The notes under the pieces were generated by a model. That model searched no databases and was not told the origin of the DNA. It worked only from the letters and a program-made list of their open reading frames with translations. Source: a virus. Taken from it: a stretch of DNA of 31,076 bases. Position numbers and translations under genes: made by a program. The DNA lies in the IMG/VR virus record IMGVR_UViG_3300024346_000332, positions 1 to 31,076 of that record; one strand, written 5' to 3'. Numbering within the stretch: position 1 is the stretch's first letter; every line of letters starts with the position of its first letter. Shown piece by piece: positions 1 through 31,076 of the stretch.

Positions 1-523
1 TCTTGTTAGGCACAATAATAAGACTACGTCCATACGGCTCAGTTATATGTGAAAGTGTTGCTGTAGTAATTGTTTTACCTGCACCAGTAGCAATCTGTTG
101 CAAGCTCTGTGGATGTTTTAAAAAGTTATTAATTGACTCTACTTGATAGTCACGTAGAATAATCTCTTCGCCTTCTGCTGGATGACCTTTTGGCCAACGT
201 ACATTTTGATCAGCCCAATAACGTTCTGTTACTGGCGTAAAGTCTAATTGTATAGGATGTCTATTGTCTTGAATATCTATTATTTCAACATTATTCTTTT
301 GTAGAACTTGACTAACAACGTCAAGATGATTGACATAACCAGTACCACCAATACCAAAGAAAGCAACTTTTCCATCCCAGCGACCAAGTTTATATTGTGG
401 CATGTACTTTGCGTAAGGCACTTCAAACTTGAGAGCATTCGCGAGCTTCCTTCGTACGTCAACTTCTAGTCCTTCTAGTTTAATGTTTACTTCATCTTCA
501 ATAATTAGTCTACATGTTGCCAT
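1..523 (-). CDS. uvsW: UvsW-like DNA/RNA helicase, N-terminal part (cut by window edge)
   Basis: The gene runs off the left edge; 174 codons are visible from ATG at 521-523. The first ~110 residues match the UvsW N-terminal region, including a YKLGRWDGKV segment equivalent to RYGNWDGRI of T4 UvsW. A Q-motif-like RDYQVESI is followed by Walker A IATGAGKT at about residues 146-153 and a LIIVPNK strand (motif Ia region). T4 UvsW is a superfamily 2 helicase that unwinds R-loops and branched DNA and helps switch origin-dependent to recombination-dependent replication. The ATG directly abuts the TAA of the upstream 410-aa gene, so the two are probably translationally coupled and share the sigma70-like promoter ahead of that gene. 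The C-terminal helicase half is outside the window. Confidence 0.9.
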   Translation of the reverse strand, partial: MATCRLIIEDEVNIKLEGLEVDVRRKLANALKFEVPYAKYMPQYKLGRWDGKVAFFGIGGTGYVNHLDVVSQVLQKNNVEIIDIQDNRHPIQLDFTPVTERYWADQNVRWPKGHPAEGEEIILRDYQVESINNFLKHPQSLQQIATGAGKTITTATLSHITEPYGRSLIIVPNK

Positions 524-1756
524 TTATATCGTCTCAATTTTTCTCATAAAAGGACTAAGCTGATTGTCATAATGTATTATCAAATCTAATTCTCCTATGT
601 ATGTACTAGTTTTTGCATCACCATATGCTTTTCCAGCAAATGTTGTTATAGCCGCGCTAGGAAACCATTCACTTTTTAAAAGTGGTTTCGGTATTTTATT
701 ACTACTAATATACACTATTTTTGTGTCTTTGTCAACCACATTATTAAGATTGTGTTGTTTAATGTATTCGTTAAACGGTTTTCCTTCTGAAGTATTATCT
801 AATCTAAACATTACAGACATGCGTTCGCTAGGTATAATATTTTGAAAGGCCTTATTAAATTGTGTTAAATGATCGTAGCAAGTATCTTCATGTAGTACAA
901 TAACTAACGGAAATCTATATAACTCTAATACTACTTCAGCAAGATTGTTAACAGTGTGTTCTTTATTGTTTACAAATATACTTGCTTGACTTCTGTTTAC
1001 TACTTTTTGTGCAAGCGGAGTTAATGATTTTAAACTTTGTTGTAACTCTTCTTGATCAAAATGTTCTAATCCAAACTGATCTTTTTTGTCGTAATAGTTA
1101 CATAGGTTATCTATATTAGGTTCGCCTATACTGCTAATAGCAAAGTTAAAACTTTTCTCATGTAAATTTTTTAGTTTAAACGAATATATTCCCGGTACGT
1201 ATTTGTCTTGATTTTTTTTCATTTCTAATAACTTCTCATAATATTCTAGTAACTGATCCTCAACTTCAAAGTTGTTGTTTTCATTAAATGTATTAATTAT
1301 TTCGTAGCATGTGTTTTCATTAAATTTAAAGTAGTGTATCTTTTCTACTTTGTCGTATAAGCCTTCGCCTAGAAACTTATTCATTCTTTCAATAGCAGTT
1401 ATTAGTTTCTTTTGAAAAATAAATCTTACACCTATCCAAGGTCCTTCTTCATCTGAAATTAAATGTTCTTCGTCAAATACTTTAACCCAACGACTTCTAT
1501 CTATTGAACGTAACGGCATTCTTAAATTACTATAAGAATCATCAATGTTATATCCGTTAGCATCAAACTGATCTTTATATTGCAACAGTTTTTGTTTGGC
1601 AAGTTCTGCTTGCCTATCTGTATATGCTGTGCCTTTGAAAGTCTGGCGGGCGAGGCTAGTAAGTAAGTTATAGTCGCTACTGTCTATATCAAACTTATCT
1701 GTTTCTCTTGACTGTATTCCGACAAGATGTTCTATGCAATCTTCTAATGTTTCCAT
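524..1756 (-). CDS. Conserved-looking protein of unknown function (410 aa) upstream of UvsW
   Basis: I do not recognise the family. The 410-aa product is charged and soluble-looking, without signal peptide or membrane segment. The middle (about residues 165-185) is Lys/Glu-rich and could be helical. A C-terminal part has alternating strands (FPLVIVLHEDTCYD, KIVYISSNKIPK) that could be a Rossmann-like or nuclease-like fold; this is only an impression. It lies between the glycan cassette and UvsW and ends exactly where UvsW begins, so it probably belongs to the recombination/replication operon. The start ATG at 1754-1756 has no Shine-Dalgarno sequence. A sigma70-like promoter (1763-1791) would start transcription at or next to the ATG, so a leaderless mRNA is predicted. 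Confidence 0.75.
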   Translation of the reverse strand: METLEDCIEHLVGIQSRETDKFDIDSSDYNLLTSLARQTFKGTAYTDRQAELAKQKLLQYKDQFDANGYNIDDSYSNLRMPLRSIDRSRWVKVFDEEHLISDEEGPWIGVRFIFQKKLITAIERMNKFLGEGLYDKVEKIHYFKFNENTCYEIINTFNENNNFEVEDQLLEYYEKLLEMKKNQDKYVPGIYSFKLKNLHEKSFNFAISSIGEPNIDNLCNYYDKKDQFGLEHFDQEELQQSLKSLTPLAQKVVNRSQASIFVNNKEHTVNNLAEVVLELYRFPLVIVLHEDTCYDHLTQFNKAFQNIIPSERMSVMFRLDNTSEGKPFNEYIKQHNLNNVVDKDTKIVYISSNKIPKPLLKSEWFPSAAITTFAGKAYGDAKTSTYIGELDLIIHYDNQLSPFMRKIETI

Positions 1757-1762
1757 AGTGTT

Positions 1763-1791
1763 AGTATACGCTATGTTAGCTTAGAAGTCAA
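1763..1791 (-). promoter_or_regulatory. Sigma70-like promoter for the 410-aa gene and UvsW
   Basis: On the minus strand TTGACT (1786-1791) is followed by a 17-bp spacer and TATACT (1763-1768). The expected start site, seven bases past the -10 box, is about 1756, the A of the start codon. The -35 box and most of the spacer lie inside the last codons of the upstream glycosyltransferase gene. Confidence 0.6.
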
Positions 1792-2619
1792 GCGTTTAAG
1801 TGGTATTCCTTGAGATATTTCTTCTAAAGTAAATTCTGTCCAAGCATAGTCGTTGACCCATTTAGTTCTATCTGGATAAAGAGGATTCTCTATGTTGCGA
1901 AAGTTTTGATCAGCAACATCAAATGCTAGACTGCTAGGTCCTGTAAATGCAGGTACACCATTAATAATACTGTGTATGCCTGGATTGCTTGACCAGCTTA
2001 TAGTAGCCCATATGTTATCAAACTTCATATCGAAGTCGTCATATGAACCTAGTATTTGTCGCGGTTCTTGTCTTATTACATCTTTGAAGTCTCTTTCAAT
2101 TGCTTCAAGTCTGCATCTAGGATGAGGCCTAAATATGATAGGACGTTTCGTTTGCGCTCTTATGAATGTTATTGTGTCGTGTACCCAGCGAGACATTGGA
2201 GGCATGTTTGCCCATTGCAGGCTTTTGTCGTGTTGCCCACATAGTAAAATGTATTCGCCGTTATAGTTCCAGTCTTTTAACTTGATGTTAAAACTGTTAG
2301 CACGATTGCTATCTGTGCTACTAGGGCCAAAGTAAGCGTCCCTATTAATGCCATTGAGTCCAACCTTCCATGTTGTACCTCTACTTATGCCGCCGACCTC
2401 TAAAACTATTATCGGTTTCGATTGTTGTACTGCTTGCTTCCAGATATTTTCGTTTGGAGCCATTCTACCACTCCAAAGAACACTCCAAATGACGTCAACG
2501 TCACAACCACTAGTATTATACAAAACGTCATGCCCAGCAACCACAAGGCTGTGAGCAAAGGCATCAAAAACCGATCTGCTATTCTGTGCGCCATATTGTG
2601 TCCATAAACTGAATCTCAT
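1771..2619 (-). CDS. KpsC/KpsS-like (capsule-synthesis type) GT-B glycosyltransferase
   Basis: This 282-aa protein has the hallmarks of capsule polysaccharide export/Kdo-transferase-like GT-B proteins: IIFRPHPRCR around residue 160, a WATISWSSNPGIHSIINGVPAF segment where a Ser-Ser-x-x-Gly loop follows the Rossmann strand, and a C-terminal NPLYPDRTKWVNDYAW stretch. The same C-terminal pattern occurs in three more cassette proteins (4195-5109, 5795-6571, 7996-8982), so these are paralogues. The donor is likely a nucleotide-activated sugar, but donor and acceptor cannot be read from the sequence. It diverges from the plus-strand glycosyltransferase at 2661 and has its own GTAAATA late promoter at 2641-2647, with TAGGA as a weak ribosome-binding site. 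Family 0.75; exact activity unknown. Confidence 0.75.
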   Translation of the reverse strand: MRFSLWTQYGAQNSRSVFDAFAHSLVVAGHDVLYNTSGCDVDVIWSVLWSGRMAPNENIWKQAVQQSKPIIVLEVGGISRGTTWKVGLNGINRDAYFGPSSTDSNRANSFNIKLKDWNYNGEYILLCGQHDKSLQWANMPPMSRWVHDTITFIRAQTKRPIIFRPHPRCRLEAIERDFKDVIRQEPRQILGSYDDFDMKFDNIWATISWSSNPGIHSIINGVPAFTGPSSLAFDVADQNFRNIENPLYPDRTKWVNDYAWTEFTLEEISQGIPLKRLTSKLT

Positions 2620-2622
2620 AAG

Positions 2623-2629
2623 TTAAATA
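2623..2629 (+). promoter_or_regulatory. T4-like late promoter for the plus-strand glycosyltransferase
   Basis: TTAAATA lies 31 bases before the ATG at 2661. Transcription from about 2635 would give a 26-nt leader containing an AGAGAG purine tract as ribosome-binding site. The promoter interleaves with the opposing late box at 2641-2647. Confidence 0.4.
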
Positions 2630-2640
2630 TTCCTATAAGC

Positions 2641-2647
2641 TATTTAC
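2641..2647 (-). promoter_or_regulatory. T4-like late promoter for the 1771-2619 gene
   Basis: The minus strand reads GTAAATA here. The predicted start near 2635 leaves a leader of about 16 nt with TAGGA before the ATG at 2619. The two opposing promoters in this 42-bp gap would start at almost the same base pair. Confidence 0.45.
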
Positions 2648-2660
2648 AAGAGAGAGTATA

Positions 2661-3509
2661 ATGTCAGACATAACTGTGGTTACAACGTTTCACCGTCCGG
2701 GTTTAAAATTATATGGACAGCGTATGATAGATTCATTTGCTGAGAACGTAAGTGATAAGATCAAACTGCTAGTATATGCAGAAGATTGTAATCCTGTTAA
2801 TCCTAATCCAGAACAAATTACAATATTAGATGCAACTAAAGAGTTACCTAAACTTGTAAAATTTAAACAGCGTTGGGGTAACGTAGACAAAGCAAATGGT
2901 ATTCCTCCAGATGATATTAAAGCACGTAGACCAAGAGATTGGCAAAAGAAGTTTAAGTGGGACGCTATACGTTTTGCTAACAAAACTTATGCAGTGTTTG
3001 ATGCGTGTGAACGTAGCAAAGGTTGGTGTGTATGGATGGACGCAGATACATTTATTCACAGTCCTTGGAAGCACAAAGACTTTGCTCGCTTACTACCTAA
3101 CAATGCTTACATTACATATGTAGGTAGAGGCAAAGGATCACAGACATGGCCCGAGTGCGGCTTTTATGGTATGAACTTAAATCATCCAGTGTGTCACGAG
3201 TTCCTTAAAGAGTTTGAACGTATGTACGAAGATGCAGACAACGGCATTTTTGAATTAGAAGAATGGCACGACAGTTATGTGTTTGGACACATACTAAAAC
3301 ATTATAAAGAATTTGATGCTAATGCATTTGACTATAGTGCTACTATGTATATGCGTGAAGCACGTACAGGTGGCGGCGGACATCCTTTAATTAATACTGA
3401 ACTAGGTAGATGGATGGATCACATGAAAGGTGATCGTAAAACTGCTGGTAAGAGCAAACGTACAGATATAATGGTTAATAGAAAAGAAGACTATTGGACT
3501 AAGTCGTAG
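2661..3509 (+). CDS. GT-A-type glycosyltransferase (plus-strand member of the cassette)
   Basis: This 282-aa protein starts with a typical GT-A nucleotide-binding strand (DITVVTTFHRPG) and carries a DxD metal/nucleotide-sugar motif in VWMDADTFI near residue 127. It has an ECGFYGMN segment and a C-terminal GGHPLINTELGRWMDHMKG that resembles bacterial polysaccharide glycosyltransferases. It is related in plan to the minus-strand genes 3491-4198 and 5106-5798, which have IDADT and LDADI at the same place and ETGFFVLN/ESGLVLFN after it. It is the only cassette gene on the plus strand. Its 3' end overlaps the 3' end of the convergent gene at 3491 by 19 bases. An AGAGAG tract precedes the ATG. The sugar transferred is unknown. 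Confidence 0.8.
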   Translation: MSDITVVTTFHRPGLKLYGQRMIDSFAENVSDKIKLLVYAEDCNPVNPNPEQITILDATKELPKLVKFKQRWGNVDKANGIPPDDIKARRPRDWQKKFKWDAIRFANKTYAVFDACERSKGWCVWMDADTFIHSPWKHKDFARLLPNNAYITYVGRGKGSQTWPECGFYGMNLNHPVCHEFLKEFERMYEDADNGIFELEEWHDSYVFGHILKHYKEFDANAFDYSATMYMREARTGGGGHPLINTELGRWMDHMKGDRKTAGKSKRTDIMVNRKEDYWTKS

Positions 3510-4198
3510 TCAATACGTTCTTTTAATCCTGCTTTATTGTGTTCAATAAATGGTGCTAATGGACTTCTAGGCACAGGTGTTTTTACACGATCCCCGTATG
3601 TCATATTATACATTTTAAAGTTTCTACTGTGCATTGCTTGTACAGTTTTACCGTAAATTTCTCCATCATAAAATCTACGCATACCTTCACGTTTATCATT
3701 ATAATAAATGTCTTTGTATGTATCACAAAACTCTTTGTAGCCTTTGTGTCTTGTATTTAAAACAAAGAATCCTGTTTCACAACTATAATAGTCAATGTCA
3801 TTTTTGTTATGCCATACTTGTAAATGCGAACTTAAAAACTTATCTTGTGTAATATTTCCAAACACTGCTAGGTCAAAAGGCTTCTTAATTATTGTATCTG
3901 CATCAATCCAAATAATTCTATCAGCGTCAATGTTATCCATAGCATGTATAATACTAAAGCCTTTTTTAGCAAATGTTTTTACTCTTTTATTTTTATGTCT
4001 TGCTTGAAATGATTCGTATGCATCGCCTAAGTCCCAACCCATTTCAATAAACGTATCATCATTTAATGAGAAGTTATCTTCATTATAAACATGTAATTTT
4101 ATTAAGTGTGACCAATGTTTCTTAAACGTATTCAACATATTAGAACCACAACGATCATAATATGATTGATTCATACTAGTTATACCTGCGTATTTCAT
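3491..4198 (-). CDS. GT-A-type glycosyltransferase with DAD motif
   Basis: This 235-aa protein has an N-terminal strand KYAGITSMNQSYYD, the central motif RIIWIDADTIIKKP (DxD near residue 118) and ETGFFVLNTRHKG following it, as in small GT-A glycosyltransferases of polysaccharide clusters. It has no membrane segment, so it should act in the cytoplasm on a nucleotide-sugar donor and an unidentified acceptor. The ATG overlaps the TGA of the upstream gene (ATGA), and GGAG lies just before the ATG. It is the last gene of the main minus-strand cassette run. Its end overlaps the convergent plus-strand gene by 19 bases, so the two transcripts are antisense there. Confidence 0.8.
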   Translation of the reverse strand: MKYAGITSMNQSYYDRCGSNMLNTFKKHWSHLIKLHVYNEDNFSLNDDTFIEMGWDLGDAYESFQARHKNKRVKTFAKKGFSIIHAMDNIDADRIIWIDADTIIKKPFDLAVFGNITQDKFLSSHLQVWHNKNDIDYYSCETGFFVLNTRHKGYKEFCDTYKDIYYNDKREGMRRFYDGEIYGKTVQAMHSRNFKMYNMTYGDRVKTPVPRSPLAPFIEHNKAGLKERIDYDLVQ

Positions 4199-5109
4199 AG
4201 GTACTCCTTAATAATATTCCATGCAGTTCCTTTTTCTAAATCTGCAAAATTAAAATGACTCATTGCTAGTTTTTCAATCCACTGTTGTCTTTCAGGACGT
4301 ATTGGATTGTCTAGTTGACTTAAATCTGTATTGCCTACATCATATGCTTGACTAACTTTAGCATTAGGGTCTGTTATAAACACAGGAATACCCTCTATCG
4401 CCGCCGCTACGCCTGGGCTACTGTTGTATGTAACTACTGCCCAGCATTTTCTAAAATCGTCTAATATAGACGGTGCTGTGCTTATCTTAACACCTGGATA
4501 GTTCAAAGTCAAGTATTGTTTTGCTTTCTTATCTCCAGGGTGCGCTCTAACTATAATATCTCTATCAGTGTGTTGTTGTATTTCTTTAATAGTTTTATTA
4601 CACCAATCCATTACGTCATATCCGCCCATGCTCCAACCGCCGTTGCGTTGTAAACATAATAGTATGTGCTTGCCTTTGTTAGTCCACGGTTGCAAATCAA
4701 AACCTAAGTTGCGTTTTAATTGTTGCCAGCGTGTAGGGTCTACATTATCTGTAAAGTAATTACCTGTGGTTGGAAATACATCATCTAAACTAAAACGTAG
4801 ATACTGTTTAGTATTACCTGGATCTCTATATAAGAATAAATTACTATCAATAGCAAGTGTATGTTTGCCAATAAGTTTTTGTTGTTGTATTACTTGTCTG
4901 CGAAACATTAAGTGTGGAGTACTACCGCTATTTGCATGTACCCATCCTTGTATAACACCTAAGTCACTTGGTTCCCAGTTAGGTGTTTGAATTTCTAAAC
5001 TTTCTCCATCAGTGCCTACGCCATTATGGAAACTTGTTAGAACTTGTCTTTTTTCTAAATTTTTATTATGTGCGGGAATACCTGCGTAGTAAATTCTTAC
5101 AGATTTCAT
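4195..5109 (-). CDS. KpsC/KpsS-like GT-B glycosyltransferase
   Basis: This 304-aa protein has IIVRAHPGDKKAKQYL around residue 190, then VVTYNSSPGVAAAIEGIPVF around residue 227: the strand-Ser-Ser-x-Gly and Glu-Gly-(I/V)-P-x-F pattern of capsule-synthesis GT-B proteins. The C-terminus NPIRPERQQWIEKLAMSHF followed by a Gly-x-Ala-Trp-x-Ile-Ile-type end is shared with the other three cassette paralogues. ILLCLQRNGGWS matches YILLCGQHDKS and YVLLCLQKIGDS in two of them. The start ATG overlaps the preceding gene's TGA. It follows a GT-A gene, continuing the GT-A/GT-B alternation. Donor and acceptor unknown. Confidence 0.77.
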   Translation of the reverse strand: MKSVRIYYAGIPAHNKNLEKRQVLTSFHNGVGTDGESLEIQTPNWEPSDLGVIQGWVHANSGSTPHLMFRRQVIQQQKLIGKHTLAIDSNLFLYRDPGNTKQYLRFSLDDVFPTTGNYFTDNVDPTRWQQLKRNLGFDLQPWTNKGKHILLCLQRNGGWSMGGYDVMDWCNKTIKEIQQHTDRDIIVRAHPGDKKAKQYLTLNYPGVKISTAPSILDDFRKCWAVVTYNSSPGVAAAIEGIPVFITDPNAKVSQAYDVGNTDLSQLDNPIRPERQQWIEKLAMSHFNFADLEKGTAWNIIKEYL

Positions 5110-5798
5110 GTTGATGCCAATGTATGTTTAAGTTTGTCTTTATTAGTTTTATTAATATGATGTTTGAAATATAAACTAAAGCGTGTATTTTCTAATGCAT
5201 TTACATTTTCACATACATCGTCACATAAATTTAAGAAGCCTGCTTTTTCACCTTTAGCAAAGTTACCAAGTACAATAGCATCATAAGGTTTGTGTAAACT
5301 TTCTAGTTTGTTTTGATCATTCCAAAATGCCCAATACTTGTTTGACCATAATGTTAATTTTTCATATTCTTCATTAAACAATACAAGTCCTGATTCGTAA
5401 CAGTCAGGGTGTGAATTATTACTTTGCATCATAGCAACTGGATTTATAAATGGAAAACTAAATGCTTCTTCAGGCACTTTACGCATTTGTTCTATGTCTG
5501 CGTCTAACCAAATTATTCTTTCGTCCTCTTGTCTATTTTTTATAGCATGTATTTGTGCTACACTTTTACCCCAGAACTTTCTTATTTTAGTATTAACATC
5601 AAACTCGCTGTCAACATCTAATGCAGGTACATGTAACAATCTTTTGTTAAAAGGCAATTCATTAAACCATTCAACATCACCTTCGTGTTGGTCAATATAT
5701 ATTTCTACTTTGCCGGGCAAGTCCCATGTGCTAATACAATGCTTGCCAACGCCTTTCCAATAGTTTTTTGATATACTTGTAACAAATTTTAATTTCAT
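5106..5798 (-). CDS. GT-A-type glycosyltransferase with DAD motif
   Basis: This 230-aa protein begins KLKFVTSISKNYWKG and has RIIWLDADIEQM (DxD about residue 99), then a YESGLVLFN segment at the position of ETGFFVLN in the 3491-4198 product. The overall plan is that of a compact GT-A enzyme without membrane anchor. Both ends overlap neighbours by the ATGA pattern, so the gene is translated as part of a tightly coupled run. Its sequence is clearly diverged from the other GT-A members, which argues for an old duplication or separate acquisition rather than a recent copy. Confidence 0.77.
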   Translation of the reverse strand: MKLKFVTSISKNYWKGVGKHCISTWDLPGKVEIYIDQHEGDVEWFNELPFNKRLLHVPALDVDSEFDVNTKIRKFWGKSVAQIHAIKNRQEDERIIWLDADIEQMRKVPEEAFSFPFINPVAMMQSNNSHPDCYESGLVLFNEEYEKLTLWSNKYWAFWNDQNKLESLHKPYDAIVLGNFAKGEKAGFLNLCDDVCENVNALENTRFSLYFKHHINKTNKDKLKHTLAST

Positions 5799-6571
5799 AC
5801 TAGGCCCTTTATTATTCTATGTGCTGTACCGTTTTGTAATTCTTCATTATGGAATTGTCCGTATGCTAAGTGACATGCCCATTTATATACTTTATGCGAG
5901 TCTTGTTGTGTTGGACTTTCAATACGACTAATATCCTTATCGCACACTGGATCAGCCGCTGTAGGCGCTGTAGTAAACGCTGAGACGCCATATAACACAC
6001 TTTCTACTGCCGCTATGCTTTGATATGTAACCATTGCATGACAGTTGTCTAAGTCATCATATATAGTTTTGTCTATACGACTTTGGCGTGGTGCTTTGTC
6101 TCTAATTATAATAGTTCTATCTGTATGCTTTTCTATTTCGTTAACAGTATCTTTGACCCATTGATCTCTATCAATACCATAAAACTTACAAGGCTTTTCA
6201 CTAGGTGTAACAAGTAATATATGTGCGCCACCTTTCTTAGGTTTGTGTATTGCTTGTTGTAGTCGGTTCCATCTGTCGTTTGGTCTGTCTATTATTTCGT
6301 TGTGTTGTACATCATTCTTTACTATACGATGCCATTGTTTCCAACCGTTTGGATTTATTGATGACTTGTAGTTTCCTACATAACCACTATCCATATAGTA
6401 AAAGTCTCTTTTGTTCTTCCAACATTCGTGTATAAGTTTTCGTTTGCCCATGCTACGTATTACAATAGGGACATCGTCTGGAAAGTCGCTATAGTCGTAT
6501 ATAGGCAAGTTTGCACTTTTAGCAAACATGTTTATATATTGATCTGTTTTATTTTTACTTAAACATATCAT
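5795..6571 (-). CDS. KpsC/KpsS-like GT-B glycosyltransferase, short and diverged
   Basis: The ATG at 6569-6571 gives 258 aa (MICLSKNKTDQY...). The frame is open upstream to a TTG at 6622, but that would overlap the previous gene by 68 bases, so I prefer the ATG with a 17-base overlap. The family signals are ILLVTPSEKPC, IIIRDKAPRQSR (where relatives have RPHP or RAHP) and VTYQSIAAVESVLYGVSAF, followed by the shared C-terminal pattern ending AYGQFHNEELQNGTAHRII. The loss of the His-Pro pair at the RxHP position and the shorter N-terminal domain suggest altered or reduced activity. It may be a partner subunit rather than an independent transferase. Confidence 0.68.
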   Translation of the reverse strand: MICLSKNKTDQYINMFAKSANLPIYDYSDFPDDVPIVIRSMGKRKLIHECWKNKRDFYYMDSGYVGNYKSSINPNGWKQWHRIVKNDVQHNEIIDRPNDRWNRLQQAIHKPKKGGAHILLVTPSEKPCKFYGIDRDQWVKDTVNEIEKHTDRTIIIRDKAPRQSRIDKTIYDDLDNCHAMVTYQSIAAVESVLYGVSAFTTAPTAADPVCDKDISRIESPTQQDSHKVYKWACHLAYGQFHNEELQNGTAHRIIKGLV

Positions 6572-7226
6572 ACAGTTCTTGTTTCCATAATTCATTAAAC
6601 TGACAGTCTCTATAGTTTTCAAACCAAGGACCTCCTTCAGTGAAATGAATTAATTTAGGTTTTTCAATATCGTCGTACACACCTACTAAGTAGTTCCATG
6701 TATGATCTAGTTCGCCAATTTCTTCATCTTGTAGCCAACTAAACCTATGAAAGTATGCACCATTTAATTCTAAACTGTTAACTTGATCTTGGTCAACAAC
6801 TTTATTACTAGGATGACTACAGTTCCATAACACAACACTTGACCAGTTCTTGCGTGGATAGATAGTTTGTTTTTGTCCGTCCATCTTAATACCTTCTTTA
6901 GGTGTGTAATCATGTTGCACACACATAACAGCATACTTGTCATCTGCTTGATCAAATAATTCTTTAATGTCTGTTGTAAGCAACATATCACAATCCATAA
7001 ACAAAGCCCAGCCTTTATAGTTAGCAAGCTCTGGTACTAAGAAACGTGTAAATGTAAATTCTGTTGATGCAAGTTTATCTTCAGGACGCTTGTACCATCC
7101 TGCTTGTCTTAATTCTTTTTGTACTAGCGGACGTACATCTGCATCGGGTTGATGCTTTAGTATGCTATGTTTACACACTTGATAAGCCATATCTTCTCTT
7201 GGTTCGTAGCCTATGAATACTTTCAT
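6555..7226 (-). CDS. GT8-like glycosyltransferase
   Basis: This 223-aa protein starts KVFIGYEPREDMAYQVCKHS, has a FMDCDMLLT motif (DxD near residue 94), a short VLWNCSHPS strand and a C-terminal LIHFTEGGPWFENYRDC. That His-Phe-Thr-x-Gly-x-Pro-Trp block is typical of GT8-like retaining transferases, where the His coordinates the metal. The ATG overlaps the TAA of the upstream cytidylyltransferase gene (TAATG), with GAAGAG as ribosome-binding site. The full set of motifs suggests an active enzyme. The substrate is not determinable. Confidence 0.8.
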   Translation of the reverse strand: MKVFIGYEPREDMAYQVCKHSILKHQPDADVRPLVQKELRQAGWYKRPEDKLASTEFTFTRFLVPELANYKGWALFMDCDMLLTTDIKELFDQADDKYAVMCVQHDYTPKEGIKMDGQKQTIYPRKNWSSVVLWNCSHPSNKVVDQDQVNSLELNGAYFHRFSWLQDEEIGELDHTWNYLVGVYDDIEKPKLIHFTEGGPWFENYRDCQFNELWKQELYDMFK

Positions 7227-7987
7227 TAATCTCTTCTTTCTATATCTTCTTCATAACAGTCGCCCCATTGTACTTCTAGTATATGAGTGTTCTCTGTTCC
7301 AGGATTGCTTGCCTTATGCCAAACTTGTTTACCAATTTGAAATGTTCTACTTTTTGGTTCTAGTATTATACTACTTTGTATACTATTCCATTCAGTGTCC
7401 ATTTTAACTGTGCCTTCTAGCACATTCCATTCTTCTGAACGCTTAAAGTGTTTTTGATCACTGAGTGATTTACCTGGATATATTACAAGCTCTTTTACTT
7501 TGTAACCTTTGTCTGGCTTGTCATCTAGTACACGCCAATAGCCCCAATCACGTTCAGTCTTTTGTGTTTTCCACTCGTCAAGTATCCAACTACTACTGTT
7601 GGCTTTGTTCTCTCCGCCTACGCCGAATTTAAAAGAAATATTTTCTACATCTGCTTCCATCTCTGGAATATTCTCAGATGTTCTATCTCCGCCGTTTGCA
7701 AATATGATATGTGCATCAGGATATAACAGTCTAACATTGTTTATTGCTTCAATAGCACTATCGTCATCGTCACCAAATAACAAACAATGATCAACCATTG
7801 ATAAGTTTTTTATAATTGAAATGCGTTCGCCGCCGGGCATAAACGGACGACCTTTCTTGCGTTTTAACCAAGCATCTGTATTAACACCAACAACAAGTTT
7901 GTCGCCGAGTTTCTTTGCTTCTATAAAATATTCTATGTGTCCTGAGTGTAGCGGATCAAAGCCGCCGGTTACTAATACTACGTTCAT
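7226..7987 (-). CDS. Cytidylyltransferase-like nucleotidyltransferase fused to a ManC-type cupin
   Basis: This is a two-domain protein of 253 aa. Residues 1-130 are a nucleotidyltransferase of the TagD/RfaE C-terminal type: GGFDPLHSGHIEYF (HxGH motif at 17-20), VVGVNTDAWLKRKKGRPFM and a GERISIIKNL segment equivalent to the RxxIL motif. This fold activates a phosphorylated sugar or polyol with CTP or ATP. Residues about 145-250 are a cupin resembling the mannose-6-phosphate isomerase part of ManC: WGYWRVLDDKPDKGYKVKEL, PGKSLSDQKHFKRSEEWNVLEG. The usual HHHRAEHW metal motif reads KHFKRSEEW here, so metal binding may be altered. A late promoter at 7993-8000 puts the ATG at the predicted transcription start; no Shine-Dalgarno sequence is seen. 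It probably supplies an activated precursor to the cassette. Confidence 0.8.
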   Translation of the reverse strand: MNVVLVTGGFDPLHSGHIEYFIEAKKLGDKLVVGVNTDAWLKRKKGRPFMPGGERISIIKNLSMVDHCLLFGDDDDSAIEAINNVRLLYPDAHIIFANGGDRTSENIPEMEADVENISFKFGVGGENKANSSSWILDEWKTQKTERDWGYWRVLDDKPDKGYKVKELVIYPGKSLSDQKHFKRSEEWNVLEGTVKMDTEWNSIQSSIILEPKSRTFQIGKQVWHKASNPGTENTHILEVQWGDCYEEDIERRD

Positions 7988-7992
7988 GTAGA

Positions 7993-8000
7993 TATTTATT
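7993..8000 (-). promoter_or_regulatory. T4-like late promoter inside the glycan cassette
   Basis: The minus strand reads AATAAATA, then five bases (TCTAC), then the ATG of the cytidylyltransferase gene. The predicted start is 7987, the A of ATG. The box contains the TAA stop codon of the upstream gene. This would give the downstream cassette genes a late expression component. Confidence 0.55.
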
Positions 8001-8982
8001 GCATGATTTGTGTATGCTTTTGTGTCTTGGCTTGTTCAAATAAAGAATGTAATGTATGCCAAGGATCACCTCTTTGTATTTCTTCACCTGTCCACTGTGC
8101 ATAACTCATATCATTTAACCATTGTTGTCTATCAACGGGTTGCCAAGCAGTCTCAATATGATGTAAATTGCTTCTAGCAATAGGTGATGCTACTGAACTT
8201 GGGTCTAATGTATACGTTGGTTTGCCATTAAAAATGCTCTCAACTGCCGTTAAACTACTAAAAACTATAACGCATTTTGAGTCTAAAATGTCCTTTTTAA
8301 GCCCACCGCTGGGTGCCATAGTAACACTTCCGTTGTATTCAAAGTTGCTACTCATTACCACATTTGTATATTTGCTTGCTAACTCTGAAAAGTATCTTAC
8401 TTGTGGTCGCATATTATTTGGGTGTGGGCGTATTACAATTTTTCTATCTGTATTTCTACGTATTTCGTCTAGTGTATCTTTTAACCATAAGGTGTATGCT
8501 TGCCAGGCTGTGTCGGTATTGTATTTTTTATACAAATGATTTAAACTACTATCACCAATTTTCTGTAAGCATAGTAATACATAATCGCCGTTATCGTCCC
8601 AAGGGTTTATTTGTAAATCAAAATCCTTTTGCATCATTTCCCAACGGTCACTAGGACAGTCTTTTGGATACGTGCCAGTATTATAAAAGTAACTATTCCA
8701 AGCAAGCCTGTGCCATTTAGTTAATTTACTGTTACCTTGTAAATCTCTAAAGATAGGACTTTCGTTTACAATAGAAGGTTTATCACTACGTGCAATAAAT
8801 TCAAATGCATCTCTAGTTACTTTCTTTCCTTCATAATGTTTTAAGATATTTGTTTGGAAATAAAAATCAGCATAGTTAGAATCTAAACAACTTTTTAAAT
8901 CAAATGTATGTCCATGTGCGTATAGCATACGCTTTAGTATTCCAGATGACTTACTTGCGCCTATTACTGCTACGCCTTTCAT
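7996..8982 (-). CDS. KpsC/KpsS-like GT-B glycosyltransferase
   Basis: At 328 aa this is the longest of the four paralogues. It begins KGVAVIGASKSSGILKRML, has YVLLCLQKIGDSSLNH, KIVIRPHPNNMRPQV near residue 205, CVIVFSSLTAVESIFNGKPTY, and the shared C-terminal block RQQWLNDMSYAQWTGEEIQRG. Keeping RPHP, the Ser-Ser loop and the Glu-Ser-x-x-Asn-Gly-x-Pro block, it looks like the most complete family member here. The ATG overlaps the TGA of the HAD-like gene. Its stop codon TAA is embedded in the late promoter of the next gene. It likely transfers one sugar in a stepwise assembly. Confidence 0.78.
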   Translation of the reverse strand: MKGVAVIGASKSSGILKRMLYAHGHTFDLKSCLDSNYADFYFQTNILKHYEGKKVTRDAFEFIARSDKPSIVNESPIFRDLQGNSKLTKWHRLAWNSYFYNTGTYPKDCPSDRWEMMQKDFDLQINPWDDNGDYVLLCLQKIGDSSLNHLYKKYNTDTAWQAYTLWLKDTLDEIRRNTDRKIVIRPHPNNMRPQVRYFSELASKYTNVVMSSNFEYNGSVTMAPSGGLKKDILDSKCVIVFSSLTAVESIFNGKPTYTLDPSSVASPIARSNLHHIETAWQPVDRQQWLNDMSYAQWTGEEIQRGDPWHTLHSLFEQAKTQKHTQIMQ

Positions 8983-10202
8983 TTCTTTTGCTCATTAAAC
9001 TTTGCCCATTTAATATTTGTTGTTGCATATTCTTTACTGTGCATACGTTCAACAAACTTTAACAATAGTTCTTTGTTAGGCTTAGGTTTAAATAAATCAC
9101 AAATACTAATTGCACTAGCCATTGCATTATATTGTATCTTTGCAATCTGTTGAGGATGATCGTTTGGTCCTCTAATAGGTCCATCTTCGTCCCAATCAAT
9201 TACTGGTCCAAACTGATAGCAGTTGTGTTTTTCTAAACTCTTTGTAGCAAACGGTACAAGACGATCAATGTAAGGAAGTGTCTTTCCTCCTATGTATATT
9301 GTATGCGGTGGTGCTTGGTTATAAAATTTATAAATGCTATTACCTTCACCTTGCAAATCTACTATAGTTGTGTTAGCATCAATCGTTCTATCTATATATT
9401 CTTTAAAGTGTTCGTTAGGTTCTAAATACATTTTCCTACTAGTAATAAGCATCTTACTTTTCTTACCAGTCATTGCTTCGTATAACGGTTGCCAATTACA
9501 ACAGTCTCTATATGTAAAAGCAATATCTCTATCTGGTAGTTCTAGTGTAGCAAGTGCTAGTACAGGCAAGTTTAAGTTTGCTTGCTCAATCCAATACTTC
9601 TTTGCATCGCCTGTATGTGGACATAATAACCTAGTTTTACGCATCCAACATGCTAGTTGTGGATCTACTTCATATGCCATTTGTTCAAGCTCTGTGAAGT
9701 GTGTAAGCGTGTCTAAGACGCCATTAACTCCGTTTGCTTGTGCAGTTTTAACATCGCTATGTTCGTTATCTCCATAGTGTGTATCTATGTTATACTTCTG
9801 TTTTACACTATCCCAAATGTATCCGTGACGCTTACCATACCTAGTAACAATAATATCTACATTTTTTGTTAGTCCGCAGTTGCGTAATATTTTCATAATT
9901 TCATCTGCACTAAGATACATGTCACTTAGTATTAAGTCACCGTCTTTGACTTTGTTTATATTTTCTACTATTGGAAATAAGTGTTCAAGTTCTACTTGTA
10001 ATTCAACTTGTGGATCGTACTCAGGTAACAGTTTATAGATGTCTTCGAAGTTGCCTTCGTCTTTCTTAGTTGCTTTTTCAGCACGTATACGTTTTTTAAC
10101 GTAGTTAGAATCGTTAATACGTCTAGCAGTTTCTTCATGTACTGTTTTAGGATAAAAGAACCTACGTGCAATTAGTGTATCAAATACGTCCCAACTATTC
10201 AT
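8979..10202 (-). CDS. HAD-superfamily phosphatase-like protein of glycan clusters
   Basis: Starting at the ATG at 10200-10202 the product is 407 aa. An in-frame TTG two codons upstream is less likely. HAD motif I is WDVFDTLIARR (Asp5 and Asp8), the variant DxFDT seen in HAD-like proteins of bacterial polysaccharide clusters. LILSDMYLS follows near residue 93 (motif II region), TRYGKRHG supplies a conserved Lys, and HYGDNEHSDVKTA near 142 is motif IV. The C-terminal 250 residues are not recognised and could be a separate glycan-modifying domain. It overlaps the FkbM gene by eight bases. It could dephosphorylate a sugar phosphate feeding the cytidylyltransferase, but that is inference from context. 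Confidence 0.72.
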   Translation of the reverse strand: MNSWDVFDTLIARRFFYPKTVHEETARRINDSNYVKKRIRAEKATKKDEGNFEDIYKLLPEYDPQVELQVELEHLFPIVENINKVKDGDLILSDMYLSADEIMKILRNCGLTKNVDIIVTRYGKRHGYIWDSVKQKYNIDTHYGDNEHSDVKTAQANGVNGVLDTLTHFTELEQMAYEVDPQLACWMRKTRLLCPHTGDAKKYWIEQANLNLPVLALATLELPDRDIAFTYRDCCNWQPLYEAMTGKKSKMLITSRKMYLEPNEHFKEYIDRTIDANTTIVDLQGEGNSIYKFYNQAPPHTIYIGGKTLPYIDRLVPFATKSLEKHNCYQFGPVIDWDEDGPIRGPNDHPQQIAKIQYNAMASAISICDLFKPKPNKELLLKFVERMHSKEYATTNIKWAKFNEQKK

Positions 10203-10848
10203 GCTCAAATTCTATATCCCACTTATTGATTCTATGTACTTTGTATCCATGTGGTGATAGGTAATCCGTTAACTTTTCAATCATGCCTTTTCTATTACCA
10301 TGTTCAATAGTCATAAACTTTATTGTAATTTTACTAAAGTCTATACCTTGTAACGCTTCTAGTTCAGCACCTTCTGTATCCAAACTCATGTAGTCAATTG
10401 TACACGGCAATTTATGATTCTCTTGTAATATTGTAGTAACGGTTTTGCTTGTTACTGTTGTAGTTTCTGTTTTATCTTTAAAATGTTTTTTAAAGTATTT
10501 TTTATTTCTAGCATCTAAATCTACGTTTGTAATTCTAGATAACAAGTCTCCTCGAATATCCTTATGTTCACTTAAAGGAATTTCAAAAGTAACTTCACCG
10601 TTAGTATTAAAAACAGCACAATGTACTACTGTACTATGCTGTCTGTTGTTTTGTAGTTGCGGTATTAAATGTGGATTTGCTTCTATACAAATACCTTTCC
10701 AGCCAAAGGAGTAGTCTAATGTAGCAGTATTACTTGTAAATACTCCATCATTAGCACCAATATCTAAATAGAATCCTTCACGTTTACCACGTGATATATT
10801 TTCAATATAATATTTGTCTTGTTCTATTTGACTGTAGTATTGTGTCAT
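10195..10848 (-). CDS. FkbM-family SAM-dependent methyltransferase
   Basis: This 217-aa protein has SAM motif I FYLDIGANDGVFTSNT (residues 27-42), the acidic ribose-binding residue in GICIEANPHLIPQL and a DYMSLDTEGAELEALQGID block near residue 155, all diagnostic of the FkbM family. Members commonly O-methylate sugars of polysaccharides or glycolipids. The length and motif set indicate a complete enzyme. The ATG overlaps the TGA of UvsY (ATGA), so the cassette begins as a direct continuation of the recombination operon and may be partly read from the gp32 promoter. Confidence 0.87.
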   Translation of the reverse strand: MTQYYSQIEQDKYYIENISRGKREGFYLDIGANDGVFTSNTATLDYSFGWKGICIEANPHLIPQLQNNRQHSTVVHCAVFNTNGEVTFEIPLSEHKDIRGDLLSRITNVDLDARNKKYFKKHFKDKTETTTVTSKTVTTILQENHKLPCTIDYMSLDTEGAELEALQGIDFSKITIKFMTIEHGNRKGMIEKLTDYLSPHGYKVHRINKWDIEFEHE

Positions 10849-11300
10849 AGCGTAGCATCTTCCATACCTGCTACACGTAGTTTAACTACGTTTGTTATTT
10901 GCCATTGCTTTTGATCAAGTCCTTTTAAGACACCTAACCACTTATTACGCATTAGTGCAAACTCGTTAATAATTTTTTCATAATCAACAACGTCTGCCTC
11001 GCCGTCAACGTATTTTTCTACGTCACGACTAGACAGAGCTCGTTGATAATTTTCTAAGTATTTTTTAAAGTATGAACTACGCAACCTGCGTAGCTCAATG
11101 TTTAGATAGTTTAGGATTGCTTCAATCTCTTGTAATTGATTGAACCTGTGTTCCACTATGCCTGGCATAGCCGCTGATGCTTTTTCTACACTGCCAACTA
11201 ATTTAACTTCTTTCTTTGCGTCAATTAGTTCACTTTCATAGAATGTAACTGCATTAGGTATCTTGTTAATGTCTCTAGATACTTCGCTATACCAACCCAT
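10845..11300 (-). CDS. uvsY: UvsY-like recombination mediator
   Basis: This 151-aa protein is close in size to T4 UvsY (137 aa) and sits behind UvsX. Its largely helical sequence with an LRRLRSSYFKKYLENYQRALSS segment (residues ~71-93) is the conserved part of UvsY; IINEFALMRNKWLGVLKGLDQKQW follows. UvsY is a hexamer that loads UvsX onto gp32-covered single-stranded DNA. The ATG follows the upstream stop by only a few bases and no clear Shine-Dalgarno is seen, which suggests reinitiation. Its TGA overlaps the FkbM start, joining the recombination operon to the glycan cassette. Confidence 0.85.
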   Translation of the reverse strand: MGWYSEVSRDINKIPNAVTFYESELIDAKKEVKLVGSVEKASAAMPGIVEHRFNQLQEIEAILNYLNIELRRLRSSYFKKYLENYQRALSSRDVEKYVDGEADVVDYEKIINEFALMRNKWLGVLKGLDQKQWQITNVVKLRVAGMEDATL

Positions 11301-11303
11301 AAT

Positions 11304-11534
11304 TTAATCCCAATCCGTCTCTTCGTCAAGAACATCTTCATCGTCAATGTCTAGATAATAGTTTATTGCAGTATCCAATGCACTATCACTTCCTAGTGCA
11401 TTAGTAAACACATCGTCACCTGTGCCCATATCGGCCATCAAGTCTACAAAGCGTTCTGCCGCAATCTCAATATGTTTTTTATCAAGATACTCCTTAAACA
11501 TATTCCATGTATCTACGATTTGCTCTTCTTCCAT
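11304..11534 (-). CDS. Small acidic protein between UvsX and UvsY (76 aa)
   Basis: I do not recognise a domain. The product is strongly acidic, especially the tail DIDDEDVLDEETDWD, and the first half EEEQIVDTWNMFKEYLDKKH looks helical. The ATG is preceded by GAGGAG at good spacing, and the spacing to UvsX (3 bases) and UvsY (3 bases) is tight, so it is a real member of the operon. An acidic partner of the DNA-binding recombination proteins would fit, but this is inference only. Confidence 0.7.
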   Translation of the reverse strand: MEEEQIVDTWNMFKEYLDKKHIEIAAERFVDLMADMGTGDDVFTNALGSDSALDTAINYYLDIDDEDVLDEETDWD

Positions 11535-11537
11535 ACT

Positions 11538-12632
11538 CTACTCCTCGATTGTTTGTATGTCGTCTAATTCTACTTCATCTATAATAGATTCGTCGTCCGA
11601 GGTATTTACCAAAGTCGCTTCTTTTATTAGATAATCTGACATAACAGTATCGAGGTTTTCGCCGATCCATTTCTTACGATATTCTAAGATTTCTTTGCCA
11701 TCGCTGGAAACATACTTTAGTCTGTTACCTTGTTTTTCAATGACACCTTTTGCTTCAAATAACTCCAATAGTCCGCTATATGGATTCATGCCTGTTTCAT
11801 AAGGAATTTTAACTTGCACTGCCTCGAAAGGTTTTGCATATCTAGTTTTCATTACCTTACAGCCTGCACGAATACCCATAACTTGACTGATCTTGTTACC
11901 ATCTTCATCTTCTTTTAGTTTTAGTTTTTTCATTGCTACAACAATTGAAGATGCATAGATAAAGCCTTGACCGCCTGATATCTTGTCATCTGGATCAAAC
12001 ATATCTTGTGATGCATATGTATGGTTAGTACACACTAAGCCTACGTTATGTGAACCAATCATGTTAACAGTATTACGTACAAGTGATGTTAGTGCTTTAG
12101 GCTTACGACCCATGTCACCTTTCATGTCACCCTTTTGAAACTGATCAACATCTGTTGGTGTTAATAGCATACCTAGTGAGTCAATAACAAATAATACTTT
12201 AGGACGTTCTTCTTCGTCCATTGCTTTATAGTCAATCATAAATGTTGATACTGTTTTAGCAACATCATCAATCATTGACATATTAAGTTTTAGTAGTTTG
12301 TCATCTGCTGTGTCTACATCTAATGCTTGTAGCCACGCTTCGTCAAGTGCATTCTCTGAATCAATTAAGACTACAAAGATGCCTTGGTCTTGTGCCGCTT
12401 TTACAATGTTACCTGCACAGATATATGATTTACCTGCACCTGATTCTCCTGCAAAAACAGATACCTTACCTAGCGGAACACCTTTATGAAAGTCTCCTGA
12501 GATAAGATAGTTGAGTGCATAATTTCCTGTACTAATCCAATCAGTCGGGTCATTGAACCCTGCACTCATTCCTGAAATGGATTTAGTTAGTTGTGTCCTA
12601 AACTTAGTAGGATCAAACGCTTTATTCGCCAT
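11538..12632 (-). CDS. uvsX: UvsX RecA-like recombinase
   Basis: This 364-aa protein is a RecA-fold strand-exchange enzyme. Walker A is GESGAGKS at residues 62-69; Walker B is VLFVIDSLGML near residue 150; a DNA-binding loop region with KISGGQGFIYASSIVV follows near 218-235. It has the acidic C-terminus typical of UvsX (DDESIIDEVELDDIQTIEE). It catalyses homologous pairing in recombination-dependent replication with UvsY and gp32. AGGAG lies just before the ATG at 12630-12632. It is separated from gp32 by a 74-base gap that holds a hairpin but no clear promoter, so gp32-initiated transcription probably reads through. Confidence 0.95.
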   Translation of the reverse strand: MANKAFDPTKFRTQLTKSISGMSAGFNDPTDWISTGNYALNYLISGDFHKGVPLGKVSVFAGESGAGKSYICAGNIVKAAQDQGIFVVLIDSENALDEAWLQALDVDTADDKLLKLNMSMIDDVAKTVSTFMIDYKAMDEEERPKVLFVIDSLGMLLTPTDVDQFQKGDMKGDMGRKPKALTSLVRNTVNMIGSHNVGLVCTNHTYASQDMFDPDDKISGGQGFIYASSIVVAMKKLKLKEDEDGNKISQVMGIRAGCKVMKTRYAKPFEAVQVKIPYETGMNPYSGLLELFEAKGVIEKQGNRLKYVSSDGKEILEYRKKWIGENLDTVMSDYLIKEATLVNTSDDESIIDEVELDDIQTIEE

Positions 12633-12667
12633 GGTATCTCCTGTTTTTAAAAGCCGTTAATTTATGA

Positions 12668-12690
12668 GTTACAAGCATTACACTTGTAAC
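12668..12690 (-). other. Hairpin between gp32 and UvsX
   Basis: GTTACAAG (12668-12675) and CTTGTAAC (12683-12690) form an 8-bp stem with a 7-base loop. No T-run follows on the minus strand, and the stem is not GC-rich, so it is not a standard terminator. It could be an attenuator, a processing site or a 3'-end stabiliser for the gp32 mRNA. Confidence 0.45.
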
Positions 12691-12706
12691 CCATATTAAA
12701 TTATTA

Positions 12707-13693
12707 TTAACTTTGACGTGCTCTGATCATTGCTAGAATGTCTTGAGCATTACCACCATCTGCTGGTGCCGCTTCAGCAGTTGGTGCTGGAGTTGCCGCA
12801 GGAGCCGCTTCTGCTACTGGAGCAGGTGCCGCTGGTGCTGGTGTCGGAGCAGGTGTTGTTGCCGCTGGTGCAGATGCCTTTAATGGATCACCTGTACGCT
12901 GTTGCATACCTGCTGGTCGGAAGTATTGTCCCCAACGATCTGCATCAAATGCTTCACCGTCTACTGACGCTTCAAACATTTCTTGCATTACTTTAAGTTC
13001 AATCTCTCCTGGCTTTTTAGGCAGGAAGTCTGACAAATTAAACAGACCGTTTGTATTAACTGCATTCATTTGTGCATCGTCTAATGGACGATCTCTACGT
13101 GCCCAATTACTTGTGCTGTAGTCTGCGTATCCACCTTTGGATGTTTTGTTTAGACGAAAGTCTACGCCTGCAGTATAGTCTGTTGGCAATTCTTCCATGT
13201 CTGGATCCATAAGCGCCTGCTTAATGATCTGGAAGATTTGTGGACCAATAATAAACCTACGAATTGGATTCTCAGGTGTGTTATCGTCCGTTAGTGGGTT
13301 ATCCGTTACAAAGCCTTGGAAAATGTACGAACGCTTTTTCCAATACTTACGACCCATGTCTTCTAAACTTGGATCTTTAAACCAACCACGCACTTCGTTA
13401 AGAATGTTACATGTCTCACCATACATTTCCATACATGGAATTTGTACTTGTGTAGGGCGTGAATCTGTTTCACCTTTAATGCCTGCGAATGGAAGTTTAA
13501 TAACGAGTCTTTCTTTCCAAAAGAAAGTGTTATCTGCATCGCCATCTGGCAAGAATCTCATCGTTGCCGACTCGCCTTCTTTAATATTCCAAAATGGGTA
13601 AATGCTGTTGTCACCGCCGCCTGAGCTACGGTTACCTGAAGCGTTTGCTTCTTGCTCTTTGAGCTTTGCTCGGATTTCTGCTAATGATGCCAT
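12707..13693 (-). CDS. 32: gp32-like single-stranded DNA-binding protein
   Basis: This 328-aa protein aligns in plan with T4 gp32 (301 aa): YPFWNIKEGESATMRFLPDGD (31-51), the core WKERLVIKLPF and EVRGWFKDPSL, and a YIFQGFV strand near 123-129. It coats single-stranded DNA during replication and recombination. Two features differ. Only Cys87 and Cys95 lie in the region that holds the His-Cys3 zinc site of T4, so the zinc site seems degraded. The tail (about 272-312) is a low-complexity Ala/Pro-rich linker ending in a short helix-like DILAMIRARQS instead of a strongly acidic domain. AGGAGG precedes the ATG and a strong sigma70-like promoter lies upstream. Confidence 0.93.
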   Translation of the reverse strand: MASLAEIRAKLKEQEANASGNRSSGGGDNSIYPFWNIKEGESATMRFLPDGDADNTFFWKERLVIKLPFAGIKGETDSRPTQVQIPCMEMYGETCNILNEVRGWFKDPSLEDMGRKYWKKRSYIFQGFVTDNPLTDDNTPENPIRRFIIGPQIFQIIKQALMDPDMEELPTDYTAGVDFRLNKTSKGGYADYSTSNWARRDRPLDDAQMNAVNTNGLFNLSDFLPKKPGEIELKVMQEMFEASVDGEAFDADRWGQYFRPAGMQQRTGDPLKASAPAATTPAPTPAPAAPAPVAEAAPAATPAPTAEAAPADGGNAQDILAMIRARQS

Positions 13694-13755
13694 AGTTGTG
13701 CCTCCTATATGATTGTTATGCCTATGTGCTTTTGTGCCTATTTGTTTGTAGCACA
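13694..13755 (-). promoter_or_regulatory. gp32 mRNA leader, possible structured control region
   Basis: The predicted leader of about 62 nt begins near GTGC (plus-strand 13751-13754) and carries three GCAC copies (plus-strand GTGC at 13698, 13726 and 13734), one next to the AGGAGG ribosome-binding site. Pairing of the 5' GTGC with any GCAC could make alternative stems. T4 gp32 represses its own translation through a leader pseudoknot; similar control here is a hypothesis. Confidence 0.3.
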
Positions 13756-13761
13756 GTATAT

Positions 13762-13790
13762 ATAATACACTCTACTACTTACCTTGTCAA
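13762..13790 (-). promoter_or_regulatory. Sigma70-like promoter for gp32 and the recombination operon
   Basis: On the minus strand TTGACA (13785-13790) is followed by a 17-bp spacer and TATTAT (13762-13767). The expected start is near 13755. A perfect -35 box suggests recognition by the host housekeeping sigma factor, that is early or middle expression. Confidence 0.75.
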
Positions 13791-13829
13791 GTCTTTTTTA
13801 AAGAAAAACCTGAAAAACTTATAACCAAT

Positions 13830-15812
13830 CTATCTTAGACCGGCTAATTCTTTCATTCTATCCATTTCTGGATTCGTATCTTCTGCCTGTTTGTATCTTT
13901 CCGTCATTTCATATACACTTTCAATAAATGCTTTTGCTGGATTGATATACTGTTCACCGTAATCTTTTTCTACCATTGTTAGTACTGCTGTTTCGCCTTT
14001 TGGAAATGCACCTTCTTCTTTATCGTAGTAAGATAGTATGAACTCGCCTAATGGTGTCTTTTGTTCTTCTTTTTCTAACTTAATCTTTTCGCCGTCTGGG
14101 CCATCAATTTCATCGCCCTTTTTCTTGCCATTCATTTTGGCTTTTGCTACAGCGGCTGAGTATGCATTGCCTTCGTCCATATTATCGACTATTTGTTCAA
14201 TCACGCCTTGGATAATATCATCTCTATCGTCGTCAGCATGTAAGCCGTGTTCCATACCGTATTCGGTAATTTCTTGGTCAAGCTCTTGATCGCTCATGCC
14301 CATTGCTTTTGCTAGTGCTTCTTCGCCACCTTTTTCATATGCTGACATAAATTCGTCTGCCATTGCATCTGCTTTGCTTGGCTCTGCTTGCGGGTCAAAA
14401 CTTTCATCTGCAACATGTACTGATACCATATCGTCGCCGTTGTTAAGTCCGCCTTTTTTAACTTTTACATTGTCTTTGCCGTACTTTGCTACAGCTTCTT
14501 CTGGTGACATACTAGTTTGCTTCCACTTCATATCACCTTCAGCAAACTGACCCATCATTTCTTCAAAGCCTTGCTCTAGTTCAATTTCTTCTTTTGTTTT
14601 TACTTCGTCATCTTTGTCCCATGGTGCTTTTTTAAGACTAACTTTTTTCTTCTTCTCACCACGTGGAGTTTCATCTGCATCATAACGAGCGCGATCTTCT
14701 GCGCCTTCTGGTACACAGTTATTAACTCTTTTGCCACCCTTCATTTTAGTTTTAGGGTTACCAATCTTTTTACCATCCCAACATGCTGGACCGCCTGCTG
14801 GTGAACTTTTCTTTTCACCTAATAAATCTTCAGCAGTTATTTCTTCTGCTTTGTTTGCTTCGCTTACTAATTTGTAAATGTAGGGGAATACATCTGCAAG
14901 CTCTTCATTGAACTGTTTAATAGTAAGTTGATCAATCCAATTTTCAGCAACATCAGTAGGAACATCTTCAAGTACGGGGGTTTCAAATGCTTCAAATGTT
15001 TCTTTATAGTATGATGGCTTTTGTAATGATTCTAATGTTTTCTTAATTGTACCTACACGTTGTTTAACAACATCTACATACTCTGCTAGGCTTTCTGCCA
15101 TTACTGCTGAACGTCCCATATAAGATTTAAACTTACGTAGTTTGTTCATTTCTTCTGACATACTTACAATATGCTTACCAAAATCATCATGCGGTACTCC
15201 GCCTTCTGATACGTGTCTTGCCATTGCTCTTGCACCAGTAAGGTGTTTGAAAGGATATTTAAATCTTTCACCTTCTGAGCTTTCAACATATATTGCACCA
15301 ATTTTTCTTGTGCGTCCTGCGCTTGCTTCTTGATCAACACCTTCTGTATGTTTGATCATTAAACGTGCTCCATCAAAGTCTTGAAAAGACTGTCTTGATG
15401 TGCCATATAATTTTGATTCGTTCATTCCGTTATCCCCGTCACGATTCTTTGCCAAAAATTTGTAATCTCTTTGATCTAAATTAGATTTTGTTATGTCTCT
15501 TGTGTCAAATTCTAGTGTTCGTTTTCTTGCAAACATGCGTAGTTCTTTTAAGAAATCGTACCAGCCTTTTTTTGCTATATCTGATTCAGTAGCAACTAAG
15601 TCGCCACCGTATACTACTGCCACATTCTTTTCATCTAGACTTACACTAACTTTACCAATTGGACGACCTTCATTTACAAAGTCAAAATCAAAGTATCTAC
15701 CTAGTTTAGGTTCGTTAGTTACGTTACCTTCAGCATCACCTATAGTAATACTTGGAAAGCGTCCACGTATCTTATTAAATAGTTCTTCTGCTGTTGTGTC
15801 TAAATTCTGCAT
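13830..15812 (-). CDS. Large virion- or assembly-related protein of unknown function (660 aa)
   Basis: Using the ATG at 15810-15812 the product is 660 aa; the frame is open to a TTG at 15827, but the late promoter places the transcript start at the ATG. I do not recognise the family. The N-terminal ~280 residues look globular (GKVSVSLDEKNVAVVYGG, a Lys/Arg-rich YKFLAKNRDGDNG). From ~350 there is a Gly-rich CWDGKKIGNPKTKMKGGKRV block ending in NNCVPE, a short motif I recall from other marine phage proteins. The remainder is acidic and probably largely helical or disordered (YEKGGEEALAKAMGMSDQEL, DDDRDDIIQGVIEQIVD). Position after gp17 suggests a role in head assembly or packaging, not proven. 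Confidence 0.7.
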   Translation of the reverse strand: MQNLDTTAEELFNKIRGRFPSITIGDAEGNVTNEPKLGRYFDFDFVNEGRPIGKVSVSLDEKNVAVVYGGDLVATESDIAKKGWYDFLKELRMFARKRTLEFDTRDITKSNLDQRDYKFLAKNRDGDNGMNESKLYGTSRQSFQDFDGARLMIKHTEGVDQEASAGRTRKIGAIYVESSEGERFKYPFKHLTGARAMARHVSEGGVPHDDFGKHIVSMSEEMNKLRKFKSYMGRSAVMAESLAEYVDVVKQRVGTIKKTLESLQKPSYYKETFEAFETPVLEDVPTDVAENWIDQLTIKQFNEELADVFPYIYKLVSEANKAEEITAEDLLGEKKSSPAGGPACWDGKKIGNPKTKMKGGKRVNNCVPEGAEDRARYDADETPRGEKKKKVSLKKAPWDKDDEVKTKEEIELEQGFEEMMGQFAEGDMKWKQTSMSPEEAVAKYGKDNVKVKKGGLNNGDDMVSVHVADESFDPQAEPSKADAMADEFMSAYEKGGEEALAKAMGMSDQELDQEITEYGMEHGLHADDDRDDIIQGVIEQIVDNMDEGNAYSAAVAKAKMNGKKKGDEIDGPDGEKIKLEKEEQKTPLGEFILSYYDKEEGAFPKGETAVLTMVEKDYGEQYINPAKAFIESVYEMTERYKQAEDTNPEMDRMKELAGLR

Positions 15813-15817
15813 AAATG

Positions 15818-15825
15818 TATTTATC
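15818..15825 (-). promoter_or_regulatory. T4-like late promoter for the 660-aa gene
   Basis: The minus strand reads GATAAATA, then five bases (CATTT), then ATG. The predicted start is 15812, the A of ATG. The box overlaps the TGA stop of gp17. Confidence 0.6.
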
Positions 15826-17404
15826 AATAGTTACTGCTAATGAAGATAGGCATTGGTGGCTCATAATCTTCATCTTGTTCGGCTTGATTGAATGTATTAT
15901 ACACTCTTGGATCCCAGTCTTTTAGTACTGCCATCATTCTAATAGCAAGTAATGTAGCACTTACTAAATCATCTGTCATTCCTGACTTTGCTTGGAAACT
16001 TGAGCCTGTTGCAACAAAACCTTTTAGTTCTGATAATAAAGGTTTACTTATTATAGACATTTTATCGTTTTCTATCATAGTTTTAAGTCTACTACATGCA
16101 GTAATTTTTGTACCGTGTGTAGTATTAAATCCTTTACGGAACTTACGTACATGTCCTTTGCGTATAGGTTCACTTACAAATAGTCCGGGTATATTTTCTT
16201 CACCAAAGTCATTTATAACAATTAGTGCGGCTTCACCTATACCATTGTTTTCTACACTCCAATATACATTAGTATCGGACTTAGATTCAGTAGCAATGTA
16301 ATTACATATATCACTTAATACTCTAACTTGTCCTGGAATGCCTGTTTGGTTATGTTGCCACTCTGCTACTTGTTCATAACTAGGTAATTCAAATACTTCA
16401 ATTGCGGCATTATCGCCACCTGTTCCCATTGACGGATCTAATGCAACTGCATATGTAAACTCACTGCTTGGCTTTTTATACCAACGAGTTTGACCCATAT
16501 TTAATATAGGATTTTTACCATCCATTGCGGCTAACTTAATACTGTTAATAAGTGTTTCATCAAAGACTAAGAATTCACAGCCGTATTCACGTCTAAACTT
16601 TTCTTCGCCTATGCGTCCAATTTCTGCTTCTTTCCATTCTTCATCTCTATCTGGATGCTCCTGCCACTCTGCAACAAAACTATGAAATCCGTTTGACCCT
16701 AGTTCAGTTTCATTACCGTGTGCGTCAAACTTCTCTTCTGCTTGTTTCCAAATAGTAGCAAACGTATCTTCATCACTGTTAGGTGTGCTAGTAATAATAG
16801 CACGACCACCTGTTGCTAGTGTAGGTGATATTGATGTCCAAAACTCTTCTGCGATGTTAGGTTGCACAAATGCAAACTCGTCACAGTATAGTAATGATAT
16901 GGACATACCACGTCCAGTGTTTCCAGTAGTTGTTTGTGATACAATTCTACTGCCGTTTTCAAATTCAATTGAGCCTTTGTTATATGATGTAACACCTGCA
17001 CGTATGTGATCTTCACACGTTTCATATATGTAACGTATACGTGCCATAATCTCTTGAGCACCTGTGTATTTGTGTGCCGCAATTAGTATAGTTTGATCAG
17101 GTACAAACATTGCATACCATGCAAGGTATATTGCCGCACAAGTAGTTTTACCTGTTTGTCTAGGCATCATGTTTATATTAAAACGATAACTGTGATATGA
17201 ATGCATCAAACGTGTTTGATACTCATAAGGATCAAACAACAACTTACCTTGTACAGGATGTTGTATAAAAGCAAACTTCTTGGCAAAGTACATATACCCT
17301 GTGTCAGTATCTGTACATGCTAACAAGTCAGCAATTTGTGCTTCGCTAAATGATTCTTTTTGATTGGCCTTTTTAGTAAGGACACCGTCTAAACTCTTGC
17401 TCAT
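15824..17404 (-). CDS. 17: gp17 terminase large subunit
   Basis: The product is 526 aa from the ATG at 17402-17404; five extra codons to a TTG at 17419 would begin inside the terminator T-tract and are rejected. The ATPase domain has Walker A MPRQTGKTT near residues 80-88 and Walker B SLLYCDEFAF near 170-179, followed by an ITSTPN coupling motif. The C-terminal RNase H-like nuclease starts with VALDPSMGTGGDNAAIEV (first catalytic Asp about 323). It is the motor that packages and cuts concatemeric DNA with gp16. It is preceded directly by a terminator and a GTAAATA late promoter only four bases from the ATG, so a leaderless mRNA is predicted. Confidence 0.96.
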   Translation of the reverse strand: MSKSLDGVLTKKANQKESFSEAQIADLLACTDTDTGYMYFAKKFAFIQHPVQGKLLFDPYEYQTRLMHSYHSYRFNINMMPRQTGKTTCAAIYLAWYAMFVPDQTILIAAHKYTGAQEIMARIRYIYETCEDHIRAGVTSYNKGSIEFENGSRIVSQTTTGNTGRGMSISLLYCDEFAFVQPNIAEEFWTSISPTLATGGRAIITSTPNSDEDTFATIWKQAEEKFDAHGNETELGSNGFHSFVAEWQEHPDRDEEWKEAEIGRIGEEKFRREYGCEFLVFDETLINSIKLAAMDGKNPILNMGQTRWYKKPSSEFTYAVALDPSMGTGGDNAAIEVFELPSYEQVAEWQHNQTGIPGQVRVLSDICNYIATESKSDTNVYWSVENNGIGEAALIVINDFGEENIPGLFVSEPIRKGHVRKFRKGFNTTHGTKITACSRLKTMIENDKMSIISKPLLSELKGFVATGSSFQAKSGMTDDLVSATLLAIRMMAVLKDWDPRVYNTFNQAEQDEDYEPPMPIFISSNY

Positions 17405-17408
17405 ACTG

Positions 17409-17415
17409 TATTTAC
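17409..17415 (-). promoter_or_regulatory. T4-like late promoter for gp17
   Basis: The minus strand reads GTAAATA, four bases (CAGT), then ATG. The start is expected within one base of the A of ATG. The 16-base stretch GTAAATACAGTATGAG is identical to the promoter/start of the HNH gene at 25595. Confidence 0.6.
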
Positions 17416-17417
17416 TC

Positions 17418-17444
17418 AAAAAAATAGGGCCCGGAAGCCCTATT
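17418..17444 (-). terminator. Rho-independent terminator between the 230-aa gene and gp17
   Basis: On the minus strand AATAGGGC and GCCCTATT form an 8-bp stem around a 6-base TTCCGG loop, followed by seven T. It should stop transcripts from gp16 and the two following genes, forcing gp17 to use its own promoter. Confidence 0.85.
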
Positions 17445-17458
17445 GAATTTTGTGTATT

Positions 17459-18151
17459 TTAACTACAGCCGCAAGAGCTACAAGCCATTAACTTCGTTTT
17501 GCCTGGAGCGCCGCATTCTGGACAATCATGTTCTTCGCCTTCTTCATGATCGTGGTCGCCTGCTTCTTCTACATCGCCAGCCATTAACTCTTTAAGTCTA
17601 GCCGCTAATTTTTCTTTAATTTCGTCTTGTAACGCCATTGGATTGTCGCCACCCTGTGTTGCAGGATATGCCGCTTTAGACTTATGTAAATCATCGCCTG
17701 AATTAATTACATCGTCTATTGCACTGTATTTTTCATCTGGCTCGTTAGCATATGCTTCGTCTGCAACTGCTTCGTCATCCATTTCGATGTCATCATTACA
17801 ACTACTTGCACCAACATGTTGCTTACCGCAATTATCACATGGCTCATCTTGCATGCCTGGTTTAAGATCATCCATGTCTTTTTCCATGTCTGGACCTTTA
17901 ACTATATCACGTAGTCTTTCCATATCTCTACGCATTGGCATAATGTCAGCGCCAACTTCCTTTGCGCCTTCCATGCCTGCGTTTTTCATCATATCAATTA
18001 AATCTGCAACATGTTCTTTGCCGCTTGCATTCATTGATACATTCATTGTTACTGGGTTACCTTTGTCCATCTCAGGTGCTGTACTAGGCATAGGCATTGG
18101 TAAGCCTTCCTGTGCAACATCAATCGACTCTATTAACTTTTTCATATTCAT
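17459..18151 (-). CDS. Acidic zinc-ribbon protein of unknown function (230 aa)
   Basis: I do not recognise the family. The sequence is Met/Asp/Glu-rich and mostly low complexity. Two Cys clusters are visible: CDNC near 105-108 with a further Cys at 118, and a C-terminal CPEC (210-213) with CSSCGC (224-229), preceded by a His/Glu-rich stretch GDHDHEEGEEHDC. The latter pattern (CxxC...CxxC) resembles a zinc ribbon. KLAARLKELM before it looks helical. The ATG overlaps the TAA of the upstream gene (TAATG), with CGGAG as ribosome-binding site. Its place between gp16 and gp17 hints at a head-assembly or packaging role; an internal scaffold component is another option. Confidence 0.72.
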   Translation of the reverse strand: MNMKKLIESIDVAQEGLPMPMPSTAPEMDKGNPVTMNVSMNASGKEHVADLIDMMKNAGMEGAKEVGADIMPMRRDMERLRDIVKGPDMEKDMDDLKPGMQDEPCDNCGKQHVGASSCNDDIEMDDEAVADEAYANEPDEKYSAIDDVINSGDDLHKSKAAYPATQGGDNPMALQDEIKEKLAARLKELMAGDVEEAGDHDHEEGEEHDCPECGAPGKTKLMACSSCGCS

Positions 18152-18672
18152 TAGTTTGTCTCCGATACCGCCGCACTTGGATCGTGCTCACGTTCTGTTT
18201 TTACTTTTTCAAGTTCTTTCAATAATTCCATTACTCTGTTTTCACCAACTGAGTCTTGTGCGCTTTCGCCGCCCATGTCTTCTGTTGTTAACTTTGTTTG
18301 ATATACATTGTCCTCAGGCATTTCCTGATATTTCTCTTGCATCTCTAATGGATTTCTTACAATAATATGTGCTTGGTCTATGCTACAGCACTGTCCAATA
18401 TACTCTTGTAAAACTTGTTGTGTGGAAGGATAGTTAAGTTCGACTTCAAAGTAAGTAACTTCCATGTTTTCCAACTGTGGAAAATCTAATGGACGTTCTG
18501 TAATAGGTGTCTTTTTACCTTTGCTTATACTAGCAACATCATACTTTTGTAAGCATGTTTTGATGCTTTCTTCGCAACCTTCAGGCAAAACACCTGCAAT
18601 ACCTATTTTAAATGCATAAGTCTTTTTAGACTCGTTTAGCAATTCTTGAAATCGTGTTTCCATATTATCCAT
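18151..18672 (-). CDS. Protein of unknown function between gp16 and gp17 (173 aa)
   Basis: The frame gives 173 aa from the ATG at 18672, or 170 aa from the ATG at 18663, which is better spaced from an AGGATGG tract. An N-terminal YAFKIGIAGVLPEGCEESIKTCL segment followed by VTYFEVELNYPSTQQVLQEYI suggests a small alpha/beta domain of about 120 residues; the last 45 residues end in a charged helix (VMELLKELEKVKTEREHD). I do not recognise the family. It has a GATAAATA late promoter and overlaps the next gene by one base, so it is a late gene, probably related to packaging or the head. Confidence 0.7.
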   Translation of the reverse strand: MDNMETRFQELLNESKKTYAFKIGIAGVLPEGCEESIKTCLQKYDVASISKGKKTPITERPLDFPQLENMEVTYFEVELNYPSTQQVLQEYIGQCCSIDQAHIIVRNPLEMQEKYQEMPEDNVYQTKLTTEDMGGESAQDSVGENRVMELLKELEKVKTEREHDPSAAVSETN

Positions 18673-18682
18673 CCTATATAAG

Positions 18683-19183
18683 TTATTTATCCTTATCGAG
18701 TCCTTTGAGCTTTTCTAAGAGGCTATTGCGATCTGTTACAACATAGCCTTCTCCAGCAATCATACCGTCTTCACTAATGCCACCGTCTTTATCTTGCTTT
18801 TCTTTTCTAAGTTGTAGTTCAACCATTTTTAACTTATTATTAAGTTTTGCTACTTTTGCATCTAGTCCTGTTTTAAGCAGGCCGCCTGCAACTTCAAATA
18901 CTCTACCACTGTAACGGCTTTCTACATTCATACCAAGATTCATTAAATCGTCATATGCTTCAAGTGCTTTATCTGCTATTTCATTTAACTCACTATCTGC
19001 TTTATCACCTAAGCCTTTAACAGCTGGTAATGCGCTTGTAATTTTATCAAACTCTGCTATATCACGAAAGCTATCTTCATGAGCTACTTCGTGTTTTGTT
19101 TGTGCTTTTTCTTGTTTCTCTGCCTGTTGTATAATTTCTTTTGAATCAGGCATGTTGAGTAAATCTTCTAGTTTTTTGGTCAT
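18683..19183 (-). CDS. 16: gp16 terminase small subunit
   Basis: The 166-aa product is nearly the size of T4 gp16 (164 aa). The diagnostic stretch is AYDDLMNLGMNVESRYSGRVFEVAGGLLKTGLDAKVAKLNNKLKMV (about 75-120), matching the central coiled-coil/oligomerisation region of T4 gp16, followed by a Lys-rich ELQLRKEKQDK. gp16 forms rings that recognise viral DNA and stimulate gp17. The C-terminus ends in a short helix. It starts with ATG at 19181-19183 after an AGGA ribosome-binding site and a GATAAATA late promoter. Confidence 0.9.
   Translation of the reverse strand: MTKKLEDLLNMPDSKEIIQQAEKQEKAQTKHEVAHEDSFRDIAEFDKITSALPAVKGLGDKADSELNEIADKALEAYDDLMNLGMNVESRYSGRVFEVAGGLLKTGLDAKVAKLNNKLKMVELQLRKEKQDKDGGISEDGMIAGEGYVVTDRNSLLEKLKGLDKDK
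18684..18691 (-). promoter_or_regulatory. T4-like late promoter for the 173-aa gene
   Basis: GATAAATA on the minus strand, with the predicted start near 18678 and a short TATAGG leader before the first ATG. The last codons and stop of gp16 lie in the box. Confidence 0.55.
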
Positions 19184-19210
19184 GTGTCCTATACCATTAT
19201 ATGCTACTAT

Positions 19211-19218
19211 TATTTATC
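19211..19218 (-). promoter_or_regulatory. T4-like late promoter for gp16
   Basis: GATAAATA on the minus strand. The predicted start near 19205 leaves a leader of about 20 nt with AGGA. The TAA stop of gp4 is embedded in the box. Confidence 0.55.
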
Positions 19219-19651
19219 GTCTTTTACCGTTGTGGAATATATCTTTTTCTGTTATGACTCTAAAGAATATACCTTTTTGTTTACAGTATGCCCTTGCGGC
19301 TTCCCATTTTGCTTGGTTAACTACCCAAGAAGCCTGGTTATGTTTACTACGGCCTAGTTTTTCTTTTACTGCTTGATTCTCTGGCTTTACTTCTATTAGT
19401 TCTACACGTTGCTTTCCTTTACGGTCTGCGTATGCAATAAAGAAGTCCGGAACATATATTGTATGCTTTCCGGTTAATGGATTCTTATATGGAATTTTAA
19501 TTGCTTCACTTGCCCATTTAGCAACACTTGGGTGTTCGTCGCAAAATCGCATAAACGTAAACTCCCAACTACTTCTATAAGTTGGTGTCTTTGTACCTAT
19601 ATACTTCTCAGGATTTTTGAGACTATATTTTCCCTGTGCAAATCTTCCCAT
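19214..19651 (-). CDS. 4: gp4-like head completion protein
   Basis: This 145-aa protein matches T4 gp4 (gp50/65 head-completion family, about 150 aa). It begins with a basic FAQGKYSLKNPEKYIG and continues YRSSWEFTFMRFCDEHPSVAKWASE, then VPDFFIAYADRKGKQRVELIEVKPENQ. The E...PDF...(I)EVKP pattern is that of a PDDEXK/TnsA-like nuclease fold: Glu near 30, Asp near 69 and the Glu-x-Lys near 87-89. The T4 protein finishes packaged heads before tail joining. No Shine-Dalgarno sequence is obvious before the ATG, but the gene follows the upstream stop by six bases and may be coupled. Confidence 0.83.
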   Translation of the reverse strand: MGRFAQGKYSLKNPEKYIGTKTPTYRSSWEFTFMRFCDEHPSVAKWASEAIKIPYKNPLTGKHTIYVPDFFIAYADRKGKQRVELIEVKPENQAVKEKLGRSKHNQASWVVNQAKWEAARAYCKQKGIFFRVITEKDIFHNGKRR

Positions 19652-19657
19652 GGCATT

Positions 19658-20026
19658 TTAGTATATGATGTTTCGCTTTTCAATTTTTTCGTAATTTGAA
19701 GTTACTTTAAATCCAAGTGTGCTTGTTTTTTCTCTACTGTAGTTTAGTACGTTAGCAATGATATCACTCATCTGTGTTGAGTTAATACCTTTTAGTGTAT
19801 CAATAAGTTCAAACACATTTATGTCATCTACTTTTGCTTGATTTAAGATTGCTGTACCTACTGCAATAGCACTTGATTTTTCGAAACCTCTATTTTCAAA
19901 AAAGCCTATTACTGCGTCAACATCATTTGCCGGATAAGAAGTTTTTTCTGTTAAGTATTGATTGAAAAATTCTTTAACTTCTGCACCGCTATCTTGTGCT
20001 GGAACTGCTGGTAAATTGTTTGCCAT
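19658..20026 (-). CDS. Probable tail-associated protein of unknown function (122 aa)
   Basis: I do not recognise a named family. The 122-aa product is mainly helical in appearance (VKEFFNQYLTEKTSYPANDVDAVIGFFENRGFEKSSAIAVGTAIL) with no membrane segment. It starts one base after the stop of the tube-like protein and precedes gp4, with GGAAAC as a modest ribosome-binding site. The tight link to tail genes and the regular codon use make it a real late gene. A chaperone or minor tail/head-completion role is possible. Confidence 0.65.
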   Translation of the reverse strand: MANNLPAVPAQDSGAEVKEFFNQYLTEKTSYPANDVDAVIGFFENRGFEKSSAIAVGTAILNQAKVDDINVFELIDTLKGINSTQMSDIIANVLNYSREKTSTLGFKVTSNYEKIEKRNIIY

Positions 20027-20027
20027 A

Positions 20028-21443
20028 TTATACGTTTCCTAATGGATTCTTTTGTGCGGCAATAGTACTACTGCCTGTTTGTGACTCTCTGTATTTAGTG
20101 ACTATGGAGTTGGTAATGGATAACATCTTGGGATCTTCATTAGATAGTAATTGATCAACTTCTGTTTTAACTATTGTTTTTTCGTTTATAGTAAGGTTAT
20201 CGTACGCTCCAAGTCCTGCGGCATTACCTATATTATACCCTGCTAGTGTACTTACTGCACCAATTGCAACAGCTCTTTCTGCAACTAAGTCTTTTAGTTC
20301 TGCATTATTGGCTAGTGCTGTTTGTAATTCTGCTGTATCTATTTGTTTGTTTTGCTTAACAGTTGTAATTGCTTTTGCTTCAGTTGTTTGTGTACCATTG
20401 CCACCGGATTTTGGAAAACTAGTATTAGCAAGTCCACTTACGTTAGTTCCTGTTGCTGTTCTAATAGTTTGTCCTGCAACTTGATATGCTTCGTTACGCA
20501 AACCTTCTTTAGTAAGTTTCTTAGCGTTTTTAACTGTACGTGCCGCTGTAAGTAATGTACCTAAGTCTGCTTTACCGCCTGCTAAATCTCCTAGCACACT
20601 AACACCGCCTGCTAGTACACCCGAGCTACCAAATAGGCTTCCGCCACTACCTGCGGCAATTGGACTAGGTGTTGAATCATAATGTTCTGTTGCAAACCCT
20701 TTAGGTGTTGATCCTTCTACAACAGCACCGTCTGCATAAAATACAGTTTCGTATGCTACTGTCATTGTATTCTGCACAGGGTCTGCACCTGCTGAATTAT
20801 CAAGTGTATCGTGTGACCATTTTTCAATAATTGGGTTTACTAATGTTAGCGTAAGATATTGATGTCTTGCTAACTGTGATATTTGTATACTTGTAAAAAA
20901 CGGTTCGTATTGATTGTTATCTAAACCAAAGCGGTCACCGTTCTGTGTACTACCTTTGTACGTATTAAATCTACTATATGGTCTTGCACTTTGATTTGGT
21001 GCTCCTGCGCCATCTCTGCTACCATATGTACCGTCTCTAAACATATAGTTATAGTATGCTGTCCATAACTGTGTTGTTATGCTATTGTTATCATCGTGGA
21101 ATACAATATTTACAGGTGAATAATCTATACGTGTTTGTACATTCTTTTTACGATTGTATTTGTTCTTAACTTCAGTTGTTATATCATAACTAGGCATAGT
21201 TACACTTTTAACAAGCATATTAACTTCATTAGTATGTCTGCCAACCCAACCTGGTAATACTTTGTTTACTACGTTGTCATTTAAATTAAGTGTTACATGA
21301 TATAGAAACTTTTGTTTGGGAGCTAAACGAAAGTTGTCGTCTGTGAATAAACGTGCCGCATGTGAATAGTCGGCCATGTCGCCCTTTGGACTAAGTGCGC
21401 CGTTTACTAAGTTATCTAAGAATCCATTGAATATGTTCGCCAT
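20028..21443 (-). CDS. Second tail-tube-fold protein (gp19/gp54-like), 471 aa
   Basis: Residues ~40-235 show the signature of a tube-type domain: LVKSVTMPSYDITTEVKNKYNRKK and PVNIVFHDDNNSITTQLWTAYYNYMF, with a later YLTLTLVNPIIEKWSHDTLD and MTVAYETVFY. These correspond in order to VTRPNVSFETMTVDVYNSRV, ITLTLRDDA and VTVALTVKYDNA in gp19. The remaining ~230 residues are a Gly/Ala-rich region (SGGSLFGSSGVLAGGVSVLG) with a helical C-terminus. In T4, gp54 and gp48 have tube-like folds and initiate the tube at the baseplate, so a baseplate-tube or terminator role is likely. The late promoter at 21449 places the ATG at the transcript start; no Shine-Dalgarno sequence. The exact T4 counterpart is uncertain. 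Confidence 0.72.
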   Translation of the reverse strand: MANIFNGFLDNLVNGALSPKGDMADYSHAARLFTDDNFRLAPKQKFLYHVTLNLNDNVVNKVLPGWVGRHTNEVNMLVKSVTMPSYDITTEVKNKYNRKKNVQTRIDYSPVNIVFHDDNNSITTQLWTAYYNYMFRDGTYGSRDGAGAPNQSARPYSRFNTYKGSTQNGDRFGLDNNQYEPFFTSIQISQLARHQYLTLTLVNPIIEKWSHDTLDNSAGADPVQNTMTVAYETVFYADGAVVEGSTPKGFATEHYDSTPSPIAAGSGGSLFGSSGVLAGGVSVLGDLAGGKADLGTLLTAARTVKNAKKLTKEGLRNEAYQVAGQTIRTATGTNVSGLANTSFPKSGGNGTQTTEAKAITTVKQNKQIDTAELQTALANNAELKDLVAERAVAIGAVSTLAGYNIGNAAGLGAYDNLTINEKTIVKTEVDQLLSNEDPKMLSITNSIVTKYRESQTGSSTIAAQKNPLGNV

Positions 21444-21448
21444 ACTAA

Positions 21449-21456
21449 TATTTATC
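21449..21456 (-). promoter_or_regulatory. T4-like late promoter for the 471-aa gene
   Basis: The minus strand reads GATAAATA, five bases (TTAGT), then ATG. The predicted start 21443 is the A of ATG. Confidence 0.6.
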
Positions 21457-21482
21457 CAATGTTATTAACTGCGTATAAAATG

Positions 21483-21504
21483 AAAAAGGGGCAATGAAGC
21501 CCCT
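21483..21504 (-). terminator. Rho-independent terminator after gp19
   Basis: On the minus strand AGGGGC and GCCCCT form the stem around a 6-base loop, followed by TTTTT. It ends the gp18-gp19 transcription unit, so the following 471-aa gene depends on its own late promoter. Confidence 0.85.
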
Positions 21505-21533
21505 AATCCTAATTTGTTGTACTATTAAGTAAC

Positions 21534-22172
21534 TTAGCTTGCGCCAGTTGTACTTGCTATAGCCGCTACTGATCTTCCAATAGCAGTACCTACTCCACCA
21601 CCGCTTGCGCCTGATGTTTGGATAGCATTGTCGTACTTAACTGTTAATGCAACTGTTACTGGTTCGTTAGCACTGTATGCTAATGAATTGTAATTTGCAC
21701 TTTCTAAGTAACAACCGTATAGTTCAAAAGTTTCTAATGTTTCTGGTGCGTAGTTACCGTTACCACCGTCTAGAATTTCGATTCTAGTTACAAACTTATA
21801 ATCAATTCCGCTTGCCGCACTTGACTGTTCCATAAAATCGAACTGTCTTTGTAGTTGTTCACCAACTAGTTTTTGTACAGCACCAGTAGCATCGTCTCTT
21901 AAAGTAAGTGTAATAGCTTCCCAGGTATGTTTACCTGCAAGATAAACTCTTGAGTTATATACGTCAACAGTCATTGTCTCGAAGCTTACGTTTGGTCTAG
22001 TAACATCCTGAACCTGTTTTGTTAGTTCAGTAACTTCGCCTGCACTTACACCAAAGTTTTCCAGTGACACTCTAAAGCGATACTGGAGTTTTGGCATAAG
22101 TAACCCTTGGGTAGAGTTACTTGCATCCGAAGCTAATGGAACTGTGATTTTTGATAATGATGAAATAGCCAT
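21534..22172 (-). CDS. 19: gp19 tail tube protein
   Basis: This 212-aa protein resembles T4 gp19 (163 aa) with about 50 extra residues. Recognisable elements are LLMPKLQYRFRVSLENFG (27-44), VTRPNVSFETMTVDVYNSRVYLAGKHTWEAITLTLRDD (about 74-111), LETFELYGCYLESANYN and VTVALTVKYDNA. gp19 forms the inner tube around which gp18 contracts. The C-terminal 25 residues are Gly/Ala/Ser-rich. It follows gp18 by 38 bases, with its own late promoter and a good TTAGGAG ribosome-binding site. Confidence 0.9.
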   Translation of the reverse strand: MAISSLSKITVPLASDASNSTQGLLMPKLQYRFRVSLENFGVSAGEVTELTKQVQDVTRPNVSFETMTVDVYNSRVYLAGKHTWEAITLTLRDDATGAVQKLVGEQLQRQFDFMEQSSAASGIDYKFVTRIEILDGGNGNYAPETLETFELYGCYLESANYNSLAYSANEPVTVALTVKYDNAIQTSGASGGGVGTAIGRSVAAIASTTGAS

Positions 22173-22198
22173 TTACTTTGCTCCTAATTTGTTATATA

Positions 22199-22206
22199 TA
22201 TTTATC
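22199..22206 (-). promoter_or_regulatory. T4-like late promoter for gp19
   Basis: GATAAATA on the minus strand, 26 bases before the ATG, with TTAGGAG in the leader. This separate promoter may raise gp19 over gp18. Confidence 0.6.
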
Positions 22207-22210
22207 ATCT

Positions 22211-25200
22211 TTACAAGCCTGCTATCTCACCAGTATTTTTCAAACGTAGTGGAATGTAAACAAACTCTACTGCTTTGACTGGTTCTATCGCTATATCTAA
22301 GTAAAGCTCGTTACGATCAATTCTAGCTGGAGTGTTGTTGCTTTCGTCACATACAACTAAGAAGTCATATAATGCTCTTGCACCAACTAACTCTAAACAT
22401 AAGCTCTCTGCGGACTGTTTGATCTGATCACGTGTGATCTTATCATTTGGTTCAAAGATATATGGTTTAGCTAATTTGTTTAACTGTCCACGTAAGTAAA
22501 TTACCAAACGTGCTACGTTAATTCTATCTAATGAGCTTGCGCCTCTTGCACGAGTCTTTTGACCATATGCAACTAAGCCTGCGCCGTTAATGAATGTAAT
22601 TGGGTTAACGCTTACTGCATAAAGTGTATCACGTTGTCCTTCGTTTAATGCTATTGAATTAAATTCGCCTTCGTTATCAATAAACCCTGTTGCTGTAGCA
22701 TTTGTAATGCCGCCACGTCTTGTACCTGCTGGTGCAAACCATGGATAGCTAACTTGGTCACTTAGCGCAATAGTTCTTAGCATCATGTGACTTGGTGGAA
22801 CAACTACATTGTTACCTGCGTTGTCACTTGTAAAGCCCCATGGATAAAATACACCTAAGTATTCATCTCTGCTTACAAGTCCGTCATCGTTATCTTCAAC
22901 TGCTAATGCAACGTTCTGACCCCATTCATTTAATGAAGTAGCGTCTGATGTTAATCTTGCTGGTGAATCACCTACGATGAATGCACTTAATCCTCTATCA
23001 AAGTTTAGTGAAACCATTTCACCAATTAGCTCTGGATAACCTGGAGTTGCCATCAAGTTAAAGATTCTTGATTCGTCATCTCTAATGTCATCGTTACTAT
23101 TCATTGTAGCCTGTAACTGTTGTACAACAACTTTACGCTGTGCTTTACGTCCAAAGCTACCTGAACCATCTTCTTGGTTAGCTGACTCTGTTTGCCATCT
23201 GTGTGGATAGTAACTTGCCATTGATGCATCACCTGCTCTTGCGTTATCAGCAGTAACATCAATTGCGTTACGTACAAATTTCTTAACGTTAAAGCCGCTT
23301 CTGCGTGTGTTCCAAAGTAGCATACCACGTGGGTAAAGTGCTGGATCTGGAGCATCTGGGTCTAAGTAGTCACTTGTTAATAAGTCTGTAATAGTACCTG
23401 TTGGAGCAACTGTTGTTGTTCCGCCTGTTGTACCATAACGTGCATCTGCAAACAATACACCATCTTCAGTAGTTTGATCTGATTTGTCAACTAACTGCCA
23501 TTCTTGAGCACCATTGTTCCAACGGTAAATTGTTGGATAGTTTTCTAAGTCTGATGTGTCAACCCAAAGATCCTGATCTGCTGGAGTACTTGGTTGTGTT
23601 GCTGATACTGTTGTACCGTTACTTGAACTGTATAATGTTTTATAACCAACCCATGTTGTACCATTGTGTACCATCATGTCAACTTCGTCAATAACACTGC
23701 TGTACCATAATGTACCATCTGCTGTTGTGCTTGTTGGTGCGTTAGCTGATGCTACGTACACTTGTGAAGCACTTGATGTTACTGGCATCCAGTTTGAAGC
23801 AACTAGTTCATTAGTTGAATCACCTGTTGGAGCGTCATATACGTTAGTTGCCGCGTTAGTTAAACCTACTAATGTAAGTGGGCTTGTACCTGAACCATTG
23901 TCAAGTCTAAAGTCGCCACCTAATTTGTGTTCAATTACAACTTTGTTAGTTGAGTCTACTGAAGCAACAATATTAGTAAAGCCTGCGCTGTTAATACCGT
24001 CTGCCATTTCGTCTGCGTCAGTACTTGCACCTGTTGCAGTAAATGCTACTTCTATTGCTGTTGCTAATGCCGCACTACCTACAACACTTTCTGCTATTTT
24101 AAATGTATAGCCAGTTGCTGAAAGTTGAGTTGCTATTTCTGCAGTTTTAATTGTAGTTGCACCTGCCGCCGCTCTTTTAAATAATACAAAATCACCTAAT
24201 TTGCTTGATGCTTCTGTAAAGTTAGATTGTACGTACAATGCGTCTTTTGCTAAGTTAGCGCCGCCGCCTGCTTTATCTAATGCATATAATGCACTTTGAT
24301 TTGAAGCGTATATTGGTGCGTCTACTAAGTCCCAAAGTGCTGTGTCTGCATTGTAAGATTTTACTCTCCATCTTGCACCACTGTTTGGTTCTGTAGTTTT
24401 TAGCCATACACTTCCACTTGGACGAGCAACTTGACCTGAGCCTGTTGACTTCCATTGTGGAACACTTGTATGTGGATCAATTGCTAATGCTGGAATATCA
24501 AAGTTTCCAACTGTAAAGCCTAATTTCTCTGCAAGTCCTGGAGTACCAGCACCTTCTGCAAGAGTAATTTGTGTGTCTACTGAACCATCATTGTAAATTA
24601 CTAATTGACTGTTAAGGTTTGCTACACTAACACCTGTACCTGAAAGTACTGTGTTACTGTTTGAAACTATATCATCTAATGAAGTAGCTGATCCACCGCT
24701 GGTCGCCGCTGTTAGTGTATAGTTAGAACCACCTATATCAAGTACTAAAGTATCGGAATCTAATAATGTTGTAGCGCCTGTTACAACAACTGATCCAGTT
24801 GCACTTGGTGTAGTTCCTGTCCATGTAGATGAACCAACTTGTACCCAGTTACCTGAAGTGTTTTTGTACCATACTCTGTAAATTGTTGATAAGCCAGCAG
24901 TTATAGCATAGTCGCCTATTGCGCCTACTGAACCTTTTGGTGTATATGGAGTTGAGCCGCTTGTTTTTGTTGCGTCTGTTATTACAATAGGAGTTTTAAC
25001 TGCAAAGCTCTGTCCGCCTGTTGTCGATGCTGCCGCACCATTCCATTCAAAAATACCAAATGCTGTTGATGCAGTATCTGTCCAAAGTGCGCCATCTGCT
25101 GGTGCACCGCTTGGGGCATCTGCTGTTGCTTGTAAAGCGCCTAAGTCAACATCTGCTCTTACAATAAATGCTCTGTTGCTTACACCTAATAATGAGTAAG

Positions 25201-25489
25201 CCGCTTGCAAACCATATTCGTTAAGTTCGCCTGCATGTATTGGATTGTTATTTGTATCAGTATAAAATACTGGGTCTCCAAATGTCTCTGTAAGGTCACG
25301 CTGTGATGTTAGTAAGTAAGGCTTACCTGCGTTTGCTTTCAGTGATCCTGGAGCAATACCCGTACCAGCGCCATTTGTTTTATTTGCGGCGGTGGCAACG
25401 AATATCATTGGTACTGTACCTGGTTCAGCGGGTGTGTAAAAACTTTCGTCTACTACGCTAACCTGTACTCCTGGTGATGTTAGTGCCAT
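22211..25489 (-). CDS. 18: gp18 tail sheath protein with a large inserted region (1092 aa)
   Basis: The sheath core is split. Residues 1-118 (SPGVQVSVVDESFYTPAEPG, GLQAAYSLLGVSNRAFIVRADVDL) match the sheath N-terminus, and residues about 700-1092 match the rest (RKVVVQQLQATMNSNDDIRDD, INVARLVIYLRGQLNKLAKPYIFEPND, and the C-terminal YLDIAIEPVKAVEFVYIPLRLKNTGEI). T4 gp18 is 659 aa, so this protein is over 400 residues longer. The extra part, about 119-700, is a Gly/Ser/Thr/Ala-rich insertion with four copies of a Pro/Asp-Gly-x-Leu-Trp module and two flagellin/IN-motif-like stretches. It probably projects from the contractile sheath surface. AGGAG precedes the ATG and a CTAAATA box lies 42 bases before the start codon. 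Confidence 0.93.
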   Translation of the reverse strand: MALTSPGVQVSVVDESFYTPAEPGTVPMIFVATAANKTNGAGTGIAPGSLKANAGKPYLLTSQRDLTETFGDPVFYTDTNNNPIHAGELNEYGLQAAYSLLGVSNRAFIVRADVDLGALQATADAPSGAPADGALWTDTASTAFGIFEWNGAAASTTGGQSFAVKTPIVITDATKTSGSTPYTPKGSVGAIGDYAITAGLSTIYRVWYKNTSGNWVQVGSSTWTGTTPSATGSVVVTGATTLLDSDTLVLDIGGSNYTLTAATSGGSATSLDDIVSNSNTVLSGTGVSVANLNSQLVIYNDGSVDTQITLAEGAGTPGLAEKLGFTVGNFDIPALAIDPHTSVPQWKSTGSGQVARPSGSVWLKTTEPNSGARWRVKSYNADTALWDLVDAPIYASNQSALYALDKAGGGANLAKDALYVQSNFTEASSKLGDFVLFKRAAAGATTIKTAEIATQLSATGYTFKIAESVVGSAALATAIEVAFTATGASTDADEMADGINSAGFTNIVASVDSTNKVVIEHKLGGDFRLDNGSGTSPLTLVGLTNAATNVYDAPTGDSTNELVASNWMPVTSSASQVYVASANAPTSTTADGTLWYSSVIDEVDMMVHNGTTWVGYKTLYSSSNGTTVSATQPSTPADQDLWVDTSDLENYPTIYRWNNGAQEWQLVDKSDQTTEDGVLFADARYGTTGGTTTVAPTGTITDLLTSDYLDPDAPDPALYPRGMLLWNTRRSGFNVKKFVRNAIDVTADNARAGDASMASYYPHRWQTESANQEDGSGSFGRKAQRKVVVQQLQATMNSNDDIRDDESRIFNLMATPGYPELIGEMVSLNFDRGLSAFIVGDSPARLTSDATSLNEWGQNVALAVEDNDDGLVSRDEYLGVFYPWGFTSDNAGNNVVVPPSHMMLRTIALSDQVSYPWFAPAGTRRGGITNATATGFIDNEGEFNSIALNEGQRDTLYAVSVNPITFINGAGLVAYGQKTRARGASSLDRINVARLVIYLRGQLNKLAKPYIFEPNDKITRDQIKQSAESLCLELVGARALYDFLVVCDESNNTPARIDRNELYLDIAIEPVKAVEFVYIPLRLKNTGEIAGL
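23390..25135 (-). repeat. Repeated surface modules inserted in gp18
   Basis: Within gp18, similar motifs recur near residues 130-150 (PADGALWTDT ... IFEWNG), 356-388 (RPSGSVWLKT ... ADTALWDLV), 588-615 (TTADGTLWYSS ... VHNGTTWVGY) and 635-666 (TPADQDLWVDT ... YRWNNGAQEWQLV). Each couples a Leu/Val-Trp strand to a second strand ending in Asn-Gly-x-x-Trp. Two longer blocks (about 235-330 and 445-545) have a common outline ending in a Leu-Gly-Phe or Leu-Val-Gly-Leu element. They look like duplicated beta modules. Confidence 0.6.
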
Positions 25490-25530
25490 TATATTTCTCC
25501 TATTAATAATGAATGAGTCTTTGTTATAGT

Positions 25531-25537
25531 TATTTAG
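25531..25537 (-). promoter_or_regulatory. T4-like late promoter for gp18
   Basis: CTAAATA on the minus strand, the form common in cyanophage late promoters. The leader of ~36 nt carries AGGAGA before the gp18 ATG. Confidence 0.55.
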
Positions 25538-25594
25538 CAGTTTAAGTATAATTCACCTGTAATATACCCTAAAAAAAGGTACCGAAAAGGTGAG

Positions 25595-25601
25595 GTAAAT
25601 A
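25595..25601 (+). promoter_or_regulatory. T4-like late promoter for the HNH gene
   Basis: GTAAATA, four bases (CAGT), then ATG at 25606. A GAGG lies 11 bases before the ATG but partly inside the promoter, so it may not be in the transcript. Confidence 0.5.
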
Positions 25602-25605
25602 CAGT

Positions 25606-25941
25606 ATGAGACCTTTATGCAAATGCGGACGGCGTCCTGCGGCTATAAACTATAAAAAAGATGATAGAACTTACTATAGATCATTGTGTGAGCGTTGCTT
25701 ACGTAATGGAGCAGGCCACGGAATACCTAAGTGGAAACAAAGAGGTTATGAAAAAAAGAGTAGTTGTGAGAAGTGTAATTATAAATCTAAACACTCAGAA
25801 CAATTTAATGTGTTTCATATAGACGGAAATTTAGAAAACTGCCGTCCACAAAACTTAAAAACAATATGTGCTAACTGTCAGAGAATTCTGCAAAAAGAGG
25901 GAGTTGTGTGGAAGCAGGGTGACTTAGTCCCCGATTTTTAA
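25606..25941 (+). CDS. HNH-endonuclease-like protein, possible free-standing homing nuclease
   Basis: The 111-aa product has an N-terminal CKC (5-7), CERC (28-31) and CEKC (54-57) pairs, which probably bind zinc, and the HNH core FHIDGNLENCRPQNLKTICANCQ at about 70-92. The first His (71) and the Asn residues are present, but the final CxxCH position is CANCQ, so the last His is Gln. Such small HNH proteins are common in T4-like phages as homing endonucleases. It is on the opposite strand to its neighbours, has its own late promoter, and its 3' end overlaps the convergent kinase-like gene by 71 bases. Activity is uncertain because of the missing His. Confidence 0.8.
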   Translation: MRPLCKCGRRPAAINYKKDDRTYYRSLCERCLRNGAGHGIPKWKQRGYEKKSSCEKCNYKSKHSEQFNVFHIDGNLENCRPQNLKTICANCQRILQKEGVVWKQGDLVPDF

Positions 25942-26431
25942 ATATTGTTTTAATAAGCACATCAACATTTTTTTGTAGCCTATCTAGTGTGCCATTATTA
26001 TCAATAGTGTAGTCACACATCCATTGCTCAATACTCATAGACTTATAATTTTCTAAAGGCAAATGATCTGTTCTATCTACCCAAATAGCGTGGTCAAATA
26101 TTTGTTCATTTTGCATTGCAAAGAATTCACGCTTGTTACGCAGTCCACAGTAGATATCATGTTGATCAAATAAGTTACGCCCTAAACGAGCCAAGTCTTT
26201 GCTACAATAGTTGTGTATCATATCATACCATTCAGTACGATGGTTATGCCTATCTGCATAGCACTCTTCTTCGTCAGCGTATCCGTACTGATCTTTCAAA
26301 TCATTATAGATAAAAAGTTCTGAACAAAATTTACTTGATGATTGAAATGTATATCCGTATGCTTCTAACATTTCACATACAGTATCTTTGCCGTGACGAC
26401 CATGCCCAACAACTAGTAATTTAGGTAACAC
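25871..26431 (-). CDS. dNMP kinase-like P-loop kinase (T4 gp1-like)
   Basis: The 186-aa product starts from GTG at 26429-26431, with AAGGAG nine bases upstream; no ATG lies nearby. Its P-loop GHGRHGKDT spans about 9-17 and is followed by VCEMLEAYGYTF. LARLGRNLFDQHDIYCGLRNKREF and an AIWVDRTDHLPLE strand are kinase-lid-like, and DYTIDNNGTLDRLQKNVDVLI is the end typical of small P-loop kinases. T4 gp1 (241 aa) phosphorylates dNMPs; this shorter protein could do so or be a related adenylate-kinase-like enzyme. A strong sigma70-like promoter precedes it, unlike the late genes around it. The last 71 bases overlap the HNH gene. Confidence 0.65.
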   Translation of the reverse strand: MLPKLLVVGHGRHGKDTVCEMLEAYGYTFQSSSKFCSELFIYNDLKDQYGYADEEECYADRHNHRTEWYDMIHNYCSKDLARLGRNLFDQHDIYCGLRNKREFFAMQNEQIFDHAIWVDRTDHLPLENYKSMSIEQWMCDYTIDNNGTLDRLQKNVDVLIKTIFKNRGLSHPASTQLPLFAEFSDS

Positions 26432-26459
26432 TAATATAAACTCCTTTAAGTATCTTTAA

Positions 26460-26488
26460 AGTATATACTCTATATTAGTGCTTGTCAA
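26460..26488 (-). promoter_or_regulatory. Sigma70-like promoter for the dNMP-kinase-like gene
   Basis: On the minus strand TTGACA (26483-26488) is followed by a 17-bp spacer and TATACT (26460-26465). It should be read early by host polymerase. Predicted start near 26453, giving a leader of ~22 nt with AAGGAG. Confidence 0.75.
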
Positions 26489-26490
26489 CC

Positions 26491-26736
26491 TTAATCGTAA
26501 CCTAAATTGGCAACTGACTTCATTTCTTCTGATAATATTTCAGCTTCACGAGCTTTATATGCGGCTTCAAAACCTGTAGCGCCGTATTGTGCTCTTTCGT
26601 TATTGCCCCAAAGTCTTTTAAAATATGAATCGTAGGTTCTTTCAACTTCTTGATCGCTCCAGGATCTATCAATAAGTTTTCCTTTAATTAACCAGTTAAG
26701 ACGGTTAGCCTCTTTACGCACAAATGGTGAACACAT
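26491..26736 (-). CDS. Small protein of unknown function next to gp13 (81 aa)
   Basis: I do not recognise the family. The 81-aa product is basic at the start (RKEANRLNWLIKGKLIDRSW) and helical in appearance, with a conserved-looking YDSYFKRLWGNNERAQYG and AAYKAREAEILSEEMKS. It lies directly downstream of gp13 on the same strand, with a GTAAATA late promoter and AAGGAG ribosome-binding site, so it is a genuine late gene. A virion assembly role is likely from position. Confidence 0.68.
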   Translation of the reverse strand: MCSPFVRKEANRLNWLIKGKLIDRSWSDQEVERTYDSYFKRLWGNNERAQYGATGFEAAYKAREAEILSEEMKSVANLGYD

Positions 26737-26758
26737 GACTTCTCCTTGTTACATATTG

Positions 26759-26765
26759 TATTTAC
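26759..26765 (-). promoter_or_regulatory. T4-like late promoter for the 81-aa gene
   Basis: GTAAATA on the minus strand, followed after four bases by an ATG that is at once followed by TAA; the real start comes later with AAGGAG. The start-stop pair is at the leaderless position seen in gp17. Confidence 0.5.
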
Positions 26766-26802
26766 AAGGAACCAAAATCGTTAGCGTTAACTTGGGGGGT
26801 TT

Positions 26803-27789
26803 TTAGCCTATTGTGAATCCGTAACCTACGCCACCAGCAACTTGGTTAATTACATCTATTTCAAGTTTTTCCATTTCAGCCGCGGCCTCTGCTTTTAATG
26901 CATCACCGTTAAGTGCTGAACCGCCTTGTGGTCCTGCGATTGTAGCAAATTTACTACGTGCTTCGCCTAGCATGTATTTGCAACTTGCTAGTGTATAATC
27001 TTTGATCCATTGATTGGCAAGATAGTCACTAAGTAGTTCACTATCTGGTCTATGGTTGTATGCGTAAATTAATATTTCTTCTTCGGCTCTTGGACGTTGT
27101 AGTAATGTTAATTTTTTACTTGTAGTATTCCATTTAAATTCTATAAACGAACCAAACATTCTGCCTACTAATTCTTGGTACTGACTAAACATATCGTATG
27201 TTGCTAGTCCGCCCATGTTTGAACTTGATAATAGGTATGCATTTGTGTATGCTAAGTTAAACGGTTCAAACAATGATCCGCCGCCTGCTTCTCCTGATTC
27301 ATATAATTCTATTCCAACAACAGCACCAACTGCTAGTGCAGAGTTAAAAGTTATTGTTCTAGTTACGTAATCAATTGCATAGTCAGTAGTTGCTTCGCCA
27401 TTTACTTTTACAACAACAGTTGCAATAGAATTTAAATTATAGTTTGTAGCAAATGTTTGATTTTTTGAAACTGTAGCAACATGTGATGTAGTAAAGATAG
27501 GACCACCTGATGCAGATGTAGCAGGTCTTGAACCAATGCTTCTGCGAAACAGTTTACGTACTTCAACTACTTCATTTGGTAGTACATATTCGTTTTGATC
27601 AACTACTGTGGGCATAAACAAGTAAGATTCTTCAACTGAATTATCAGACCTTTGTCTAAATTTACTAAGTGCTTTAGATAAAGCAGTTTCGTAGTGGATT
27701 GGATCCAGTTCTACATCAACCATACCGCCGCCCAGAAAGGCGTTTACATAGTCAAATATTGCTTGTTTTTGTGTTTGGTTAACTGCCAT
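26803..27789 (-). CDS. 13: gp13 neck protein
   Basis: The 328-aa product (T4 gp13: 309 aa) has the N-terminal FDYVNAFLGGGMVDVELDPIHYETALSKALSKFRQRSDNSVEESYLF that is characteristic of marine T4-like gp13, followed by VLPNEVVEVRKLFRRSIG and a C-terminal SCKYMLGEARSKFATIAGPQGGSALNGDALKAEAAAEMEKL. gp13 and gp14 form the neck collar that closes the head and joins the tail. Residues about 85-160 form a beta-rich segment (VVVKVNGEATTDYAIDYVT). GGAG precedes the ATG, and a late promoter lies 19 bases before the start. It diverges from gp14. Confidence 0.9.
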   Translation of the reverse strand: MAVNQTQKQAIFDYVNAFLGGGMVDVELDPIHYETALSKALSKFRQRSDNSVEESYLFMPTVVDQNEYVLPNEVVEVRKLFRRSIGSRPATSASGGPIFTTSHVATVSKNQTFATNYNLNSIATVVVKVNGEATTDYAIDYVTRTITFNSALAVGAVVGIELYESGEAGGGSLFEPFNLAYTNAYLLSSSNMGGLATYDMFSQYQELVGRMFGSFIEFKWNTTSKKLTLLQRPRAEEEILIYAYNHRPDSELLSDYLANQWIKDYTLASCKYMLGEARSKFATIAGPQGGSALNGDALKAEAAAEMEKLEIDVINQVAGGVGYGFTIG

Positions 27790-27808
27790 TATAGTTTCTC
27801 CGTCATAG

Positions 27809-27816
27809 TATTTATC
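27809..27816 (-). promoter_or_regulatory. T4-like late promoter for gp13
   Basis: GATAAATA on the minus strand. It is one arm of a perfect inverted repeat with the gp14 promoter; the leader of about 14 nt has GGAG. Confidence 0.65.
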
Positions 27817-27833
27817 GTAGTTACTATCGTTAC

Positions 27834-27841
27834 GATAAATA
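27834..27841 (+). promoter_or_regulatory. T4-like late promoter for gp14
   Basis: GATAAATA, five bases (TGTAT), then ATG at 27847. The predicted transcript start is the A of that ATG. Confidence 0.6.
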
Positions 27842-27846
27842 TGTAT

Positions 27847-29247
27847 ATGCCAAAGTTAAGTTTATATAAACCAGAACGCGGAAAAGACTTTCAATTCTTA
27901 GACCGCCAGATAAATGAAATGTTCGATATTGGAGGGACAGACCTGTTTGTCCATAAGTATATCGGTACGAATGACGGAACAACAGAAAAGGATCATACAC
28001 AGATTCAAGATATGTTGTTTTTAGAAAATAGAGATAGAAAGTATGATAAAGACATCTACACTATCAGAGGTATTTACAATGTACAGGACATTGACTTTGA
28101 TCTAAGCCAATTTGGTTTGTTCTTAAGTAATGATACATTGTTTATGACTGTACATATTAATACGTCAGTACAAACAGTTGGGCGTAAACTTATGCCCGGC
28201 GATGTTATAGAACTTCCTCATTTAAAAGATGAATATGCAATGAATGATTTTAGTGTAGCACTAAAGCGTTTTTATGTTATTGAAGATATTAATAGAGCCG
28301 CAGAAGGCTTTTCACCAACTTGGTATCCACACTTATATAGACTTAAATTAAAACAAATAGTAGACAGTCAAGAGTACAAAGATATACTTGACTTACCAGC
28401 AAGTGAAGACTATCCAGAAGATGGTACATTACGTGATGTATTATCAACATTCGAAGCAGAAATGAATGTTAACAATGCTGTAGTTGCAGAAGCAAATACT
28501 AATACTCCTAAAAGCGGGTATGATACAGATACAGCATTATATACACTTGCAGTAGATGAAGATACAGGTAGAGCCGCAGTAGAACAGGTTGCTGATGATG
28601 GCAGTACAATAACTGACAAAGCAACACCTAGAGGACACGGATATGATGGACTGTTAATAGGTGACGAATTTGCACCTAACGGAAGTCAATTTGGTAGTGG
28701 TATAAGTTTTCCAGTTAACTCTGTAGACGGTGACTATTTTATGCGAACAGACTTTTTACCTCAAAGGTTATTTAGATACGAAAAAAATCGTTGGATAAAA
28801 GTACACGATGTTAAGAGAGCTCCAATGAATAATGGAACCAAAGATACACTAAGAGGATCGTTTATTAATGATGTAGACACTTATCTATACGATACTCCAA
28901 TAGCAACAGACTTTATGCAATTAACAGTTGGACAAACTGAGTTGCTAACAGACATTGCTGATATGTCAGCAAAATATATAAAAATAGAATATACTAGCGA
29001 CAATAGAGATGGCAACGAAATGGTTAGTTATGCAGTTGTAGACTATCCAATGAATAGTGCTACTAACTATCCTGGAATACTAAAGCCATATACAAGTCAA
29101 GACGGCAGTACACAACTTGTAAAATTAACTTTACCAAGTGCTACTGCTATTAAAAATGCAGGACTGCACACAATAACACTTTACAATGAAAGAACGCAAC
29201 AACGTCAAGCTCTTTCACAAGTATTAAAACCTAAGGCAGATAACTAA
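27847..29247 (+). CDS. 14: gp14 neck protein with C-terminal extension
   Basis: The preferred start is the ATG at 27847 (PKLSLYKPERGKDFQFL, 466 aa); an ATG two codons earlier overlaps the promoter, and the frame is open further upstream into gp13 antisense. Residues 1-180 match the gp14 neck family in order: DRQINEMFDIGGTDLFVHKY, DVIELPHLKDEYA (PGDVIELPH equals EGDLIYFP in T4) and FSPTWYPHLYRLKLKQIVD. T4 gp14 is 256 aa, so about 200 residues are extra. The extension contains FPVNSVDGDYFMRTDFLPQR and LFRYEKNRWIKV at about 286-318, the same Asp-Gly-Asp-x-Phe plus Trp module as in gp18, then a beta-rich end. It completes the neck. Confidence 0.85.
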   Translation: MPKLSLYKPERGKDFQFLDRQINEMFDIGGTDLFVHKYIGTNDGTTEKDHTQIQDMLFLENRDRKYDKDIYTIRGIYNVQDIDFDLSQFGLFLSNDTLFMTVHINTSVQTVGRKLMPGDVIELPHLKDEYAMNDFSVALKRFYVIEDINRAAEGFSPTWYPHLYRLKLKQIVDSQEYKDILDLPASEDYPEDGTLRDVLSTFEAEMNVNNAVVAEANTNTPKSGYDTDTALYTLAVDEDTGRAAVEQVADDGSTITDKATPRGHGYDGLLIGDEFAPNGSQFGSGISFPVNSVDGDYFMRTDFLPQRLFRYEKNRWIKVHDVKRAPMNNGTKDTLRGSFINDVDTYLYDTPIATDFMQLTVGQTELLTDIADMSAKYIKIEYTSDNRDGNEMVSYAVVDYPMNSATNYPGILKPYTSQDGSTQLVKLTLPSATAIKNAGLHTITLYNERTQQRQALSQVLKPKADN

Positions 29248-30965
29248 TGGCTGAACATTTTTATGACGGACAAATAAGAAAGTATCTTGTACAGATGATG
29301 CGTCTGTTCAGTAACTTTAGCTACCAAACAGGTGATGGTACTGAAAGGCAAGTACCTGTATTGTACGGAGATCTTACTAGACAAGTAGGCTCAATATTAA
29401 GAGACAATTCAGAAAATAAAATACCTAGTGCGCCACGTATGGCTGTTTATATTACAGGACTAGAACTAGATAGAGATCGTACTAGTGATTCTAGTTATGT
29501 AAACAAAAGACATATTAGAGAACGTGCAAAAGATGGTGCAGGCGACTATACTGATCAAGCAGGTAAACAATATACTGTAGAACGTTTAATGCCAACACCA
29601 TATAGGCTAACTGTAAATGTTGATCTATGGTCAACAAACACAGATATGAAATTACAAATTATGGAGCAAATATTAATGCTCTTTAATCCAAGTTTAGATA
29701 TACAAACAACTGACAACTATTTAGACTGGACTAGTTTAACAACTATTATGCTTGATAGTGTTAACTTTAGTAGTCGTTCAATACCAACAGGTGTTGACAG
29801 TGAAATAGATGTTGGATCAATGACATTTAGTACTCCAATTTATATTAGTCCTCCAGCAAAAGTAAAACGTTTAGGCGTTATTACAAATATTGTTACAAGT
29901 ATCTTTGATGGTGACGGATATGTTGATTTTGAACAGATGTTACAAGGTACTAATTTGTTTAGTATGGGCGGAATGACTGAGACTGTTGTACAAGATACAT
30001 TAGATAACACTACTAATGTTGTTGATACAGGAAAAGATCCTAATGCAGGGTATGTTCTTAATGAAGAAACAGGCAAATACGAATGGCTAGATCCTGATGG
30101 ACTACTTGAACCTAGAAAACAAAAAACTAGACATGCTAAAGAAGTAGTAAAAAGTTACACACAACATAGAGTATTAATTTTAAATGGTCAAGCACAAATT
30201 CTTAAAAACGGATTGCCTAGTAATATAAAATGGGGAGACCATTTTGATGCATTATTAGGATCTTATAGAGCAGGGTTAAGTATTGCATACTTTAGAAAGC
30301 CCGATATAAATGGAATGCTTGCAGGACGTATTACTATTAATCCATTAGACGAAACTAAACTTACAATTGACTTTGATAAAGATACATTGCCTAGTAACAG
30401 CACTGTACAAGGTCCTGCACGTAATGCAAATCAACACTCTAGTGTAGACTATATTATTGATCCTTTACGTTATGACCCAACTACTGCTAAAGTAGCAGGA
30501 CTAAGACTGTTATTATTAGGTAGCATTGGCAATCAGAATTATGAAGATTTTAATGCTGAAAAATTATATAAATTAAACAATATTGTTTATTATAGAGGAT
30601 ATCATTACAAATATACTAGAAATACATATAATACTCAATATCCTGCAAAAATAGGAATATTGCCAACTGATACAAATTACTGGCAACAACAAAATGTACA
30701 AGATGGTGCTGATGCTTGGAAAAATACAAACGGAACAGACTTTGTTGCAAGCTCCAATGATATTATTGAATGGGATGGCACTGCATGGCAAATAGTATTT
30801 GATGCAAGTGCTGATAAACTTATATACAACGACGAAGTAATTACTACTTTATATACTACAAATCTTAATACAGGTATACAATACTACTGGGACGGCGATC
30901 AATGGCTACTAAGTGTAGACGGTGAATATGCCAAAGGTGACTGGTCAATTAAACTAGACGGCTAA
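29247..30965 (+). CDS. 15: gp15 tail sheath stabiliser/completion protein with long C-terminal extension
   Basis: The 572-aa product begins like T4 gp15: HFYDGQIRKYLVQMMRLFSNF with QVPVLYGDLTRQ, then PRMAVYITGLELDRDRT, PTPYRLTVNVDLWSTNTDMKLQIMEQILMLFNP and DWTSLTTIMLDSVNF. These match the T4 order YNSSFRRYATLMGDLFSN, RVPITY, PRINLHLVDFSY and QIVEQILPYF. T4 gp15 is only 272 aa and forms a ring at the tail end that binds the neck. Here about 300 residues are added, with a YKLNNIVYYRGYHYKYTRN block (440-459) and two Trp-rich modules (507-517 IIEWDGTAWQI, 546-553 YYWDGDQW) that look like surface-binding units. The start overlaps the gp14 stop (TAATG). Confidence 0.85.
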   Translation: MAEHFYDGQIRKYLVQMMRLFSNFSYQTGDGTERQVPVLYGDLTRQVGSILRDNSENKIPSAPRMAVYITGLELDRDRTSDSSYVNKRHIRERAKDGAGDYTDQAGKQYTVERLMPTPYRLTVNVDLWSTNTDMKLQIMEQILMLFNPSLDIQTTDNYLDWTSLTTIMLDSVNFSSRSIPTGVDSEIDVGSMTFSTPIYISPPAKVKRLGVITNIVTSIFDGDGYVDFEQMLQGTNLFSMGGMTETVVQDTLDNTTNVVDTGKDPNAGYVLNEETGKYEWLDPDGLLEPRKQKTRHAKEVVKSYTQHRVLILNGQAQILKNGLPSNIKWGDHFDALLGSYRAGLSIAYFRKPDINGMLAGRITINPLDETKLTIDFDKDTLPSNSTVQGPARNANQHSSVDYIIDPLRYDPTTAKVAGLRLLLLGSIGNQNYEDFNAEKLYKLNNIVYYRGYHYKYTRNTYNTQYPAKIGILPTDTNYWQQQNVQDGADAWKNTNGTDFVASSNDIIEWDGTAWQIVFDASADKLIYNDEVITTLYTTNLNTGIQYYWDGDQWLLSVDGEYAKGDWSIKLDG

Positions 30966-30973
30966 TTACTAGT

Positions 30974-31076
30974 ATGAACAAGATAATTTGTAGTGGAGCA
31001 TTATTCTATGCTCTTGACACTAAACGTTTTTTATTTTTACATAGAGCTGGCGGCAAGACTGCCGGTACTTGGGGAC
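30974..31076 (+). CDS. Nudix-hydrolase-like protein, N-terminal fragment (cut by window edge)
   Basis: Only 34 codons are visible: NKIICSGALFYALDTKRFLFLHRAGGKTAGTWG. The first strand with GALFY, then RFLFLHRA and a TxGTWG ending is the start of a Nudix domain; the Nudix box itself is beyond the window. It lies nine bases after gp15 on the same strand. Such proteins remove pyrophosphate from nucleotide derivatives. No clear ribosome-binding site is seen. Confidence 0.65.
   Translation, partial: MNKIICSGALFYALDTKRFLFLHRAGGKTAGTWG

Follow-up and report, generated by a model that had tools for sequence, protein, structure and literature searches.

A conserved block of predicted sugar-transferring enzymes adjoins the DNA-repair genes of uncultured marine T4-like viruses

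Among uncultured marine T4-like viruses there is a group in which a conserved block of genes, whose sequences predict sugar-transferring enzymes, adjoins the DNA-repair genes. Judged from gene content and order, this block has a core shared across the clade and an end that varies, and is no special cassette of one phage. It may constitute a cytosolic glycan-assembly pathway, which adds Kdo-type and other sugars, most likely to a glycan of the host envelope, and we put the chances of this reading at about even. Descriptions of marine phages usually present sugar-modifying genes as auxiliary and scattered; the putative glycan pathway found here is nearly as fixed in clade gene order as UvsX-UvsY-UvsW, and Kdo-synthesis enzymes accompany it in many clade members. 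If the reading is true, a phage-built envelope or virion glycan becomes a testable question, and natural KpsC relatives with differing residues at the nucleophile position become available for mechanistic work on retaining transferases.

Gene order between UvsY and UvsW

The window, i.e., the whole stretch of 31,076 nucleotides that was analysed, contains eleven open reading frames at 1771-10848, set between UvsY and UvsW. Their positions, strands and flanks confirm that the eleven-gene set proposed in the original prediction is real. Ten of the eleven genes are on the minus strand, and A1 alone is on the plus strand:

10845-11300, minus: UvsY recombination mediator, flank (phrog_231, E 2.9e-16)
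10195-10848, minus: FkbM-type methyltransferase, accessory (PF05050, E 1.6e-17)
8979-10208, minus: HAD, an N-terminal CrpP-like HAD phosphatase with a C-terminal domain, accessory (Bcs3 profile match)
7996-8982, minus: K4, KpsC-type GT-B by profile, with QxxxD (Q140, D144) and RPHP (R185, H187)
7226-7987, minus: CTcup, HxGH-type nucleotidyltransferase fused to a mannose-6-phosphate-isomerase-type cupin (PF01467, PF01050)
6555-7226, minus: A4, GT8-like retaining GT-A, core (PF01501; DxD at 78-80)
5795-6622, minus: K3, K-family protein, core, without Q/D and HP motif
5106-5798, minus: A3, GT-A related to A1/A2, accessory (DxD; hhalign to A2)
4195-5109, minus: K2, K-family protein, core (QxxxG and RxHP)
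3491-4198, minus: A2, GT-A related to A1, accessory (hhalign to A1)
2661-3509, plus: A1, retaining GT-A, core, in opposite orientation (predicted structure)
1771-2619, minus: K1, KpsC-fold GT-B, core (predicted structure; QxxxS and RPHP)
524-1756, minus: g410, conserved gene next to UvsW, flank (also found at the empty site)
1-523, minus: UvsW helicase, N-terminal part, flank, cut by the end of the window

The full-length copy of UvsW in a relative (L231, 1109-2572) matches the DNA helicase family phrog_16 with 8.3e-77. The gene g410 is found in 54 of 54 UvsW-anchored loci (from the best 80 of at least 600), and since loci without the set are among them, g410 is assigned to the flank. The predicted flanks are thus correct, except that g410 precedes UvsW. 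The predicted near-universal overlap of the genes holds for eight of the nine junctions on the minus strand between uvsY and A2 (4 bases five times, and 1, 14 and 68 bases as called), and fails at the remaining one, which is an 8-base gap. The FkbM methyltransferase gene and uvsY overlap by 4 bases, A1 and A2 overlap convergently by 19 bases, and the true start of K3 is probably not before the ATG of codon 10. Pfam identifies only three of the eleven proteins (A4, CTcup and FkbM). No membrane segment is likely in the set, where the top 19-residue hydropathy mean is 1.37; hydropathy and Pfam thus agree with the prediction that it holds no polymerase, flippase or membrane protein. When the window is compared with L094, a near relative, every one of the eleven reading frames is open, with dN/dS of 0.03-0.23, and a search of phages for near-identity with 20 kb of the window gave no match. 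The T4 late-promoter octamer is TATAAATA; it has 0 matches, when 4.9 are expected by chance, and scans for promoters and terminators gave no clear signal.

Relatives were collected by two anchor searches, with UvsX and with UvsW, each keeping the best 80 of at least 600 stretches, so that distant relatives are under-sampled. Loci anchored by HAD are biased, and they are excluded from the frequency counts over 47 UvsX-anchored and 54 UvsW-anchored loci. The core, A4-K3-K2-A1-K1, occurs in 50 of the 54 UvsW-anchored loci of the marine clade (from the best 80 of at least 600). Gene by gene, A1 and K1 occur in 50 of these loci, A4 and K2 in 49, K3 in 48 and CTcup in 41. For K4 the count is at least 14 of 54, a lower bound, as the upstream stretches stop at 10 kb. 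The core lies on the UvsW side and the variable gene part adjoins UvsY. FkbM, HAD and A3 are almost restricted to close relatives: among the UvsX-anchored and UvsW-anchored loci (each from the best 80 of at least 600), FkbM of the window's type is found in 0/47 and 1/54, HAD in 0/47 and 3/54, and A3 in 0/47 and 0/54. The corresponding counts for A2 are 2/47 and 4/54. Accessory genes were further represented by 18 chosen proteins, 15 of which match Pfam families, including FkbM and other methyltransferases, GT25, polysaccharide pyruvyltransferase, sulfotransferase and sugar epimerase.

The order A4-K3-K2-A1-K1-g410-UvsW is complete in 72 of the 74 loci that have A4, K1 and UvsW, a set with 66 distinct K1 sequences; 12 of its loci were found by the biased HAD search, and another is that of the window. 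In 17 of the 74, A4 and K3 are fused. The same contig is at times present in two sets, as seen from identical K1 in L104 and L266, in L102 and L242, and in others. The empty site UvsY-g410-UvsW is seen in four distant relatives. What remains of the inserted cassette first proposed is its variable end, with accessory genes nearly confined to close relatives and an empty site in four, while the core is clade-wide. The uvsY-uvsW loci of relatives were not found to hold unrelated genes, as 50 of 54 carry related ones. A one-off insertion was rejected, with core genes in 50 of the 54 UvsW-anchored loci (from the best 80 of at least 600).

Two families of putative transferases

The DxD motif is present in all four GT-A proteins of the window, and the assignment of A1-A4 as GT-A-like proteins has gained support from the model of A1, which resembles a retaining GT-A enzyme, and from A4, which is of the GT8 family. 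A4 matches PF01501 with E 6.6e-6 (26.3 bits against a cut-off of 24.3) and has its DxD in 42 of 42 aligned sequences; its PDB sequence matches are weak (0.0065 and above). A1 has no Pfam match and none in the PDB sequence search, and its predicted structure (pLDDT 90.8) has a fold like that of retaining GT-A enzymes. The top fold match is the glycosyltransferase of the PBCV-1 capsid (VIA Z 14.1, 3.0 Å, 178 aligned), tied within 1 Z with the second, 4ayj, a transferase of histo-blood-group type (Z 13.8, 3.3 Å, 194 aligned). Structure matches of GT8, GT6 and GT34 kinds extend from Z 14.1 to 12.8, and no single family stands out. By hhalign, A1 is related to A2 (Prob 99.7) and A3 to A2 (Prob 95.2).

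The original prediction of four KpsC/KpsS-like GT-B proteins holds in that K1 has the KpsC fold by model and K2, K3 and K4 are homologous to K1 by profile, but none of them reaches the gathering score of PF05159 (Capsule_synth); of 32 K-family members, a single one has a match to it, with E 0.0091. The predicted structure of K1 (pLDDT 92.5) matches KpsC (6mgc) with VIA Z 14.2 at 3.7 Å over 230 aligned residues, and the first match that is not a Kdo transferase comes at Z 10.2. By sequence, K1-K4 of the window have no Pfam match up to 0.1, PDB sequence searches give one chance match each for K1 and K2 and none for K4, and the profiles of K1, K2 and K3 give no hhalign alignment to KpsC. According to PMC12887879, KpsC, WbbB and KrkA are retaining beta-Kdo transferases (GT107, GT99 and GT140), in which QxxxD provides the Asp nucleophile of a double displacement and (K/R)xHP is the CMP-binding motif.

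K4 shares both motifs with these enzymes. When it is aligned with bacterial KpsC modules by hhalign (a modest Prob of 61.5, E 1.1e-5), the QxxxD nucleophile and the RxHP CMP motif fall in register, and this register is the only result to be taken from the comparison, as the KpsC profile consists of nine modules chosen by the QxxxD...HP pattern itself. The modules come from a bacterial search of which 80 of 334 were kept, and 2 of 7 KpsC-type ORFs (L221, L222), having no pattern match, were omitted. The Asp of QxxxD is D in 52 of 52 K4-type proteins (41/41 distinct), and R and H of (K/R)xHP are present in 51 of 51 readable ones, with 1 unreadable; K4 of the window has RPHP. In K1, which shares the fold, the nucleophile position is Ser in 98 of 98 readable sequences (2 unreadable; 87/87 distinct), and in K2 it is Gly in 98 of 98 (2 unreadable; 88/88 distinct), while R and H of RxHP are kept in 97 of 97 K1 and 97 of 97 K2 with readable positions. 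K3 differs from KpsC, WbbB and KrkA in both motifs: it lacks both Q and D in 112 of 112 readable sequences, and has K in place of H in 107 of 116. A further difference is that each phage K protein is short, with a single module. The motif counts given before the distinct ones include HAD-anchored loci and pieces of the window itself (L001-L008), which is why distinct sequences were counted as well.

As K1-K3 are without the nucleophile, nothing points to the core K proteins as Kdo transferases. Catalytic residues are not lost throughout: they are kept in the GT-A proteins, HAD, the nucleotidyltransferase and K4, and K1-K3 are without the KpsC nucleophile in family-specific ways. Tentatively, and with the balance tilted against it, K1 and K2 may be seen as KpsC-derived transferases, in which the nucleophile has been swapped for a fixed Ser or Gly with the CMP motif kept, and which would work by another mechanism or on another donor, as core genes for a phage-designed O-antigen-like glycan with a conserved inner and a fast-changing outer part.

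Sugar supply and tailoring

The cytidylyltransferase-cupin, the HAD-type protein and the FkbM methyltransferase were rightly recognised, as judged by Pfam for CTcup and FkbM and by the Bcs3 profile for HAD, with CTcup taken as a nucleotidyltransferase. CTcup combines CTP_transf_like (PF01467, 7.3e-13) with MannoseP_isomer (PF01050, 8.9e-17). The best PDB matches of its profile are the ethanolamine-phosphate and glycerol-3-phosphate cytidylyltransferases 3elb (1.3e-19) and 1coz (4.1e-15). It is also close to HldE domain II of the ADP-heptose type (5.2e-22, under the cut-off of that model), so that its nucleotide may be of either type. PADLOC, run on nine proteins, gave one marginal match, CTcup at E 0.005. 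The HAD profile matches the CrpP phosphatase domain of Bcs3 (residues 385-605, E 3.5e-16) with WDVFDTL aligned to FDIFDTL. With the H. influenzae protein (PMC10299916) the likeness lies in the HAD N-terminal domain, with the FDTL, SDMYLP and GDN motifs aligned; unlike Bcs3, the phage HAD is free-standing with another C-terminal domain, and its profile matches no CriT or CroT part. For its C-terminal half, a PDB sequence search up to E 10 gave no match.

Many relatives carry KdsA, often with a KdsB-like gene, which points to a donor of the type of Kdo, a sugar of bacterial surfaces. To exemplify, a 101-kb contig (L093, of which L231 is a part) has a near-identical cassette, with KdsA and a KdsB-like gene 3-4 kb past UvsW. 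This KdsA scores 317.8 bits with TIGR01362 against a curated cut-off of 314. The KdsB-like protein (E 1.6e-47) is below every equivalog cut-off, with 105.3 bits against 155.2 for TIGR00466 and 161.7 against 193 for its best model, PRK05450.1-5. KdsA is present in 10 of 18 virus records and in one genome bin with phage contigs; KdsA and KdsB are both missing at L319 and L320, the two cassette-free loci with enough DNA. The KdsA of L231 has a match in 7 of nine marine bacterial genomes, the best, from SAR11, being 49% identical, which does not settle the host. The families KdsC and KdsD are found in 0 of 12 records of relatives.

The link between K4 and KdsA is a loose one. They occur together in 11 cases, K4 alone in 1, KdsA alone in 11 and neither in 9 (Fisher p 0.05 with relatedness ignored, HAD-anchored loci being included and seven of the first 11 coming from the HAD search as close relatives of each other); when the two empty-site loci are left out, the last number is 7 and p is 0.10. 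A pattern search for a QxxxD...HP protein in the 11 loci with KdsA alone found none. Several KdsA-negative loci have just 4.1-4.8 kb of DNA past UvsW. Some records, such as those of L264 (115-kb) and L302 (92-kb), have the cassette but neither KdsA in the neighbourhood of UvsW nor a CMP-sugar synthetase, which speaks against a Kdo pathway. A strict pairing of K4 and KdsA, perfect in the first records, was weakened by the larger set (11/1/11/9).

The putative pathway and its alternatives

The steps of the putative pathway may be arranged as follows. Sugars would be activated by CTcup in the window and by KdsA and the KdsB-like protein, which lie just outside the cassette in the relative where it is near-identical. 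The host would supply arabinose-5-phosphate, Kdo-8-phosphate phosphatase, carrier and export. Retaining-type GT-A transfer would be carried out by A1 and A4 of the core and by the accessory A2 and A3. K4, with nucleophile and CMP motif kept, may transfer Kdo or a similar CMP-sugar to the glycan acceptor, and K1 and K2, with RxHP and without Asp, may transfer a cytidine-activated donor by another mechanism. Because A4-K3 fusions occur, A4 probably acts next to K3. The FkbM methyltransferase and the CrpP-like phosphatase would tailor the product, most likely a re-dressed LPS, O-antigen or capsule-like glycan of the infected host, and the variable genes on the UvsY side may give an outer decoration that changes from phage to phage. 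Gene content favours a phage-encoded glycan pathway, as predicted, and the combination that marks phage LPS/capsule-modification clusters, a nucleotidyltransferase with several GTs and tailoring enzymes in a phage genome, is present; against the pathway as arranged here stand the lack of the KpsC nucleophile in K1-K3, the loose link of K4 with KdsA, the KdsB-like score under its cut-offs and the fact that no acceptor, carrier, ligase or exporter is seen.

The donor of K1 and K2 could be of another kind. Less probable than the pathway as outlined, and still to be taken seriously, is that they use no Kdo and receive from CTcup a cytidine-activated polyol or sugar, with KdsA and KdsB serving K4 or host LPS only. 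This would fit the RxHP residues R and H kept in 97/97 K1 and 97/97 K2 with Asp absent in 98/98 of each, the presence of CTcup in 41 of 54 loci (best 80 of at least 600) with cytidylyltransferases for ethanolamine phosphate and glycerol-3-phosphate as its nearest PDB matches, and the existence of cassette-bearing loci that have no KdsA. It fits less well with the closeness of CTcup to HldE domain II and with the 13 of 54 loci that have no CTcup in the stretch covered (best 80 of at least 600). As to the target, this donor is compatible with the host envelope.

Unlikely, but next in order, is that the soluble enzymes work step by step in the cytosol to glycosylate a structural protein of the phage (capsid, sheath or fibre), for which no lipid carrier or flippase is needed. 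Virion glycosylation by phage glycosyltransferases is reported for mycobacteriophages. It is also suggested for one phage in the abstract of PMC11256854. The set is without membrane protein, the flippase family PF01943 is found in 0 of 12 incomplete records of relatives, and A1 is closest in fold to an enzyme that its PDB title links to glycosylation of the PBCV-1 major capsid; this match is, however, the one tied with 4ayj. Furthermore, the pathways in which Kdo and KpsC-type enzymes are known, those of capsule and LPS, are lipid-linked (PMC12887879), no acceptor protein is identified, and the block sits with recombination genes.

That the genes have no joint product and persist as filler DNA after independent acquisitions is improbable. 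Separate recombination is seen for CTcup, with dS of 0.84 where the remaining ten cassette genes have 0.15-0.34 (window and L094), and for A4, with dS of 0.28 where the five further shared cassette genes that gave a value have at least 0.92 (window and L098), but the order fixed in 72/74 loci, the low dN/dS and the fusions speak against filler. T4 glucosylates hydroxymethylcytosine, and a corresponding glycosylation of phage DNA, which would suit a T4-like phage with the locus beside recombination genes, has a negligible chance and was rejected as main idea, as thymidylate synthase/dCMP hydroxymethylase (PF00303) is found in 0 of 12 incomplete records of relatives, and neither KpsC-type nor FkbM proteins are known to modify DNA.

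For a pathway directed at the host envelope there are parallels among marine T4-like phages. In the sections of PMC7029224 and PMC7824862 drawn upon here, the glycosyltransferase/LPS genes of pelagimyophages and the capsule-modification clusters of jumbo phages and cyanophages are proposed to change the host surface against co-infection, and they share with the present block GT8 and other glycosyltransferases, rfaE/HIGH-type nucleotidyltransferases, cupins, HAD phosphatases and methyltransferases. The genes described there are in the tail-fibre (host recognition) region, in twos or threes along the genome, or in sporadic polymorphic clusters, whereas the clade of the window has its core at UvsY-UvsW in 50/54 loci, KpsC-family paralogues and often KdsA. 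No mention of KpsC was found in the open-access literature searched on the subject. Two further phages come closer by single genes. The cultivated Synechococcus phage S-SCSM2R (PQ898602) has no K-family or A1-type match among its eleven proteins scanned from the A4 region, but it has an A4 homologue (49%), with KdsB two genes on and then KdsA. Pelagibacter phage Mosig EXVC030M (MT647606) differs in that its 29-kb stretch has no match to UvsY, UvsW, CTcup, K1, K2 or K4, and in that methyltransferase, RuvC and ribonucleotide-reductase genes adjoin the run of interest, which contains A4, A1 and two K3-type proteins.

Composition and predicted folds of the cassette

Eleven open reading frames fill 1771-10848, as the original prediction had it, and the cassette that they form between UvsY and UvsW is a real, conserved glycan module, a variant of an already known type of phage gene cluster. 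Capsule-modification clusters with nucleotidyltransferases, glycosyltransferases, cupins, HAD phosphatases and methyltransferases are known from jumbo phages and cyanophages (PMC7824862), and GT8 and LPS genes from pelagimyophages (PMC7029224; named also in PMC9599517). Among the open-access papers searched, none was found to describe the UvsY-UvsW block or phage paralogues of the KpsC family. In the following, K1-K4 are KpsC-related proteins, A1-A4 GT-A proteins, CTcup a nucleotidyltransferase-cupin fusion, HAD a phosphatase and FkbM a methyltransferase.

UvsY, 10845-11300
Cassette, 1771-10848, from the UvsY side: FkbM, HAD, K4, CTcup, A4, K3, A3, K2, A2, A1 (2661-3509, plus strand), K1
g410, flank gene, 524-1756
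UvsW, N-terminus, 1-523

The overlap predicted for nearly all genes is seen at eight of the nine junctions between minus-strand genes in the stretch from UvsY to A2 and fails at the remaining one. Pfam names three of the eleven proteins: A4 (GT8), CTcup (nucleotidyltransferase and PMI-type cupin) and FkbM. When profiles made from relatives' proteins are compared with hhalign, K1-K4 form a single paralogous family (six pairs, probabilities 99.7-100) and A1, A2 and A3 a second (91.5-99.7), from which A4 is separate (0.8 against A1).

The predicted models of A1 and K1 are confident (pLDDT 90.8 and 92.5). K1 matches KpsC best (Z 13.1-14.2; 3.7 Å over 230 residues at Z 14.2), followed by WbbB (12.0-12.3) and KrkA (10.5-10.7), the last being tied with other GT-B-like folds, since these begin at Z 10.2. 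The A1 model resembles retaining GT-A enzymes, and the lead of the PBCV-1 capsid transferase (Z 14.1, 3.0 Å, 178 aligned) is shared in a tie with 4ayj (Z 13.8, 3.3 Å, 194 aligned). Over residues 1-178, HAD is similar to the CrpP ribose-phosphate phosphatase domain of Bcs3 (domain limits from PMC10299916) at 3.5e-16, and the catalytic motifs align.

Core and variable part among relatives

Relatives were gathered with UvsX (80 loci, the best 80 of at least 600), HAD (18 loci) and UvsW (80 loci, the best 80 of at least 600). Of the UvsX-anchored loci, those that continue for 2 kb or more past UvsY have a cassette family in 46 of 47 cases, and those that continue for 6 kb or more in 33 of 33, sometimes just one family. 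Among the 54 UvsW-anchored loci that have at least 8 kb upstream or extend to UvsY, A1 and K1 occur in 50 each, A4 and K2 in 49 each, K3 in 48, CTcup in 41 and K4 in at least 14, a lower bound, while A2 occurs in four, HAD in three, the window's type of FkbM in one and A3 in none. The order A4-K3-K2-A1-K1-g410-UvsW is complete in 72 of the 74 loci with A4, K1 and UvsW (54 UvsW-anchored, 12 HAD-anchored, 7 UvsX-anchored and the window; 66 distinct K1 sequences), and in 17 of the 74 A4 and K3 are one fused reading frame. Four loci (L316, L319, L320, L321; UvsW identity 67-69%) lack the cassette and show the empty site UvsY-g410-UvsW. It follows from these counts, the fixed order and the four empty sites that the core, A4-K3-K2-A1-K1, characterises the clade and was acquired or lost on one or a few occasions, and that the part adjoining UvsY is variable. 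The idea of an inserted cassette is only partly right.

The accessory reading frames on the UvsY side number 343 in 95 clusters (123 loci). Pfam assigns a family at E 0.001 or lower to 15 of 18 representatives chosen from these clusters, in some cases under the family's own cut-off. The families are those of FkbM and further methyltransferases, GT25, pyruvyltransferase, sulfotransferase, sugar epimerase, redoxin, asparagine synthase and a kinase. In having a conserved core and a variable part, the phage block would resemble bacterial O-antigen loci in layout.

Between the window and the relative L094, dN/dS is 0.03-0.14 in ten cassette genes and 0.23 in CTcup; CTcup has a dS of 0.84, and those ten genes have 0.15-0.34. 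In the comparison with L098, A4 has a dS of 0.28 and the other five shared cassette genes with a value at least 0.92. Because their dS deviates from that of the other cassette genes, these values indicate that CTcup and A4 were exchanged separately.

A1 runs against K1 in 43 of the 74 loci and with it in 31, the order of its neighbours being unchanged, a pattern of recurrent single-gene inversion. The flank gene g410 is present in all 54 UvsW-anchored loci, empty site included, has no Pfam match and diverges rapidly (dN/dS 0.35-0.40 against L096 and L098). Near HAD, one clade has a small kinase-like protein (L099:11169-11741) that matches protein kinases and has a weak match (1.5e-4) to the Kdo/WaaP kinase family.

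Motifs of the K proteins and Kdo synthesis

Retaining Kdo transferases have in common QxxxD, with Asp as nucleophile, and (K/R)xHP for CMP (PMC12887879). KpsC- and KpsS-type reference genes came from genomes in the same class as a SAR11 genome. The K4 profile aligns with nine KpsC modules (Prob 61.5, E 1.1e-5, 296 columns), its QKIGD with QTAGD and its RPHP with the HP motif; as the modules were chosen by the QxxxD...HP pattern, the result is their register with K4 only. With gapped positions excluded, the nucleophile position is Asp in all 52 K4, Ser in all 98 K1 and Gly in all 98 K2 proteins (distinct sequences: 41/41, 87/87 and 88/88), and the R and H of RxHP are present throughout (51/51, 97/97 and 97/97). 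K3 has neither motif in 116 proteins. Catalytic motifs are retained in K4, HAD, the GT-A proteins and the nucleotidyltransferase, and the KpsC nucleophile is absent from K1, K2 and K3, so that, judged by motifs, K4 alone among the K proteins fits the definition of a Kdo transferase. The sugar chemistry is thereby partly indicated, and for K4 would be of Kdo type.

Auxiliary kdsA or kdsB genes are known from marine viruses (PMC10653327, PMC5332604, PMC9529941), and in S-SCSM2R an A4 homologue occurs together with KdsB and KdsA. The CMP-sugar synthetase family PF02348 is found in 5 of 12 relatives' records and in 4 of 15 of a second set. On the 101-kb contig of L093, whose cassette is near-identical, it lies about 4 kb past UvsW, immediately after a KdsA gene that scores above the curated cut-off (317.8 against 314 bits); the protein of the PF02348 match is nearest to KdsB models (1.6e-47), at a score under their cut-offs. 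KdsA occurs in 10 of 18 virus records (two of these truncated at a contig end), as well as in the genome bin containing L124 and L127. KdsC and KdsD families are absent from all 12 relatives' records, so that the steps of Kdo synthesis beyond KdsA and the KdsB-like protein would need to be supplied by the host.

Among 32 loci that contain UvsY and UvsW and continue for a further 3.5 kb (or in which KdsA is present), 11 have K4 and KdsA, one K4 alone, 11 KdsA alone and nine neither (Fisher p 0.05, relatedness ignored; 0.10 without the two empty-site loci). Seven of the 11 with both are closely related loci gathered with HAD; the association of K4 with KdsA is weak at best.

Phage type and relatives outside the clade

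The IMG/VR record is a linear virus fragment of 31,076 bases, which the window covers whole; on the cassette side it ends inside UvsW, and the region past UvsW is visible in relatives' contigs alone. Its T4-type genes include a terminase (PF03237/PF17289; phrog_36964 at 3.3e-118), a single-strand-binding protein like gp32, UvsX and UvsY. Megablast of its first 20 kb against 50,697 phage genomes gives no match. The T4 late-promoter octamer TATAAATA has no copy in 1-31076, against 4.9 expected by chance. In the phage collection the proteins nearest to the terminase (15824-17419) are those of PA5oct-like Pseudomonas jumbo phages (53% identity) rather than of cultivated marine T4-like phages.

Nearly full-length relatives of CTcup, at 45-56% identity, occur in SAR86, SAR11, SAR116 and other marine genomes or bins (80 of 334 retained). 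Among these 80 loci, two (L124, L127) have the complete UvsY-to-UvsW block, five an FkbM-type match nearby, and 73 no other cassette family. L124 and L127 (PBPT01000016.1, PBPT01000082.1) are 335- and 153-kb contigs of one Marinimicrobia bin with the same whole phage block, which suggests phage DNA that was misbinned or duplicated. L113-L115 share one genome bin, and at least L114 is surrounded by tail-like genes, as judged by eye, so that it looks like phage DNA too. The nucleotidyltransferase-cupin fusion is also found in SAR11 genomes, in L128 next to a polA-like gene, and in SAR86 genomes, in L126 next to a gyrA-like gene, both named by eye.

Of the 50,697 phage records, two contain relatives of K1 and two of A1, in each case only Mosig EXVC030M and a podovirus; K4 has a relative in one, A4 in 18 and parts of CTcup in 25. 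A pair of K4-type and A1-type genes is present in different phage types: in podovirus MW202713 (L108:17086-19436) an A1-type protein is encoded close to a K4-type one whose QxxxD is intact, near the terminase gene.
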